64,000 bases of DNA from Flammeovirga sp. SJP92 (GTDB lineage: Bacteria; Bacteroidota; Bacteroidia; Cytophagales; Flammeovirgaceae). Below are positions 1 through 64,000 of this stretch, one piece after another. The notes under the pieces are model-generated. The model did no database searches, was not told the DNA's origin, and saw nothing but the letters and a program-made list of their open reading frames with translations. Location of the stretch: positions 192,001-256,000 of the forward strand of contig NZ_LQAQ01000099.1 of assembly GCF_001583495.1 (NCBI RefSeq), written 5' to 3'. The position numbers and the translations under genes are program-made. Numbering within the stretch: the stretch's first letter is position 1; every line of letters begins with the position of its first letter.

Positions 1-3000
1 GGTGATGAAATTGAAGTCATTGCCTCTGATATTGAGTTGTTATTAGATGGAAAGCAGAAGAAATACAGAACCTCTTGGCTTTTTGACAGTCATAAAATCA
101 ATAATACCAACCATCTTGATTATGCACTGAAAGTAAGATCTATGGTAGATACGAATGTTGAAAGTATCTTACAAGATATTAATTTAGTCGTTTTTTATCA
201 TAAGTTCATTGGGTTAGAAGAAGGGGATAGAGTAACGGAGACTTTCACACGCAAAATGATGTATGATGAATGGTTTCAAACCTCATCAGCAAATAATGAA
301 TTCAATATCAATGTAACTCCGGAAAAACTTAACATTGCATGGATTGCTAAAGAAGGGGCTACTTATTATGATTTAGAGTGGATCTTTGTAGAAAATGATA
401 GAGGCAATAGTACAACAAGCACTAATACATTATATAATTCACTTACAAAAAATCTGAGTAAGGAAAATAAAGAATTATTTGATCTAGCACATAAAGTGAA
501 AGATCCTGCAAGAGTTAGGATCATTGAAACATACTATAAATTAGGTCTGCAATTTCCTAATGGTATTTTTCTATTAAGAGTACGACCAATTACACAGTTT
601 TCTTCCAATCTGTCTCAAACGCTTGAAGGAGATTGGATATATAATAAATATGTTTATAAAGGCAACTTTGAAGCAAGTTTCAACTGGCAGAGAGTTACTT
701 CTTTTGCTGAAGAGGGAAAACATAAGACTGTAGTATCCTATATGGATGCAGTAATGAGAAGCCGCCAATCGGTTGTAAATTACCAGAATAATGACCATCA
801 ATCTACTCTAGTCAGTGAGCAGTTCTATGATTTACAGGGGCGACCGACGGTATCTACTCTTCCAGTTCCCGCAACTGATGCACTACTTACTTACAAGCAA
901 AACTTCAATCACTTTGGAAACTTAAATAATGCTTCACTTGACCATGTTTTGCATTATGAAGGGAATCTAGATCGTGTAATTACGGATGAAACGGGTGCTA
1001 AAATCTATCCTTTATCAACTTTGGATGGTGGAACTAGCAACTATTATTCACCCAATATCGATGAATATCAAAAAGGAGGATTGGATGAAGAAGTGATCAG
1101 CAGAATTCCAGATGCCGAAGGGTATGCTTATACAACCAATGAATACAGTCAGGATCATTTTGGTAGAGTAAAGAAATCCATAGGCCTTACAAAAGAAAGA
1201 ACAACTGTATCAAAATTTTATGCTAAACCAACACAAGATAAACTGAATTTATTATTTGGTCCAAATGCCGGTTATGCTTCACATTATCATAAAGAAGTAA
1301 CATCTGATCCAAATGGACAGCTGTCAGTAAATTATAGGGATCAAGGAGGCAAGGTAGTTGCCACCGCTTTGGCAGGAGGATCTCCTTCATCGGTGAGTCC
1401 ATTATTATTACAGCCTCATAATTCTATTGTTAATGATGCTGCACGTAAGTACTTGAATGTAGGTATTGAGTCAGGTGAGGAAATTAAAGTAGTCAATACC
1501 ATATTGTTGACAGAGGGCAGTGAGTTGGAGATCGATTACTCCTTTGACGAACAAGCTTTCCAAACTCTTTTAGGAGCATGTTATGAGTGTTCATATACAC
1601 TGACATTTGATTTGGTTAACCCTATTGGCAGTAAGATAGACCTTTCTCCAGAAGATTCAGAAACCTTGTCTAAGGTGATTGTGATTGATGGGCTTGGGAA
1701 TGTGAGTAATTGTAATGCTGTAAACAAAAAACAAGTTGCCGTAGCAAGACTCTCAGGGTTAAAAGAGTTGGGGGATTATGTATTGACCAAAACGCTTTCA
1801 CTGAATAATGAAAGAATTATTACGCAGATTTTAAGTGAAAATGTTGATGCTCGATTTGCAGAGATTACAGCAGATTTAAGAAATAACGTTTACAGTGATG
1901 AAATTGCAGAGGCTTTGGCCAATTGTGATGCTGCTTATGATCGGGAAATTATCACACCGCCATCTCCTGAGGATGAAAATGGTAACCTAAAGTCTTTGAG
2001 CTCAATATTAGTTTCTTATATGCAAGCCGATAATGAGGGGAACCCTTCAGTTGCTATGCAAGTGGCACAAATGCGTTATCCGGATTGTGATGCATTGGAA
2101 AGTAAAGAGGAATTGTCAAAGCCTGAACAAATCGAATACGATAAATGTTCTGATAAAAACGATAAATTATTCTTCCAGTGGTACTTTAATACAGACGATA
2201 ATGTATATCAGAGTTTTGTTTTTGATGTAGCTGTATCCCTAATTATCGAAGGAATTTCTGATGAAAATAAAGCATCTGCTTATACATCTTATGTCGATGG
2301 TATTTTGGCCAATGACCCTTATTTCAAAGCCGGAAGTGAGGGGGCGGCTAAAAAAGGTGAATTTGAAGGAAAGCTAGAAGAGATAAAGAATGATATTGCG
2401 AATAATCTTTCGGACCCTACAGTGATGTCGCCTTCAGATAGGTTGCCTTATTTCTTTGGAATGTACATCAATGAGAAAAGAAAAATTCAATTCCTGATAA
2501 AAGCAGACGACACTTCTTTACAGAGTACTGGCTTCTTAACTTCTTTTGTTGATTTTATGGGAGATGTTATGAAAGAAAGCAACACAAAAGAAGATTGGCT
2601 CAATGAAGATACCGTAGGAGGTGATGTAGATGTAGAGGGACAGGATATTTTAGGTCCTCCTTCTTCTATCAATGATGGACGTTTTGATAGAGTGCTTCTT
2701 TTGTTAGGTAACTCTTGCCTTACTGCCGCAGAGAATTATGAATCTGCAGTTTATTTTACAGCAGCAGAAGAGAAAGCAATACGTGAGGTGTTGTTTGATT
2801 ATTTTTCAGAAAACTATTCTTCAGCGGATCCTTATTTTGATCAGTTTATCGATATCGATATTCTCAAAGCCTATTTTGAGCAAAAATCAGAACTTACTTC
2901 TGTTATGGACTGCCTTTTCCCTGAACCTACAACGGATGAGGAGGGCAACCCAGTAGAGACGGAGTCGGGTTTTGAATACATTAGAAGAAACAGTTCTTTT

Positions 3001-6000
3001 GTTACAGCTGTTCCTGTACAAAGAGGAATCAATGTTGCTGCATTAAACTTCCAAGGGTTGACAGATGAGAATGATCAGTTGATCTCTCCTCATTATTATA
3101 TTCCAGATTTACCAGGCGACAGAAGTTCTGCCAAAGATTTCTCCGTAGAATTTAGGCTTTCTGTAAGTAGTACAGATACAGAGAATAGACTATTGATGAG
3201 TAACTTGAATGTGTACCCCAATAATGGTTTTGAGGTACAAATCATCAATAGGAACAATGTGAAATACCTATTGGTAAGGTTGTCAACGTATAGAGGATAT
3301 GAAATTCCATTGCAAAATTCTTCTGGCAAATGTTGGAATTATATAGGGATTTATAGGGCAGACAATAAACTGCGTGTAACTCAAAACGGTGCAAACCTAT
3401 ACGAATGTGATATCACTGATGGAGATATCAGCCTCAATTATTTTGACCGCTTATGGATTGGTGGCGGTCCAAGGTTAGGAAGCTTTGGTACTAAGCCTTT
3501 CAAAGGACTGCTTTCTGATTTATCTTTTTGGAATGCTTCTCAATTCTATTTAGAAGAAGGAGATCCTAATTATACGCTTATTGAAAAAGTAAAGAAAAAG
3601 AACTTCCAAAAGCGTATGAACGAGTATGATGGTATAAATCTCCGTTCCAAAGCACTTTTATGTTATTTCCCTTTCAACAATTATAGGTTTGATGATATTG
3701 CGAATACCAATACGGAAGCTACACGATTGGTGGCTTATGCCATACCTGATAATTTAGAAGGAGAGGAAGAAGATGGGGAAGTAGTAACAGATGTTTACCC
3801 TTATATAGGAGAAAAGGCATCTACTTGTAATGCTTCAATTGGACAGATAGGGATTTTTATTCCCTACAAAGATCCATTTACTTTTACAGTTTATGAGTAC
3901 AAAACCACGGAAGGAAGTATTTGGGACACCTCTGAGGGTACTTTCTTAGGTGACTTGATTTTTGCAAGCTTAGATCAGAAAACATTAAGAGATAATTGTA
4001 AAAAAGAAGTAGAGGACTACTTTAACGCTTTAATTGAAGATGAGGCAAAAGTATTGCTCAATGCTGAACTTAATGCTAAAATTCGTGAGGCGAAGCAAAA
4101 ATGTATCAACAATGTAGGTGAGCAACTTTATGCAACATTAGCAGAGAAAGAATATCACTACACGCTTTACTATTATGATCAGTCTGGTAACTTAATACAG
4201 ACAGTACCGCCTGAAGGGGTACACTTCTATACACTGAATACTTCTGGAAGTCCTGTAAATGCTTCTGAACCTCATACTCTTAGAACAAAATATGGATATA
4301 ACTCACTCAATCAGTTGGTATGGCAATACACGCCTGATGCCGGACTGACACGGTTTGTCTATGATCAATTAGGGAGACTGAGGTTCAGTCAGAACGCACT
4401 GCAATTGGAGGAAGGAACTTTAGCGTACAGCAAGTTTGATGAACACGGACGTGTAGTGGAAGCTGGAAAGTGGTTTACGGGTGCTCCTGCTATTGATGCA
4501 CTGACCTTGGAACAAGTACAAGACAATACAGTGCCTTCAGTGGATCTCACATCAGAGAAAATCAACACCTACTACGGAAACATAGAGGCACTGATGACAC
4601 TCCCACATGTGAACATTCCGGAAAGCTACAAAGGACAGTACCTCAAAAACAGAGTGGCTTGGGTGAAAGCAGAAGGTACTGTGGAAAACAATGAAGGAGT
4701 AAGTATTACGCTTTACGACTATGATCCGCATGGAAATGTAACCGGAATCTACCAATCCATTCCAGCTCCAGTCACTAATGGAATTACATTTAAAAGCATA
4801 GAATACCGCTATGATCTGATCAGTGGAAATGTCAATAAAGTCTATTACGAAAAAGGGACTGCAGATCAGTTTGTGCACCTCTATGAGTATGATGCAGACA
4901 ACCGCTTGAAAGAGGTGAAAACTTCTACCAACGACCTGGATTGGGTGGAAGAAGCCACTTATGTGTATTTTCCTCACGGTCCTTTGGCAGAGGTGATTTT
5001 AGGGCAGTATAATGTGCAGTCCATTGATTATTACTACACCTTGCACGGGTGGATCAAAGGGGTCAATTTAGCAGAAAAAGAGCATGATAACACCGCTTTG
5101 GCAGATGCCTTCAGTTATGGTTTGGATTATCATAATGGAGATTATAAATCCATTCAGGCATTAACGTATAAAGCGGGTTTTGAACCGACCAAGGCTTTGG
5201 CAGAGAATCAGTCTCTATACAATGGAAACATTGCTAGAATGAGAACCAATCTAGCACATATAGAAGAGGTAAACAGTGGTACACCGACGTTGTCAACGAT
5301 GAATTATCACTATGACCAACTTCATAGAATCATTAGTGCCAAGCAGGAGGGAGGGCTTCTCGCTTCAGCATATAGTTATGATGCAGTAGGAAACTTACAG
5401 ACACTTTCCCGTACGAATGGGGCAGGGGAAAAGGTACACGAACTGTCTTATTCTTATAACAAGCAAAACGGTGAATTGCAGAACAACAAGCTAAGAAAAG
5501 TAGCCAATGCAAGCACTGTTACTTCTGAGGAGTATGTATTTAAAGACCAAACCGCAGATGACAATTATATCTATGATGCCATTGGTAACTTGGTCATGGA
5601 TAAGTCGGAAAAGGTAAGAATCCATTGGAACATACAAGGAAAGGTAGATTATGTTGATCACTTTGAAAATGATATTAACCTGATCAACAATACCCACCGT
5701 ACCCAACGCGTCCGTTACCGCTATGACGCTAGTGGGAACAGAATTTCCAAGATAATCGAGAAAACAGGTGCATCTCCTCAAGAAACGCAGTATATTCGTG
5801 ATGCCAGTGGCAATACGATGGCGGTGATTGTGGATGCGTCGGTTCATGAAATCCCAATCTATGGTAGTCAGCGCCTAGGAGAATATGCCCCTATCAGTGG
5901 TGTAAATCCATGGTCATTAAGTTTGACGTATAAAAGGTATGAGTTAAGTAACCACCTTGGCAATGTATTGACGACTATTTCAGATGCTGGCAATGTTCTT

Positions 6001-7026
6001 TCTTATAGTGATTACTATCCTTTTGGTGCAAGTATAGCGGGTAGGTCTTGGAGCTTAGAGAATGGGAAGGGGTACCGTTATGGGTTCAATGGTAAGGAAA
6101 ACGATACGGATTTGAGCAGTTCTCAGCTGATTCAGGATTATGGCTTTAGGGTGTATAATCCGACGATTGGGAAGTTCTTGAGTGTGGATCCGTTGACGAA
6201 ATCCTACCCTGAGCTTACTCCTTATCAATTTGCAAGTAATAGCCCAATAGCAGGAGTTGATCTAGATGGACTCGAATTTTATTTTGCTGCTGATGGTAGC
6301 TTTATTAAAGTGGTTGGTAATAATCCATTAATTAGGGTAGTTCCTAAAGAAGATGTGAAGTTTGTTAAGCAATTGCAATCAGAAGTACTACAATTAGAGC
6401 CTATGGGTAGTAGCTTTTTGAGTCATACAAATTCTGTAAAATCAGATATTTCTAAAACTATATACACACAATTTTTAAAATTAGACTTGACTCATTTAAA
6501 AGGTAGCCAAATTGTATATGGAGAAGAAAGTGATGATGCATTAGCTTCTTATAGAGATAAAACACAAACAATACAAATATATTATGATGAACAGGATAAC
6601 ATTTATAATCTAATGGCACTTTTGTTGAAAGAAGAGACTCATACCAGAGATAGAATACTTGAAGAAACATATAATTATGTGGTTCGAGAATTAAATGGTT
6701 ATGAAAGAGTGCTAAAAAATAAAAAATTATTTTCAAAAACATCTGATGACTTTAAAAAGAAATTTCTAAGTGGTATTGGTCTTTTCATTTGGGAGGGTTG
6801 GCGAAATACCTATCTAACATATGGAGATCATCCTGGAGGAAAAATAGCTGAAGAAGGTATGTATCAACAGATCAATAAATTTAAGAATTTAGGTGTAGAG
6901 TTTGATTTTAGTACTGCAGACCGGAAATATAAAAAATGGACTGAGCATGATAAAAAAGATAATATTTCAGTTCAATTAAATAATCACGAAATAGGAATAA
7001 AATATAATGGAAAGGTTATTCAATAG
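1..7026 (+). CDS. RHS/YD-repeat polymorphic toxin-like surface protein, 5'-truncated by window edge
   Basis: The reading frame is open from base 1, so the gene starts outside the window; about 2341 residues are visible. In order they hold a long N-terminal region with cysteine-containing segments, a LamG-like jelly-roll stretch around nt 3040-3540, YD-type RHS repeats around nt 4150-5850, and the RHS-associated core near nt 5930-6270 (GFNGKEND, DYGFRVYNP, KFLSVDPL, TPYQFASNSP, DLDG). After DLDG comes a roughly 250-residue variable tail in clearly AT-richer DNA, the usual place for an exchangeable toxin domain. The tail holds KEETH (nt 6628-6642) followed by an EETYNY segment, which looks like a zincin HEExH site with the first His replaced by Lys. 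Such proteins act as contact-dependent toxins or surface glycoprotein-like shells. Family assignment is firm; toxin activity is inferred. Confidence 0.85.
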   Translation, partial: GDEIEVIASDIELLLDGKQKKYRTSWLFDSHKINNTNHLDYALKVRSMVDTNVESILQDINLVVFYHKFIGLEEGDRVTETFTRKMMYDEWFQTSSANNEFNINVTPEKLNIAWIAKEGATYYDLEWIFVENDRGNSTTSTNTLYNSLTKNLSKENKELFDLAHKVKDPARVRIIETYYKLGLQFPNGIFLLRVRPITQFSSNLSQTLEGDWIYNKYVYKGNFEASFNWQRVTSFAEEGKHKTVVSYMDAVMRSRQSVVNYQNNDHQSTLVSEQFYDLQGRPTVSTLPVPATDALLTYKQNFNHFGNLNNASLDHVLHYEGNLDRVITDETGAKIYPLSTLDGGTSNYYSPNIDEYQKGGLDEEVISRIPDAEGYAYTTNEYSQDHFGRVKKSIGLTKERTTVSKFYAKPTQDKLNLLFGPNAGYASHYHKEVTSDPNGQLSVNYRDQGGKVVATALAGGSPSSVSPLLLQPHNSIVNDAARKYLNVGIESGEEIKVVNTILLTEGSELEIDYSFDEQAFQTLLGACYECSYTLTFDLVNPIGSKIDLSPEDSETLSKVIVIDGLGNVSNCNAVNKKQVAVARLSGLKELGDYVLTKTLSLNNERIITQILSENVDARFAEITADLRNNVYSDEIAEALANCDAAYDREIITPPSPEDENGNLKSLSSILVSYMQADNEGNPSVAMQVAQMRYPDCDALESKEELSKPEQIEYDKCSDKNDKLFFQWYFNTDDNVYQSFVFDVAVSLIIEGISDENKASAYTSYVDGILANDPYFKAGSEGAAKKGEFEGKLEEIKNDIANNLSDPTVMSPSDRLPYFFGMYINEKRKIQFLIKADDTSLQSTGFLTSFVDFMGDVMKESNTKEDWLNEDTVGGDVDVEGQDILGPPSSINDGRFDRVLLLLGNSCLTAAENYESAVYFTAAEEKAIREVLFDYFSENYSSADPYFDQFIDIDILKAYFEQKSELTSVMDCLFPEPTTDEEGNPVETESGFEYIRRNSSFVTAVPVQRGINVAALNFQGLTDENDQLISPHYYIPDLPGDRSSAKDFSVEFRLSVSSTDTENRLLMSNLNVYPNNGFEVQIINRNNVKYLLVRLSTYRGYEIPLQNSSGKCWNYIGIYRADNKLRVTQNGANLYECDITDGDISLNYFDRLWIGGGPRLGSFGTKPFKGLLSDLSFWNASQFYLEEGDPNYTLIEKVKKKNFQKRMNEYDGINLRSKALLCYFPFNNYRFDDIANTNTEATRLVAYAIPDNLEGEEEDGEVVTDVYPYIGEKASTCNASIGQIGIFIPYKDPFTFTVYEYKTTEGSIWDTSEGTFLGDLIFASLDQKTLRDNCKKEVEDYFNALIEDEAKVLLNAELNAKIREAKQKCINNVGEQLYATLAEKEYHYTLYYYDQSGNLIQTVPPEGVHFYTLNTSGSPVNASEPHTLRTKYGYNSLNQLVWQYTPDAGLTRFVYDQLGRLRFSQNALQLEEGTLAYSKFDEHGRVVEAGKWFTGAPAIDALTLEQVQDNTVPSVDLTSEKINTYYGNIEALMTLPHVNIPESYKGQYLKNRVAWVKAEGTVENNEGVSITLYDYDPHGNVTGIYQSIPAPVTNGITFKSIEYRYDLISGNVNKVYYEKGTADQFVHLYEYDADNRLKEVKTSTNDLDWVEEATYVYFPHGPLAEVILGQYNVQSIDYYYTLHGWIKGVNLAEKEHDNTALADAFSYGLDYHNGDYKSIQALTYKAGFEPTKALAENQSLYNGNIARMRTNLAHIEEVNSGTPTLSTMNYHYDQLHRIISAKQEGGLLASAYSYDAVGNLQTLSRTNGAGEKVHELSYSYNKQNGELQNNKLRKVANASTVTSEEYVFKDQTADDNYIYDAIGNLVMDKSEKVRIHWNIQGKVDYVDHFENDINLINNTHRTQRVRYRYDASGNRISKIIEKTGASPQETQYIRDASGNTMAVIVDASVHEIPIYGSQRLGEYAPISGVNPWSLSLTYKRYELSNHLGNVLTTISDAGNVLSYSDYYPFGASIAGRSWSLENGKGYRYGFNGKENDTDLSSSQLIQDYGFRVYNPTIGKFLSVDPLTKSYPELTPYQFASNSPIAGVDLDGLEFYFAADGSFIKVVGNNPLIRVVPKEDVKFVKQLQSEVLQLEPMGSSFLSHTNSVKSDISKTIYTQFLKLDLTHLKGSQIVYGEESDDALASYRDKTQTIQIYYDEQDNIYNLMALLLKEETHTRDRILEETYNYVVRELNGYERVLKNKKLFSKTSDDFKKKFLSGIGLFIWEGWRNTYLTYGDHPGGKIAEEGMYQQINKFKNLGVEFDFSTADRKYKKWTEHDKKDNISVQLNNHEIGIKYNGKVIQ

Positions 7027-7489
7027 TCTACTTTTAGTTATTTTTATATTATCAGGATGTAATGAATGTCTTGATAGAGAAGATTTGAAAACTAAGTTTG
7101 AAAAAGCTAATGACCAAGGTAAAGATCAACTAGATACAGTCTATATAAATTTTAATGACGGTAGATTTAAAATAATACCTTACAAAAAAAGTAATGACGT
7201 TGTTGGACGTATATATCAAAGAAAAGATTTCTGGTTTATTTTGGTTAATGACTCAGGAGAGGTCTTAATTAATGATCAAACATATAATAGCTTAAATGAT
7301 GTTAAAATTTGGAAAGATTATTATGACACAAAATCAAAGTATTATTACGAAGGGAAACGACGCTTTCATTTATTCTATGATAATAAAACATGTAATTACT
7401 TAGAATTATTAGAGGAAGGCTTTCATAAATTGGACAAAGATAGTGTTTTAGAAGATCCACAGTTTTTTATTGACTTCCGAGATATTTAA
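7007..7489 (+). CDS. Small lipoprotein, candidate cognate immunity protein of the RHS tail
   Basis: 160 residues. The ATG lies 20 nt inside the end of the RHS gene in another frame, so the two are translationally coupled. The N-terminus is a lipoprotein signal peptide with lipobox LSGC (Cys about residue 18) followed by a charged soluble domain. I do not recognise the domain. A gene overlapping the 3' end of an RHS toxin is the classic immunity position, and a lipoprotein would place the protection in the periplasm or outer membrane. The DNA is as AT-rich as the toxin tail, consistent with the pair moving together. It is followed within 15 nt by structured repeats. Confidence 0.65.
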   Translation: MERLFNSLLLVIFILSGCNECLDREDLKTKFEKANDQGKDQLDTVYINFNDGRFKIIPYKKSNDVVGRIYQRKDFWFILVNDSGEVLINDQTYNSLNDVKIWKDYYDTKSKYYYEGKRRFHLFYDNKTCNYLELLEEGFHKLDKDSVLEDPQFFIDFRDI

Positions 7490-7497
7490 AATAAATT

Positions 7498-7782
7498 CCC
7501 CCCACTGTTCGTAGTGTTCAACGATAGTATCACTACGAAATCTCCCCCCCTCACTGTTCGTAATGTTAAGCGCTAGCGTCATTACGAACTATATAATTGA
7601 TTAAGTTTCCGAACTTAAAACAAAAAAACACAAGCCAATCTACCCTCACGTAGATTGGCTTGTTTGTATATTACAATCACTATTAATAAGCTAGTATTCC
7701 GAATAAAATCAGATCATTTTGCCGTTATTATGCATTGAAGCAATGCAAGTGCTAGGACTTGCATAGTGTACGTAGTAGCATG
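7498..7782. repeat. Structured repeat block, copy 1
   Basis: About 285 bp that recurs at 7899-8201 with few differences. It contains, in order, a hairpin with stem TTCGTAGTG/CACTACGAA, a second with stem GTTCGTAATG/CATTACGAAC around a TTAAGC...GCGT loop, a small AAGTT-TCCG-AACTT hairpin, a perfect 13-bp terminator-like hairpin (7630-7663), and a GCAAGT...ACTTGC hairpin near 7747. It begins 9 nt after the stop of the candidate immunity gene. No coding potential is visible. Confidence 0.85.
7630..7666 (+). terminator. Terminator-like hairpin in repeat copy 1
   Basis: A perfect 13-bp stem (ACAAGCCAATCTA with TAGATTGGCTTGT) around an 8-nt loop CCCTCACG, followed by TTTG. It lies 140 nt after the lipoprotein gene and could end the toxin-immunity transcript. 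The identical hairpin occurs in copy 2. Confidence 0.6.
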
Positions 7783-7898
7783 TACAGAGTGTAAGTCTTA
7801 GCACTCGCAAACCGTACTTCTCGTTATGTACGGTGTGTAAGTGCCGGGACGTACAGTGTTGCATCTAATTGTCCCATGTCCATGGGAAAGAGGGGCAC
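7783..7898. repeat. GTAC-rich spacer between repeat blocks
   Basis: A short stretch rich in GTAC and GTGTAAGT motifs with imperfect inverted repeats, ending in a single GTCCCATG-TCC-ATGGGA hairpin near 7872-7887. The wording resembles the long palindrome at 10460-10546. No gene is visible. Confidence 0.4.
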
Positions 7899-8201
7899 CC
7901 CCCACTGTTCGTAGTGTTCAACGATAGTATCACTACGAAATTTCCCCCCTCACTGCTCGTAATGTTAAGCCTTCAGGCGTCATTACGAACTATATCATTG
8001 TTTAAGTTTCCGAACTTAAAACAAAAAAACACAAGCCAATCTACCCTCACGTAGATTGGCTTGTTTGTATATTACAATCACCATTAAAATGTGATTTGAA
8101 ATAAGCCAGTATTCCGAATAAAATCAGATCATTTTGCCGTTATTATGCATTGAAAGCAATGCAAGTGCTAGGACTTACATCGTGTACATAGTAGGATGTA
8201 C
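7899..8201. repeat. Structured repeat block, copy 2
   Basis: Near-identical copy of the block at 7498-7782. The second hairpin has a changed apex (GCC-TTCA-GGC instead of GC-GCTA-GC) that still pairs. A short insertion (AATGTGATTTGAAAT) after the terminator-like hairpin at 8031-8064 distinguishes it from copy 1. No gene lies between the two copies, so a module may have been lost there. Confidence 0.85.
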
Positions 8202-8221
8202 TGTGGTGCATCTACAAGAAG

Positions 8222-8311
8222 AAGTTGTCCCATACTCATGGGAAAGACTGTCTCATAGTAATGGGAAAAGGTGTCCCCTATACATGGGAAACCCTTTCCC
8301 ATGTATAGGGG
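8222..8311. repeat. GTCCCAT hairpin array, copy 1
   Basis: Several short palindromes built on TCCCAT/ATGGGA, ending in a perfect 17-bp inverted repeat, 8275-8291 with 8295-8311, around a CCC loop. The same array, with wobble-compatible changes, recurs at 19562-19657. In both places it ends 17 nt before a copy of the 220-bp inverted-repeat element. Confidence 0.8.
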
Positions 8312-8327
8312 AAAGGGTTTCTACTTA

Positions 8328-8510
8328 ATGGCGCAAGTGTTAGGCTTATACTTGTATCTAACAGTCGGAAAAGTCTCCAGACTTCCGAGTCAACAGAGCC
8401 AAAAACATTCACAATGGAATTACAAAATCCATAAATCCTTTTATCAATAACTATTGACCGTTAATTTGTGGATTGGGGAGTCAACAGACTCCTTCCAAAT
8501 ATAGATAATC
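8328..8510 (+). mobile_element. 220-bp inverted-repeat element, copy A (right end decayed)
   Basis: Starts TGGCGCAAGTGTTAGGC and shares the internal hairpins of the family (AGTCTCCAGACTTCC; GGAGTCAACAGACTCC). The right terminal repeat is degenerate. It lies immediately upstream of, and in the same orientation as, the gene at 8532. See the complete copy at 9245-9465 for the family description. Confidence 0.7.
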
Positions 8511-8531
8511 ATTCTACGACTATTAGATAAT

Positions 8532-9167
8532 ATGGCAATTATAGTGTTAACTTTTTTATGGATATCTCACCTGGCGATTTTCTTTATAAAGAAAAATGTT
8601 TTGCAACAATTTTATTATAGAATCGCTTTGTTTTGCATTTTTATTTTTTGTTTAATTTCTGTGACTTTATTCTTCTATTCTTTTTCATGGAAAAGTGATT
8701 TTCTTAATATTATCAGTGTTCTTTTATGTTTTTTTATAGCTTCCCATTTACCTTTTATTTTTACAAATAAGGTCTTAATTTTTTTAGCAAAATTTATTTT
8801 AGGTATTAATATTTGCATTCTTCTTTTCCTGTCAACATTTGGGATTTTAGGTTTTAATTTAATTATATCTGAGCTAATTAGAACTAATCAAATATATACC
8901 AACCTAAATGGTATTTATATTAAAGAATATTATAGAGGTGATGCCTCAACAACAGGTACTGGTAAGATGGTATTTTACAAAGAATATTTTCTTTTAGAAA
9001 AGAAGTTATTTGAAATCGAAATTTTAAATCAAGAATGTGAAGAGTTAAAACCTTCGAATATTTATATTTCAAAGGAATCTTATATTGATCTACCTTTAGA
9101 TCGATATAAAAACTTATTTTCAATTGATAGTAATTGCGATACATACTATTTAAATACACCATTTTGA
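8532..9167 (+). CDS. Unknown integral membrane protein, possible orphan immunity protein
   Basis: 211 residues, very AT-rich. The first half has about four hydrophobic helices (roughly residues 2-18, 28-50, 58-80, 85-112). A soluble C-terminal half of about 95 residues follows. I do not recognise the family. Its position in a run of small genes behind an RHS toxin, in repeat-rich DNA, suggests an orphan immunity or accessory gene, but nothing in the sequence proves this. Copy A of the 220-bp element ends about 20 nt before the ATG, and a CCACAGTTCGTAG repeat begins 12 nt after the stop. Confidence 0.6.
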   Translation: MAIIVLTFLWISHLAIFFIKKNVLQQFYYRIALFCIFIFCLISVTLFFYSFSWKSDFLNIISVLLCFFIASHLPFIFTNKVLIFLAKFILGINICILLFLSTFGILGFNLIISELIRTNQIYTNLNGIYIKEYYRGDASTTGTGKMVFYKEYFLLEKKLFEIEILNQECEELKPSNIYISKESYIDLPLDRYKNLFSIDSNCDTYYLNTPF

Positions 9168-9178
9168 GTTTAATTTCC

Positions 9179-9228
9179 CCACAGTTCGTAGGTAAAGATG
9201 GAAAAGTGGCAATATCTCATGGTTCAAC
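9179..9228. repeat. 50-bp direct repeat, copy 1
   Basis: Starts CCACAGTTCGTAGG and recurs almost unchanged at 10064-10113. Both copies lie directly downstream of a small orphan gene. Its first bases resemble the start of the larger blocks at 7502 and 7903 (CCACTGTTCGTAG). Confidence 0.8.
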
Positions 9229-9244
9229 AACAGTAATTTCCCCC

Positions 9245-9465
9245 CTGGCGCAAGTGTTAAGCCGACAGGCGTCACTTGTGTCTAATAATCGGATAAGTCT
9301 CCAGACTTCCGAGTCAACAGAACCAAAAAATATTCATGATGTAACTACCTATTCCATAAACCCTTTCATCCATAAATATTGACTATTAATTTGTGGAGTA
9401 GGGAGTCAACAGACTCCTTCCAAATATAGACACAAGTGACGCCTCCGGCTTAACACTTGCGCCAG
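9245..9465 (+). mobile_element. 220-bp inverted-repeat element, copy B (complete)
   Basis: A 221-bp element with about 38-bp terminal inverted repeats: left begins CTGGCGCAAGTGTTAAGCC, right ends GGCTTAACACTTGCGCCAG. Each terminal repeat is itself a nested hairpin (outer GCGCAAGTG with CACTTGTGT, inner GCC/GGC). Inside are a bulged AAGTCT/AGACTT hairpin and GGAGTC-AACA-GACTCC. It codes for nothing. This is MITE- or REPIN-like architecture. The gene at 9530 begins 65 nt downstream; the gap 9168-9529 holds only this element and the direct repeat. Confidence 0.8.
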
Positions 9466-9529
9466 TGATAGTAAATTTACAGGTGATGAAGAACAAATAA
9501 CTAATTCAGAAAAAACAGGTTTTAGCAAA

Positions 9530-10006
9530 ATGAGACTAGAAAGGTTTGATGATTATAGTTTATCATCAGTAGATAAAGTGTTAATTCCTTGGTTGGGAGA
9601 AAAAATGAATTTTTGGTATGAGCTAGAGTCTGGTAGACAAGACTTTACAAAAAATCAAAAGAAATCATTAAATCATTTTTTATCAATAGCTTCGTCAAGC
9701 TATAAAAAAAAGTTCAATAATAAACTTTTATCATTCATAGAAATGAATATTTCAAATGGTAATTTGAATAATAAATTTGATTCCCAAAATCTGGTAAATT
9801 GGAAAGAGAGTGAATTTTTTGTTCCAATTCTTAATAGATCTAGTAATAGATTTGTTTTTCTATTATTAGAATTGAATGTGATGAAAAAGGAATCAAATTT
9901 CAATTTAGAAATTGAAGTAATTTTTAAAAATGAAAATATTCTATTAATTGAAGAAATGAAAGGGCTTTGGATGTTAGATGAATGGACTGATTTTTATCTA
10001 AAATAG
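9530..10006 (+). CDS. Unknown small soluble protein, possible orphan immunity protein
   Basis: 158 residues, acidic and aromatic, without signal peptide or membrane segment. The C-terminal pattern (alternating strand residues, then a GLWMLDEW-type end) is like small immunity-type domains, but I cannot name a family. The frame is open upstream of the ATG back into the right end of copy B of the 220-bp element, so the element may have replaced the original 5' end and the true start is uncertain. A 50-bp direct repeat follows 60 nt after the stop. Confidence 0.55.
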   Translation: MRLERFDDYSLSSVDKVLIPWLGEKMNFWYELESGRQDFTKNQKKSLNHFLSIASSSYKKKFNNKLLSFIEMNISNGNLNNKFDSQNLVNWKESEFFVPILNRSSNRFVFLLLELNVMKKESNFNLEIEVIFKNENILLIEEMKGLWMLDEWTDFYLK

Positions 10007-10063
10007 GGATTTTATACTTGTATTTACGTATTATGGTGTAAGGAGTTAACTTAAGTCTACTCT

Positions 10064-10113
10064 CCACAGTTCGTAGGTAAAGATGGAAAAGTGGTAATAT
10101 CTCATGTTTCAAC
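10064..10113. repeat. 50-bp direct repeat, copy 2
   Basis: Second copy of the repeat at 9179-9228, again just downstream of a small orphan gene. It runs directly into another nested hairpin. Confidence 0.8.
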
Positions 10114-10116
10114 CCT

Positions 10117-10232
10117 TCACTGTTCGTAATGTTAAGCGATAGCGTCATTACGAACTATATTATTGTTTAAGTTTCCGAACTTAAAACAAAAAAAACAATC
10201 CAATCTATCCCATTTGGATTGGGTTATTTTTT
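10117..10232. repeat. Partial structured repeat block, copy 3
   Basis: Contains the GTTCGTAATG/CATTACGAAC hairpin with apex GC-GATA-GC, the AAGTT-TCCG-AACTT hairpin, and a changed terminator-like hairpin (CAATCCAA with TTGGATTG) followed by a T-run. The first hairpin of the larger blocks is missing. It probably terminates the transcript of the gene at 9530. Confidence 0.75.
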
Positions 10233-10273
10233 CCCGCAGTTTGAGTTTGTAACTTAAAACACAATCAAATTAT

Positions 10274-10450
10274 TCACCCCAAAATATCGACTTCCAAAAG
10301 ATTAAATTTCATTCCATGATAGTTAGAAGCACTAGAGTAGAAGTAATCCACGGCATCTTTTACTATACCAGCTTTGATAGGATTATCATGTGTATATTCT
10401 AACCTTTGTTGTCATTGTTCAGGAGTATCTAAAAGAACAATGAGAAACTT
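10274..10450 (-). pseudogene. C-terminal remnant of an IS200-like / REP-associated tyrosine transposase
   Basis: On the minus strand one frame reads LDTPEQ-stop-QQRLEYTHDNP, then IKAGIVKDAVDYFYSSA and NYHGMKFNLLEVDILG, then stop. The NPIKAGIV...YxYSSAxxYxG...LLEV pattern is the hallmark C-terminus of Y1 transposases of the RAYT type (REP-associated tyrosine transposases). The in-frame TGA sits where a Trp is usual in EQWQQ-like contexts. The catalytic His-x-His and Tyr parts are absent, and the fragment ends ten bases from a large palindrome. It is dead, but it shows that a transposase of the class that mobilises palindromic repeats was once here. Confidence 0.75.
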
Positions 10451-10459
10451 GTATTGTAT

Positions 10460-10546
10460 GTACACTATTCACCGTACACACCGTACGCTGTATAGTGTAC
10501 ATACAGTACGGTGAATAGCGTACGGTGTGTACGGTGGATAGTGTAC
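10460..10546. repeat. Long palindrome, about 30-bp arms
   Basis: Arms 10460-10489 and 10517-10546 pair over 30 bp with one wobble; the inner 20 bases of the left arm are CACCGTACACACCGTACGCT. A small CTGTAT/ATACAG hairpin lies in the loop. It abuts the transposase remnant. The strong GTAC repetition resembles 7760-7860. Termination looks unlikely because no T-run follows. Confidence 0.8.
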
Positions 10547-10731
10547 GGATAGTTCAAGCTGAACAATTACTTATTCAGTTACACTATTTCTTTTATCCAA
10601 ATTCTTGATGATTAACTCTTTCAGTTTCGACAACAAAATCTAGAACACCTACCCATAAACCTATGACTTCAATCATGGTAATAATCCGGTAAATTCTAGC
10701 TCAAAACTTGCACCAATAGATTCTTATTTTA
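10547..10731. other. Gene-poor gap before the duplicated operon
   Basis: Holds only a short minus-strand frame (10593-10676, 27 codons, MIEVIGLWVGVLDFVVETE...). It reads like coding sequence but is too short and isolated to call a gene. It may be another remnant. Confidence 0.3.
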
Positions 10732-11799
10732 TTATTCAATCTCCGGTAGAAATTCCTGCAATTGATGTTCTTGTACTGTGCTTCCCATAGCGGTTTGAAG
10801 TCTGCGATTGACAGTATAAAACCTTAAAAAGTTTTCCCTTGATTCATCTTCATACATCACTTGATGTAGCACTTCATCGGTCAGTTGGTTATTCACAAAA
10901 TATTCTCCTTCATTACTATCTCTATGGTAATAGGTTATTCCATTGATCGTTAAGCTAGGTTGAATGTCTACAAGCTCATCATCAAAAGAATATAATTCAA
11001 GATCATAGATATAAGAGACATTTTTTTCTTTGATGAATAATTGATCTGTCAGAGAAGGTTGGTAGTACAAAAAGAGGTTGTCGTCCATTTTGAAGCGGTA
11101 AGAAGAAAGACCGTTGATCCAATCTATTTGTTCATCGTCACTGATATAGTAATCGTTGCCAAGGACTGTAATTACCCCGTTTCTGCGGATATCCTCCACC
11201 TCTTGATCAAAAATCTTGAAGTACTCTCTTTTTCTTTTGGGTTGCACCTTTTCTTCTAGCTCAACAGCTCCAATAAGCCCTGCTGTATGAATATTATAAT
11301 AGTCATGAATTGCTTTAATGACGTCGTGATATTCTGGAAGTTTCTCCTTATCTCCTAACATAATGGGATACTTGAACCTTTCCCTATTGCTTTCAATGAT
11401 AAAGTAAAGGCAAAATGAATTTCCTTCCTCTTCAAGTACAAACAGCTGTTCTAGTTCATTTGGATAAAAGACCACTTTAAAGTCGTAATTGAACAGTTTG
11501 CTTTTGACAATGATGTTCTGACTCGAAATAGCAATTGTAACCAATGCTGTCTTTCGTGAAAGTGAGGTGTACTTATAAATGGGATAAGCGATGATGGCAA
11601 CAACGCCTAATATAAAAGCGGGCAGTCCGATGAGAAGTGTGAAAGGAAGAAAAATCACTGCACCAAAAAGAATACTCAAATCATTTTCGAGGTAAAGAGA
11701 TATGTTTTGCTTCAGTCCTTCTAATATAAGTTTCTTGGAAAGAAAACTTTTGAGTGATATGATAAATCCATCACTTCTTCGTGTTTCAAAAATATTCAT
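10732..11799 (-). CDS. Unknown membrane-anchored protein, type B, copy 1 of a duplicated pair
   Basis: 355 residues. After about 30 residues beginning MNIFETRR come two close membrane helices (roughly 45-80). Two beta-rich soluble parts follow: a PH-like middle (about 85-175) and, after a basic KRKREYF motif near 190, a C-terminal part built around LGNDYYI, DWINGLSSYRF and YYHR. The last part weakly resembles DUF4178 domains. The very end, EHQLQEFLPE, is shared with the paralogue at 12808-13881. It follows the type A gene by 2 nt, so the pair is translationally coupled and the products probably work together at the membrane. Function unknown. Confidence 0.7.
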   Translation of the reverse strand: MNIFETRRSDGFIISLKSFLSKKLILEGLKQNISLYLENDLSILFGAVIFLPFTLLIGLPAFILGVVAIIAYPIYKYTSLSRKTALVTIAISSQNIIVKSKLFNYDFKVVFYPNELEQLFVLEEEGNSFCLYFIIESNRERFKYPIMLGDKEKLPEYHDVIKAIHDYYNIHTAGLIGAVELEEKVQPKRKREYFKIFDQEVEDIRRNGVITVLGNDYYISDDEQIDWINGLSSYRFKMDDNLFLYYQPSLTDQLFIKEKNVSYIYDLELYSFDDELVDIQPSLTINGITYYHRDSNEGEYFVNNQLTDEVLHQVMYEDESRENFLRFYTVNRRLQTAMGSTVQEHQLQEFLPEIE

Positions 11800-11801
11800 A
11801 T

Positions 11802-12773
11802 TTAATAACTTATACCTTTAGAAATTTCAAGATTGATCTTAGAAAAAAGACAGATTCTAATCGTTTTGGAATGATGCTCACTAGGGGAAAGGTACATCTT
11901 TTGATCTGCATGGACTTTATTTTTCTCGGCATGTTTATTAAAGAAAAGCCCACTCTTATCTTGCTCTAATCGATAATGATCTCCCTCTAGCGTAAAGCTG
12001 TATGGCAATTGGTCAAAACGAGTATTGTGGTCCATGTCAATTTTATTGAAAAACAATACCTTATTTAATTTTTCTTCGATGTGAGTATCCAAATTACTTT
12101 GGTAAACGGTATTCAATTGCTTACCATCATGAACCCAGTAGACATGATCAATTTCACCATCATTCCATTCAAACTGAAATTCATTTTCTATCAATCCTTC
12201 TATCAAAGGAGTAGAAAAAATGTCCCCTTTCGGTTGAATATCCGCTAGTTGCCTTTCCTGAAGTTCTTTCTTTTGGTGTCCTGCAACTTGGTATTCACCT
12301 TCCACATAATAGTCTTCAATTCCTAAAAACTTTTCTAATGTGTTCTCAATTTCTAAAGCTTTTTTAGGGTGAAGGTGGTTCCCTCGAAAACAATCTATTT
12401 CAGAATCCTCAATGGTTTTCAAAAAGACATTAATACCCGAAGAACTAGAAGTATGTTTTAAATAAAATTGAGCGATTCTAGAAGTAGGAATTGAATACCT
12501 TGACTCTTCATTATAAATCCATAATTCTTCTCCCGTACATATTAAATTTGATGAACCATAATTCAGATATTGAATATATAGAGCAATTGCAAATAAAATT
12601 GATGAAATAATTATCCATGCAGAAAACGTAAAAGGGAAAATTCCTGAGAAAAAAAGCTGAATAATAAAAACACTTGGGAAGACCAATAATGTTTGAAGTG
12701 CAATTTTCTTTAAGTATTCCTGCCCCCAATTTATTTTGATAATTACTTGTTGGTTGTCTTTAATAATTTTCAT
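11802..12773 (-). CDS. Unknown membrane-anchored protein, type A, copy 1 of a duplicated pair
   Basis: 323 residues. Two membrane helices occupy about residues 25-70. A PH-like beta domain follows, with CTGEELWIYNEESRYSIPT, then the shared motif GIEDYYVEGEYQVAGHQK near 150. A C-terminal beta domain with FEWNDGEIDHVYWV and LPYSFTLEGDHYRLEQ weakly recalls DUF4178. The paralogue at 13885-14871 aligns along its whole length. It is the first gene of the downstream A-B pair, 34 nt after the upstream pair, so all four genes are probably one operon read from 14871 down. Function unknown. Confidence 0.7.
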   Translation of the reverse strand: MKIIKDNQQVIIKINWGQEYLKKIALQTLLVFPSVFIIQLFFSGIFPFTFSAWIIISSILFAIALYIQYLNYGSSNLICTGEELWIYNEESRYSIPTSRIAQFYLKHTSSSSGINVFLKTIEDSEIDCFRGNHLHPKKALEIENTLEKFLGIEDYYVEGEYQVAGHQKKELQERQLADIQPKGDIFSTPLIEGLIENEFQFEWNDGEIDHVYWVHDGKQLNTVYQSNLDTHIEEKLNKVLFFNKIDMDHNTRFDQLPYSFTLEGDHYRLEQDKSGLFFNKHAEKNKVHADQKMYLSPSEHHSKTIRICLFSKINLEISKGISY

Positions 12774-12807
12774 CTATTGGTTTAATTATTTAATCAAAAT
12801 AATAATT

Positions 12808-13881
12808 CTAATTCCATTCTTCTGTTTCAGGCAAAATCTCCTGCAATTGATGCTCTTCAACAATTTCCCCTAGCATTGCTTTGGTATCACCGTCCAATAC
12901 AAAGATTCTTAAGAATCGTTGCTTTTCTTTATTTTCATAAAGGAGTTGAAGAACATGGTCATGAAGGAGTGTTTTACCCTCAAAAAGTTTTCCTTTGTTT
13001 TGTTCTGTTTGGTAGAAATTGGTTCCCTTATGATAGAGTATTTTATCCAATCCCTCAAGCTCTGTCTGACAGGGGTTCAATCCAATAGCATTTATGTCAG
13101 TCATTTCTTTTTCTAGAAATAAAAGTCGCTCTGCAGGAGAAGAATGATAAAATAGTGCCTCTTCAGTTTCAAGCGTAAATTGATAAGAGACCATGCCATT
13201 TTTCCAATCCAGTTGATTTATTTTAGTGATATGATGATCATTTCCTTTCAAATGAATGACACTGTTTAATCGAATATCATTGATATCTTGATGGAAAAGA
13301 TTAAAGTACTGCCTTTTCCTTTTAGGTAATTCAAGTTTCTCATAATTGAATTCACCTTCTAGCTCATCTTCTTGGATATCAAAGTAGTTATGGATTTTAT
13401 TTTTCAAATCGACTAGTTCTGCAAGTTTATCTTCATTTCCAGTGATTAAAGCAATTTGCTGTCTAATCGGGTGTTTTATTATCAGACATAGACAATACTT
13501 GTTCTGTTCTATTTTTCTGATGTAAAGTTGTTCTATATTATTGGAGTCAAAATGTTTAAAGAAGTGAGACTTGTTAATATGGACATTTATAGCAAAACTA
13601 CCCTCAAAGATATTTACTTTAATAGTTTCTTCTTTCTTTTTAATGTAAAGACGATTTCCAAAATAATAAGAAATTAAAGAGATTGGAATAAAGGAAAATA
13701 ATATAGGGTGTATTAGTACTACCGGAAAGATCATTAAAAGCATAAGTATTAAAAAAGAAGAGTTTTCATCTCTATTTTCCTCTTCCTTCAATCTCTTTTT
13801 ATATTCATCTTGTAATGTTTTAGAAAGTTTACCTTTTAAAGTAAAAAGATACCCACCATTTCTAGTTTCAATAATATTCAT
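12808..13881 (-). CDS. Unknown membrane-anchored protein, type B, copy 2
   Basis: 357 residues, paralogue of 10732-11799. It shares the start (MNIIETR), two membrane helices (about 43-80), the basic motif KRKRQYFNLF, LKGNDHHITKINQLDWKNG, and the tail EEHQLQEILPETE. The copies are clearly diverged, which argues for an old duplication kept by selection. It begins 3 nt after the stop of the type A gene upstream. Confidence 0.7.
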   Translation of the reverse strand: MNIIETRNGGYLFTLKGKLSKTLQDEYKKRLKEEENRDENSSFLILMLLMIFPVVLIHPILFSFIPISLISYYFGNRLYIKKKEETIKVNIFEGSFAINVHINKSHFFKHFDSNNIEQLYIRKIEQNKYCLCLIIKHPIRQQIALITGNEDKLAELVDLKNKIHNYFDIQEDELEGEFNYEKLELPKRKRQYFNLFHQDINDIRLNSVIHLKGNDHHITKINQLDWKNGMVSYQFTLETEEALFYHSSPAERLLFLEKEMTDINAIGLNPCQTELEGLDKILYHKGTNFYQTEQNKGKLFEGKTLLHDHVLQLLYENKEKQRFLRIFVLDGDTKAMLGEIVEEHQLQEILPETEEWN

Positions 13882-13884
13882 TGC

Positions 13885-14871
13885 TTAGCTTTTAGAAATT
13901 TCAATAGTAAGATCAGCATAAAGTACAATCCTGAAGAGCTGTTTATTCTGAAGGTTTTGATACAGTTTTTGTTGCACAGGAATCTCTTTCTTTTCAGCGT
14001 AACTACTTAAGAAACGCCCAGAATTTTCTTCAATCAGCTCAAACAGCTCGTCTTTATAATGAAAAATGTGAGGCAGTTCTTCCCACGAAATAGTGTTTGC
14101 CAGGCCAATCTCTCTAAAAAATAAAGTGGTATTGACCTTAAATTCTTTATGGTACAATTCTTCCTTTTTATAAAGAATAGAAAGTGTTTCTCCTGTTTCT
14201 ACCCAAAACATTTGATCAGGTGAACTATGGTCCCAGTTATATTGAAACTTTTTGAGAATAATCCCTTCTTCTGTACCAAAGGAAAGTATTTGACCAACAC
14301 TTTCACCTTTAGGAAGATCGCTTTCAATTAAACTTTCTTTTTGATGTCCCTTCACTTGGTATTCCCCTTCCACATAATAATCTTCTATTCCCAAAAATTG
14401 CTGAAGGCTATCTTCTAGTTCCCTTCCGTCCATTGCGGGAAGCCCTTTTCCATTGAAACAATCATATTCTTGACTGTCTTTAGTGAGCAACATCAAATCT
14501 ACTTTTGCCTGATCTGAATTTCTCGTTTTAGCGGAATTATACTTTAAATAAAACTGAGCAATTTGTTGAGTGGGTATTCTAAATTCCTCTTTGCCATTTT
14601 GAATATACAATTCCTCATTGGTGCATCGTATTTTTGATTTACTTTTTGATAAATAAAGAATGGCTGAGGAGCCAAAATACAATAGTGACGGAATACCAAA
14701 AAAAGTAAAACCCTTGATCCAGGTTTCAAAAATGGGGTAAGGAATAGCCGTCAAACTGATGATGGTTCCAATCCCCAAAAGAGGTAAAGTCTTTTTGAGA
14801 ATAGAAGTAAGATGTTTTCTACCCCAATTGATGGTTGCGGATAACTCTAGTCTGCTTAAGCTTAGTTTCAT
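13885..14871 (-). CDS. Unknown membrane-anchored protein, type A, copy 2; first gene of the operon
   Basis: 328 residues, paralogue of 11802-12773. It shares paired N-terminal helices (about 27-75), the PH-like segment with CTNEELYIQNGKEEFRIPT, the motif GIEDYYVEGEYQVKGHQK, and a C-terminal beta domain ending in a DLTIEISKS-type strand. As the most upstream of four co-directional genes it should lie next to the operon promoter, somewhere in 14872-14940. Confidence 0.7.
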   Translation of the reverse strand: MKLSLSRLELSATINWGRKHLTSILKKTLPLLGIGTIISLTAIPYPIFETWIKGFTFFGIPSLLYFGSSAILYLSKSKSKIRCTNEELYIQNGKEEFRIPTQQIAQFYLKYNSAKTRNSDQAKVDLMLLTKDSQEYDCFNGKGLPAMDGRELEDSLQQFLGIEDYYVEGEYQVKGHQKESLIESDLPKGESVGQILSFGTEEGIILKKFQYNWDHSSPDQMFWVETGETLSILYKKEELYHKEFKVNTTLFFREIGLANTISWEELPHIFHYKDELFELIEENSGRFLSSYAEKKEIPVQQKLYQNLQNKQLFRIVLYADLTIEISKS

Positions 14872-14942
14872 TGAAATCGTTTATTTTATATACACCATTT
14901 GCTCTTTTTAAAGATACAATTTTTTAATTACAGCTAGCAAGA

Positions 14943-15150
14943 ATGTAAACTAAGTTTATGAATATTTAAAGTGCATATAAATCAGGTGTTTTCTGCCATT
15001 TATAAGGCATGAATATTACTATCGCTGATGAGCTTTTTACTTGTTTCGTTTTGATGTAAAGACAAAGTTGAAGAAGAAGGAATCTTGGAAGTAGACCCAA
15101 AAAAGTCTTATGGAAAGATTGATTAAAAGTTGACAATAGTTTAGCTAACA
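14943..15150. repeat. Degenerate inverted-repeat element, second family, copy 1
   Basis: Ends carry TGTAAACTAAG on the left and an imperfect TAGTTTAGCTAACA on the right. The interior shares scattered blocks with the copy at 15415-15553 (AGACAA..., GAAAG..GATTGA, AACAATGTATT). It looks like a decayed MITE-type family unrelated to the 220-bp element. The gap 14872-15682 holds nothing else that I can support. Confidence 0.4.
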
Positions 15151-15414
15151 ATGTATTCTAAACTAACCATTATTATCTTGAATAGAATCTATTTTACTTT
15201 TTCAATACGAGTCACTATAACATTATGCAGAATAAAACAGATAAATGTACAATGGACAAAGTATGGAAATGCTGTAAAACTAATGGTGGAAATTTTTAAA
15301 TAGGTGGAAAAATTTAAAATCACCCTCAGATATGGCGTTTCTAATACTGCACTATTATGACATTGATTGATTTTACTTTTAAATCGATATACCTTCATTC
15401 CAATAATTTAGTGC

Positions 15415-15553
15415 ACTGTAAACTAGGTTTTCGAATATTTTCGAGACTTCTAAGCCTTGATTTTTTTGCTTCAAGACAAGAAAGAAGCTTGAAAGTAGAT
15501 CATAGAAAGCTTGTAGAAATGTCGATTGAAAGTGGACGATAATTTAGTTTACA
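15415..15553. repeat. Degenerate inverted-repeat element, second family, copy 2
   Basis: Begins CTGTAAACTAGG and ends TTTAGTTTACAATG, forming inverted ends of about 9 bp. Shorter than copy 1 because part of the middle is missing. No coding potential. Confidence 0.4.
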
Positions 15554-15682
15554 ATGTATTTAGCATGCTAAAAATTATCTTTTTAAAACCTTAGGTACTT
15601 ACCAATTAAATAAATGAGCTCTATTCCGGTCATGTACTTAATTAAATAATGAACACTAACTAAATAGTAAATCTATCTAACT

Positions 15683-18532
15683 ATGAAAAGAATTATAACG
15701 CTTAGCTTATTGTGCATTGCTTTTTTTGCGAATGCTCAAGAGAACCGCTTAATTGTAGAAAAATCTGACGGAACAAAAACAAAAATCTTTATGAATGGGG
15801 GCAACCTCGCTTGGGATCAATTTGCCAATGATTTCGGGCCGGGTGCAACAAACTTCGATTACTTCGATGAGGTATTTACAGACTTCGAAAATGCAGGAGG
15901 TAACTCTATGCGTCTCTGGATTCATATTAATGGTGCCAACAATCCCAACCTAGACGGAAATGGTAAATGTACAGGACTGGAAGAAAGTCATATTGATGAT
16001 ATGCGTGCTGTGCTGAACCTAGCCTATAACCATAACATTGTTTTGGTGATGAGCTTGTGGTCGTTTGATATGTTGAATAATAGAGATTATCCGCTTGAAG
16101 TTTCTGAACAAGGCCATAAAATTCTGACGGAAGAGGCCAATGTACAGGCGTATATTGATAATGCTTTGATCCCTATGGTAGAAGCTTTCAAAGATCATCC
16201 AGCTGTAGGTGCTTGGGAGATTTTCAACGAGCCAGAGGGAATGAGTGATGAGTTTGGCTGGTCACATACTCGACATGTACCTATGAGCGTTATCCAAAGG
16301 TTTGTAAACCGTTGTACGGGGGCAATTCACAGAGTTGATCCAGAGGCACAAGTGACCAATGGTACTTGGTCTATGTATGCAGGAACTGACATTTACAACA
16401 GCCAAAATCCTATTTACAAAAACTACTACAGTGATGAGGAATTAATCGCTGCAGGCGGAGATAGTTTAGGAACATTGGATTTCTATCAAATGCATTATTA
16501 TGACTGGATGAACAATGAAATTTCTGTGATGCATCATCCTGCTTCTTATTGGGAACTAGACAAACCTATTTTAGTAGGGGAATTCTACCCTCTTGATGCA
16601 AAAGGAATTGCTTGGCAAACCTATCATGATTTGTTGTACAATTCGGGTTATGCAGGAGCTATGTCTTGGCAATGGTATGGTGAAAAAGGGCAAATTGAAC
16701 CTTACAGAACGAACATGGTAGCCTTGATGGAAAGCATTAAAGATTACCCTGATATACAGATTGAAGCAGGAAGGAATCGTTTTCCAACCATTAATAAAAT
16801 CGATAACGGTTTGTTTTATAAAAATGCAGATCCTGTGGGCAATTATGTGGATCTAGATTCAATCGCCAATGATCCTGATAATGGAGCTTTGACTTTTAGT
16901 GTAAAAAGCAATTCAAACCCTGATTTAGTCACTGTGAGTATTAATAGTGAAAACCAAGTAGGGTTAAGTTTTACACCAGAAATGATTGGTGAAGCAACGG
17001 TGGTCATTGAAGTGGCAGACGAAGGTGGTTTGACGGCTATTTCTGAATTCAACATTGCAGTAAGAGAACCAGGAACGGGAAACTTAGCACTTTTCCGAAC
17101 AACCGTTTATAGTTCTTCCAACGAACCTGGAACCTCAACAGCAGATCCTATTTTTGCAACTGATGGAGATTATAATACACGTTGGTCAAGTGCTTATGAA
17201 GACCCAACATGGTATTATGTAGATCTTGGAGCTACTTACCAAGTAAGCCAAGTGAAACTTTTCTGGGAAACCGCTTTTGGTCAGCGTTATGAAATTCAGT
17301 TGAGTGATGACGCAACGACTTGGACTACTGTTTATACAGAAAATAGTGGAGATGGTGGAGAAGATGATATTATTTTTCCAGCGGAACCTGCACGTTATGT
17401 TCGTATGTATGGAGTGCAGAGAGGAACGCGTTGGGGATACTCATTGTTTGAGTTTGAAGTGTACGGAGAAGGCAGTGTAAACCAATCACCAACAGCTTCT
17501 ATCACTGCTACACCAACTTCAGGTGATGTTCCTTTACTCGTTACTTTTGATGGAAGCACTTCTTCAGATCCTGATGGTACTATAGCGAGTTATGAATGGA
17601 ATTTCGGAGACAGCATTGCCACAGGTGTGAACGTTACAAAGGTTTTTACAGAAAAAGGAACTTACGCAGTACAGCTTAAAGTAACAGATGAGAATGGAGC
17701 ATCAGACATGACTTCAGTAAATATTGTTGTCAACGACCCTAATAATCCAAACCTTCCTCCAGTTGCCATGATTTCGGCAGATCCCGTTTCAGGAACAGAA
17801 CCTCTAACAGTTAACTTCAATGCATCGGCTTCTTCAGATGCAGACGGAAGTATTGCAAGTTACGCTTGGGATTTTGGCAACGGTACAACAGAAACAGGAG
17901 TAGAAGTGAGTCATACCTTCACAACAGCAGGTTCGTATAATGTAGTTTTATTGGTCACAGACAATGAAGGAGCATCTTCTCAAGACACTGTCACGATTAC
18001 TGTAGATCCGTGGGAAGCATGTGCCAATCCAACACCAATTTCAGTTCCTTTTGTTCAAAACGGAGCCGGAGACTTCTGCTGGGTCGCTACAGAATCTTTC
18101 CCAATTATTAATTCATGGAATGTTGAATTATTAGAAATCAATGGCGTTGACTTTACAAACAAATACAGCCAAGACATTCCTCCCGCCATCAATGGAGAGT
18201 GGGTAATCCGTTACGTTGGGTTATTTGGATGGTCACATTTCCATATTGAAGCACCTGCTAATGCTGTAGCAACACAAGCTCAAGTTCAAACACAGCAAGC
18301 ACAAACAGTCTACCCAAATCCATTTACCACGTCAGTGACTGTAGATTTAAAAGGCACAAATGCTTCTAAAGTGGAACTAATTGATGAATCAGGGCAATTA
18401 CTTTCTACTTACAGCGGAGAAGCTTTGAATTCAGATGAATTAAAAATCAATGTAGACGCACCAGGAACTCAGTTTTTTGTTCGAATCTACAGTGGCAATG
18501 AGATCACAGTGAAAAAGATTTTTAGACAATAA
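15683..18532 (+). CDS. Secreted glycoside hydrolase (clan GH-A, GH5/mannanase-like) with F5/8C, two PKD domains and T9SS sorting tail
   Basis: 949 residues. Signal peptide 1-19 (cleavage after ANAQ region). A TIM-barrel catalytic domain spans about 25-355, with NEP at 182-184 giving the likely acid/base Glu183 and VGEF with likely nucleophile Glu300. A cadherin/Ig-like domain follows (about 365-460), then an F5/8-type C (CBM32-like) domain (about 466-605), two PKD domains (about 608-690 and 695-778, each with YxWxFG), a linker domain, and a C-terminal Por/T9SS type A sorting domain (about 875-949, VYPNPF start, VKKIFRQ end). It should be exported by Sec, cross the outer membrane by T9SS and act on a plant or algal beta-mannan-like polysaccharide; the substrate is inferred. 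Confidence 0.85.
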   Translation: MKRIITLSLLCIAFFANAQENRLIVEKSDGTKTKIFMNGGNLAWDQFANDFGPGATNFDYFDEVFTDFENAGGNSMRLWIHINGANNPNLDGNGKCTGLEESHIDDMRAVLNLAYNHNIVLVMSLWSFDMLNNRDYPLEVSEQGHKILTEEANVQAYIDNALIPMVEAFKDHPAVGAWEIFNEPEGMSDEFGWSHTRHVPMSVIQRFVNRCTGAIHRVDPEAQVTNGTWSMYAGTDIYNSQNPIYKNYYSDEELIAAGGDSLGTLDFYQMHYYDWMNNEISVMHHPASYWELDKPILVGEFYPLDAKGIAWQTYHDLLYNSGYAGAMSWQWYGEKGQIEPYRTNMVALMESIKDYPDIQIEAGRNRFPTINKIDNGLFYKNADPVGNYVDLDSIANDPDNGALTFSVKSNSNPDLVTVSINSENQVGLSFTPEMIGEATVVIEVADEGGLTAISEFNIAVREPGTGNLALFRTTVYSSSNEPGTSTADPIFATDGDYNTRWSSAYEDPTWYYVDLGATYQVSQVKLFWETAFGQRYEIQLSDDATTWTTVYTENSGDGGEDDIIFPAEPARYVRMYGVQRGTRWGYSLFEFEVYGEGSVNQSPTASITATPTSGDVPLLVTFDGSTSSDPDGTIASYEWNFGDSIATGVNVTKVFTEKGTYAVQLKVTDENGASDMTSVNIVVNDPNNPNLPPVAMISADPVSGTEPLTVNFNASASSDADGSIASYAWDFGNGTTETGVEVSHTFTTAGSYNVVLLVTDNEGASSQDTVTITVDPWEACANPTPISVPFVQNGAGDFCWVATESFPIINSWNVELLEINGVDFTNKYSQDIPPAINGEWVIRYVGLFGWSHFHIEAPANAVATQAQVQTQQAQTVYPNPFTTSVTVDLKGTNASKVELIDESGQLLSTYSGEALNSDELKINVDAPGTQFFVRIYSGNEITVKKIFRQ

Positions 18533-18591
18533 AAACTTAATCTTAGATTCTAAGTTAAAAAAGCAACATATAAAATCAGCACAAAACACCT

Positions 18592-18620
18592 AGCCTCGAA
18601 TGCAAATTCGGGGCTTTTTC
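18592..18620 (+). terminator. Terminator of the glycoside hydrolase gene
   Basis: AGCCTCGAA pairs with TTCGGGGCT (one wobble) around TGCAAA, followed by TTTTTCT. Confidence 0.75.
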
Positions 18621-18633
18621 TGTTACAATCCCC

Positions 18634-18853
18634 CTGGCGCAAGTGTTAAGCCGATAGGCGTCACTTGTGCCTAACAATCGGAAAAGTCTCCAGACTTCCG
18701 AGTCAACAGATCAAAAAATATTCATGATAGAATTACAAATTATATAAATCCTTTTATCAAAGAATATTGACCATTAATTTGTGGAGAGGAGAGTCAATAT
18801 ACTCTTTAAAGATATAGGCATAAGTAATATCTCCGGCTTAACACTTATGCTAG
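18634..18853 (+). mobile_element. 220-bp inverted-repeat element, copy C
   Basis: Begins CTGGCGCAAGTGTTAAGCC; the right end is partly decayed (CTCCGGCTTAACACTTATGC). It lies between the glycoside hydrolase terminator and the gene at 18877, in the same orientation as that gene and 23 nt before its ATG. Confidence 0.8.
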
Positions 18854-18876
18854 CTGGGGGGATAAAAAATAAAATA

Positions 18877-19530
18877 ATGAAGTATTATAAAGGTATTAAT
18901 GATGCTGAATATGGGTTTCAGGCACAAGTAGACTTTGGTGATGAAAAACTACTAAAAAAAGATATATATAAGGAAGTAGAATTTAGTTTCATAGATAGTA
19001 TTAACTATGTAAAAACAAAAGTCAAAACAGATGTTTTAGATATTGGTAGCTTGAGTTTTCATGGTTTACTGGTTAGTGAAAAATTCTATTCTATTTGTGA
19101 AAGGTTTGATTCTCATCAGGTTCAATTTGTAGACATCATTGGAGATGAAAATTTAAAAGGATATAAATTTATGTTCTTCAATGGGGATTTGACCACAAAA
19201 ATCGATTATAGAAAAACAAATTTCATTTTATGCGAAAACATGTTAGATGAGTTTGAAGTGTTAAATGAAAATTTAGAACCAAGTAGAAAAAACATGATAA
19301 ATATTGACAAAGAAATATGTAGTGTAGATATATTCAAACAGTTAATACCTAAAAATGGCTTTTCCTTTATTGAAGGTTTTGATATCAATAAGTATAATAT
19401 TTTTAGGATAGGACATTTTGATGAACATTTTTATTTTTCTGAAAAAGTAGTTAAAGCTCTAAAAGCTGAAAATATAACAGGTATTACATTTGTAGAATCA
19501 GTTAATTTTTCTCCTTTCACTCACTGTTAA
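18877..19530 (+). CDS. Imm11/DUF1629-like orphan immunity protein
   Basis: 217 residues from the ATG at 18877 (MKYYKGINDAEYGF). A longer frame starting at 18781 exists, but its first 32 codons are read through the right arm of a repeat element, so the internal start is preferred. The layout fits the Imm11/Imm43 (DUF1629) group: HGLLVSEKFYSICERF, then HQVQFVDI, a KTNFILCENM strand region, and the C-terminal FRIGHFDEHFYFSEKVVKAL...ITGITF that matches the usual end (SexLxxALxxxxxTGxxF). No toxin gene is adjacent, so it is an orphan, probably protecting against toxins of neighbouring strains. Family by pattern recognition only. Confidence 0.6.
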   Translation: MKYYKGINDAEYGFQAQVDFGDEKLLKKDIYKEVEFSFIDSINYVKTKVKTDVLDIGSLSFHGLLVSEKFYSICERFDSHQVQFVDIIGDENLKGYKFMFFNGDLTTKIDYRKTNFILCENMLDEFEVLNENLEPSRKNMINIDKEICSVDIFKQLIPKNGFSFIEGFDINKYNIFRIGHFDEHFYFSEKVVKALKAENITGITFVESVNFSPFTHC

Positions 19531-19561
19531 AGGTTAAAGTATTTTTGTTTCCTAGTGGAAG

Positions 19562-19657
19562 GAGTTGTCCCATTCTCATGGGAAAGATGGTCTCATAGTA
19601 ATGGGAAAAGGTGTCCCTTCTATATGGGAAATCCTTTCCCATGTATAGGGGAAAGAG
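19562..19657. repeat. GTCCCAT hairpin array, copy 2
   Basis: Second copy of the array at 8222-8311, with the terminal inverted repeat now imperfect (two wobbles, one mismatch). It ends 17 nt before copy D of the 220-bp element, exactly as at the first site. It follows the orphan immunity gene. Confidence 0.8.
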
Positions 19658-19673
19658 CCTCTCTCTTCCTTCT

Positions 19674-19890
19674 TTGGCGCAAGTGTTAAGCCGATAGGCG
19701 TCACTTGTGTCTAACAATCGGAAAAGTCTCCCGACTTCCGAATCAACATAACGCAGGAACAGATAATTTAGAATAATCAAATTTTACAAATCTTTTCCCT
19801 TGTAAACCTAATGTTTTGTGGGGTAGGGAGTCTACAGACTCCTTCAAAATATAGACACAAGTGACGCCTCTGGCTTAACACTTGCGCCAG
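19674..19890 (+). mobile_element. 220-bp inverted-repeat element, copy D
   Basis: Both terminal repeats are well preserved (TGGCGCAAGTGTTAAGCC; GGCTTAACACTTGCGCCAG). The middle differs from copies B and C and matches copy E (TTTTCCCTTGTAAACCTAATG), so there are two subfamilies. It lies between convergent genes 18877-19530 and 19923-20411. Confidence 0.8.
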
Positions 19891-19922
19891 GGGGCGGTAC
19901 TTGTAGTTCGCACTCCAAATTA

Positions 19923-20411
19923 CTACTTATAATCTTTTGGAAGTCGTTTTAGAAGTTCCTGACGTGATAGATTAATACAATAAGATAGAAAGATATTACG
20001 GATCAATATCAGATCATTGTCGATGTTTGGTTTTTCACTTTTCTCAGAATCAAAAACTAAAATCTTTGTAATTTGTCGAATTCTATGACCTTTCTCATAT
20101 AAGGAAATGATAAAGGTGTCATTATCATAACCTGGGTCTCTAAAATAATATTGAATTATAGTATCTTTTTCTATTAACATTGCCATTCGGACTATTTCGT
20201 CAAAGTTGGGTTTGCAAGTATCTGTAATATTTTGTTCTGTAATCAATGAATCTAAAATATAACTTCTTGTTTGAACAGAGTCTTTATTGATTCTTATAAT
20301 TTTTTTTACAGCTCCGTTCATTTCAGGTCTCTGTAATATGATTTCATCAACCTGACTGAATAAAGACAGTGGAAATAGCGTAAACAAAAATATATAAATA
20401 AAGTTTTTCAT
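19923..20411 (-). CDS. Unknown secreted protein
   Basis: 162 residues with a Sec signal peptide (hydrophobic 4-18, then FSQVDE). The mature part is mixed alpha/beta, with a CKPNFDEIVRMAMLIEKDTIIQYYF segment broken by no obvious motif. I do not recognise it. It sits between repeat elements in the accessory patch and ends about 30 nt from copy D. Confidence 0.55.
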   Translation of the reverse strand: MKNFIYIFLFTLFPLSLFSQVDEIILQRPEMNGAVKKIIRINKDSVQTRSYILDSLITEQNITDTCKPNFDEIVRMAMLIEKDTIIQYYFRDPGYDNDTFIISLYEKGHRIRQITKILVFDSEKSEKPNIDNDLILIRNIFLSYCINLSRQELLKRLPKDYK

Positions 20412-20458
20412 ATCATTGTAATCTACAAGTTATTGGTATTGCTTCTTTAATCGTTTGT

Positions 20459-20644
20459 TTATTGTGGCTTTATTTTTCCGTCTTTAACTTCATTCGCATG
20501 AAATACCGCTCGTAGTAAACTTCCAAATAACTCCTCAGTTAAATTGTAAATAAAGTTTTGAACACCACTTGGAACATTGTCTTTCAAACTAAAACCCGAA
20601 ATAAGGATTGTAGTATCAGTAAAAAAGATCCAATAACGAAACTA
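20459..20644 (-). pseudogene. 3' fragment of an unknown gene
   Basis: The minus strand is open for about 60 codons (...RYWIFFTDTTILISGFSLKD ... AVFHANEVKDGKIKPQ, stop) with no start codon, bounded upstream by a stop at 20642-20644 and then by a remnant of the 220-bp element. The protein-like composition suggests the C-terminal end of a gene whose 5' part was removed. Not recognised. Confidence 0.5.
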
Positions 20645-20668
20645 ATAATATCTTATTCAGAATAATCT

Positions 20669-20695
20669 AAGACTCCGGCTTAACACTTGTACCAG
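20669..20695. mobile_element. Fragment of the 220-bp element (right end only)
   Basis: Only CTCCGGCTTAACACTTGTACCAG remains. It lies between a truncated gene and the end of the lipoprotein gene at 20703. Confidence 0.6.
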
Positions 20696-20702
20696 TACTT
20701 CA

Positions 20703-21347
20703 CTAATTGATATACTCCGAAATAGAAATCTCAATTACATCGTTTTCCTTTTTCAATACTATTCCATTGTAAACCATGTTTTCCATAGCATCCTCAACAT
20801 TAATGAGTATTATTTTTTGAGAAGCGGAATGATTTTCAATGCTGTAGGAAGAGTCTGACAATGAGCTTTCATAGTCTTTAAAACCTGTTTCCTTTGCTAG
20901 TTTTATAGATTCTTCAATCCAATAATCCATACTATCAAGACCAATGTTAGATGTTGTTTTGAGGATTACAGAAGTATTGAAATGATAACATCCACCTTGG
21001 CTTAAAAACAAACTATCTTGATCTCGAGCAACAGCAATATGATTCCTTAAACTATCCCATTGGAAAGATTTATATCCTAACTGATTTGCCCATTTTGTAG
21101 TGATCTCTTTTATATCATCATCGAAGATACAGTCAGGTTCGACGATTACTTTTTCCTTTGAAACTTGAGTTTTCACCTTCGCTTTGGTGATTGTATCTTT
21201 AGGCACCTCAACACTTACTTTCTCTTTTTTCTGAGGTTGAGGCTCCACTTTAGTTTCAGCTATTACCACTTCTGTTTTTTCACTTTGGGGCTGATTGCAT
21301 GCGTATAAAAAAAGAAGAGCCAAAAAAAGTATTTTACTAGTTTTCAT
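20703..21347 (-). CDS. Unknown lipoprotein
   Basis: 214 residues. Lipoprotein signal with LYAC (Cys17), then a low-complexity Lys/Glu/Val linker (about 22-70) that would span away from the membrane, then a soluble domain with two cysteines (72 and about 119). Not recognised. The linker-plus-small-domain design is common for outer-membrane lipoproteins of this phylum. Confidence 0.6.
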   Translation of the reverse strand: MKTSKILFLALLFLYACNQPQSEKTEVVIAETKVEPQPQKKEKVSVEVPKDTITKAKVKTQVSKEKVIVEPDCIFDDDIKEITTKWANQLGYKSFQWDSLRNHIAVARDQDSLFLSQGGCYHFNTSVILKTTSNIGLDSMDYWIEESIKLAKETGFKDYESSLSDSSYSIENHSASQKIILINVEDAMENMVYNGIVLKKENDVIEISISEYIN

Positions 21348-21426
21348 TTTAATTCAATAGTTTGTGATAAATAAGAGCCCGAATTTATTCAATAATCATT
21401 ATGACAAATGAATAAATATTTCTCTG

Positions 21427-21609
21427 ACTCTAACAATCGGAAAAGTCTCCCGACTTCCTAGTTTACATAACGAAGGAACAGATATGATGGGAAGTTCAAA
21501 TTTTCTAAACCTTTTCCCTTGTAAACCTAATGGCTTGTGAGGTAGGGAGTCAACAGACTCCTTCAAAATATAGACACAAGTGACGCCTCCGGCTTAACAC
21601 TTGCGCCAG
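21427..21609 (+). mobile_element. 220-bp inverted-repeat element, copy E (left end lost)
   Basis: Lacks the left terminal repeat but keeps the internal hairpins and a perfect right end (GGCTTAACACTTGCGCCAG). It matches the subfamily of copy D. It is the last copy in the window. Confidence 0.75.
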
Positions 21610-21630
21610 TGGATTTAACACATGTATCAC

Positions 21631-22014
21631 TTAAACCTTCCTCAAAACAAAATACTCCACCCAATAAGCCACAATTCCACCAAAAGTATAACTCACCATA
21701 TCACTCCAAAGAAATCCGTGTCCCAAGGTCAAACTGCCAATAGTCGTTTTTCGGATGGCGACCAGCCAATCATAATCCAAGATTTGTTGTAGTTCGATCA
21801 GGTAACAAATCAATACACTGATGATCAATACCGTTTTCGATGGGCTTTTATAGAGTAGGAAGGCGATGATAAAATAGAACATTACGGCATAGAAAAAATC
21901 TCCTAAGTAGGGATAGATAAACTCAGGAGTGATACGTGTTCTTGATAAAAGGCCTAAGCCGATTACGATGACGATATAAATAAAATAAAGCAGGCGGTTG
22001 CGTTGGTAAGTCAT
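21631..22014 (-). CDS. DUF2809 family membrane protein
   Basis: 127 residues, four hydrophobic helices. Family features are the start RNRLLYF...GLGLLSR, the YLGDFFYAVMFY segment, an intramembrane IELQQ and the end LGHGFLWSDMVSYTFGG. DUF2809/VanZ-like small membrane proteins have no settled function. It lies downstream of aspS on the same strand but beyond the aspS terminator. Confidence 0.8.
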   Translation of the reverse strand: MTYQRNRLLYFIYIVIVIGLGLLSRTRITPEFIYPYLGDFFYAVMFYFIIAFLLYKSPSKTVLIISVLICYLIELQQILDYDWLVAIRKTTIGSLTLGHGFLWSDMVSYTFGGIVAYWVEYFVLRKV

Positions 22015-22044
22015 AATGAATGGAGTTTAGCTTAAAGATAAAAA

Positions 22045-22073
22045 AAGCCAACCTACAATAATGCAGATTGGCT
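22045..22073 (-). terminator. aspS terminator
   Basis: On the minus strand AGCCAATCT pairs with AGGTTGGCT (one mismatch) and is followed by seven T. It lies 30 nt after the aspS stop. Confidence 0.75.
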
Positions 22074-22102
22074 GATTCTTTTAAACGGTATCGTCTAAAA
22101 AT

Positions 22103-23860
22103 CTATTCTTTGATATCCAATTGGATACTTAAGTCTTTCAATTGTTGAGCATCAGCAACTGATGGCGATTCGATCATTACATCTCTACCTGAAGTGTTTT
22201 TCGGGAATGCGATGAAGTCACGGATAGAATCCACACCACCAAATAATGAACAAAGGCGGTCGAAACCTAAGGCGATACCACCGTGAGGAGGTGCACCGTA
22301 TTCGAAAGCGTTCATTAAGAAACCAAACTGCTCTTGTGCTTCTTCTGGAGTGAATCCTAAAGCGTCGAACATGTCTGCTTGATCTGATTTGTCGTGGATA
22401 CGGATAGAACCACCACCAACTTCAACACCGTTGATGACCATGTCATACGCGTTTGCACGAGCATTGTAACGGTCCGTTTTCAAGATTTCAGCATCTTCTG
22501 GAAGTACTGATGTGAATGGGTGGTGCATTGCGTGGTAATGACCAGTTTCCTCGTCTTTTTCGAACATTGGGAAGTTCACAACCCAAAGTGGAGAGAATTC
22601 TTGACGGTTTCTTAAACCTAAGCGCTCACCCATTTCTAAACGAAGCTCACACATTTGCTTACGCGTAGTGTCCAACTCACCTGATAATACTAATAACAAG
22701 TCACCTGCTTCAGCACCTGCTTTTTCAGCCCATGCTTTCAAGTCGTCTTGTGAGTAGAATTTATCTACAGAAGATTTGAATGAACCATCTTCGTTACACT
22801 TCACATAAACTAAACCTTTTGCTCCGATTTGAGGACGTTGTACCCACTTCGTTAACTCATCCACTTGCTTACGAGTGTATGAAGCACAACCTTTCGCACA
22901 AATACCTAAAACGATTTCCGCTGAATCAAATACTTTGAAGCCTTTGTTTTGAGCAACATCGTTTAAGTCCACGAATTTCATTTCGAAACGAGTATCAGGC
23001 TTATCCGAACCGTAGTCACGCATAGCGTCAGCATACTCCATTCTTGGAAATTCAGGAAGTTCGATACCTTTCACCATTTTGAAAAGGTGACGCATCATTC
23101 CTTCGAAGTTGTTGATGATGTCCTCACGATCAACGAATGCCATTTCACAGTCAATTTGAGTAAACTCAGGCTGACGGTCAGCACGTAAATCTTCATCACG
23201 GAAACATTTTACAATTTGGAAGTAGCGGTCCATACCACCGACCATCAATAATTGCTTAAATGTTTGAGGTGATTGAGGCAAAGCATAAAATTCACCTGGG
23301 TTCATTCTTGATGGTACCAAGAAGTCACGAGCACCCTCTGGAGTAGATTTGATCAAAACAGGAGTTTCAACTTCAATGAAATCTTGATCTGATAAATATC
23401 TTCTTACCTCTTGAGCAATCTTGTGACGTAATACTAATTTCTCACGAACAGGATTACGACGGATGTCCAAGTAACGATACTTCATACGTAGCTCGTCGCC
23501 ACCATCAGTTTCATCTTCAATTTTGAAAGGAGGAGTTTGTGCCTCATTCAAAATTTCCAAATCGCTTAAACGCAACTCAATATTACCAGTTGGGATATTA
23601 GGGTTTTTAGCCGCTCTTTCGATTACTTCACCAGTAGCTTGTAATACATATTCACGACCTACTTTACGAGCAGTTTCCAATAGTGCTGCAGCTGCATTAC
23701 CATCATCTTCGATCAACAACTGAGTGATACCGTAACGGTCACGGATGTCGATCCAGATTAAACCACCTTTATCACGGACAGCTTGCGCCCATCCGCTTAA
23801 TGTCACCTTTTGCCCAATATGGCCTTCACGGAGTTCTCCGCAGTTATGCGTTCTAAGCAT
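22103..23860 (-). CDS. aspS: Aspartate--tRNA ligase
   Basis: 585 residues, the usual length of bacterial AspRS. N-terminal OB-fold anticodon-binding domain (about 1-105), class II catalytic core with motif 2 [18 protein letters not shown] (220-237), a GAD insertion domain (about 290-420) and motif 3 [10 protein letters not shown] near 535. It charges tRNA-Asp with aspartate in the cytoplasm. I did not decide between a discriminating and a non-discriminating enzyme; gatC at 48490 shows that an amidotransferase exists. Confidence 0.97.
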
Positions 23861-23942
23861 TTTATGTCTTTTTTTATATTGAATTCTCTTGAATATAGGG
23901 ACTTGTCAAATCATAAGGCATGAGAAGCCACTAAACCGACTG

Positions 23943-23950
23943 CAAAAATA
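23943..23950 (-). promoter_or_regulatory. Candidate Bacteroidetes -7 element of aspS
   Basis: Minus strand reads TATTTTTG, matching TAnnTTTG, about 83 nt before the aspS ATG. No good TTTG -33 box at the ideal distance. Confidence 0.35.
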
Positions 23951-24079
23951 AGGAGTAGTTTGTAGAGGAAAAAACGATTTAAGAATTCGTTTTGATAGAT
24001 TTGAAACTTTTTCTGTATTTTTTATAAAATTGATAGCATAATTCCCTGATATCGATACTTTTTCTAATCATCAATCGGA

Positions 24080-24583
24080 TTATTCATAAGTATGAAGCAG
24101 GTAATCTAAAGTGATATCAATTTTATCAGAAGGAATGTAGCGTGTAATCATTCCAAGGTCCTCTGCTTTTTGTGCAGAAAACTGTTCAAGGTTCTGATTT
24201 TTGATGTCAAACCCATTGGCAAAAATTGCTTCTTCTGTAGCGTAAGAAAGGTCGCTTGCCTTAATAAATTCAGATCCTATTGTATTGGTTGTTCCTTCCA
24301 CGACACAGACGGTCATTGGTCTCATGTTCTGGACCTTTTCTTTTAGAGAAATAAAATATTCACTTTCTATGATGAATTTATCATCACCATTTCTAGATTG
24401 CTTTAGGAAGAAGTTTTCTTGAATAGTTCTAAATATTACCATATCAACAGTAGCATCATCATTGATCACATTAATTTCATTGATGATTTGTATGGTATTA
24501 TCATTTGATAGTTCATTCAAGCATTGGTTTGGTAAGTAGATGGTAACTACATTTCCTTTTCGAGAACTGAAAATGTTTTTCAT
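24080..24583 (-). CDS. Degenerate crotonase-fold (enoyl-CoA hydratase-like) protein
   Basis: 167 residues. The start (RKGNVVTIYLPNQCLNELSN), the middle strand DMVIFRTIQENFFL, and RPMTVCVVEGTTNTIGSEFIKASDLSYATEEAIF follow the enoyl-CoA hydratase/isomerase pattern (AxxxGxxxGxGxxxxxxxDxxxA). Residues normally forming the oxyanion hole and catalytic glutamates are not conserved, and the C-terminal trimerisation part is missing (about 167 against about 260 residues). It probably binds something crotonase-like without catalysing hydration. It lies between aspS and gluQ on the same strand with gaps of about 220 nt. Confidence 0.55.
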   Translation of the reverse strand: MKNIFSSRKGNVVTIYLPNQCLNELSNDNTIQIINEINVINDDATVDMVIFRTIQENFFLKQSRNGDDKFIIESEYFISLKEKVQNMRPMTVCVVEGTTNTIGSEFIKASDLSYATEEAIFANGFDIKNQNLEQFSAQKAEDLGMITRYIPSDKIDITLDYLLHTYE

Positions 24584-24812
24584 GTTGATGAATTGTTATT
24601 GTAGTAAATCTTGTAGTGATCAGGCACTTACATAGTAGTAAATGCATTACGGTTCATTGGTCCTAATATTAGTGATTGCTAATAGGGGCTATTGTAACTT
24701 ACTGATATCCAAAATTACTTTTTTATTAACATAAATGTGATGACCACCGTTATTAAAAATCAATAACTATCATTCTCTATTAAATGAGTTTGTTCAGTGT
24801 TGTGAGTAGTGA

Positions 24813-25709
24813 CTATTCTTCTTCGAAATCGTCTTCAGACCCTAAGAAATTGATCTCTAAAAGCTGATCTAAAGATTCTATGTGTGTTTCTTCTCCCAAA
24901 TAAAATTCAGCAAATTGACTATAAATTTCTTGAGGAGTCATACCTTCTTCTCTTAGGTTTTTGATAGAATCAGCACCAGAAGATTTTGATAATTTTTGGC
25001 CGTTCTCATCCACAAGAAGAGGGTGGTGTAGAAATTCGATATCTTCAAATGCATCAATCTCTAATTTGTTAGCTAAGAAAGTCTGAGCAATTGTAGATTC
25101 TACTAAATCTTCACCTCTCACAATAAAGTCGATACTGTCATCGATGTCATCAATCAAAGAAGCCAATTGATAAGCATAGATACCGTCTTTTCTTCTGATC
25201 ACAAAATCCTTCATTACCTCATTCAGATTGAGAGCAATATCACCTATAAAAAGGTCTTCAAGTAATATTGGAACATCAGAAGTTGTTACCCTAATGGCAG
25301 TTTCGGGAGTGTCAAAAGGCAGGTTTAAGTCTCTGCACGTACCAGTGTAAATTCCTGAAGGAGAAGTTTCAAGAATTTGTTTTCTAGAACATTGACATGC
25401 AAATAAATCACCGTTATCCTTCAGTTTTTCAAAAGCGGATGTATAACGGTGATTTCTAATTTTTTGTGACCAGTTTTTGTGGAAATCGTCTACACTGAAA
25501 GGACCATTGTCGTAGTCTAATCCAAGCCATTCGATCGACCTGAATATATCTTCAATGTACTCGTCTCTAGTTCGTGTACTGTCGATATCATCAATACGTA
25601 ATAGTATTTCTCCATCTTCTTGTCGAGCTAAAATCCATGTGAGGATAAAAGAGAATGCGTTTCCAATATGAAGGAAACCGCTGGGTGTTGGAGCAAATCT
25701 TGTACGCAT
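24813..25709 (-). CDS. gluQ: Glutamyl-Q tRNA(Asp) synthetase
   Basis: 298 residues: a GluRS catalytic core without the anticodon-binding domain. Class I signature HIGN at 15-18 and KLSKS at 239-243. The zinc-site pattern Cys105-x-Cys107, Tyr121 and Cys125 is typical of GluQRS rather than full GluRS. It attaches glutamate to the queuosine of tRNA-Asp. Its proximity to aspS links two enzymes that act on the same tRNA. Confidence 0.88.
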   Translation of the reverse strand: MRTRFAPTPSGFLHIGNAFSFILTWILARQEDGEILLRIDDIDSTRTRDEYIEDIFRSIEWLGLDYDNGPFSVDDFHKNWSQKIRNHRYTSAFEKLKDNGDLFACQCSRKQILETSPSGIYTGTCRDLNLPFDTPETAIRVTTSDVPILLEDLFIGDIALNLNEVMKDFVIRRKDGIYAYQLASLIDDIDDSIDFIVRGEDLVESTIAQTFLANKLEIDAFEDIEFLHHPLLVDENGQKLSKSSGADSIKNLREEGMTPQEIYSQFAEFYLGEETHIESLDQLLEINFLGSEDDFEEE

Positions 25710-25736
25710 TGATGTATCTTTAAATTAATTTTTCAG

Positions 25737-25744
25737 CAAAGGTA
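25737..25744 (-). promoter_or_regulatory. Candidate -7 element of gluQ
   Basis: Minus strand TACCTTTG, an exact TAnnTTTG, 28 nt before the ATG. Confidence 0.35.
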
Positions 25745-25798
25745 CAAACTAGAAATTTAATCTGTTTAAGGGAGTGAATAAATAATTAAGGGGTAAAA

Positions 25799-25876
25799 TT
25801 AATTCGATTTTGCTAACAGTCTGTATGAACCCATAAAAACGACTGCAAGCACGAAAACACATGCAAGTAATTCCAT
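25799..25876 (-). CDS. Candidate 25-residue single-span membrane peptide
   Basis: A minus-strand ATG frame gives MELLACVFVLAVVFMGSYRL followed by LAKSN and stop: one hydrophobic helix with a basic C-terminal end, as in many bacterial small membrane proteins. It lies in the 510-nt gap 25710-26219, where I see nothing else. Support is composition only. Confidence 0.3.
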   Translation of the reverse strand: MELLACVFVLAVVFMGSYRLLAKSN

Positions 25877-26219
25877 AACTTATTGAGTTTGAAATAGAAA
25901 ATTAGTTATTGTTTTATTGAAGACAATTTAAATACTGAAAAGGACAAGTTTTTGTTTCGATTATTTTGTGGTTATTAAGGACTTGAACAATTGTCAAGTG
26001 CTACTTTATTTGTCTTCGAAAGCTAATTTACTAAAGTTCAAAAAAATACACTATTGTCACCAATCTAAAAGTTTCTCTTTATTGAGATAGTACAATTAGT
26101 TATGACAATAGTGTAATTATATATCTAATTATTAGACGTTTAAGGCTTTGATATAAAATAAGTTGTAAAAATGAATGAATAATTATTTCACTTCTTCAAC
26201 TGTATTCAGCCTTCAATTT

Positions 26220-27311
26220 TTACTTTTCAAGCTGACTTACTGCATATGCATAAGCACCTAATGAAATTGCCTCACTTGTTCCGATTTTAGAAACACCTAC
26301 ACCAATTTTCGGCGAAGCATCATACATCACAACATGATCAGTGAAAGGAACTTTGATTTCGTGTTGATTATTCTTCACGAAGTTAGTTTTCTCTTCCTCA
26401 TTTGTAAGGTCAAACACTTCAGCAACAAGTCTATCTTCTCCATGGTTGTATTTAGAACGCATTTCTTTCAGTACAGCAGGCATAAATAATTCTGAAGCAC
26501 CAGAAAGACCACCACCAATAACAACCAATGCATCGATTGTAGTACCTAAAGTACATAAAACATCACCAAGGTTTTCACCTAAAGTGTCAAATGCTTTTTG
26601 AGCACTTGCTTTATCACCTTCTTGCTCACCTTTAGCAATTTCAAAAATATCTTTTGGCGTTAATTCAGCATTGTCAACACCTGAATAGTCTTTATAGAAT
26701 TTTTGAACGGCACGGATACAAGAAGCTTCCTCTGCATTGATATGATCTAATACTTTTGAAGGCATCAACCAAATTTCACCACCCATACTGTTGTCACCAA
26801 TATGAAGATTGCCGTTGCTGACAATACCTCCACCAAGGCCAGTACCTAAAGTGATTCCAATAATATTTTTATATCTTTTTTCGCTTCCATTGGCTTCAAG
26901 CATAGCGTTCATTTCAGGCAATAAACCGCCAATAGCTTCACCGTAAGCATAAAGGTCGCCATCATTGTTGATAAATGCAGGAATACCAAAGTGATGCTGT
27001 AACATTGGTCCAAGTGCCACTCCGCCTCTGTAACCTGGCAGGTTATTCAAATCACCAATAATACCGTTAGGGTAATCAGCAGGACCAGGGAATGCAAAAC
27101 TAATTGCCTCAGGCTTACGATCACCCAATGCTTTGATCACGTGATTGAAGCCCTCTAAAATATTTTGTAAACTTTGTTCTAGGTTGTCTCCATTTGAAGG
27201 TAGTCTGTATGGATCTACAATCATTTTTCCACCTTGCATCGCAGAAAATACAAAATTAGTTCCACCGGCATCTAATGTTAAGACGATCTGTTTTTTGTCC
27301 TGAATTGACAT
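26220..27311 (-). CDS. ROK family sugar kinase-like protein without the zinc motif
   Basis: 363 residues. ATP-binding DAGGTN at 14-19, second phosphate motif GITLGTGLGGG and NNDGD with likely catalytic Asp117. The CxCGxxGC zinc motif of most ROK proteins is absent; the HIGDNSMGGEIW segment stands in its place. A C-terminal insertion (about 280-330, rich in Glu/Lys) makes it longer than typical ROK kinases. It probably phosphorylates a hexose or amino sugar. It is divergent from the second ROK gene at 27809 across a 500-nt gap. Confidence 0.8.
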   Translation of the reverse strand: MSIQDKKQIVLTLDAGGTNFVFSAMQGGKMIVDPYRLPSNGDNLEQSLQNILEGFNHVIKALGDRKPEAISFAFPGPADYPNGIIGDLNNLPGYRGGVALGPMLQHHFGIPAFINNDGDLYAYGEAIGGLLPEMNAMLEANGSEKRYKNIIGITLGTGLGGGIVSNGNLHIGDNSMGGEIWLMPSKVLDHINAEEASCIRAVQKFYKDYSGVDNAELTPKDIFEIAKGEQEGDKASAQKAFDTLGENLGDVLCTLGTTIDALVVIGGGLSGASELFMPAVLKEMRSKYNHGEDRLVAEVFDLTNEEEKTNFVKNNQHEIKVPFTDHVVMYDASPKIGVGVSKIGTSEAISLGAYAYAVSQLEK

Positions 27312-27519
27312 AGCTATTGGTTTAAAATAAAAATTGCGAGATTATAATAAATACTATCGATTTCTTCGATTTCATTCCATCAATCAACAAATTAATCTTT
27401 TCATTTCGAACTGTATTTGTCTGTTAAAACAGTTTATGGTAATAATGTTGAATAGTAAAGTAAATTAATAAACAGGTAATCTTGAAAACGAAGAGTAGTT
27501 ATATATAAGTAATCGGTAT

Positions 27520-27543
27520 CGGTTGCAAAAATAAATAAAGGAC
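27520..27543 (-). promoter_or_regulatory. Candidate regulatory site between the ROK genes
   Basis: In the gap 27312-27808 the minus strand carries TATTTTTG (27543-27536), directly followed by GCAACCGATACCGATT, which contains a direct CGAT-type repeat overlapping the possible -7 region. This could be an operator for a sugar-responsive regulator. The rest of the gap is AT-rich with no gene. Confidence 0.25.
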
Positions 27544-27808
27544 TGTAAATAATACTATGATCAGCCTCATTATGATGATGATTTTTATTATTCTTCAACT
27601 CAAGTGGTCAGCAAAAACACCATTGGAGTCATACAAAATATTATAGATCCACTTTCCAAATTAGATTTAATATTTTAAAGTTTTTTTAATTCCCGTTTAC
27701 ATTTTGTAATGAAAATCATTTCTTAATTAAATTTCTTTATTGTAATTAGCCAACTCAATTGAATTTGGTAAAATCAAACAAACACTTTTTCAAAATATAT
27801 ATTAAATC

Positions 27809-28783
27809 ATGACGACCGTAACTTTAGGTATTGACGTAGGAGGTACGAATACAAAAATTGGTTTTGTAGACAAACACGGTAGATGTTTGGCTAGTACTCA
27901 CATCCCTACAGGTGCAGATGAGCCGTTTGCTAACTTCTTATCGAACGTATTTTCTACTGTAGATAAATTAAAAGAAGAAGCAGGTGATGTAGAAATGGTT
28001 GCAGTTGGAATCGGTGCTCCAAATGCCAACTACTACAATGGTAAAATTGAAGAAGCAGTTAACCTTAAGGGTTGGGGAAAAGAAGTTGCGATTGCTGACT
28101 TAATGGAAGAGCACTTCAAAGTTCCTGTTGCTATCACTAATGATGCAAACGCAGCCGCTTTAGGTGAAATGAAATTTGGTGTAGCACAAGGAATGAAAAA
28201 CTTCGTTGTAGTTACTTTAGGTACTGGTTTGGGTAGTGGTATCATCGTAAACGGTGACTTATTATACGGTCATGATGGTTTTGCTGGTGAGCTAGGACAC
28301 ATCAATGTAGTAGAAAATGGACGTATCTGTGGTTGTGGCCGTAGAGGTTGTTTAGAAACTTATGTTTCTGCTACAGGTATCAAACGTACTATGTTTGAAT
28401 TATTAGCAGACAGCAATGGTACAAGTTCTTTAGCTGACAAGACGTTTGAGGAGTTGACAGCAAAAGATATCTTCGATGCGGCTGAGGCTGGTGACGAATT
28501 AGCAAAAGAAGCATTTGAAGTAACTGGTGAGATTTTAGGTAAAGCTTTAGCAGATACAATTGCAATCTTTAGCCCTGAAGCTATTGTATTGTTTGGTGGT
28601 TTAGCAAGTGCTGGTAATTACATCACTGAACCAACTCGTACAGCTATGGAGGAAAATTGCTTACATATCTTCAAAGGTAAAACTAAATTAGTAGTTTCTA
28701 ACTTAGAAGGTGACAACACAGCAATCTTAGGTTCTTCAGCTTTAGCTTGGCAAGAATATGAAAAAAAACAAGCTAACGCATAA
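27809..28783 (+). CDS. ROK family glucokinase-like protein
   Basis: 324 residues, typical ROK length. DVGGTN at 9-14, NDANAAALGE with catalytic Asp112, TLGTGLGSG phosphate loop, and an intact zinc site: His164 in ELGHINV and CGCGRRGC (Cys174, Cys176, Cys181). This set is that of bacterial ROK glucokinases (glucose to glucose-6-phosphate, cytoplasmic). It ends at a strong bidirectional terminator. Confidence 0.88.
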   Translation: MTTVTLGIDVGGTNTKIGFVDKHGRCLASTHIPTGADEPFANFLSNVFSTVDKLKEEAGDVEMVAVGIGAPNANYYNGKIEEAVNLKGWGKEVAIADLMEEHFKVPVAITNDANAAALGEMKFGVAQGMKNFVVVTLGTGLGSGIIVNGDLLYGHDGFAGELGHINVVENGRICGCGRRGCLETYVSATGIKRTMFELLADSNGTSSLADKTFEELTAKDIFDAAEAGDELAKEAFEVTGEILGKALADTIAIFSPEAIVLFGGLASAGNYITEPTRTAMEENCLHIFKGKTKLVVSNLEGDNTAILGSSALAWQEYEKKQANA

Positions 28784-28803
28784 GCTCGTTTGAATCTAAA
28801 ATG

Positions 28804-28843
28804 AAAACACTCACTTCTGTAAAAGGAAGTGAGTGTTTTTTTT
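28804..28843. terminator. Bidirectional terminator
   Basis: A 14-bp stem (AAAACACTCACTTC with GAAGTGAGTGTTTT) around TGTAAAAG, with T-runs in both directions. It serves the ROK gene and the convergent small membrane gene, whose stop codon directly abuts it. Confidence 0.85.
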
Positions 28844-29024
28844 ATAAATACTTTTTTGACAATGGTAGATACACGATGCCGTATATTACCGTTATAATCA
28901 TTGCTCTTATTGTAAAACCTGATAAGGTAAGTTCGCTTGATTCAACTATTAAATATTCCAGTAAAAAGGATAGTAAAAAAAGCATTAGCAAATTGGACAT
29001 GAACGTATTGACTTGTTGGATCAT
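28842..29024 (-). CDS. Small two-helix membrane protein
   Basis: 60 residues: MIQQVNTFMSNLLMLFLLSF opens a first helix, then ESSELTLSG, a second helix (IRAMIITVIYGIVYL) and a basic end SKKYL. An overlapping plus-strand frame exists but starts inside the terminator, so the minus frame is preferred. The convergent layout with a shared terminator supports a real gene. Function unknown. Confidence 0.5.
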   Translation of the reverse strand: MIQQVNTFMSNLLMLFLLSFLLEYLIVESSELTLSGFTIRAMIITVIYGIVYLPLSKKYL

Positions 29025-29090
29025 TGAATTAGGGTAAAATTGACGTTAATTGAATATTCTTTAATTTATATTATTTATTGGAATAAAACA

Positions 29091-29147
29091 AATAAATATT
29101 CCCTTCTTATAACATTATGTAACTATAAGAAGGGGGGGATATTTATT
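29091..29147. repeat. Hairpin in the gap before the beta-helix lipoprotein
   Basis: CCCTTCTTATA pairs with TATAAGAAGGG and is extended by outer AATAAATAT/ATATTTATT across a G bulge. A related hairpin follows at 29226-29260. Confidence 0.55.
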
Positions 29148-29225
29148 CTTTGAAGGATTTGGATTAGAGCATATTTGAATCAATTCAATCAATCTATTTT
29201 AGGACTTTACACACAGTATAAAAAA

Positions 29226-29260
29226 GCCCCCTCTTACTGTATAATTACAAGAAGGGGTTT
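29226..29260 (+). terminator. Terminator-like hairpin of unknown transcript
   Basis: CCCCCTCTT pairs imperfectly with AAGAAGGGG, followed by TTTTATTG. No plus-strand gene precedes it, so it may end a small RNA from about 29100. The gap 29025-29505 shows no gene. Confidence 0.4.
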
Positions 29261-29444
29261 TATTGATAATGTGATTTTGGAACAGTTAATAGTAGATAGA
29301 TCTCTCAACTCTATCTATTTGTACAGCTTATTACTAAAATGAAGAATTGTAAATAAAAATAGCCGTACGCTTAACTTTCTTTGATAATAGAAAATAGGTT
29401 TTATGAGTGTTATTGAGTTCCAAAAATTTGATATGATTTTTATG

Positions 29445-29480
29445 AAGAGCCTTTACTTTAATTAAACAGTAAAGGCTCTT
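29445..29480 (-). terminator. Hairpin after the beta-helix lipoprotein gene
   Basis: Perfect 13-bp stem AAGAGCCTTTACT with AGTAAAGGCTCTT, 25 nt past the stop of the gene at 29506. There is no clear T-run, so it may stabilise the 3' end instead of terminating. Confidence 0.55.
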
Positions 29481-29505
29481 GGGATTTATGTTAAACCAAA
29501 GCTAA

Positions 29506-30720
29506 TTATTGTCTCGAAGCTTTGTATTCGATATCTTTTTCTAATGATTCAGATACGTTTAAGTTTGTAACTTTGAAATCATCAGCATCACCGTTGTAAG
29601 TGTTGTCCACGTGCTCTAATGTTACATCATGCTCGATAGAAACACCTGTAGGGAAACCTTTCACGATTACGTTCTCCATCGTTACTTTAGAACCTACACG
29701 GATTTTGAAACCTTGTGAATCAGAACCATTCTCTTCAGCAATCACTGTGATGTTCTTCAGAGTAGGGTGAGAGTAAGGAGTTGCCTCGTGGTTTTGTGAG
29801 TTATTGTCACCTTCGAAACCACGGTCACAACCTTCAGCTACGTGAGCATAAGCATTTTCTAAAGTACCAGTCCAACCTTCAGTCCAGTCAAATTGATCAT
29901 CTTTATTGTCTGTAGACACTAAGAAAGAAGCGTTTGCAGTACCACCAAACCACTCAAATCCATCATCATCACCTTTGTGAGCTTGTAAGTGATGACATTC
30001 AGTTTGATTACCAACACCGTTGAATGTAAAACCATTGTGCTCTTTGTCAGTAGTGATTTCGTTACCACCAAACTCTAAACGGATGTATGATAATGAACCA
30101 GAGTCATCGCTAGGATTGTCTCCACCGTACCATAACTCTTCACCGTCAATACCAGTACCTACTTCTGGATGCGCCTTGCCACCCTCTACGTTGATAGGAG
30201 CATATCCATTGATGATGATACCACCCCATGAACCAGGAACTTGATCTTGAGAAGTGAATACAATCATATTTTCCGCAGTACCGTTTGCTTCAATTTTACC
30301 ACCTTGCTCAACCATTAGGTAAGCTACATCTTCACCTTCAAGGTCTACTACTCTTACACCTGGCTCGATAGTCAGTGTAGCACCATTTCTAACGTGAACA
30401 CCACCTGCTAAGATCCAAGTAGAGTTTTCTTCTAATGTTAGATCAGAATTGATGTTTCTAGGAAGAGTTCCGTCTGCATTGTCTGCAGTTACATCAGAAA
30501 CGTCAGTACCTGGGTAATTCACATCTACAGCCCAATCACCTGGAGTCCATCCTGTAGCTGAACCATCGATAGCGATAGGCTGTTGCTCTGTTAATTTTGC
30601 TGCAAGGATTTCTCCATCACTTTGTGAAGGTCCTTCAGTAGTTTCGTCGTTGTTGTTACAAGCGACAAGAACAGAAGCTAACATTGAAATAGCTGCGAAT
30701 TTTTGTACTAAGTTTTTCAT
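29506..30720 (-). CDS. Beta-helix-type lipoprotein paired with a TonB-dependent receptor
   Basis: 404 residues. Lipoprotein signal with LVAC (Cys21). The mature part, after an acidic linker, reads as a right-handed beta-helix: RNGATLTIEPGVRV, KIEANGTAENMIVFTSQ, GSWGGIIINGYAPIN, LSYIRLEFGGNEI, then GDDDGFEWFGGTAN and LKNITVIAEEN. Lipoproteins of this shape are often annotated vaguely; the role is unknown. It lies 45 nt downstream of the TonB-dependent receptor gene on the same strand, so it is most likely the surface partner of that receptor. Confidence 0.75.
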   Translation of the reverse strand: MKNLVQKFAAISMLASVLVACNNNDETTEGPSQSDGEILAAKLTEQQPIAIDGSATGWTPGDWAVDVNYPGTDVSDVTADNADGTLPRNINSDLTLEENSTWILAGGVHVRNGATLTIEPGVRVVDLEGEDVAYLMVEQGGKIEANGTAENMIVFTSQDQVPGSWGGIIINGYAPINVEGGKAHPEVGTGIDGEELWYGGDNPSDDSGSLSYIRLEFGGNEITTDKEHNGFTFNGVGNQTECHHLQAHKGDDDGFEWFGGTANASFLVSTDNKDDQFDWTEGWTGTLENAYAHVAEGCDRGFEGDNNSQNHEATPYSHPTLKNITVIAEENGSDSQGFKIRVGSKVTMENVIVKGFPTGVSIEHDVTLEHVDNTYNGDADDFKVTNLNVSESLEKDIEYKASRQ

Positions 30721-30765
30721 TTGATTGAAAGGTTTTAGAAAAAATGAATTGAAAATTGATTTTAA

Positions 30766-33534
30766 TTAGAATGTGTAAGAAAGACCTACACCTAGTTCCA
30801 TCCCCAGTTTATAGGCCGAAACTTGCTTTGTTGTACCACCTTCGAATTTTTGATAACGTTCGATAGATGGATTTAATAAGTTTTTAGCTGATACATTAAA
30901 GCTTAATGCATCCTTGATTTTATTTCTTACGATAAGGTCTAATGTACCGAATGATTTCTCATAAATATCACCAGCTCCCATTGCTCCAGCAGCAAATATT
31001 CTGTCACCAAATGTGGTATAAGTTAAGGTGAAGATGGAGTGGATATTGCCATTATTCCAGTCTTGTTGATAACCTACGTTGGCATTGACAATGTAAGGAG
31101 ACGCTCCTTGTAAAGCTCTTTGTCTATTTGTTACAATTGTATTGATGTCATCACCAATTGTCATTTGAGAGTACATAAAAGTACCGTTCATTCCAATTGT
31201 AGTATTTCTTAAAGCTTCAGAACCGTTGTTGATGATAAAACCTAATGATTTTTCAAATTCAATTTCAATACCTGCTACTGTTGCAGTACCGATATTGTCG
31301 AAAGAATAAACGTTACCGGCAGATGGTCTAGCTACTTTCTCAATTGGATTATCCAAGTATTTACCAAATAAACCTACTGAGAATAATTCTCCTGAATTAG
31401 GGAAGATCTCGTACTTCAAATCCACGTTATAATTCTGAGCATTTTTCAAGTTAGGATTACCAATAATGGCTTCACCACCAACTACAGTTTGATATTCAAA
31501 AGGAATTAACTCTCTCATACCAGGTCTTGTAATTGTTTTACTTGCAGCGAACCTCATATTTGATCTTTCATCCAAAGAATATTTCAAGTTGAAAGAAGGT
31601 AAGAATTCTACTGATTCATAAGCGTCCTCTCTGTATGGATCAGCAATCAAATCACCTTGCATTTTGTATTTGACATATTGTTCACCAATTTCAGTCCTTA
31701 CACCCACATTCATTTTTAATTTGTTTGGCATGATATCATAATCATATCCAGTGTAGAAGGAGTGAACATCCATTTTAGCTTGGAAATAATTATTTGGGAT
31801 CGTAAAAGGAGAGTAGAAGATCGTTTCGTTCTGAATCCACTCATTGATTCTTGCATTCGGGTCTTCAGAATTAATTCCTCTCACCACAGCACTGCTTGAT
31901 CTGATGTTCGTTTGGAACCATTCGAACTCTCTGTTTTTTGATTTCATCTGATATCCAAATCTCAAAGTGCTTCTAAAGCCATCATTTGCATTATCCAAAG
32001 CACCTAGACCAATGGAAACGTCTGTTCTCGCAGCATATTCTACCTCGTTCATTTCACCCCAGTAACGGTGATTGTCAAATGCATTTCTTGAGAATAAGTT
32101 GACTTCTTTACCATCTACAGATTTATCCGAGAATAATAATTGTCTTCGGTCAGGTTCTTGTGAGATGGTTGCCGTTCTTGAAACACCCCATGTAAAGTGT
32201 AATCGGTCATTTTCCATAAACTTGTGATCACCTGAGAACTGATTTACGAAGATTGTATTCTGTAGATAAGTGTTTCTTCTAGCAAATAAAGTTTCAGTAT
32301 CTAAGTCATTATTATAACCATAGTTCTCATCAACAGAGTTGAAAGATTCATTGACAACAATATTATTCAGTTTAAACTTATGTTTATTATTCACTTCGAA
32401 GGTTAAGTTCAGCAATGCAGAAGTATTGGTAGAGTAGATCCATTCTTCACGGTCATAATCTACATAAGGAGTAGCTTGTGCATTATATGCAGCAAAACGA
32501 CCGTCTCTATATTCATATTTGTTACTGTGAGCTAACGACCCAATAATACCAAATACGCTTTCATCTCCAATATTCCAAGATTTTCCGCCAGAAGCATTCA
32601 ATCCAATATTTAGCGGTGCATTGCTAGTAGTTGGGGACCATGATGTATTATAAGCGCCAGGTTCTCCGTTTGGAGTGATAGTCGGTACGCCTCCTTCAGG
32701 TCTTTGTCTGGCATTTCCATTAAAACCTAAAGCTTCATATTGACCATCTTTATGTGTTTTGAAATCATTAAATGTGGCCAAAGTATTGTAAGCTCCTGAG
32801 ATGCCAATTGTAAAGAAAGCGTCATCAGGGTAATCTTTTAAAGTGATATCAATGTTTGCTCCAGCAAAGTCTCCGTATAATTCTGGAGTTGCTGTTTTTG
32901 ATACACCAATATTTTTTACTAAATCAGTAGGGAAGATTGATAATGGGATAACTTTTAAATCAGGATTGGTAGATGGAACAGGTAGCCCATTCATAGTGGC
33001 GATATTATAACGGTCTCCTAAACCTCTTACATAAAGTCCTTTGCCTCTCACTTTAGCAACGCCCGTCATTTTTGTCATGGCTCCTTCTACATCAGAAACA
33101 CCCTTAACAGACATCTCTTCTGCACCAATAGATTCAATCATGACATCCGCGTTTTTACGTTGTACCATCAAAGCCTCAGCACTTTCAGTATTGGCTTTTG
33201 CAACAATCTCAACAGCGTCAAGTTCTTGTGCATCTACCTCTAAAGTAAATTTTAATTGATGGTTTTGGCCTGCAACTACATTGAGAGATTGAGAGATGGT
33301 TTTATAACCAATAAAAGTTGCAAGAATTTCTTTTTGTCCAGCTTCAGCAAGAAAAGAGAACTGTCCATAAATGTCAGTGGAAGCACCAGTGTTTGTTCCT
33401 TTGATAATCACACTTGCTCCAATAATTTCTTCACCTGTATCAGCATCAAGCACAGTACCAGAGATTGTACCTTTTTGTGCCCAAGATGTCAGTCCAATTG
33501 AAGTTAAAAAAATCAGGAATAAAAATTTCTTCAT
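30766..33534 (-). CDS. TonB-dependent outer-membrane receptor
   Basis: 922 residues. Signal peptide 1-19, a carboxypeptidase-regulatory-like (CarbopepD_reg) domain at about 20-105 (GTISGTVLDADTGEEIIGAS), plug domain about 115-235 (GVAKVRGKGLYVRGLGDRYN), and a C-terminal beta-barrel ending in aromatic GVGLSYTF. It imports a ligand across the outer membrane with TonB energy. It is shorter than SusC-type receptors and has a beta-helix lipoprotein partner rather than SusD, so the ligand is not indicated. Confidence 0.92.
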   Translation of the reverse strand: MKKFLFLIFLTSIGLTSWAQKGTISGTVLDADTGEEIIGASVIIKGTNTGASTDIYGQFSFLAEAGQKEILATFIGYKTISQSLNVVAGQNHQLKFTLEVDAQELDAVEIVAKANTESAEALMVQRKNADVMIESIGAEEMSVKGVSDVEGAMTKMTGVAKVRGKGLYVRGLGDRYNIATMNGLPVPSTNPDLKVIPLSIFPTDLVKNIGVSKTATPELYGDFAGANIDITLKDYPDDAFFTIGISGAYNTLATFNDFKTHKDGQYEALGFNGNARQRPEGGVPTITPNGEPGAYNTSWSPTTSNAPLNIGLNASGGKSWNIGDESVFGIIGSLAHSNKYEYRDGRFAAYNAQATPYVDYDREEWIYSTNTSALLNLTFEVNNKHKFKLNNIVVNESFNSVDENYGYNNDLDTETLFARRNTYLQNTIFVNQFSGDHKFMENDRLHFTWGVSRTATISQEPDRRQLLFSDKSVDGKEVNLFSRNAFDNHRYWGEMNEVEYAARTDVSIGLGALDNANDGFRSTLRFGYQMKSKNREFEWFQTNIRSSSAVVRGINSEDPNARINEWIQNETIFYSPFTIPNNYFQAKMDVHSFYTGYDYDIMPNKLKMNVGVRTEIGEQYVKYKMQGDLIADPYREDAYESVEFLPSFNLKYSLDERSNMRFAASKTITRPGMRELIPFEYQTVVGGEAIIGNPNLKNAQNYNVDLKYEIFPNSGELFSVGLFGKYLDNPIEKVARPSAGNVYSFDNIGTATVAGIEIEFEKSLGFIINNGSEALRNTTIGMNGTFMYSQMTIGDDINTIVTNRQRALQGASPYIVNANVGYQQDWNNGNIHSIFTLTYTTFGDRIFAAGAMGAGDIYEKSFGTLDLIVRNKIKDALSFNVSAKNLLNPSIERYQKFEGGTTKQVSAYKLGMELGVGLSYTF

Positions 33535-33560
33535 TTGTTAATCGGTTTTATTTACGTCGG

Positions 33561-33568
33561 CAAAAGTA
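33561..33568 (-). promoter_or_regulatory. Candidate -7 element of the TonB-dependent receptor gene
   Basis: Minus strand TACTTTTG, an exact TAnnTTTG, 27 nt before the ATG. Confidence 0.4.
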
Positions 33569-33760
33569 GACGAAATAGATCTCTCCGATTTATACCAAAA
33601 ATGAAGCTTTTATGAATTGAAAAAATTGTGTATGATGTTAATGTTAATCTGTTAAAACGCTGTAATTGTGATTGTTGTTAATTTATATAATGAATGTAAA
33701 ACCTAAAAATAACTAAATCCATATAACAAAGATCACATGAATTTAGTTGGTTTTAATGTA

Positions 33761-36700
33761 TTATTTTACGTTTTCGAATACGACAATATCTTTACTCATT
33801 GGTTGACTGATATTACCATTTTCATCTTTGAATCTGACCCAAACATATTGTCTGCCTCTTCCTGCTAATGTCCATTTTACTTCAGATTTATAATTGATCC
33901 ATTGTGCTGAAGAGAAGTCTTTGGAATTAGACAACTGCATTTCTACGGTATCATCTGATACTTTCGTTTTGACTGTAACCGTCAATGATTCAGTACCTGT
34001 TGCACGGTCATTGAATTCAATATGATGTAAAATAGGGTGGCTGGTATCTAATATGATAGATGCAGAAATAGGTTCTGAAACTGTTCCTGCTTGATTTTTC
34101 ACTTTAAAGTAAACCTTTGCAACACCATCCTGATTATTGATTTTCCATTTTTTAGTGCGTCTAAAAGGCTCCCAAGTAGAAGGAGATGCAAAACTATAAT
34201 CATTACAGATGATCATTTCTGTAGCATTCTCAGCATTCAATTTAAGAGATACTTCAAGCTCATTGGTTGAAGGAGCACCATCATTAATGCTGATTTCAGT
34301 AGCCATTGGAACCGTTCTGTCCAAAATAATTTGCCCTCTTGTTTCGAAGGATTCATTACCTGCATAATCATAGAACTTGGCATAAATTGTTTTTTCTCCA
34401 TCTCCTTCAGTGAGCAACCACCTTACTCTTGAACGGTAATGCGTCCAGTAACCATCAGAAAAGTCAGGGTTGTTAGAAATCACCATAAAGTCAGCTCCCA
34501 TACAAATTGGATTCAAAATAACTTCTCTATTGCTAGCTCTTGTGTAGTGTTGTCCTTTATCTACAATTAATTGAGGCTGAGAAGGAGGGTCTCTATCCCA
34601 AACAATATCTTTTTTGATGATACGAGTGACATTGTCATGATCATCTTTAAACTGAATGTAAAGTCTCTTCTTACCTTCATCTCCCATTAAAGGGTAATTA
34701 TATTCCTCTTCATAAGGAAGCCACTCTGCACCTTCCCAGTAAGGGTGATCAGAAATTCTCATGTAATAAGCCGAATCTGCTTTAAACTTCATATCTAGTG
34801 CTACATCTCTGATAAATGTAAACTGACTAGGTACCGCAATTTGTTCTGGTAAATCAGGTACATTAATGTTGACATGAAGATCCTGAGGAGAAGTGGCATC
34901 AAAATAAAGTTTTTCTACCAATGGCTCCGAAATGTTGCCGGCAAAATCTTTAAAACGAACATATAAAGTTCTGTAGCCAATTGGTCCACCTTTCACACTC
35001 ATACCATAAAAGAATGGCATTTCTGTATAAGGCATCCATGAGGCAGTATAAAAAGTAGAATCCTCTGTGATTTGCATGGCCACTGCGGTTTCTGATTTTA
35101 CCTTAGCAATGTAATCCTTTGTATAGTAAATACGAGATTCCGTTGGTAATACTTTTAATTCAATTGAGGAGTTGAACGGAGGTGTTTTATCCCAATTGAT
35201 TTTATCGTGTACAGTTTGGCTGATGGTTCCTGTTTCAGATTTAAATTTTGCATAAAGTGTTTTTATTCCATCTGGTTCTTTGAGATGATAAATTACTTTA
35301 TTGGTATATTCTTGCCATTCTGAATTCTCAAGATATTCATCATCACCAATTTTCATGTGAGTGGCATTGAGACAGAACAAGCTTAATTCAACCTTGCCGT
35401 CTTGTCTTGTATTATATTCTTGATTATTATCTATCGAAATTCTAGGACTCAAAGGTCTTACCTCTTTGAAAATAGAGTCGGCATAGATTTCAGATACATT
35501 TCTTGCACGGTCTCTAAACTGTGCTTTCAATACTCTATACCCCGCTTTATTACCAATAAAAACATCAAAAGGAACTGTAGAAAATTCTCTCCAGTGTGCA
35601 TTTTCAAAGTTTTCGGCAAGTGCTACTTTCATCATTAGAGCATCTTTAGCTCTAACTCTAGCTCTTATTTTATTATCAGTTGTTTTTCCATCTCCAAATA
35701 CCTGAACCATCCCATTGGTGGGAGGATCTTTGTCGTAGCGGATTTTTGTCATAATAGGTCGAGACTGGTTTTTTGCTCTGTCTCTATATTTTACCCATAC
35801 TTCACGGTCTCCAGTTTCCCCTTCGGCCAAAGTCCACATTTTTACTTTAGAGAAAGGTTCCCATCCGCCAGCCGTATGAAATCCCTTGTCATTAGAAAGT
35901 CGCATTTCAACAGCATCAGTAGCATGCAATTGTAAACTTACATTGGTTGATTTTGTATATTCATCTCCGTTGTTAATTGCAATTCTTGGGTTAATAGGAG
36001 GCTTTGTATCAATGTATATTGCTGTATTAATTAAACCAGATTCATTACCTGCTTTATCCCTGAATCGGATGTATACTCTTTTGTAACCTTCATACACATC
36101 GTCTTCCATCAGCCAATCTTCCATGAAATCTCTGTATCTTCTCCATTTCTGACCATAGAAATTAAGGCTATTACTGACTTTCATATATTCAGCACCTTTT
36201 GCTCTCATTTCAAGGGCCACCTGCCTGTTATGAGAATTGACATACATAATTCCTGTTTCTTTATCTACAACAGCATAGTCGGCAACAATGTCAATGGATT
36301 GCGGAATTGGAGCTTTAGTATCTAGTTTGATATGGTCAGTGTAGACCTTGGTTTCATTTCCAGCATCATCTTTAAATTTCACGTAGATTTTTTTGATTCC
36401 ATCACCTGCTGGAAGCAACCACGTGTTCAAGTGTTTTCTGAAGGGTCTCCAATCTGCATTATTAAAAACGCCCGTATTACTGATATTCATCCATGTGGCT
36501 TCCTCACATTTGAAGTCAATTTCAACACTTCTGTATTTTGTATAGTTACCCCTAGAGAAGTTTACACGTCCCCTGTAAGGAGGTTTAGTATCTAGATAAA
36601 TAAAACCTACAAAAGTGTCAGTAGTAGCACCACTTTTCAATTGGAACTTTAGGAAAACTTCTTTAGCCCCATCTCCTTCAGATAAGGTCCAGAAATAAGT

Positions 36701-36913
36701 TTTCTGATATCCAATCCACTCACAATCACTGAAATCGAAGTTTTCACTGATTTTCATCTTGTAAGCTTCTGGAATATTTATGTTGAGTTGAATCTCTTGT
36801 TTGTTCGTTAATTCTCCTTCTTCAATGTTTACGCCAACCTGTGCAAAAGAATGAAACTGAAAGAACAGCGTGAGTAATAGAAAGGAAAAAATATATTTAA
36901 ATTGAAACTTCAT
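33761..36913 (-). CDS. Large secreted protein of about eleven Ig-like repeats
   Basis: 1050 residues with signal peptide 1-25. The mature protein is about eleven repeats of roughly 90 residues. Each has a strand with a M(K/R)ISxxxxFxxxxW-type motif, a W.L.EGDG..KVYVKFKDxAGN loop and a junction LDT(K/R)xP (ten junctions visible, such as YLDTKPP, YIDTKPP, VWDRDPP, ILDTSHP). The AGN and DTxxP motifs are those of bacterial Ig-like domains. No sorting tail or catalytic domain is visible. It is co-directional with, and 94 nt downstream of, a DUF5723-type barrel gene, so it may be a surface or periplasmic rod anchored through that barrel. Confidence 0.75.
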   Translation of the reverse strand: MKFQFKYIFSFLLLTLFFQFHSFAQVGVNIEEGELTNKQEIQLNINIPEAYKMKISENFDFSDCEWIGYQKTYFWTLSEGDGAKEVFLKFQLKSGATTDTFVGFIYLDTKPPYRGRVNFSRGNYTKYRSVEIDFKCEEATWMNISNTGVFNNADWRPFRKHLNTWLLPAGDGIKKIYVKFKDDAGNETKVYTDHIKLDTKAPIPQSIDIVADYAVVDKETGIMYVNSHNRQVALEMRAKGAEYMKVSNSLNFYGQKWRRYRDFMEDWLMEDDVYEGYKRVYIRFRDKAGNESGLINTAIYIDTKPPINPRIAINNGDEYTKSTNVSLQLHATDAVEMRLSNDKGFHTAGGWEPFSKVKMWTLAEGETGDREVWVKYRDRAKNQSRPIMTKIRYDKDPPTNGMVQVFGDGKTTDNKIRARVRAKDALMMKVALAENFENAHWREFSTVPFDVFIGNKAGYRVLKAQFRDRARNVSEIYADSIFKEVRPLSPRISIDNNQEYNTRQDGKVELSLFCLNATHMKIGDDEYLENSEWQEYTNKVIYHLKEPDGIKTLYAKFKSETGTISQTVHDKINWDKTPPFNSSIELKVLPTESRIYYTKDYIAKVKSETAVAMQITEDSTFYTASWMPYTEMPFFYGMSVKGGPIGYRTLYVRFKDFAGNISEPLVEKLYFDATSPQDLHVNINVPDLPEQIAVPSQFTFIRDVALDMKFKADSAYYMRISDHPYWEGAEWLPYEEEYNYPLMGDEGKKRLYIQFKDDHDNVTRIIKKDIVWDRDPPSQPQLIVDKGQHYTRASNREVILNPICMGADFMVISNNPDFSDGYWTHYRSRVRWLLTEGDGEKTIYAKFYDYAGNESFETRGQIILDRTVPMATEISINDGAPSTNELEVSLKLNAENATEMIICNDYSFASPSTWEPFRRTKKWKINNQDGVAKVYFKVKNQAGTVSEPISASIILDTSHPILHHIEFNDRATGTESLTVTVKTKVSDDTVEMQLSNSKDFSSAQWINYKSEVKWTLAGRGRQYVWVRFKDENGNISQPMSKDIVVFENVK

Positions 36914-37007
36914 GACAATCTGGAAAATTTAATTAGGCATACTGCAAATATTGGGCAAGAACTTTTTTTCCATCCAAATCAACTATGCAGAATATAAAAA
37001 AACGCCT

Positions 37008-38555
37008 TTAAAGTTTAAATCTTAACGCTGCCGCAGCTATTGAAATTGTACTTGAGTTGCCAGAAAGTGAGAAGTAAGAAAGAACATCATGAGTTGATAC
37101 TCCTAATTCATAAAAACCTTTTCTTGAAGTATAAGTCACACCAATAGGAAATTTAAACACATCATTATTACCTCCAAAGTTGAAACCAGTTGAGAATGAT
37201 AAAAGTTTGAAGGGTTTGAAATCACCGCCAATAGCATAGAGAGGTTCTTGTAAGTTGCCTGGAGCATCATTTTGAGGTATGATAACGTCAACACCTAAAT
37301 GAACTAATCTGAAGAACTCATAACTAGCACCTAATCGGATAGTCGTAGGTAACTCGATTCTTTGACTTTCGTCTAATATTTGCCAATCTAATGGGTTGTT
37401 ACTACCTGCAAGTTGTACTGTACCTTCATTCTGAACAAAGATGTTATAATTATCAACTCCTTGACCACGAACTGCTCCTAACGTTACATCATCTACAGAA
37501 TAGATTTGACCTGTCCAGTTCATTTCTCCATAATTATTAAGAGCAAGGCCAAGTTTAAGATTTCTTTTGATAACAAAGGTGATACCTGCGTCTAGACCGA
37601 AGCCACTGCCAGCCGGTTTTGGATTAACAAGTTTTTGAGCCATAGGTCTATCATCAAACGTAGGATCATTTAAACCATCTACCAATACATCAATGGGATT
37701 CACAAATGAAGAGGAGAAAATGGGGCTTTGAAATTCTCCATTTTGATTGACATCAAAATCCATAATTAGTAAACCTTGCAAATACCTGACTCCAACACCT
37801 CCATAAATGGATAAATCATAGGTTTCTAATAGTTGAACTCCGTAAGAGATGTTGAATTCACGAATCCAAGTAGATTTCATTTTAGTACCATCCAATAATG
37901 ATGAAAAAGGTTGAGCATCATCCATATTTTCAAAAGTACCACTAACCACTTGATTCAATTGATCATCAGTTAAATTACCAGTGCCATTATGTCTTGGGTT
38001 ATCAATAATGTCTCCATTTGCCATTACTAGTTTTGGGAAATAGCTAGTAGCGGCACCCATGAACATTAATTCTGAAGTAAAACTATTAGTTACTGTATAC
38101 GAACTCATTCGGTCCCTAATACTAAAAGCTAGACCACCCATTTTCTTAGGCATTGTCCAACTGAAACCAAAAAGCATCACGTTTGCATCAATTGTTGTGC
38201 TTTTATCCGTGAACTTACTGATAGCCTCTTCTCTTTGTGCCAGATCAAAACGCTCAGTTCTGAAATCTGTAATAGCACTGAGGAGCTCATTGGTATTGAT
38301 TGCTTCAGAACTGAATGCAACATTACCTTCCAGCAGACCGAAAGTAAACTTAGGGTCTCTGTAATTTTTTCTGATGGCAATATTGGCCGGGTTGATGCCA
38401 ATAGCTTGATAGTCGGATACGAAAGTTGTACCTACCCCACCACGGCCAGTCACTGAATAAACACTTCCTTCACTTTGAGCATAAAGATGATTCGAAAATA
38501 GCAATAATAAACTGAAAGCGAGTGAAAAAAATATATGTTTTGTATAAGTTTTCAT
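37008..38555 (-). CDS. DUF5723-type outer-membrane beta-barrel protein
   Basis: 515 residues. Signal peptide 1-27 (LYAQ), then the YSVTGRGGVGTTFVSDYQAIGINPANIA start typical of DUF5723/PorV-FadL-like barrels, followed by alternating strands to the end. It lies in the outer membrane and is first in a probable two-gene operon with the Ig-repeat protein. The exact function is unknown; PorV relatives act with T9SS, but this protein need not. Confidence 0.75.
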   Translation of the reverse strand: MKTYTKHIFFSLAFSLLLLFSNHLYAQSEGSVYSVTGRGGVGTTFVSDYQAIGINPANIAIRKNYRDPKFTFGLLEGNVAFSSEAINTNELLSAITDFRTERFDLAQREEAISKFTDKSTTIDANVMLFGFSWTMPKKMGGLAFSIRDRMSSYTVTNSFTSELMFMGAATSYFPKLVMANGDIIDNPRHNGTGNLTDDQLNQVVSGTFENMDDAQPFSSLLDGTKMKSTWIREFNISYGVQLLETYDLSIYGGVGVRYLQGLLIMDFDVNQNGEFQSPIFSSSFVNPIDVLVDGLNDPTFDDRPMAQKLVNPKPAGSGFGLDAGITFVIKRNLKLGLALNNYGEMNWTGQIYSVDDVTLGAVRGQGVDNYNIFVQNEGTVQLAGSNNPLDWQILDESQRIELPTTIRLGASYEFFRLVHLGVDVIIPQNDAPGNLQEPLYAIGGDFKPFKLLSFSTGFNFGGNNDVFKFPIGVTYTSRKGFYELGVSTHDVLSYFSLSGNSSTISIAAAALRFKL

Positions 38556-38740
38556 AAAAGTCTGAAGATAGTTTTTTGGCCTATTTGAATAGAAAGTACC
38601 AAGAACACTGCGAACATTAGTGTTAAGAAACGTAAATATAATTAATCGAGCAATAATTTTTAAAGAAATATGAAAATAAGTCTAGATTTCTTAACTTATA
38701 TTAGTTGCCTAATTTGGTGAAATTTTTGGTAATAAAGTTT

Positions 38741-38748
38741 TACTTTTG
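38741..38748 (+). promoter_or_regulatory. Candidate -7 element of the processing protease gene
   Basis: TACTTTTG, an exact TAnnTTTG, 73 nt before the ATG at 38822. A TTTGG lies 24 nt upstream, somewhat far for -33. Confidence 0.35.
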
Positions 38749-38821
38749 AGAGATAGAGTAAAATCAAAATATTACTGCTATTGCTATCTTCCCTTATCCG
38801 TACAAAAAAGAATCATATAAT

Positions 38822-40483
38822 ATGAATAAAAGAAAAAAGTTTGTTGTATTTATTGGCCTTAGTTTTCTAACGCTTTTTTTCTTTTCTTTTTCAAGTAACA
38901 AGGTTAGTAACCATTACTTTGAAATAGCAAAGAATATGAAAATATTCGCTCAGTTATATCAAGAGGTTAATACGTATTATGTGGATGATGTGAACCCATC
39001 TGAAATGATGACCACAGGTATTGAAGCAATGTTGGCTACTTTAGACCCCTATACGAACTATATTCCTGAAGATAAAATTGAAGATTACCGTACTATGACT
39101 ACTGGTGAATATGGTGGTCTTGGAGTAGTGGTAGGTAATAGAAAAGGGAATATCACAGTATTGCTTCCAAATGAAGGATACCCTGCTTATGAAGCCGGTT
39201 TGCAAATTGGCGATATCATAGAAAGAGTGGATGGAGAAGAAATGAAGGGTAAAGGAACGGAAGAAATTAGTAAATATCTAAAAGGACAGGCAGGAAGCGA
39301 AGTAGTGCTTACCATCAAAAGGTATGGAAAAGAGGAATCATTTGATGTTCCTGTGAAAAGAGAGAAAATTCAAATTAACAACGTTCCTTATTACGGAATG
39401 GTGACGGATAATATTGGGTTGATTCAGTTGACTGATTTTACAAGAAATGCAAGTCAGGAAGTTGGGGATGCTTTGACGGAGTTGAAAGATAGAGGTGCTT
39501 CTAAAGTGATTCTTGATTTAAGAGGAAACCCTGGAGGTTTACTAAACGAGGCTGTAAATATTGTCAACTTATTTGTACCGAAAGGTTCTGATGTTGTATA
39601 TACTAAAGGCCGAATTGAGGATTGGAATAAAACTTACAAAGCAATGAATGCTCCTTTAGATACTGATATTCCAATTGCTGTTTTGATTAATGGAGGAAGT
39701 GCTTCTGCTGCAGAAATTGTTTCAGGATCTATTCAAGATTATGACAGAGGTGTTTTATTAGGATCAAGGTCTTTCGGTAAAGGTTTGGTGCAAGCTACTC
39801 GCCCGTTGGATTACAATTCTAGATTGAAAGTAACGGTAGCAAAATATTATATTCCAAGTGGAAGATGTATTCAAGCTATTGATTACAGCCATAGAAATGA
39901 GGAAGGAGAAGCGACTGTGGTTGCAGATTCTTTAAGAGAGCAGTTTACAACTGCCAATGGTAGAGTAGTGCTTGATGGAGGAGGAGTTGCTCCAGATATT
40001 AAAGTTCAGCCTTTCAATTTTGCACAAATTTCGATCAGTTTGATCTTGAAAGGCTTGATCTTCGATTATGCTACAAAATACCATCATGAACATCAGTCTA
40101 TTGCCCCGGCTAGAGACTTCGAAATATCAGATGCAGAATTTGATGAGTTTATTGCTTGGTTGAAAGACAAAGATTATGGTTATCAAACCAAAGTAGAAGT
40201 TTCAGTTGAGGAACTGGAGGAAAGTGCTAAGGCTGATAAATACTATGATGATATTCAGGAGGAAATTGAGACATTGAAGAAAAAAATATATCATAATAAA
40301 GAATCTGATGTTATCAAATTCAAGTCAGAGATTAAAGATGTCTTGCAAGCTGAAATCTGTAAAAGATACTATTTGGAAGCAGGTGAGATTGAATCTACTT
40401 TCAATGCAGATGTTGATGTGATTGAAGCTGTGAAAGTACTGAACGATACAGAAAGATATCAGAAGATTTTGACATCTAACTAA
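38822..40483 (+). CDS. C-terminal processing protease (S41, CtpA/Prc type)
   Basis: 553 residues. An N-terminal membrane anchor or signal (about 7-24), a PDZ domain (about 95-170, GEYGGLGVVVG ... GDIIERVDGEEM) and the S41 domain with GGSASAAEI (likely nucleophile Ser295) and SFGKGLVQ (Lys320). A C-terminal helical extension of about 150 residues follows. It trims or degrades periplasmic proteins from their C-termini. It ends at a good terminator. Confidence 0.93.
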   Translation: MNKRKKFVVFIGLSFLTLFFFSFSSNKVSNHYFEIAKNMKIFAQLYQEVNTYYVDDVNPSEMMTTGIEAMLATLDPYTNYIPEDKIEDYRTMTTGEYGGLGVVVGNRKGNITVLLPNEGYPAYEAGLQIGDIIERVDGEEMKGKGTEEISKYLKGQAGSEVVLTIKRYGKEESFDVPVKREKIQINNVPYYGMVTDNIGLIQLTDFTRNASQEVGDALTELKDRGASKVILDLRGNPGGLLNEAVNIVNLFVPKGSDVVYTKGRIEDWNKTYKAMNAPLDTDIPIAVLINGGSASAAEIVSGSIQDYDRGVLLGSRSFGKGLVQATRPLDYNSRLKVTVAKYYIPSGRCIQAIDYSHRNEEGEATVVADSLREQFTTANGRVVLDGGGVAPDIKVQPFNFAQISISLILKGLIFDYATKYHHEHQSIAPARDFEISDAEFDEFIAWLKDKDYGYQTKVEVSVEELEESAKADKYYDDIQEEIETLKKKIYHNKESDVIKFKSEIKDVLQAEICKRYYLEAGEIESTFNADVDVIEAVKVLNDTERYQKILTSN

Positions 40484-40505
40484 AAGAAATATCTATAATA
40501 TGAAG

Positions 40506-40536
40506 AAAAGGTTATCAGAAACGATAGCCTTTTTTT
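40506..40536 (+). terminator. Terminator of the processing protease gene
   Basis: AAGGTTATC pairs with GATAGCCTT around AGAAAC, then a seven-T run. Confidence 0.8.
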
Positions 40537-40653
40537 GTTGCAAAATTTTTTAAAAATTTTAGATCCCTGCTTATATTAGAACTCAAGCAAACTACTTTTC
40601 AGTTTCTTAATTCTATTTTTCAAAGCTAGACTCTTCGGATAATTCAAACGATC

Positions 40654-41535
40654 ATGTTCGCAAATAATCATATCATAGACAGCATCCTTGAGATTTTTAA
40701 TTACTCCTTCGTTATAGGAGGGAAAACTTTCACACCGTTTTCGGTCTTTCAAGTACTCTTCCTTTTTGTTTGTGTTTTTTATTTTTCCAAAAAGGTAAGA
40801 GACCTACTTGTCAATAAAATTTTACTGAAATATCATGTCAGTGAATCTCTGAGCTATAACATTGGTAAATTAGTAAGATATGCTTCTACTATTGTTGGAA
40901 GTGCAATTATTATTCAAAGTACAGGTATTGATTTGAGTTCATTGCATGTCTTGATTGCATCATTAGGTGTTGGTATTGGTTTTGGTTTACAGACTATTGC
41001 AGATAACTTTCTGTCAGGTATTATTATTTTATTTGAACAGCCTATTAAAGTTGGTGATATGGTAGAGGTGGGTGATGTTAGGGGAAGAATAGTTGAAATT
41101 TCTTCAAGGTCTTCTACAATTAGAACAAATGATAATATTACAGTTATTGTACCCAATTCTCATTTTATCTCTAACAATGTGATCAACTGGAGTTATAATG
41201 AGAAAACGGTGAGACTGAGGATTCCTATTGGTGTGTCTTATAAAGAAGATCCTGAAAGAATAGAGAAAATAGCCGTGGAAGAGGCATTAAAAGTACATGG
41301 TGTTTTAAAACATCCTCAACCAGAGTTGATCTTTACAGAATGGGGAGACAGTTCTATCAATTTTACCTTAAATGTGTGGACAGTCCATTATTATTCTCAA
41401 CCGGATCTATTAAAAAGTAAAGTCTATTACGCCCTCTTTAAAAGATTTAATGCAGAGCAAATTGAGATTCCTTTCCCTCAAAGAGACTTAAACCTAAGAG
41501 ATGGATGGGAAAAGCTAGAATCGTCAAAAAGTTAG
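40654..41535 (+). CDS. Small-conductance mechanosensitive channel (MscS family)
   Basis: 293 residues. Three membrane helices (about 18-40, 65-85, 92-125), the pore-lining third one with SLGVGIGFGLQTIADNFLSG, then the beta-domain PIKVGDMVEVGDVRGRIVEI and VPNSHFISNNVINWS, and an alpha/beta C-terminus. It opens under membrane tension to relieve hypo-osmotic shock in the inner membrane. Confidence 0.93.
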   Translation: MFANNHIIDSILEIFNYSFVIGGKTFTPFSVFQVLFLFVCVFYFSKKVRDLLVNKILLKYHVSESLSYNIGKLVRYASTIVGSAIIIQSTGIDLSSLHVLIASLGVGIGFGLQTIADNFLSGIIILFEQPIKVGDMVEVGDVRGRIVEISSRSSTIRTNDNITVIVPNSHFISNNVINWSYNEKTVRLRIPIGVSYKEDPERIEKIAVEEALKVHGVLKHPQPELIFTEWGDSSINFTLNVWTVHYYSQPDLLKSKVYYALFKRFNAEQIEIPFPQRDLNLRDGWEKLESSKS

Positions 41536-41651
41536 AGTTCATACTACTTTAGTGATAATTTGATATACTTCAATCATATTTTGATAGTCTTATAAAAATG
41601 TTGGTCGTTCAACAAAGTATAATTTTTCAAAAAAGACAAATCAATTCTAAT

Positions 41652-42155
41652 ATGAAAAAGTTACTTCTTTTTATCAATTTGATCGTATTATCATCTTTCA
41701 ATATCTATGCTCAGACAGCGTCCAATACTTCCATTGCTAAAAGCTTAGGTTTATTTGTTTTTCCATCTGATGGTCAAGATCAGGCTACTTTAGATGCGGA
41801 TGAAATGGCTTGTTACAAATGGGCTATTGAACAGACAGGTTATGACCCAATGAACCCTACAAAAATAGAAGCAAAACAAGCAGATACTTCGGCAGATGGT
41901 TCGATGGTTGTAGGTGCAGCAGGTGGTGCGGCTGCAGGAGCGGCAATCGGTGCTATTGCAGGCGATGCAGGAAAAGGTGCAGCGATAGGTTCTGTTGTAG
42001 GAGGTTTAAAAGGAAGAAGAGCAAAAGTGTATGGCGATGCAGCAGAACAAGCTCATCATAATGAGACGGCGGCTCAACAGGAAAAGGCGTTAAAGGATAA
42101 TTTCAATAAAGCATTTACGGCTTGTATGAGTGGTAAAGGTTATACAGTTCAATAA
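41652..42155 (+). CDS. Secreted glycine-zipper protein
   Basis: 167 residues from the ATG at 41652, chosen because it starts a signal peptide (MKKLLLFINLIVLSSFNIYA); the longer frame from 41598 has no such start. The mature part has two cysteines and a glycine-zipper (VVGAAGGAAAGAAIGAIAGD... GAAIGSVVGGLKG), typical of YMGG-like outer-membrane-associated proteins. Function unknown. Confidence 0.75.
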   Translation: MKKLLLFINLIVLSSFNIYAQTASNTSIAKSLGLFVFPSDGQDQATLDADEMACYKWAIEQTGYDPMNPTKIEAKQADTSADGSMVVGAAGGAAAGAAIGAIAGDAGKGAAIGSVVGGLKGRRAKVYGDAAEQAHHNETAAQQEKALKDNFNKAFTACMSGKGYTVQ

Positions 42156-42178
42156 AGCTGTGTACTAATAAAAAGGGG

Positions 42179-42230
42179 AGCATGTTTGCAACTTCATTCA
42201 ACAGGGAAGTTACAAACATGCTTTTTTTAT
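42179..42230. terminator. Bidirectional terminator between convergent genes
   Basis: A 16-bp stem (42179-42194 with 42207-42222, one wobble) followed by TTTTTTT, serving the glycine-zipper gene and the spondin lipoprotein. Confidence 0.85.
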
Positions 42231-42910
42231 ATTTTTTGAAATCTGAAAGTGGCAACTGCTGGTGTTATTTCAGTTCCATTACCCAAAGGAGCTTTAGTGA
42301 TTTTGAAGATATTTACAGCTGGTGTAGTGGGAGCATTAGGAGAGGTGAAAGTTTCACCATCATCTGTTCCTGAATCATAATGTGTTGGATCTATTGTTAC
42401 ATCATCAATCCATTCATCGTTTTCATAAAGATTTAAATTTTCTACCGCGACAAACCAGTCTGGACTTGGAGCAATCATCGAAACTAAACTGACATAACTA
42501 TGATCACTGTTGACTGTAATCTCAAATTCAATTTTTGAAGTTCCAGAAGATAAACCACCCTCACTGATTAGTAAATCTGCTTCTCCTGAAGAAATAATAT
42601 CTAAAATTTCTGTAGTAAGAGGAGCTTTGCTTCCAGTTTCCGCCATCACTTTAATTCCATTGGTGGCTAATGTATTTTCTTTAAATAAGGTTGTATCTGT
42701 ATTGTGGGCCATTCCAATTACCCCTGAAAAATGTGAATTGCTGGGGTAGTCTGTTGGATGCGAACTCGCTGACCATGTTCCTTGGTAAGTTACTTTATAA
42801 GTTGCAGTAACAGGATCATCGTCTTCAGGTGGTTGAACATTATCATCATCATTTGAACAGCTTAGTAAAATACCGATGAGTAATAGAGATAGAATTTGTA
42901 GGTTTTTCAT
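42227..42910 (-). CDS. Spondin-domain lipoprotein
   Basis: 227 residues from the ATG at 42910 (MKNLQILSLLLIGILLSCSN, Cys18); the frame extends upstream to 42982 but without a signal. After an acidic linker comes a spondin_N domain: YKVTYQGTWSASSHPTDYPS, SHFSGVIGMAH, SMIAPSPDWFVAVENLNLY, and YDSGTDDGETF. Spondin domains are better known from animal matrix proteins but are frequent as secreted or lipoproteins in marine bacteria. The ligand is unknown. Confidence 0.85.
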   Translation of the reverse strand: MKNLQILSLLLIGILLSCSNDDDNVQPPEDDDPVTATYKVTYQGTWSASSHPTDYPSNSHFSGVIGMAHNTDTTLFKENTLATNGIKVMAETGSKAPLTTEILDIISSGEADLLISEGGLSSGTSKIEFEITVNSDHSYVSLVSMIAPSPDWFVAVENLNLYENDEWIDDVTIDPTHYDSGTDDGETFTSPNAPTTPAVNIFKITKAPLGNGTEITPAVATFRFQKI

Positions 42911-43108
42911 AATATAATTTTGTAGCAATTTAAATTTTGTAAGTCCCAAAATGAACACGAGGGAACTTTGGTACTTAAGCATAAAGATACTTTATTCCAA
43001 ACCAACGATATGTGAAGAGCATCACATTTTGAAAAAAACTTATATTAATCCTTTTTTTATTGACGATAAGTACAAATCTGAGACAAGCGACTTGGTTTTG
43101 TAGTTGTA

Positions 43109-43855
43109 TTAAGCGGCCTCCTCTTCTAATCGTTTTATATCAAAATTATTGAAGCCTTCATGGACCACAATTGTGATTTTATTTTGAGAAAGTAATTCTA
43201 ATACAGCAAGAAAGTTGAAGACAATAGCCACATTATTGAAATCTTCTTGAATTAGCTCCATAAATGAAAACTCCTTTCGTGTTTCAAGTCTTTTGACAAT
43301 AGTATCTTGACGTTCCTCTTGAGAATACGGATAAGGAACCACTTGATGTCGGGGAGCATTTTCTCTCGCCTCTGCTTTTCTTAATGCAGTTTGATAGAAT
43401 TTGAGTAGTTTGAAAAGGTCAATGTCTTGCAGTTCCTGTTCGACACCAATTTCTTCTTCTAATTGCTGTACTTCTGATTGAATATTTCCTCTTTTTTCAC
43501 GGTCAAGCATGTCTGCTTCCCATTCTTCAAGCGTATTAAGTACAGATTTGTATTTCATGTATTCCAAGAGGTGTTTGACAAGCTCATCTCTTGGATCAAT
43601 ATCATTTCCTTCTTCATCTTTTTCTACTCTAGGAAGAAGCATTTTGGCTTTAATTCTCATCAAAGTAGCCGCCACAACAATAAAATCACTTGCCAATTCG
43701 ATATTCAACCTTTCCATTTCTTCCATGTATTCCATAAAATCATTGGTAATACTGTAGATTGGAATATCATGAATGTCCAATTCATCTCTTTGAATAAAGA
43801 AAAGTAAAAGGTCAAAAGGACCTTCGAAAATAGGGAGATTGATTTCGAAACTCAT
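43109..43855 (-). CDS. scpA: Segregation and condensation protein A
   Basis: 248 residues. N-terminal FEGPFDLLLFFIQRDELDIHDIPI, middle FIVVAATLMRIKAKMLLPR, and a C-terminal winged-helix part ending FLAVLELLSQNKITIV. It is the kleisin that bridges SMC heads with ScpB for chromosome condensation. It follows the phosphatase gene by 7 nt. Confidence 0.95.
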   Translation of the reverse strand: MSFEINLPIFEGPFDLLLFFIQRDELDIHDIPIYSITNDFMEYMEEMERLNIELASDFIVVAATLMRIKAKMLLPRVEKDEEGNDIDPRDELVKHLLEYMKYKSVLNTLEEWEADMLDREKRGNIQSEVQQLEEEIGVEQELQDIDLFKLLKFYQTALRKAEARENAPRHQVVPYPYSQEERQDTIVKRLETRKEFSFMELIQEDFNNVAIVFNFLAVLELLSQNKITIVVHEGFNNFDIKRLEEEAA

Positions 43856-43862
43856 GAAAAAA

Positions 43863-44429
43863 TTATAAATGTAAGTGGATACGACCTGCTTCGTTTAATG
43901 AAAGCTTGATGACTTTCCCAAAGTTAAATTGAAGTCTGAAAATGTTTTTAAGTGGCATTTCTAAAAAATGAGCAAGGAAAATTCTCATCACAACACCATG
44001 TGCTACTAGGGCAATTTTCTCTCCTTCCTTATAGTTATTGATTTCATTCCAGAAAGAAATCAAACGTTGCTCTACAAGTTCCAGAGATTCACCATTGGGA
44101 GCTGCAACTGTATCAAACTCTTTCGACCATTGTGCTAATTCAGTTTTAATGTCCACAAACTTTTTCATTTCCCAATCACCATAGGAAATTTCCATAAGCC
44201 TTGGCTCACTTACTTTCATGTCGCACTTTAATGTCTCAGCCAGCACCTTACACCTTTTGAGAGGGCTATAATACACGGAATTGAATTGCACGTGCTCAAT
44301 TGTTTCTTTTATGGTTTCCACCTCCTTATCGAATGAGTCTACCACATCTAAGTCTGTTTGTCCGTAAAGTGTTGTGTTAGCATCAATATCAGGTGTAGTG
44401 TGTCTGATAAGATAAATTGTCATGCTCAT
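43863..44429 (-). CDS. Histidine phosphatase family protein (alpha-ribazole phosphatase-like)
   Basis: 188 residues. Phosphohistidine motif LIRHTTP at about 7-13, YSPLKRCKVLAETL, MEISYGDWE and the second histidine in ALVAHGVVMRIFLA. The short form with YGQTDLDV resembles CobC-type alpha-ribazole phosphatases, but specificity cannot be read from sequence. It lies between uvrA (12 nt) and scpA (7 nt) in one transcript. Confidence 0.85.
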   Translation of the reverse strand: MSMTIYLIRHTTPDIDANTTLYGQTDLDVVDSFDKEVETIKETIEHVQFNSVYYSPLKRCKVLAETLKCDMKVSEPRLMEISYGDWEMKKFVDIKTELAQWSKEFDTVAAPNGESLELVEQRLISFWNEINNYKEGEKIALVAHGVVMRIFLAHFLEMPLKNIFRLQFNFGKVIKLSLNEAGRIHLHL

Positions 44430-44441
44430 AGTTGTACTTTG

Positions 44442-47267
44442 CTAAGCGTTTTGCATTGCCGATTGTAAGTATTGTGCAGTGTATCCATCTTTGATCTTGA
44501 TCAGCTCGTCAGGCTTTCCTTCAAAAACAATAGTACCGCCATTTTTACCACCTTCAGGTCCAATATCAATCACCCAATCTGCCGTTTTGATCACTTCCAC
44601 ATTGTGTTCAATGATGATGGCTGAATGCCCTTTGTCAATCAGAGCATTAATAGATTTCATTAGTTTATCGATATCATGGAAATGAAGTCCTGTTGTAGGT
44701 TCGTCAAAGATAAACAATACTTTTTCACTTTCCTTCAATGTTCCTTTTGCTAGGAAAGAAGCCAACTTTACTCTTTGTGCTTCACCGCCACTGAGCGTAT
44801 TAGAAGACTGTCCTAGTTGAACGTATCCTAAACCAACATCAAGTAATGGTTGAAGACGTTGGATAATTTTCTTTTGATCACTGAAAAACTCTACAGCTTC
44901 ATCAACACTCATGCGTAAAATGTCAGAGATGCTTTTCTCCTTATATTTTACATCCAGAATTTCCTTCTTGAAGCGATCTCCATTACAACTTTCACATGGA
45001 AGATAAATATCCGCCATAAATTGCATCTCGATTTTTGTTGTTCCCTCACCTTGACAAGCTTCACACCTTCCTCCATCTACATTGAAAGAGAAAAAGGCAG
45101 GTTTATAGCCTCTTTGAGTGGATAGTTCTTGTTTGGAGAACAGCTCTCGGATGGCATCGTAGGCTTTTACATAAGTAACAGGGTTGGATCTTGAAGACTT
45201 ACCTATAGGATTTTGGTCTACAAATTCCACTCTGTTGATGGATGAAATATTACCATCAATCTGGTCAACCTTTGGCTTTTCATCTGTGTGCTGTCCCATC
45301 GCTCTTAATAAAGCTGGGGTAAGGCACTTTTTAACCAATGTAGATTTTCCTGATCCAGAAACACCCGTAATACAGGTCACTGTTCCTAGTGGGAATTTTA
45401 CATCTATATTTTTAAGATTGTTTTCTCTTGCTCCTTTGATCTCAATGTACTCATTCCATTTTCTTCGTTTTTCAGGAGTTGGAATAGTCGCTTTTCCACT
45501 CAAATAACGAGTGGTATGAGAGGTGTCTGGGTTTTCTATTGCTTCTTGGATTGTACCTTGAAAACGTAATTCACCCCCATAAGTACCGGCATCAGGTCCA
45601 ATGTCAATGATCTGATCGGCGGCTTTCATTACTTCTTCTTCATGCTCTACTACAATCACTGTATTGCCGAGTTTCTTTAATTCTAAAAGAACAGAAATCA
45701 GGTTTTGAGTATCTCTAGGATGAAGACCAATACTAGGTTCATCTAGAATATACATAGAACCTACCAAAGCACTACCCAGAGAAGTGGCTAATTTGATACG
45801 TTGGTACTCACCACCCGAAAGCGTTGAGGTAAGTCGATTGAGTGTAAGGTATCCCAACCCGACTTTATTCATGTATTTTAAGCGGTTTTTGATTTCCGCC
45901 AATAAGCGGTCCGCAATTTTATGATCATGTTCGCTGAGCTGTATGTTATTGAAGAATACTTCACTTTCTGCAATTGGCATTAATACAACATCCACAATAG
46001 ACTTGCCATCTACTTTTACATATGAAGCATCTTTTCTCAATCTTGAACCATGACATTCAGGACAGGTTGTTCTACCTCTGTATCTAGAAAGCATTACTCT
46101 GTACTGAATTTTATGTTTCTTTGATTCTAAATGATCAAAGAAAGCATTGATGCCTTTAAACTTCCCTTTTCCTTTCCAAAGGATGTCTTTTTCATCAACA
46201 GATAATTCACTGTAAGATCTGAAAATAGGGAAATTGGTTTCGTGTGCAGTATCTAAGAGAGGTTTCAGCCACTTTTTCATCGTTTCTGTTCTCCAAGGAA
46301 TGATGGCATCATCAACAATAGAAAGTGATTTGTCAGGAATCACTAAATCTTCGTCAATACCCAATACTTTACCAAAACCCTCACATCTTTTACAAGCTCC
46401 ATAAGGGTTATTGAAGCTGAATAAATTGACACTTGGTTCTTCGAAAAGCATTCCATCAGCCTCAAATTTATCAGAGAATGTTTTGATAATACTCTCTTCA
46501 CCTCTTTTTACAAATTCGATTTTACACTCTCCTCTACCTTCAAATAATGCTGTTTGAACAGAATCTGCAATTCTGAATTGATTTTCTTCATCCCCTTTTT
46601 TTACAGCATTTCTATCGATCAGCATTTCAAGGTCATCCAAAACAATCTTCTCACCTTTATCCAATTGATCCAAAAGCTCTTCGATATATACAATATCTCC
46701 CTTCATAATCACTCTGGTGAAACCTTGCTGAAGTAATAATTTCAATACTACATCAATGGCTCTTCCTTCTTGTAACCCAAGTGGGCACGATACTATAAAT
46801 CGGCTCCCTTCATCAAAGGAATAGATATAATTCACAATATCGGTAACGGATGATTTAGCTACTTCTTGCCCAGAAATAGGAGAGAAGGTTTTACCAATTC
46901 TAGCAAAAAGGAGTTTGAGGTAATCGTAGATTTCAGTGGTAGTACCCACTGTAGATCTAGGGTTTTTGGTAGAAACTTTCTGTTCTACAGCAATGGCAGG
47001 GCAGATACCTCTGATGTATTCTACCTCCGGTTTCTCCATTCTCCCTAAAAATTGACGAGCATAGGAACTTAGACTTTCCACATACATTCTTTGGCCTTCC
47101 GCAAAGAGTGTATCAAAAGCCAATGATGATTTACCAGACCCAGAAACACCTGTGACTACCACAAAACTATTTCTTGGGATGGCAACATCAACACTTTTCA
47201 AGTTGTTTACTTTTGCCCCTTTAACAATAATAAAATCTTTAGGATTTAATTGATCTACCGACTGCAT
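44442..47267 (-). CDS. uvrA: Excinuclease ABC subunit A
   Basis: 941 residues from the ATG at 47267 (MQSVDQLNPKD); 23 further in-frame codons upstream look non-native. Two ABC units: Walker A GVSGSGKSSL and GVSGSGKSTL, signatures LSGGEYQRIKLA and LSGGEAQRVKLA, and zinc fingers with CPECHGSR and CEACQGEG...CESCNGDR. It recognises DNA damage with UvrB in nucleotide excision repair. First gene of the uvrA / phosphatase / scpA run. Confidence 0.95.
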   Translation of the reverse strand: MQSVDQLNPKDFIIVKGAKVNNLKSVDVAIPRNSFVVVTGVSGSGKSSLAFDTLFAEGQRMYVESLSSYARQFLGRMEKPEVEYIRGICPAIAVEQKVSTKNPRSTVGTTTEIYDYLKLLFARIGKTFSPISGQEVAKSSVTDIVNYIYSFDEGSRFIVSCPLGLQEGRAIDVVLKLLLQQGFTRVIMKGDIVYIEELLDQLDKGEKIVLDDLEMLIDRNAVKKGDEENQFRIADSVQTALFEGRGECKIEFVKRGEESIIKTFSDKFEADGMLFEEPSVNLFSFNNPYGACKRCEGFGKVLGIDEDLVIPDKSLSIVDDAIIPWRTETMKKWLKPLLDTAHETNFPIFRSYSELSVDEKDILWKGKGKFKGINAFFDHLESKKHKIQYRVMLSRYRGRTTCPECHGSRLRKDASYVKVDGKSIVDVVLMPIAESEVFFNNIQLSEHDHKIADRLLAEIKNRLKYMNKVGLGYLTLNRLTSTLSGGEYQRIKLATSLGSALVGSMYILDEPSIGLHPRDTQNLISVLLELKKLGNTVIVVEHEEEVMKAADQIIDIGPDAGTYGGELRFQGTIQEAIENPDTSHTTRYLSGKATIPTPEKRRKWNEYIEIKGARENNLKNIDVKFPLGTVTCITGVSGSGKSTLVKKCLTPALLRAMGQHTDEKPKVDQIDGNISSINRVEFVDQNPIGKSSRSNPVTYVKAYDAIRELFSKQELSTQRGYKPAFFSFNVDGGRCEACQGEGTTKIEMQFMADIYLPCESCNGDRFKKEILDVKYKEKSISDILRMSVDEAVEFFSDQKKIIQRLQPLLDVGLGYVQLGQSSNTLSGGEAQRVKLASFLAKGTLKESEKVLFIFDEPTTGLHFHDIDKLMKSINALIDKGHSAIIIEHNVEVIKTADWVIDIGPEGGKNGGTIVFEGKPDELIKIKDGYTAQYLQSAMQNA

Positions 47268-47662
47268 ATAAGAATGGATATTTACTGAACTACAGAGTAT
47301 AAAATTAAGCGATCTCTCTCTATTTTTGACTATCAAATAAGAAATATCTACATCATTTTTTGAAAAAGGGCTTTAATTCTTTCACGGTGAAAAAAATCTA
47401 ATAAAAATCATGTCAGTTTTTTTTAAATGCTAATAGTTTTTATGATTTTTGAACGGTTACTTCTACAATTGAGTATTCGAAATGTGGATTCAATTGTTTT
47501 TTAAGTGCAGAGAAAGTGTTTCAAGCATACTTTAAGTATTCATGTTACTTTATATAAATTACCGCACACACTCAAGCGAAAATTTTTCTTCCTATTTTTT
47601 AGTTTGTCGAAGAGCATATCTTGATTGTGTTTGAAAGTACATCTTACTATAATTTTTTAAGA
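47268..47662. other. Divergent promoter region between uvrA and plsC
   Basis: About 395 nt of AT-rich DNA. It must hold the promoters of both genes, but I see no convincing element, repeat or small gene. Confidence 0.4.
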
Positions 47663-48409
47663 ATGGCATTTATTCTAAAACTATATTTGATTTGGGGAGT
47701 CAGTATTTTTGCATTAGGATTGATATTGCTTTATCCATTTTTTGCTATCATTATCTGGTCTTCCAATGAAAAACTACTAAAATCAACTTATTATTTCAAT
47801 AGATTATGGGCTAGGTTTACTTACTTCATGATCTTTGTTCCTGTGACACGTATTAGAAAAGCTAAACTCAATACCAAAGCGTCTTATGTTTTTGTGTCTA
47901 ATCATTCTTCTTTCTTGGATATTCCAGCTATTCAGTTGATTGTAAATCAATTTGTGGTTTTTTTAGGGAAACGAAGTTTGGCCACAGCTCCTTTGTTTGG
48001 GTGGATGTTCAGAAACCTACACATCTGTGTGGATAGAGGTAACCCTGAAAAAACAGAAGAGATGTTTAGAAAATGCCTCAATAAGCTGAATCAAGGTTTC
48101 AGCATTGGTGTTTTTCCAGAGGGTACACAAAACAGAACACCGCCAACATTGAATAAGTTTAAGGATGGTGCGTTTATCATTGCTATTCGTTCACAAAAGC
48201 CTGTGGTGCCGATTACCATTGTAACAAATTGGAAGATTTGGCCAGCATTAGCTCCAAGATTGTCATGGTCACCTTTGATACTTGTCCAACACGAACCCAT
48301 TTCAACGGAGGGAATGACACTTAATGATGTGGCAACCTTACGGGATCAAGTGAAGGAAGTGATTGAATCAGAACTAAAATTACGTTATCCAAAAGAATAT
48401 AATTTGTAA
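47663..48409 (+). CDS. plsC: 1-acyl-sn-glycerol-3-phosphate acyltransferase
   Basis: 248 residues from the ATG at 47663; an upstream TTG frame start is less likely. One N-terminal membrane helix, the NHSSFLD (HX4D) catalytic motif, the GKRSLATAPLFGW segment and FPEGT acyl-glycerophosphate binding motif. It acylates lysophosphatidate to phosphatidate at the inner membrane. gatC follows after 80 nt on the same strand. Confidence 0.9.
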   Translation: MAFILKLYLIWGVSIFALGLILLYPFFAIIIWSSNEKLLKSTYYFNRLWARFTYFMIFVPVTRIRKAKLNTKASYVFVSNHSSFLDIPAIQLIVNQFVVFLGKRSLATAPLFGWMFRNLHICVDRGNPEKTEEMFRKCLNKLNQGFSIGVFPEGTQNRTPPTLNKFKDGAFIIAIRSQKPVVPITIVTNWKIWPALAPRLSWSPLILVQHEPISTEGMTLNDVATLRDQVKEVIESELKLRYPKEYNL

Positions 48410-48489
48410 AATATTGATGTAAATTTTACAGAATTATTAAAAAATGACGTAATTAGTGTTTTAGAGTGAAAAATTAAGCTATTTATTTT

Positions 48490-48777
48490 ATGATTATTGA
48501 TAAAGAAGCTATAGAGAAAATTGCTCATTTGGCTCGTTTGGAAATGGATGAGAAGAGTGAGGAAAAAATGCTGAAGAGCATGAATGAAATTGTGGAATGG
48601 GTAGCAAAATTAGAAGAGGTTGATACTGAAGGTGTAGCACCTCTAACTCACATGACACAAGAGCAAAGCGTTTGGAGAGAAGATAAAGCTGAATATACGC
48701 TTAGTCACGAAGATGCTTTGAAAAATGCGCCGAAGAAAGATGCGGACTTTTTCAGAGTACCTAAAGTATTAGACTAA
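48490..48777 (+). CDS. gatC: Aspartyl/glutamyl-tRNA(Asn/Gln) amidotransferase subunit C
   Basis: 95 residues, full length. IEKIAHLARLEMDEKSEEKM, then the central VEWVAKLEEVDTEGVAPLTHM and the end LKNAPKKDADFFRVPKVLD are the GatC signature. It links GatA and GatB in the complex that amidates mischarged tRNA. Ends at a strong terminator. Confidence 0.95.
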   Translation: MIIDKEAIEKIAHLARLEMDEKSEEKMLKSMNEIVEWVAKLEEVDTEGVAPLTHMTQEQSVWREDKAEYTLSHEDALKNAPKKDADFFRVPKVLD

Positions 48778-48793
48778 GACGGTTATTCAAATT

Positions 48794-48836
48794 AAAAACT
48801 CCTTAAGTTCAAGTAGAGCTTAAGGAGTTTTTTTTA
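48794..48836 (+). terminator. gatC terminator
   Basis: AAAAACTCCTTAAG pairs with CTTAAGGAGTTTTT, followed by more T. It is symmetric enough to serve the convergent dehydrogenase gene too. Confidence 0.85.
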
Positions 48837-48847
48837 CGCTTGTTTCT

Positions 48848-49744
48848 TTATACTTTTAAAAAGGATTCCCGACTATGTGTAGGGTTGGGGTATTTGTAAA
48901 AACCTTCACCTGAGATAATACCTAATTTACCCTCTTTAATATATTTATTATTTATAAAGTCAGCATTTGAAATACGCTGTGGATCGTTCTCTTTTTCCCC
49001 TAAATATTTTTCGATATTATATACCGTATCTAACCCCACAGCATCCATAATTACAAAAGGTCCATATTTGTTGCCAATTGACATCCATGATCTATCAATG
49101 TCTTCAAAAGAAGCAATTCCTTTCTGAAACATGGTTAATGCAGATGACAACATTGGAATAAGAAGAGAATTTAAAATATAACCACTATTTTCTTTTTGTA
49201 ATACAATAGGTAATATGTCCAGTGCTTTTATAAAATTGATCAGAGTTTCGATGACGAGTAAATCAGTGTCAGGGTGCCCCATAATTTCCACAAGGCTATT
49301 CTCCCAAATTCTATTGGTGAAATGGGCGCCGACAAATTGTTGTGGATATTTGAAATGAGGAGCTAGATCGCTCGGAACAAAAGAATCACTATTGGAGGCG
49401 ATAATAGTATACGGTGAAATGTATTGCGAAATTTTATGATAGAAATCTATTTTAGATTCCATTTTTTCAGGAATTGATTCAATAAGAAGGTCACAGTCAG
49501 TGATGGCTTCTTCAATGTTGCTGGTGTAACGTATTTGTGCTAAAATATTTTCAGCTTCAAGCTCACTGATCATATTTTTTTCTACAAATGTTGATGCAAA
49601 CTTCTCATGAAGTACCTTGCCAATCTCTAAACCAATATCTGAGGCATCATATAATATCACGGAATAGCCTTTGAAGGCTATGTACCAAGAAATTTCAGCA
49701 CCCAAAGTGTCAGAGCCAGCAATAGTGATAGTTGTAAAAAACAT
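48848..49744 (-). CDS. 3-hydroxyacyl-CoA dehydrogenase family protein with altered nucleotide loop
   Basis: 298 residues, the length of 3-hydroxybutyryl-CoA dehydrogenases. The Rossmann loop reads IAGSDTLGAEISWYIA instead of the usual GxGxMG. The other family features are present: DLLIESIPEKMESKIDFY, SNSDSF, GAHFTNRIWENSLVEI with the catalytic His and Asn, and the C-terminal domain GYILNSLLIPMLSSAL and GPFVIMDAVGLD. It probably oxidises a 3-hydroxyacyl-CoA with NAD, perhaps with changed cofactor affinity. Confidence 0.8.
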   Translation of the reverse strand: MFFTTITIAGSDTLGAEISWYIAFKGYSVILYDASDIGLEIGKVLHEKFASTFVEKNMISELEAENILAQIRYTSNIEEAITDCDLLIESIPEKMESKIDFYHKISQYISPYTIIASNSDSFVPSDLAPHFKYPQQFVGAHFTNRIWENSLVEIMGHPDTDLLVIETLINFIKALDILPIVLQKENSGYILNSLLIPMLSSALTMFQKGIASFEDIDRSWMSIGNKYGPFVIMDAVGLDTVYNIEKYLGEKENDPQRISNADFINNKYIKEGKLGIISGEGFYKYPNPTHSRESFLKV

Positions 49745-50147
49745 ATAACAAAAGGTGGAGTTACAATGTAGTAGTGATTATTTATTCCGATAAATTAGAA
49801 CATTAATATACCAAAATAAAAATGAAATCTAATAAAGATAAAGAGGTTGTTTTGAAAGAAAAGATGCATGAGAGAACCTTTTTTATGCTCATCACATAAT
49901 AACCTTCACAATCACAGGTGGAAATAAATTTCACACTGAGAAAATTGTATCTTAAAAAGGTAACTTTTATAGCGTTAGATCTTTTTCAGTGAAACTTTCT
50001 TCTAAAGGAGATAATCTGCTTTTTTATGGTTTTTAGGCTGTTTTTTTATATCGATCAATGTTCTTTCTCTATAGGATGTAACAATTTATCACTTACTGAT
50101 TTTCTTTTTTTACGGTGTAGCACTATGTTATGTAAATTTTAAATTAT

Positions 50148-50155
50148 TACCTTTG
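50148..50155 (+). promoter_or_regulatory. Candidate -7 element of the lipoprotein gene at 50262
   Basis: TACCTTTG, an exact TAnnTTTG, 107 nt before the ATG. The gap 49745-50261 holds no gene or repeat that I can support. Confidence 0.35.
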
Positions 50156-50261
50156 GTTCACTAATATAAAGCAACATTGCTACTTTCTACTTTTTAATTT
50201 TCGCCTTAGTATTAGGACACTCGCCTGGTACAACTCAAAATTTTTATTAAATAAATCTATT

Positions 50262-52037
50262 ATGAAAGAGCTAACGAAAGCAAGTTTATTGCTATTACTC
50301 GCATTCATTGGTTTCTCGTGTCAACACAAAAATGAGGAGCTGACTAATGTAAGTGAAGAACTGTATTCTAGTTTGAGAATGCCGTTCAATCAAAGAGTAT
50401 TTTTGTTAAATTCAGCCAATGGAAAATCTATTATTTATGAAGTGAATTATGATTTCCAAGGATTACAAGGAGAGGCAACTCTAACAGAATTAGAGACCTC
50501 AGAACAAATTCCTGCCGGAGGCCACATGTGTATTTCACCTGATAATAAATACATCACTGTTGTGGTGGCTAAAAAGAGTAAAATCTTTTTAGTAGATATT
50601 GAAACAGGTGAGGTAAGATCTTCTATTCTGATGGGATATAAGCACCATCAGTTGAATACAAGTATTGATCAAGTGAGAGCAAATCCTCAAGCTTATTACA
50701 TGAGAAAAATTGGTGGTATCACGCAGGTAGATGTTGATCAGGAAGGTTACCTATTCATTGCTGGTAAAGCTGGTTTTTATAGAGTAGTTTCTGATAAAGG
50801 AAATGGAACTGTGGACCCTTCAGGTATTAATACAGGGAAAGATATTTGGACAGAAATCTGGAATAGACAAGATCCTTCATTGAGCAACAATGAAAATTGG
50901 GTACATGCTTTAGAATATAAGTTCTCAAATAATCTAGAAGTTGAATCAACAGAAGATGGTGAAGAATACTTTGAAGATGTTACACCATTTAATCCTAAAA
51001 AAGTGCGTTTCCAAGGTGGTGATATTTTGTTTACTCAAAATGCTTCTGAAACAGATGGCTTTGAGCAACAACGATTGATCTCTTTCTCGCAATGGAAAGG
51101 TGGTACTGCAATTTACCTTGAGCTTCAATGGAACTATGAAACAATGGAGATCTCTTTTGATGCAGGAAAAATATTTGGAGGTTTGAACAAGGCAAGAGAT
51201 CCAGAGACTAAGAGCAGAAGTAGAAGAGCAGGCAGGGTAACAGGTGCTGCTTTAACAGGCGATAACTTAGTGATGACATCTCACCATAAAAGTAACAACT
51301 TACAGTTGAGAACGCTGGACGGTGAAATTGTAGATGCTGAAATTGCCATGCAGATGAGTGATGGAAGCCCAGGTTTGGTTCACAATTGGGGTGATATGGC
51401 TTCTACACAGGCTTTTGATAAAAATACGTCTAACACTTCAAGCTTAAGCAACAAAGAGTTAAATGGAGAATATTACAATGCTTGGTACAGAGGAGATTTG
51501 CCAAATCATCAATATGCCGAGGTGAAAATTTATCGTCCGGGAATTAATGTGGAGCAGTATGAAGTTTTAGATTTATCAGAAGATAATCATAACATCTCTA
51601 CACAATCTAGACGTAATTCAGCAAATGCTGACATTGCAGATTACAGTAAGAACGGAAGTAAGTTTGTTTCTCTTGGAGGTGGTACAATTTTAATGCGTTT
51701 CCCATCTAATGTTATGATTAATGAAAACACAGTTCTTCAAGTGGTTGAAACTTCCTGGAACAAATCAGCGGAGTATGCTACAATAGAGGATGCTTTCAAT
51801 GCTTATGGTGAAAAAGCAGAAGTATCTATTCTTATCGGCAACAATGCAAGATATTTCAGTGATGAGTTATTAAATGATCCAAATTGGGTGTCTCTTGGTC
51901 ATGCATCAATTGCTAATAATGAGTTTGATTTAGGAACTTATTCTGGAGAATTTACTTGGGTGAAAATTGAAGACAACGCTTCTGATACACCTGACGGGTT
52001 TGATGTAAACTTTATATCTACTTTTGATAATCAATAA
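50262..52037 (+). CDS. Large lipoprotein, beta-propeller-like, unknown function
   Basis: 591 residues. Lipoprotein signal with GFSC (Cys20). The mature part repeats sheet-like segments (MCISPDNKYITVVVAKKSKIFLVDIETGEV, DVDQEGYLFIAGKAGFYRV, GAALTGDNLVMTSHHKSNNL) as in propeller folds, and ends in a NARYFSDELLNDPNWVSLG-type sandwich domain. Such lipoproteins in this phylum bind or sense surface ligands, but no specific role is indicated. It stands alone and ends at a perfect terminator. Confidence 0.65.
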   Translation: MKELTKASLLLLLAFIGFSCQHKNEELTNVSEELYSSLRMPFNQRVFLLNSANGKSIIYEVNYDFQGLQGEATLTELETSEQIPAGGHMCISPDNKYITVVVAKKSKIFLVDIETGEVRSSILMGYKHHQLNTSIDQVRANPQAYYMRKIGGITQVDVDQEGYLFIAGKAGFYRVVSDKGNGTVDPSGINTGKDIWTEIWNRQDPSLSNNENWVHALEYKFSNNLEVESTEDGEEYFEDVTPFNPKKVRFQGGDILFTQNASETDGFEQQRLISFSQWKGGTAIYLELQWNYETMEISFDAGKIFGGLNKARDPETKSRSRRAGRVTGAALTGDNLVMTSHHKSNNLQLRTLDGEIVDAEIAMQMSDGSPGLVHNWGDMASTQAFDKNTSNTSSLSNKELNGEYYNAWYRGDLPNHQYAEVKIYRPGINVEQYEVLDLSEDNHNISTQSRRNSANADIADYSKNGSKFVSLGGGTILMRFPSNVMINENTVLQVVETSWNKSAEYATIEDAFNAYGEKAEVSILIGNNARYFSDELLNDPNWVSLGHASIANNEFDLGTYSGEFTWVKIEDNASDTPDGFDVNFISTFDNQ

Positions 52038-52060
52038 TAATTGATTGATATTTTGATATA

Positions 52061-52100
52061 AAAACGGGCCATTTCATGAAAGTGAAATGGCCCGTTTTTT
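52061..52100. terminator. Terminator of the lipoprotein gene
   Basis: A 16-bp perfect stem (AAAACGGGCCATTTCA with TGAAATGGCCCGTTTT), with T-rich ends on both strands, 23 nt past the stop. Confidence 0.9.
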
Positions 52101-52127
52101 GGCAGTTTGTTGTATTTTTTGGTAGAA

Positions 52128-52619
52128 CTAAAGATTATTGACCAATGGTAATTCTTGTGTCATACTCAAGTCAATTACTGTATTCAGTTGTCCCATAATT
52201 TGTACAAAACGAGCGGCAGTTTGAGTAGAAACTACTTTTTTCATCGCCTTGAAATATTTTTGATTTAATGTGATTTCTTTTTTGTTCAGCTTAAAACTGG
52301 CATTCATCAACTCTTCAGTTCTTTTCTCATCCAATGTTTCAAAGCTTTCAGCATATTCTTTCAATAAAGCATATTGCTCATTTAAAAGCTGACTTTGCTC
52401 GTATTCATATTTATCATAAACAGGCCAGAATTGTTCTGCCTCCGCTTCCGATAAATTCATATTTTCTTTAAGAACTCCTCTTTTCTCCGCTTTAATTAAT
52501 GTTTTTATCGTTTCAAAGTCCATATTCTGACCTTGAACCTTGCTAGTATAAGAAGGAGTTTGAGCATACAGATTGAAGCATACAAAAAGAGCGACGATAG
52601 TACCAATAAGTTTTTTCAT
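52128..52619 (-). CDS. Periplasmic helical protein, Spy/LTxxQ-like
   Basis: 163 residues with signal peptide 1-19 (LYAQ). The mature part is helical: IKAEKRGVLKENMNLSEAEA, EQFWPVYDKYEYEQSQLL, and RFVQIMGQLNTVIDL. The NLSEAEAEQFWPVYDKYE phrase is shared with Spy/CpxP-like chaperones and sensors found near sigma factors in Bacteroidetes. Function inferred only from this resemblance. Confidence 0.6.
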   Translation of the reverse strand: MKKLIGTIVALFVCFNLYAQTPSYTSKVQGQNMDFETIKTLIKAEKRGVLKENMNLSEAEAEQFWPVYDKYEYEQSQLLNEQYALLKEYAESFETLDEKRTEELMNASFKLNKKEITLNQKYFKAMKKVVSTQTAARFVQIMGQLNTVIDLSMTQELPLVNNL

Positions 52620-52795
52620 AATATCTTGTTATCTTATATTTTCAGTTTTTATCAACGTTATAAAACGCACTGAGTTCCTAAATGAGTATTAATAAAGGTA
52701 AATGCTTAATTAAATATCCTAAAAAGAAAGGTAAAAAATAAATTATAGTGTACCCACATTGAGTGTTTATCTTAATAATTATAATCTCTATAAGA

Positions 52796-53989
52796 CTATT
52801 CCTTTTTACTAAGCCACTCTTCAGGATCTAATTTTTCCCCTTCCATATTCCAAATCTGAAATTGTATTTCAAAAGTACCATCTGCATTTTGTCCTGCATT
52901 GCCAAGTTTTGAGTTAATGGAAACAACATCGCCTACCTTTACATTGACTTTGTTGAGTTTGGAATAAACCGTAAAGAAATTATCATGTCTAAGCATGATC
53001 ACATTCTGTAAGTTGGGAACTTTTGTTACAGCTGTGACTACTCCACTGAATACACTTTTTACAATAGCATTTGGTTTCACTCTAAGGTCAATACCATGGT
53101 TTTCAATGGTCACTCCAGAAAGAATGGGGTGGGGACGAACGCCAAAATGATTTGTAATCATACCACCTTCCACAGGCCATTTCAGTAAGCCTTTTGTTTC
53201 TAGGAAGCTTTTGGTTGTGACGTTCTTATTGTTGATTTTATTTTCAGCAGTTGCAGTAACTTCTATTTCGTCTTCAAAAATATTTCCTTCTTTTGAAACA
53301 TTAGATGTCAATGCCAGCATCTGTCTTTGAAGTTCAGACAAGGCTTTTCTGTCCTTTTCAAGCTGTACGATTAATTCTCTTTCCTTAAGCTTCAAGTCGC
53401 TGACTACTTTGGTTTGTCGTTCTTTCAAAGACTTAAGTTGTAAAAGTTGAACTCTTTCTTCTTCTAGTAAAGCAAAGGATTCTTTATTTCTAGCTTCAAT
53501 TTCCTCTTTCTTATTGATCAGTAATTCTTGAGATCTTTCAATTTCTAAAATCTGTTTTTTCCTGACATCTTTGTAGTGCTCAAGGTAATTGGCCCTGCGG
53601 ACAAATTGTGTAAAATTTTCACTCGAAAAAATATAAGCAAGTTGTTGAAAATCGCCTCCAGTTTTATACGCAGCATAAACGAGTTCAGCGTATTCTTCTT
53701 TTAAAAGTTCAATTTTTCGTTGCAGTGAATCAGCTACAATGATGGCTTCTTTTTCCTCATTTTGTGCTTCTGTGATTCTATTTTGAATTTGATGTAGATA
53801 ATGTTCACGCCCTTCAATTTGTGCTTCAATATCATTGAGTTCACTTAAAGAAGCTTCTTTCTTATATTGAGTATCGTCTAAAATAGCCTTTGTTTTTGCA
53901 ATTTTATCTTTAGCTAATTTAATGTCTTTCTGAGCTAAAAGGGAATGAGCGATAAATGTTATTAAAAATATTAAAGCTATTTTTTTCAT
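52796..53989 (-). CDS. EnvC-type murein hydrolase activator with degenerate M23 domain
   Basis: 397 residues from the ATG at 53989, which opens a signal peptide (MKKIALIFLITFIAHSLLAQ). A long coiled coil (about 22-250) precedes an M23/LytM domain (about 285-385). The first zinc motif survives in part (HFGVRPHP...NHGIDL), but the usual HxH near the end is EIQFQIW and the TxYxHL histidine is Ser (TVYSKL). Loss of zinc ligands with a coiled coil is the EnvC pattern: it activates amidases at the division septum rather than cutting peptidoglycan itself. Confidence 0.85.
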   Translation of the reverse strand: MKKIALIFLITFIAHSLLAQKDIKLAKDKIAKTKAILDDTQYKKEASLSELNDIEAQIEGREHYLHQIQNRITEAQNEEKEAIIVADSLQRKIELLKEEYAELVYAAYKTGGDFQQLAYIFSSENFTQFVRRANYLEHYKDVRKKQILEIERSQELLINKKEEIEARNKESFALLEEERVQLLQLKSLKERQTKVVSDLKLKERELIVQLEKDRKALSELQRQMLALTSNVSKEGNIFEDEIEVTATAENKINNKNVTTKSFLETKGLLKWPVEGGMITNHFGVRPHPILSGVTIENHGIDLRVKPNAIVKSVFSGVVTAVTKVPNLQNVIMLRHDNFFTVYSKLNKVNVKVGDVVSINSKLGNAGQNADGTFEIQFQIWNMEGEKLDPEEWLSKKE

Positions 53990-54167
53990 TAATTGATTTA
54001 TATACAAGACCTGAAAAAGTGAATCACAAAGAGTCGAAATGACTTTTTCTTCATAGGAGAAAAATGACTTAATTCTTATTTTTTCCTCTATTCTGAGGAA
54101 TATCAGTCAATCACTTATCTTTATTGAAAATAATATTTAAAAGTGCTAAGTCAAAAATAGTATAAAG

Positions 54168-54175
54168 TAATTTTG
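54168..54175 (+). promoter_or_regulatory. Candidate -7 element of the acetyltransferase gene
   Basis: TAATTTTG, an exact TAnnTTTG, 57 nt before the start at 54232. Confidence 0.3.
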
Positions 54176-54231
54176 ATTTAGTCCTTCAACATATTTATAT
54201 AAAAAATCGTACCTCTATTAAAAATTAACAA

Positions 54232-55185
54232 TTGAAACAGGATCTTAAAATAAGGAAATATTCATTATCTGATAAGACTCAATGGAATAATTTTGCTGGA
54301 AATTGCATGCAGCAACATTTTTTCTTTCAGAGGGACTTTATGGAATATCACCGAGATCGCTTCACAGATTTCAGTCTTATCATCGAAGATCAGAATAATA
54401 ATATTGTAGCACTTTTTCCTGCATCAATAGCGAACAACATAGTTTCTTCTCATGCAGGTTTGACCTTCGGCGGATTGTTATACAAAAAGAGAACTTTTGT
54501 TCAGAAAGTAATCGCTATTTTATCGGCGGTAGAACAATTTTGCTTAAACGAGGGTGTTCAAAAAATTGTATACAAAGTGATCCCTTACATTTATAAATCA
54601 GAGCAAGGAGAAGAAGATCAATATGCCCTTTTTATGAATGACTGGAAATTGATAAGAAGAGATTTCAGTACGATTATTAAAAGAGACACCCCTTTTGTAC
54701 CTGACAGATCAAGAAGGAAGAATAATAAAATAGCACTCCATCAAAATATTGAAATACAGCCTTCGGATGATATTGTGACTTTTTGGAACCTATTGAATAA
54801 TAATTTAACAACAAGACATCAAGTAGCTCCTACACATTCACTGAAAGAACTTCAATTCTTAATGGATCAATTTCCAGAAAATATAAAGTTGATAGGGGGC
54901 TTTAAGGATGGGAAAATGTTGGCAGGAGCCATTGTGTTTTTGACACCTTATGTTTGTAAATTTCAATATTCTGTAAACTCTTTAGAAGGAAGAGAGTTTA
55001 AAGTATTAGATGCTGTTTTTTTATCTATTATCAATGAAAACAAAAGATCTTATATTGATTTTGGACATTCCTCGGAAAATGACGGGAAATACCTAAATGA
55101 AGGTTTGAGTAAATTTAAGTTTTACTTTAATGGAGAAGCATCAGTCTGTGATTTCTATGAGAAAGATCTCACAGCAAATTTGTAG
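54232..55185 (+). CDS. FemAB/GNAT-like acetyltransferase
   Basis: 317 residues. The only plausible start is TTG at 54232, since a stop lies three codons upstream and the next ATG would remove the first conserved strand. Two GNAT-like halves: WNNFAGNCMQQHFFFQRDFMEYHRDRF with VALFPASI, and LIGGFKDGKMLAGAIVFLT with YIDFGHSSEND.GKYLNEGL. Such proteins transfer acyl or aminoacyl groups, often to cell-surface polymers. Substrate unknown. It is followed after 30 nt by the DUF2480 gene. Confidence 0.75.
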   Translation: MKQDLKIRKYSLSDKTQWNNFAGNCMQQHFFFQRDFMEYHRDRFTDFSLIIEDQNNNIVALFPASIANNIVSSHAGLTFGGLLYKKRTFVQKVIAILSAVEQFCLNEGVQKIVYKVIPYIYKSEQGEEDQYALFMNDWKLIRRDFSTIIKRDTPFVPDRSRRKNNKIALHQNIEIQPSDDIVTFWNLLNNNLTTRHQVAPTHSLKELQFLMDQFPENIKLIGGFKDGKMLAGAIVFLTPYVCKFQYSVNSLEGREFKVLDAVFLSIINENKRSYIDFGHSSENDGKYLNEGLSKFKFYFNGEASVCDFYEKDLTANL

Positions 55186-55215
55186 TCTTAATAGAAACTA
55201 TAGAAATTTGTAATT

Positions 55216-55728
55216 ATGGACGAAATAGTAAACAGAGTAGCACAGAGTGCATTGATTTCTGTTGACTTGGAAGATATCCGAGCAGAAGGCGAGCGTGTAC
55301 TTATTGATATAAAAGAACAGCTTTTTCAGGGATTAATCTTACGTGAAAAAGATTTTAGAGCTTTCATAAAAGAGCATGATTGGTCACAGTACCAAGATAA
55401 ACATGTAGCAGTCACTTGTTCAGAGGATGTAGTGATCCCCACTTGGGCTTACATGCTTTTAACCACAAGATTAGAAAAGTACGCTAAAACAATTGTATTT
55501 GGTGATTTATCTCGATTGGAGGAAAAATTATTCGAAAAGGCAATTTCAGAATTAGATACTGATCAATTTATTGATAAGCCAGTAGTGGTAAAAGGGTGCA
55601 GTAAAGAAGATGTACCTGTTACGGCTTATGTTGATATCACTGAAAAGCTTCGCCCAATTGCTAAAACAATAATGTATGGCGAGCCTTGCAGTACAGTACC
55701 GATTTATAAAAAGCCAAGAAAAAAATAA
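55216..55728 (+). CDS. DUF2480 family protein
   Basis: 170 residues, full length for this Bacteroidetes-specific family. Conserved phrases: NRVAQSALISVDLED, DIKEQLFQGLILREKDFR, VTCSEDVVIPTWAYMLL and VVKGCSKEDVPVTAYVDI near the end. No known function. Cytoplasmic by composition. Confidence 0.9.
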   Translation: MDEIVNRVAQSALISVDLEDIRAEGERVLIDIKEQLFQGLILREKDFRAFIKEHDWSQYQDKHVAVTCSEDVVIPTWAYMLLTTRLEKYAKTIVFGDLSRLEEKLFEKAISELDTDQFIDKPVVVKGCSKEDVPVTAYVDITEKLRPIAKTIMYGEPCSTVPIYKKPRKK

Positions 55729-55731
55729 ATC

Positions 55732-55779
55732 AAAAAGGAGTGAAAATGAATTCGTCAAATCCATTTTCACTCCTTTTTT
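55732..55779. terminator. Terminator after DUF2480
   Basis: AAAAAGGAGTGAAAATG pairs with CATTTTCACTCCTTTTT around a 13-nt loop. It also faces the convergent porin gene at 55801. Confidence 0.85.
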
Positions 55780-55800
55780 ATACCTTCATCTTCAAACGTA

Positions 55801-57255
55801 TCAGATACGAAGCTGTAATTGAGCGACGAACAACCCAGCATGATGATCTACAACATTCTTTCCTAGATCATTGATCATATATACTGGACGTAATTGATAA
55901 GCGGCAGTCATTTTTACATTCTGACCAATAATAGCCCAGTTTACACCGCAGTCACTTTGGAAAGAAGTCTCATCTAAACCTTCAAGGTTTTTATAAGAAA
56001 TGGCTACATAAGGCTGTAATTTTTTCTCTGAATTATAAATGGTTTTTGGTAAGGTATAGCCTAATTCCGTATGGAAGATATGACCTGTACCGTGCGAATA
56101 TTGAGAGAAACCAGGACCTTGTGGTGATGAAGGAACATTAGGATCTGTACCAGCAAATCCACCCATCACATGTAAAGTTCTTAAGTAATCATTACCATAT
56201 TGGTAGTTGTAATACACAGCATAACCTGTAAATCCACCGCCGCTGTTTCCAAGTGGAGTACTTAAAAATACATCAACAGCTAATTTCTTAATATCATTTT
56301 CTTGAATGTACATGTCTCCATTCACATCCTCTCTGTAAGTTCCCGTTCCACCAGGTTGATATTGGAAACCTGCACCAATATTGAATACTCTTTTCTGTCC
56401 GAAGTAATTCATTTGACTCGCTCCTGAAACAGATTGTGCTTCAATATCCCAGAATTGCCAGTATAAATATCCGTTGTAATTATAGTTGGTTTGTTTCAGT
56501 AAATAAGTCATGCCTTCAGTTGCTCCAGCATGTCCACTTTCAGCAAAATCCAACATTTCACCTTTTGACATTGGTCTTCCTCCAACAGTAGGATCACCTG
56601 CCACTGTAGAAATGATAGGTTGATTGACTGATACTTGGTAGCCCAATTTGCCTAACACATTACCTCTAGCAAAAACACCCATCTGTCTTACAATTGCATC
56701 TGTACGGTTTACTTCAGGATAGTTGAAGTAAGGATGATCAACAGTAAGGTAGTTGTTAGATCCAACTCTTGAAAGACGAGCTAAACCTTGCCAGAAGTGA
56801 ATACCAGCACCGATATAATTCTTGTCTGCAATTTTAATCTGACCTTGGAAATCGTGTACATAAACGTTGTTGTTTATGTTGGAGTTGGTCGCGTTACTTG
56901 TTGCACCAATGTGAGCAAAAAGTAAATACTTATCTTCAATATTAGCATAAAACATCGTACGGATACGACGCATTGAGAAATCACTGAAATTAGAGATTGG
57001 CTCTCCTGACAACGCATTTGTAGTACCAGGATTTGTCTCACCTGCTCTCCACCATGCCTGAATACCAATTATTGTCTTGAAATAAGAGGTCTTTTCTTTG
57101 TTAAGGTCCAATCGTAATCCTCTTTTGAAAACATCCACAGATTTTTCATAGGGAGTTTTTTCAACGGCCGGAGCACTGTTTTCCTCTTGTTCTGATTGCG
57201 CAAATATTGATAATGAGACAAAAGTTAACAATAGCGTGGATAAAATTCTTTTCAT
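55801..57255 (-). CDS. Outer-membrane porin-like protein
   Basis: 484 residues from the ATG at 57255 (MKRILSTLLLTFVSLSIFAQ signal); eight upstream codons are non-native. The mature part is a continuous series of amphipathic strands ending LFVAQLQLRI, typical of a beta-barrel. Segments such as YFKTIIGIQAWWRAG, RIRTMFYANIEDKYLLFAHIG and GAGIHFWQGLARLSR recall phosphate-selective or OprO-like porins. Substrate unknown. Confidence 0.65.
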   Translation of the reverse strand: MKRILSTLLLTFVSLSIFAQSEQEENSAPAVEKTPYEKSVDVFKRGLRLDLNKEKTSYFKTIIGIQAWWRAGETNPGTTNALSGEPISNFSDFSMRRIRTMFYANIEDKYLLFAHIGATSNATNSNINNNVYVHDFQGQIKIADKNYIGAGIHFWQGLARLSRVGSNNYLTVDHPYFNYPEVNRTDAIVRQMGVFARGNVLGKLGYQVSVNQPIISTVAGDPTVGGRPMSKGEMLDFAESGHAGATEGMTYLLKQTNYNYNGYLYWQFWDIEAQSVSGASQMNYFGQKRVFNIGAGFQYQPGGTGTYREDVNGDMYIQENDIKKLAVDVFLSTPLGNSGGGFTGYAVYYNYQYGNDYLRTLHVMGGFAGTDPNVPSSPQGPGFSQYSHGTGHIFHTELGYTLPKTIYNSEKKLQPYVAISYKNLEGLDETSFQSDCGVNWAIIGQNVKMTAAYQLRPVYMINDLGKNVVDHHAGLFVAQLQLRI

Positions 57256-57344
57256 TTTATAGATAGAGTTCATAAACATTCGTGCAAAGATATTCTACAG
57301 GCGAATGATAAAAAAGGTGAAGAATCTCTATCTATACTTTTATT

Positions 57345-57788
57345 CTAATGATTTCTATCATAAAAATTATTAATTTCCTCTTCAGCATGCGATAATTTAT
57401 GCTTGAGGATCATATTGGTATGGTTGTCCACCCAACTTTCAAGAGCAATATCACTCTTTCTGTCACTGTTTGCGTAATGAGTATAGGAAAGGCCTAGTTT
57501 CTCAAATTCTTGATGAAAATGATCTTCGATTACTGCGAAATTTGTGAGAAGGTCACCACTTAGTTCCTTCACCTCTGCCAGTTCTTGTCTGATACTTTCA
57601 TGGATCAGTTTCCTGACTTTCTGAATTTCTCTTTTTTCTTGTTCTATTTTTTGTTGTGAATAGGTGTTGTTATCCTCTGATAAGGAGTTCCAGTAAGCAT
57701 CAAACGCTTCTTGAGCAAGATGATTTTGAGCATGTGTACTCAAATTAGCAAAAGAAGTAAGGATAATAGATAGTAATAGTGTTTTCAT
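57345..57788 (-). CDS. Small secreted helical protein
   Basis: 147 residues with signal peptide 1-20 (STHAQ). The mature part is charged and helical (QQKIEQEKREIQKVRKLIHE, QELAEVKELSGDL). Not recognised. It lies 89 nt upstream of the porin gene on the same strand and may be co-transcribed. Confidence 0.55.
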   Translation of the reverse strand: MKTLLLSIILTSFANLSTHAQNHLAQEAFDAYWNSLSEDNNTYSQQKIEQEKREIQKVRKLIHESIRQELAEVKELSGDLLTNFAVIEDHFHQEFEKLGLSYTHYANSDRKSDIALESWVDNHTNMILKHKLSHAEEEINNFYDRNH

Positions 57789-58159
57789 GATACAGTTTTA
57801 ATTATGAAGGGTATGTCACTAAAATGTTTTTAGCCTTTAAAAAGTTCATGAACCTAAAGTAGGTTTTATGTAAGAAATAGCTTGAATATTCCTTTTTAAC
57901 TTCAAGTAATTATTTATAAAAAACAATTAAGAATATGATTATGAGGATATTTTAATGCATTAATTATGAAATTGAAGTAGGAGGGGCTCATGAGAAGAAT
58001 TTTTGGATATGTACCATCCTTTGTGAAGTGGTAGACTCTATGGATAAGTATTGAAATAGAAAAATATAAACTTTCTGCATTGATCAATAAAAAAGCCACC
58101 AAAAACTTTCGCTCTTGATGGCTTTTAGAAATTGACCTTTTACAAGATCAACCTATATC
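57789..58159. other. Gap between the small secreted gene and lpdA
   Basis: 370 nt of AT-rich DNA containing only the lpdA terminator (58089-58126). No supported gene. Confidence 0.4.
58089..58126 (-). terminator. lpdA terminator
   Basis: On the minus strand AAAAGCCATCA pairs with TGGTGGCTTTT (one mismatch), followed by a T-run. Confidence 0.7.
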
Positions 58160-59566
58160 TTATAAGTGGATACACTCATCATACGCTAAGGCAGCAGCCT
58201 CCATTACCGCTTCTGATAATGTTGGGTGAGGGTGAACCGCAGTGATAATTTCGTGACCAGTTACTTCTAGTTTACGAGCTACAACCGCTTCAGCAATCAT
58301 TTCAGTAACGTTTGAACCGATCATATGGCAACCTAACCACTCACCATATTTCGCATCAAAGATTACTTTAACGAAACCTTCTTTATGACCTGCCGCAGAT
58401 GCTTTACCTGATGCAGAGAATGGGAATTTACCCACTTTGATTTCATAACCAGCTTCTTTTGCTTGCTCTTCAGTCATACCAACTGATGCTACTTCAGGAA
58501 CTGTATAAGTACAACCTGGGATGTTACCGTAGTTCATTGGCTCTGGAGATAAACCTGCGATTTTCTCAACACAGATAATACCTTCGTGAGAAGCAACGTG
58601 TGCTAAAGCAGGTCCTTTCACGATATCACCAATTGCATATACAGAAGGGATGTTAGTTTGGTAGTAATCATTTACTAAAACTTTACCCTTGTCATGAGCA
58701 ACACCAACTTCTTCTAAACCGATACCTTCAAGGTTAGTTTCTACACCAACAGCTGAAAGAACTACGTCACACTCGATAGTAGTTTCTTTACCTTTTTTGT
58801 TGTCAGTGATTTTAACTACACAACCATCTCCAGAAGTGTCCACAGTTTGAACAGCAGCGTTAGTCATTACGTTGATGCCTTGCTTTTTGAAGTTACGCTC
58901 TAATTCTTTAGAAACGTCAGCATCTTCGTTAGGTACGATACGAGGTAAGTATTCAACTACAGTTACTTCAGTACCGATTGAGTTATAGAAATAAGCAAAC
59001 TCAACACCGATAGCACCAGAACCCATAACAACCATTTTCTTAGGTTGCTCAGGTAAAGTCATTGCTTGACGGTATCCGATTACTTTTTCGCCATCAATTT
59101 TGATATGAGGAAGTTCTTTCGCTCTACCACCAGTAGCAAGGATGATGCTCTCAGCGTCATAGACTGTAGAGTTACCATCAGCGTCAGTTACTTCAACTTG
59201 TTTAGGTCCCACTAATTTACCGAAACCTAAAAGTTTTTCAATTTTGTTTTTCTTGATCAAGAACTCAACACCTTTACTCATACCAGCGGCTACGCCACGG
59301 CTTCTTTGTACCATTGCTGAGAAATCAGCTTCAGCTTCACCTGCTACATTAATACCATAGTCTTTTGCATGGTTAATGTATTGGAATACCTGACCACTTT
59401 TCAAAAGGGCTTTTGTAGGGATACATCCCCAGTTCAAGCAGATACCGCCTACTTCTGCTTTCTCTACTACGGCTACTTTCTTACCTAGTTGAGAAGCGCG
59501 GATTGCTGCCACATATCCACCGGGTCCACTACCGATGACGATCAGGTCAAATTTTGTTGCTGACAT
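58160..59566 (-). CDS. lpdA: Dihydrolipoyl dehydrogenase
   Basis: 468 residues from the ATG at 59566 (MSATKFDLIVIGSGPGGYVA); the longer frame to 59635 is not conserved. FAD-binding GSGPGG, redox disulfide GGICLNWGCIPTK, NAD domain VVMGSGAIGVEFAYF, and the C-terminal His-Glu pair HPHPTLSEAVMEA. It reoxidises dihydrolipoamide in 2-oxoacid dehydrogenase complexes. Confidence 0.95.
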   Translation of the reverse strand: MSATKFDLIVIGSGPGGYVAAIRASQLGKKVAVVEKAEVGGICLNWGCIPTKALLKSGQVFQYINHAKDYGINVAGEAEADFSAMVQRSRGVAAGMSKGVEFLIKKNKIEKLLGFGKLVGPKQVEVTDADGNSTVYDAESIILATGGRAKELPHIKIDGEKVIGYRQAMTLPEQPKKMVVMGSGAIGVEFAYFYNSIGTEVTVVEYLPRIVPNEDADVSKELERNFKKQGINVMTNAAVQTVDTSGDGCVVKITDNKKGKETTIECDVVLSAVGVETNLEGIGLEEVGVAHDKGKVLVNDYYQTNIPSVYAIGDIVKGPALAHVASHEGIICVEKIAGLSPEPMNYGNIPGCTYTVPEVASVGMTEEQAKEAGYEIKVGKFPFSASGKASAAGHKEGFVKVIFDAKYGEWLGCHMIGSNVTEMIAEAVVARKLEVTGHEIITAVHPHPTLSEAVMEAAALAYDECIHL

Positions 59567-59632
59567 AATTAAAATGTTATAATATAATTTTTCGTTTTCT
59601 GTTTGAGCGGCAATTTCGTAAAAATTCCCACA

Positions 59633-59640
59633 CAAAAATA
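59633..59640 (-). promoter_or_regulatory. Candidate -7 element of lpdA
   Basis: Minus strand TATTTTTG, an exact TAnnTTTG, 67 nt before the lpdA ATG. The remaining gap to 60078 shows no gene. Confidence 0.35.
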
Positions 59641-60078
59641 AAGGTTCAGCAATAAAATAAAAACGTATAAGGGTTTCACTTTGTATATTAAAGTGTATTC
59701 AGGTGAATTATTAAAGGAATTTTATTGTGTTTCTTTCAAAAATTAAGAGGGAATAGCAGGAGATACTAACAAAATGTCATTAATAGTTCTATAAAATGAA
59801 AGAATGAGAAAATTTTAAGAAGTAAGTATTAGGACAGATGTAATCCGGTAATTTTAGATAAAAAGATAGGATAAAGTATCCTATTACTTTTGTCTTGTTA
59901 CTTAGAATCCTCCTAAAAAAATAAAACGGATCCCACTTGTATCTAAACAAAATAAAATCAATCAATTAATTACTGAGAAGTTTGCGTATTTTTGTTGACA
60001 GGCACCTGTCCAATATTGATTGATTTTTTTTGCCAAGGTGCTGAAAATGTGGTAAATTATCAATTAAAAGAGATAAGA

Positions 60079-60357
60079 ATGAAAAGAGGAGCATTTTTTA
60101 AGTTATTGCAACACAGAACGTTTGATTTTACACCACGTTACTATGATGCAGAAAAAGAAGAAAGAGATGCCAGAATAAAGGCACTTTATGAAAAGTATGG
60201 AAAGAAAGAAGAAAAAAACGAGGAAAGTGCTGAAGGTGTAAGGAGAAGTATTTCTTTTTCTAGAGAAAGAAGCCGTCAGGCAGAAAGAAAACCTATCCTT
60301 ATCAGAGCCGCTGTAATAGTGGGAATATTTGCTCTCTTATACGTTATATTTAAATAA
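60079..60357 (+). CDS. Small C-terminally anchored membrane protein
   Basis: 92 residues from the ATG at 60079 (MKRGAFFKLLQHRTFDFTPR); a TTG frame from 59992 is less likely. A conserved-looking start FDFTPRYYDAEKEERDARI, a basic charged middle, and one C-terminal membrane helix (ILIRAAVIVGIFALLYVIF). This tail-anchored design is common in Cytophagales small proteins next to housekeeping genes. Function unknown. Confidence 0.65.
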   Translation: MKRGAFFKLLQHRTFDFTPRYYDAEKEERDARIKALYEKYGKKEEKNEESAEGVRRSISFSRERSRQAERKPILIRAAVIVGIFALLYVIFK

Positions 60358-60516
60358 CATTATATTGATAATCAGCCGTTAATAATTGTTCGGTATGTTA
60401 TTAACAGTCTTTCTCTACTTTTAGGTAAAGAAGCGATTATAAATACTATATATTTGCAGGACTTCGCTGATGAAAGTTGGCAAGTTAAACTTCAATTACT
60501 TCAGAAATCATTTTTC

Positions 60517-61146
60517 ATGTATATTGCAATAGCCGGAAATATCGGATGTGGTAAAACCACTTTAACACGTTTATTATCAGAACGTTTTGGATGGAGAGCT
60601 TTGTATGAAAGTACAAGCAACAATCCTTATTTAGAGGATTTTTATGAGGATATGGAGAAATGGGCATTTCACTTGCAGACCTATTTCCTAAACCACAGAT
60701 TTGAACAAGTTCAAGACGCTACTGTTGATAATCCGGTAATCCAAGATCGTAGTTTATATGAAGGAACGTACGTGTTTACTGAAAACTTACGTCGTTCTGG
60801 CATGATGCACCAACGCGATTTTGAAAACTATTCTGCTTTATCAAAACTATATGAAGCAAAAGCTACACCTCCACACTTATTAATTTATTTGAGAGCCGAT
60901 CTTGAAAAATTAAAATCCAACATCGAGAAGAGAGGTAGAGATTATGAAAAAACTATTCCAGATGAGTACTTATTAAATTTGAATGAGTTGTACGAGGAAT
61001 GGATTTCCAATTATGAAAAAGGTGGTTTATTAGTGGTAGATGTCAATGACGTAGACATTGTCAACAACCCTAATGATTTCGAAAGAATCGCTTCTGCTAT
61101 TGAATCAGCAATGCGTATTCGTAAAAATGTAGGCTCTTTAGTCTAA
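60517..61146 (+). CDS. Deoxynucleoside kinase, paralogue 1
   Basis: 209 residues from the ATG at 60517 (MYIAIAGNIGCGKTTL). P-loop GNIGCGKTT with Cys, the substrate region YESTSNNPYLEDFYEDMEKW, the DRS motif DRSLYEG and lid RGRDYEKTIPDEYL. It phosphorylates deoxynucleosides to monophosphates for salvage. It is the first of three tandem paralogues and the only one with Cys in the P-loop. Confidence 0.9.
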   Translation: MYIAIAGNIGCGKTTLTRLLSERFGWRALYESTSNNPYLEDFYEDMEKWAFHLQTYFLNHRFEQVQDATVDNPVIQDRSLYEGTYVFTENLRRSGMMHQRDFENYSALSKLYEAKATPPHLLIYLRADLEKLKSNIEKRGRDYEKTIPDEYLLNLNELYEEWISNYEKGGLLVVDVNDVDIVNNPNDFERIASAIESAMRIRKNVGSLV

Positions 61147-61189
61147 TCCTCTTTTGTTATTAATCTTAATCTGAAAATATTTTTATCGT

Positions 61190-61813
61190 ATGTATATAGC
61201 GATAGCCGGAAACATCGGTAGTGGCAAAACAACTTTAACAAGTAAACTTGCAGAACACTTTGGTTGGGAGCCAAGATTTGAAAGTGCGGACGACAACCCT
61301 TACTTGGAAGATTTTTATGGTGATATGTCTAGATGGGCATTTCCATTACAAATCTACTTCTTAAACAGTCGTTTTCGTCAGGTGATGGAAGTATCAAAAA
61401 CACATACGCCAATTATCCAAGACAGATCTATCTATGAAGACGCTCACATTTTTGCTCGTCAGTTAAATCAAGATGGACATCTTTCTGATCGTGATAACGA
61501 GGTCTTCCAAAATGTATTTTCATCTGTAGCGGACCATGCTCCTGCTCCAGATCTTTTGATCTACTTGAGAACAAGTGTACCACAATTGCTGGATCATATC
61601 AGAAAGCGTGGTAGAGAGTACGAACAAAGTATTTCGAGAGCTTATTTGACAGGTTTGAATGAATTCTATGAAGAGTGGATTTCAAACTATGACAAAGGCA
61701 AATTACTTGTCATTGAAATGGAAGATTTAGACTTTGTAGAAAATGAGGCGCACTTTGATCAGATTGTGGCCAACATCGATGCGGAGTTACAAGCGGCAAA
61801 AGCGCGCGTTTAA
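61190..61813 (+). CDS. Deoxynucleoside kinase, paralogue 2
   Basis: 207 residues. P-loop GNIGSGKTTL, substrate region FESADDNPYLEDFYGDMSRW, DRSIYEDAHIFARQL and lid RGREYEQSISRAYL. This is the most canonical of the three. It starts 43 nt after paralogue 1 and ends before an internal terminator-like hairpin. Confidence 0.92.
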   Translation: MYIAIAGNIGSGKTTLTSKLAEHFGWEPRFESADDNPYLEDFYGDMSRWAFPLQIYFLNSRFRQVMEVSKTHTPIIQDRSIYEDAHIFARQLNQDGHLSDRDNEVFQNVFSSVADHAPAPDLLIYLRTSVPQLLDHIRKRGREYEQSISRAYLTGLNEFYEEWISNYDKGKLLVIEMEDLDFVENEAHFDQIVANIDAELQAAKARV

Positions 61814-61834
61814 TCTAAAGAGATAATAAATAAG

Positions 61835-61868
61835 AAGTGTTTGTTATTTCAGTAACAGACACTTTTTG
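61835..61868 (+). terminator. Terminator-like hairpin between paralogues 2 and 3
   Basis: AAGTGTTTGTTA pairs with TAACAGACACTT, followed by TTTG. Read-through or a separate promoter must serve paralogue 3. Confidence 0.65.
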
Positions 61869-61923
61869 TTTGTCCAAAAATCAATCAATTCTATTAAACT
61901 ACCCCATTTAGGATCAAAAAAAT

Positions 61924-62538
61924 ATGCAATACGTAGCGATAGCAGGGAATATTGGGTCAGGGAAAACTACTCTAACAAAAATGCTTTCTGAACATTTTGG
62001 ATGGAAAGCGGAGTTTGAGAGTACTGCAGATAATCCTTATCTAGAAGATTTTTATCAGGACATGAAGCGTTGGGCTTTTCATGCTCAGGTGAGATTTTTA
62101 GATAACAGTTTTCAGCAGATGTTGGATATTAATGCTTCAGGTAAGCCTATTATTCAGGATCGTTCTTTTGATGAAAACGCTCATATCTTTGCTAAAAATT
62201 TGCATGTGTCAGGACAAATGGACGACAGGGATTTTGAATCGTATTGGAAATTATTTTCCTCCCTATCCTCCCAGTTGCCAAAGCCTGATCTATTAATCTA
62301 TTTAGATACTGACTTGGATCGCTTGAAAACTCAGATTCAGAAAAGAGGTAGAAGCTATGAACAAACTATTCCGGAAGAGTATTTGAGTAACCTCAATAAA
62401 CTTTATAACGAATGGATTGATGCTTATGAAGGACCGCTTTTAAGAATCAAAATGTCAGAACACGATTTTGTAGAAGAGAATGCAGATTTCTACAGCATTG
62501 TGGATAAGATTGACAATATGTTGAGCGTAGAAAAGTAG
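61924..62538 (+). CDS. Deoxynucleoside kinase, paralogue 3
   Basis: 204 residues. P-loop GNIGSGKTTL and substrate region FESTADNPYLEDFYQDMKRW are kept, but the DRS motif is DRSFDENAHIF where the others have DRS(L/I)YE. The changed residues lie beside the substrate pocket, so a different base or sugar preference is likely. Lid RGRSYEQTIPEEYL is intact. Separated from paralogue 2 by 110 nt. Confidence 0.9.
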   Translation: MQYVAIAGNIGSGKTTLTKMLSEHFGWKAEFESTADNPYLEDFYQDMKRWAFHAQVRFLDNSFQQMLDINASGKPIIQDRSFDENAHIFAKNLHVSGQMDDRDFESYWKLFSSLSSQLPKPDLLIYLDTDLDRLKTQIQKRGRSYEQTIPEEYLSNLNKLYNEWIDAYEGPLLRIKMSEHDFVEENADFYSIVDKIDNMLSVEK

Positions 62539-62559
62539 ATCTAGAAAATATTTTTGAAG

Positions 62560-62598
62560 AAGGCTTTGGTTTTAATTATAAAATCAAGGCCTTTTTTT
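62560..62598 (+). terminator. Terminator of paralogue 3
   Basis: AAGGCTTTGGTTTT pairs with AAAATCAAGGCCTT through wobbles, followed by a T-run. Confidence 0.7.
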
Positions 62599-62647
62599 AT
62601 ATTTAGTTAATCAATCAAACTTTCAGCTAACTAATAACATAACCAAA

Positions 62648-63286
62648 ATGATGAATACAGGAATCGTGCACTTTGAGGCATTTATCATTACCGCATTTCT
62701 TTTTATAGCATCTCCAGGTATAGACACCATGTTTATTATCAATAAGTCACTCACGCAAGGTAAAATTGCAGGGGTGTTCTCTACTTTCGGAATTAACGTA
62801 GGTGTTTTTATTCATACATTCTTTGCTGCTGTAGGGCTCTCATGGGTCTTGGCGCAGTCTGCTATGGCTTTTATGATTGTAAAGTACTTGGGAGCAGCAT
62901 ATCTTATCTATTTAGGTATTAAAAGCATTCTAGCCAAAGGAGAGGAGGATGACAACGTGGCATTATCTAATGTTGAAATGAAGAGAAGAAAACATTTTAC
63001 AAGCGGTATCATGACGACATTATTCAACCCTAAGGTTGCCCTGTTCTTTCTCTCATTTTTCCCTCAGTTTATCGCTCCTTCAGCAGTAGAAGACAAAATG
63101 CCTTTCCTGCTTTTGGGAGTTGTATATGCTGGAATTGCCATTTTGTGGTTCTTATTATTGACTTTTCTGGCCTCTACCTTTTCATCAAAAATTCAAGGAA
63201 ATAGCACTGTCAAAAAATGGATGAATAAAGGTGCCGGTGTTGTTTTTATTTTGATGGGATTGAAGGTGGCATTTTCTAAGAAATAA
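62648..63286 (+). CDS. LysE/RhtB family amino-acid exporter
   Basis: 212 residues, six hydrophobic helices. Family start FIITAFLFIASPGIDTMFI, then GKIAGVFSTFGINVGVFIHT, YLGAAYLIYLGIKS and the middle motif FTSGIMTTLFNPKVALFFLSFFPQF. It exports amino acids or their analogues across the inner membrane. Substrate unknown. Confidence 0.92.
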   Translation: MMNTGIVHFEAFIITAFLFIASPGIDTMFIINKSLTQGKIAGVFSTFGINVGVFIHTFFAAVGLSWVLAQSAMAFMIVKYLGAAYLIYLGIKSILAKGEEDDNVALSNVEMKRRKHFTSGIMTTLFNPKVALFFLSFFPQFIAPSAVEDKMPFLLLGVVYAGIAILWFLLLTFLASTFSSKIQGNSTVKKWMNKGAGVVFILMGLKVAFSKK

Positions 63287-63307
63287 TATATGGTTCATGG
63301 GACTACG

Positions 63308-64000
63308 TTATTTAAAATATTGCATTAATACATCTTGAAAGGCTTCCTCGTTTTCCAATGTGCTTTTGCTTACTATCCCATTTTCCGTTTTTATCAATAC
63401 ATCACCAGAAATCGTTATTCTACCATTTTTCACAGGAATAGAAATTAATCGCTTTTGTGTAAAATGTGAATCAGGACTCGTCTGATGGTAGTGACACATC
63501 CCTTCAAACTCTTCCAATTGACGAGCTGTTTTTGTAAAAGAGTACTGAGGTGTTTTTGTGGTGCCTTCTATTTTATATAAAGTAAAACTTCCTTGATGGG
63601 TTTCCTCAAAAATGAAATCTCCAAACGGATCATTTACCTTTTCCTCAAGTGTAAGTTTTAGAGGATGTAAAGTGAAGTCACCAAATCCTACATCCACCAA
63701 ATATTCACCTTGCGGGAGATTCACAATGATGGCCAAGTGATCGAACTCAGGACCGTATTCTTTTTTAGTGTTATTGTAGACGCAAGCTGAAATCATTTTA
63801 GCATTGAATCCGAGCTCTTTTAGGAGCAGGAAAAATAATCCGTTTAGCTCATAGCAGAAGCCACCTCTGCGTTGTTCTACAATTTTTGTGTATAAGTTTT
63901 CTTTATTCAGACTTAATTTTTTGTGGTTGTGAATATCTAAGTTTTCAAAAGGAACGTGAAAAAGATGGTGTTCTTGTAATTTCTTTAAAGTATCAACATT
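63308..64000 (-). CDS. Arylamine N-acetyltransferase, 5' end outside the window
   Basis: The minus frame is open to the right edge: 230 residues are visible without a start. Catalytic Cys lies in EQRRGGFCYELNGLF near visible residue 49, followed by the His in EFDHLAIIVNLPQG and the Asp in YLVDVGFGDF, completing the Cys-His-Asp triad. It transfers acetyl from acetyl-CoA to arylamines or similar amines. Only the N-terminal part is missing. Confidence 0.88.
   Translation of the reverse strand, partial: NVDTLKKLQEHHLFHVPFENLDIHNHKKLSLNKENLYTKIVEQRRGGFCYELNGLFFLLLKELGFNAKMISACVYNNTKKEYGPEFDHLAIIVNLPQGEYLVDVGFGDFTLHPLKLTLEEKVNDPFGDFIFEETHQGSFTLYKIEGTTKTPQYSFTKTARQLEEFEGMCHYHQTSPDSHFTQKRLISIPVKNGRITISGDVLIKTENGIVSKSTLENEEAFQDVLMQYFK

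Follow-up and report, generated by a model that had tools for sequence, protein, structure and literature searches.

The locus described here lies in a window of 64,000 nucleotides, meaning the whole stretch of DNA that was analysed, taken from the 8.49 Mb genome of Flammeovirga sp. SJP92. Between positions 10732 and 14871 the window holds four related minus-strand genes in the order A1-B1-A2-B2. Their coordinates and predicted layout are given below, together with the stretch on the 5' side of the cassette.

13885..14871, minus strand: A1, 328 aa, predicted split-PH plus DUF4178-like protein; in the model, strands 2-5 and 9-15, a hydrophobic hairpin of helices 45-57 and 61-76, the remainder of the PH fold at 78-160 and a DUF4178-like domain at 195-327.
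12808..13881, minus strand: B1, 357 aa, predicted layout as in A1; in the model, strands 2-5 and 11-19, helices 43-57 and 61-78, the PH remainder at 85-167 and a DUF4178-like domain at 207-351, with EHQLQEILPE close to the C-terminal end.
11802..12773, minus strand: A2, 323 aa, the other A-type protein; identity to A1 is 36% over 331 columns.
10732..11799, minus strand: B2, 355 aa, the other B-type protein; identity to B1 is 32% over 358 columns, and it is sister to the B protein of genome G003.
14872..15266, no strand assigned: stretch 5' of A1 on the cassette's own strand, without a match in genome G004.

The spacing is tight, with 3 nt between A1 and B1, 34 nt between B1 and A2 and 2 nt between A2 and B2, and the coordinates confirm the run of four co-directional A-B-A-B genes with the gaps reported in a first-pass annotation of this DNA. 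A1 and B1 resemble each other weakly by BLASTP (E 4e-4) and clearly by profile comparison (hhalign E 1.6e-11). A hydrophobic region is present in all four proteins (Kyte-Doolittle windows); its segments are separate in A1 and B2 and merged into one in A2 and B1. The two fixed motifs that the annotation had ascribed to both types do exist, but each is specific to one type: EDYYVEGEYQV, at the close of the PH half, occurs in both A proteins and in no B protein, and EHQLQE(F/I)LPE in both B proteins and in no A protein. A search with a Bacteroidota-type promoter pattern gave no site near A1, with 2 matches against 4.7 expected.

The two genes behave as a unit throughout the genus. With A1 as query, 9 of 18 genomes of the family gave a match, all of them within Flammeovirga. 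Eight intact A-B pairs are spread over seven of the nine genus genomes, namely the window genome (G000, with two pairs), G003, G005, G006, G007, G009 and G010; G008 keeps an in-frame deletion remnant in which A residues 1-190 are fused to the last part of B, and G004 has no pair. B lies directly downstream of every intact A gene (8/8), separated by at most 10 nt or overlapping by at most 11 nt, which bears out the earlier proposal of a conserved two-gene unit. A third type, C (about 365 aa), occurs singly in the window genome (L026) and G006 (L024); G010 (L025) has a shortened version, and G004 (L023) a tandem array of five complete genes plus fragments. C matches A at E 1e-24 and B at E 6e-19, both closer than A is to B, the pattern that descent of A and B from a C-like protein would give. 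Two further diverged side-by-side pairs were found in the window genome (L094) and in G005 (L108); their branches are long, and an A-like partner cannot be told from a B-like one.

Beyond the genus, the two halves of these proteins are mostly encountered apart. The full-length profile matched at least 68 of 390 genomes of the order, up to five best candidates being scored per genome. Of the listed places beyond Flammeovirga, those in G104 alone cover the greater part of the full-length model, and three fusions in this genome were confirmed by Pfam; the remaining listed places hold one half, as solo N-half or solo DUF4178 proteins. The N-half profile matched at least 11 of 296 genomes of the phylum, the window's own included (up to ten best candidates scored per genome), and an N-half relative at 31% identity is carried by a Vibrio megaplasmid. 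Relatives of the PH half and of the DUF4178 half thus also exist as separate genes, and in 20 neighbourhoods no solo N-half gene stood beside a solo DUF4178 gene. A 371-aa protein of G561 (L112) looked by eye like a further split-PH/DUF4178 fusion but is not counted as one, its C-half scoring below the best shuffles and Pfam giving nothing. In the literature searched, mostly non-subscription and accessible in part, no description was found of a split-PH/DUF4178 fusion or of the A-B pair.

The assignment of the C-terminal half rests on comparisons with outside relatives, nine solo N-half proteins and six solo DUF4178 proteins, both sets picked with the analysis's own profiles; the latter all exceed the Pfam DUF4178 cut-off (6/6, 62-93 bits). 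Against the six DUF4178 proteins, the C-halves scored 36.5 for A (probability 72%), 58.1 for B (96%) and 111.8 for C, and the maxima of 60 column-shuffles each, made for A and B only, were 20.9 and 23.2. Against the nine N-half proteins, the scores of the N-halves were 93.0 for A, 57.4 for B and 278.6 for C, with shuffled maxima of 37.8 (A) and 25.2 (B), again from 60 controls each for these two types only. At the profile level, all three types are homologous to DUF4178 in their C-terminal half. The window proteins themselves stay below the Pfam PF13785 gathering score of 25 bits (A2 13.5, B2 13.2, A1 and B1 unlisted), and fused relatives exceed it in G004 (two) and G104 (three). The solo proteins are about 185 aa long, whereas the window A and B proteins carry DUF4178 as their C-terminal half.

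The motif EHQLQE(F/I)LPE corresponds to the terminus of DUF4178, where the solo proteins finish in SNILP or SNITP forms. A C-terminal ILP or FLP is present in 8/8 B proteins and in 0/8 A proteins, which sets A apart from the DUF4178 solos as well. As groups, A is nearer to the N-half solos and B nearer to DUF4178 by profile score. At the level of single proteins this division of labour is not uniform and the ranges overlap: with the N profile, A proteins scored 12.5-40.5 bits and B proteins 1.7-15.8, so that A2 (12.5) ranks under B1 (15.8); the solo DUF4178 profile gave -1.4 to 29.7 for A and 8.8-28.5 for B.

Structure models of A1 and B1, each based on a six-row alignment, are of moderate confidence (A1, pLDDT 64.1 and pTM 0.56; B1, pLDDT 69.1 and pTM 0.45). 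Both predict two strands, a helical hairpin, a PH remainder ending in a helix, and a beta-rich domain; the A1 hairpin has low confidence, with pLDDT near 40. The clearest Foldseek matches were PH domains, e.g., SSRP1 (5umr) with probability 1.00 over 87 columns; all E-values exceeded 0.001 (best 1.5e-3), and unrelated DDB1 and lectin chains were among the matches. With these models, the PH-like domain of the first-pass annotation is upheld as a prediction; its hydrophobic anchor and its DUF4178 resemblance are upheld too. The annotation had also allowed that A and B might occur separately or belong to a characterised family, and each doubt is borne out by half: members of the A and B clades always came together and the C-type stands alone, and DUF4178 is a described family that is functionally uncharacterised.

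The closest structural likeness is to EROS (CYBC1). VIA-align re-aligned Foldseek's best 1000 chains (985-986 of them), a procedure that barely tests the DUF4178 half, and low-confidence stretches of A1 were trimmed beforehand. It ranked EROS (8kei_D) first for A1, with Z 11.8, rmsd 3.9 and 120 residues (runner-up 9.3), and for B1, with Z 10.4, rmsd 2.6 and 101 residues (runner-up 10.0); on the B1 model, the top rank is a tie with other PH/PTB folds. EROS is described in the accessible part of the eLife 2022 paper as a chaperone with a PH domain in which strands 1-2 are followed by two membrane helices and strands 3-8 (PMC9767466). According to the same part, the insertion of membrane helices into a PH domain would, if confirmed, be hitherto unobserved in known structures, and a similar organisation is predicted for PIGH (PMC9767466). 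EROS has also been named an orthologue of plant Ycf4, in the portions available of two sources (PMC5379978; PMC13296129). What EROS and the A1 and B1 models have in common is the PH fold and a two-helix hairpin, which in the models is inserted after strand 2, as in EROS. They differ in that a DUF4178 half is absent from the resolved EROS chain; EROS is also not part of a bacterial two-gene pair and has NOX2 as its known client. A common fold does not demonstrate a common function.

Sequence profiles do not support homology of A and B to EROS, and a Ycf4 link appears marginal. In hhalign comparisons of the N-half with single sequences, 26/200 local shuffles reached the score obtained with EROS, and 4/200 the score obtained with Ycf4. 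In Pfam, Cybc1_Eros (PF15169) was touched by one of 20 members scanned, a C relative, in register at E 0.038; the score of 14.3 bits is below the cut-off of 27. Searches for solved relatives by sequence gave one chance-level match with the full profile (E 3.9) and none with the N-half. The YqeB-like family bPH_10 (PF23494) was approached by a distant N-half relative with a CxxC-rich front end (L113; E 1.6e-4, 21.6 bits, cut-off 27), and it is not one of the 19 families that the 20 scanned members hit between them at E up to 10.

In the genus, the pair occupies more than one site. In G003, G005, G006, G007 and G010 it is flanked by a gene for a chorismate-binding enzyme and one of the citrate-transporter type; if a TauE gene is present as well, the pair may be on either side of it. 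G000, G004, G008 and G009 have this site without the pair. A second site, on the aspS side, is occupied in the window genome and also in G008 and G009, and is without the pair in G003, G004, G005, G006, G007 and G010. G004 resembles the window closely there (aspS 100% identical, the gene for a 949-aa secreted carbohydrate-binding protein 99%), its homology running from 15267 rightward and ending at that position, just upstream of A1. EKP202 (L016) and OC4 (L017) match to about 14926 only, also upstream of A1, and dispersed repeats ring the cassette.

The pace of change was followed in three pairs of genomes; in several comparisons, synonymous distances are high or saturated. Between the window and G009, A1 is 85% identical with dN/dS 0.12 and B1 71% with 0.20; five aspS-side neighbours are 87-99.5% identical with dN/dS 0.01-0.09, and at the other site identities are 87-91% for three genes. 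Such orthologues make A1 and B1 more than a chance observation. The A and B proteins of G010 and G006 are only 49% and 45% identical, against 82-87% for four neighbours, whereas those of G005 and G007 (A 91%, B 92%) fall inside the range of their four neighbours (88.5-96%), with dN/dS values of 0.19 (A) and 0.10 (B) above the 0.04-0.08 of the neighbours. A and B are therefore constrained, and faster than their neighbours in most, not all, comparisons. The A-B pair is accessory, shifts its genomic position and is under purifying selection.

The doubling of the pair is seen in the window only. The first-pass annotation regarded the two pairs as a retained pairwise duplication, and this was not sustained as a fresh event. 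The eight A rows and the eight B rows form one clade each, and within the latter B2 is the sister of the B protein of G003 (support 99/97), while a clade of B1, B2 and the B protein of G009 was rejected in two tests (AU p 0.00136 and 0.00117); a recent tandem duplication of the first pair is thus rejected. It is more likely, from these sequence trees, that the second pair represents an old or imported lineage. A2 leans towards A1 in the joint tree (81/77) and is also nearer to A1 in the free A tree, and neither test rejected its grouping with the A protein of G003 (p 0.068 in one, 0.213 in the other). By itself the A tree is compatible with either placement, and agreement between the A and B trees is accordingly possible but not assured.

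Taken with the DUF4178 operon context discussed below, the EROS-like plan suggests that A and B form a heteromeric factor that assembles or stabilises membrane proteins from the cytoplasmic face, a reading to which a probability of roughly 0.4 is given. Protection against membrane attack is its main rival. In that possible but less probable case, the pair would shield its own cell from attack directed at the membrane, for instance by a phage, a bacteriocin or a toxin delivered from outside, much as YdbS/YdbT or DdE/DdF would. These are two-gene pairs of PH-domain membrane proteins with a role towards bacteriocins, according to the accessible part of the source (PMC8657885), and like A and B they are encoded side by side in the same direction and combine a PH fold with a membrane anchor. 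Their partners are unequal in size, with no DUF4178 half mentioned in that part, whereas A and B are nearly equal; they provide a functioning precedent for such a two-gene membrane unit (PMC8657885). Protection would suit an accessory pair with several sites that are empty in relatives, the low identity between G010 and G006, and the tandem arrays of the family, such as that of G004. The patchy, array-forming history speaks for a changing client or an attacker, and patchy presence and divergence fit a role in conflict at least as well as a helper role. Against protection stand the average dN/dS, well below 1, and the G005 and G007 proteins that keep within the identity range of their neighbours.

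The surroundings also bear on protection. In the window an RHS gene lies 3.7 kb from B2, beyond a stretch with repeats, and an Imm11-like gene near the cut-off lies in the same region. The adjacency to a toxin locus that had been pointed out earlier is nevertheless not conserved: tblastn with the window RHS protein revealed no relative within the 16-18 kb of sequence surrounding the pairs in the six other genomes, the best match (E 0.028) being in an L018 gene scanned as PAS/GAF, and a conserved link to the RHS locus was discarded. Membership in a PADLOC system was likewise rejected, with 0 families at E up to 1 for six proteins (the four of the window, one solo N-half and one C), and no bPH_2 match was listed in the Pfam scans, which were made with HMMER and may miss distant relatives.

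An unlikely alternative is that A-B acts as a lipid-facing or polyamine-linked sensor of envelope stress, detached from a module of PspA, DUF4178, DUF350 and spermidine synthase. Its kinship to DUF4178 speaks for such a sensor, as does the setting of solo DUF4178 genes: an operon has been described, in the accessible part of the source, that joins DUF4178 and CesT/Tir-PspA and whose further members are DUF350, a lipoprotein and a membrane-bound protein resembling spermidine synthase (PMC11237479), a solo DUF4178 gene of the window genome (L091) is one gene away from a polyamine aminopropyltransferase (spermidine synthase), and one in L109 is near DUF350. However, neither the window nor the 11 loci L016-L026 contained relatives of SpeE (spermidine synthase) or DUF350 at E < 0.5, and the two PspA genes of the window genome are on other contigs (C15 and C18), so no neighbour names a client; the separation of solo N-half from solo DUF4178 genes also argues against a detached module. 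Least probable is a passenger role, in which the genes would sit in a variable island under weak constraint and persist through duplication and drift without an important function. The absence from G004, the G008 remnant, the strong divergence and the surrounding repeats speak for it; purifying selection in both the G009 and the G005/G007 comparisons and the intactness of both partners in 7/9 genomes speak against it.

In the preferred reading, a heteromeric assembly or stabilising factor, each gene would encode a membrane protein with an N-terminal PH fold split by a two-helix hairpin and a C-terminal DUF4178 domain, the soluble domains presumably facing the cytoplasm. A and B would derive from one C-like ancestor and be encoded as a coupled pair whose products most likely assemble into a hetero-oligomer at the inner membrane. 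The A group would be nearer to the ancestral split-PH half, and B would retain the ancestral DUF4178 C-terminal motif that A does not carry. By an action probably similar to that of EROS or Ycf4, the complex might bind a client membrane protein or a membrane patch at the cytoplasmic face, and this binding could aid assembly or stability under envelope stress. A bolder version, which is doubtful, would see here the bacterial counterpart of the split-PH proteins EROS, Ycf4 and PIGH, existing in solo, CxxC-fused and DUF4178-fused forms, with an obligate, fast-evolving accessory pair in Flammeovirga that would escort or shield a variety of membrane clients, the double cassette thereby serving two of them.

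The two-gene arrangement of split-PH and DUF4178 would, on the models, be a new variant architecture. If the models are right, the EROS-type split-PH plan extends to Bacteroidota and is joined there to DUF4178, a domain without known function. The A-B pair can be expressed and tested, and it may then offer a bacterial handle both on split-PH membrane helpers and on the role of DUF4178.

In G004, five complete genes of the C type, together with fragments, lie in tandem (L023, 6963-13958), and this run is adjoined by a gene for a YhcG-type nuclease. In G008 (strain OC4), one ORF fuses residues 1-190 of A with the end of B (L017, 7559-8299); it arose by a deletion of ~1.3 kb, a size estimated from the window coordinates. 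The proteins of L113 and L114 comprise a CxxC...CxxC zinc-ribbon-like front end followed by the PH-like N-half domain; the L113 protein gives a weak match to Pfam bPH_10, under the cut-off.

Immediately downstream of B2 lies a GTAC-rich nested imperfect palindrome (window 10448-10558), whose arms of 53 nt are 79% complementary. A short open stretch on the minus strand (window 10275-10387) reads DNPIKAGIVKDAVDYFYSSASNYHG. In sequence it is similar to how REP-associated tyrosine transposases end, and it is likely a remnant.

The window region also includes genes of the polymorphic-toxin type, as indicated by an RHS-repeat protein and an Imm11-like protein, as well as an intergenic repeat of ~150-220 bp dispersed in five listed copies.

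Genes and dispersed-repeat copies (window coordinates)
37-7026, RHS-repeat protein, 2329 aa (RHS_repeat 31.4 bits, above cut-off)
8350-8504, repeat copy
9275-9429, repeat copy
18663-18817, repeat copy
18781-19530, Imm11-like protein (21.1 bits, below the cut-off of 22.1)
19710-19893, repeat copy
21429-21612, repeat copy

Behind the RHS gene, a direct repeat of 111 nt (7576-7686 and 7977-8087) is 97% identical. The dispersed repeat, which carries perfect terminal inverted repeats of 18 nt on the copy at 19675-19889, looks like a MITE. Several copies are also present in L151, L016 (G009, strain EKP202) and L017, and in the variable region of the window it is placed between gene cassettes.
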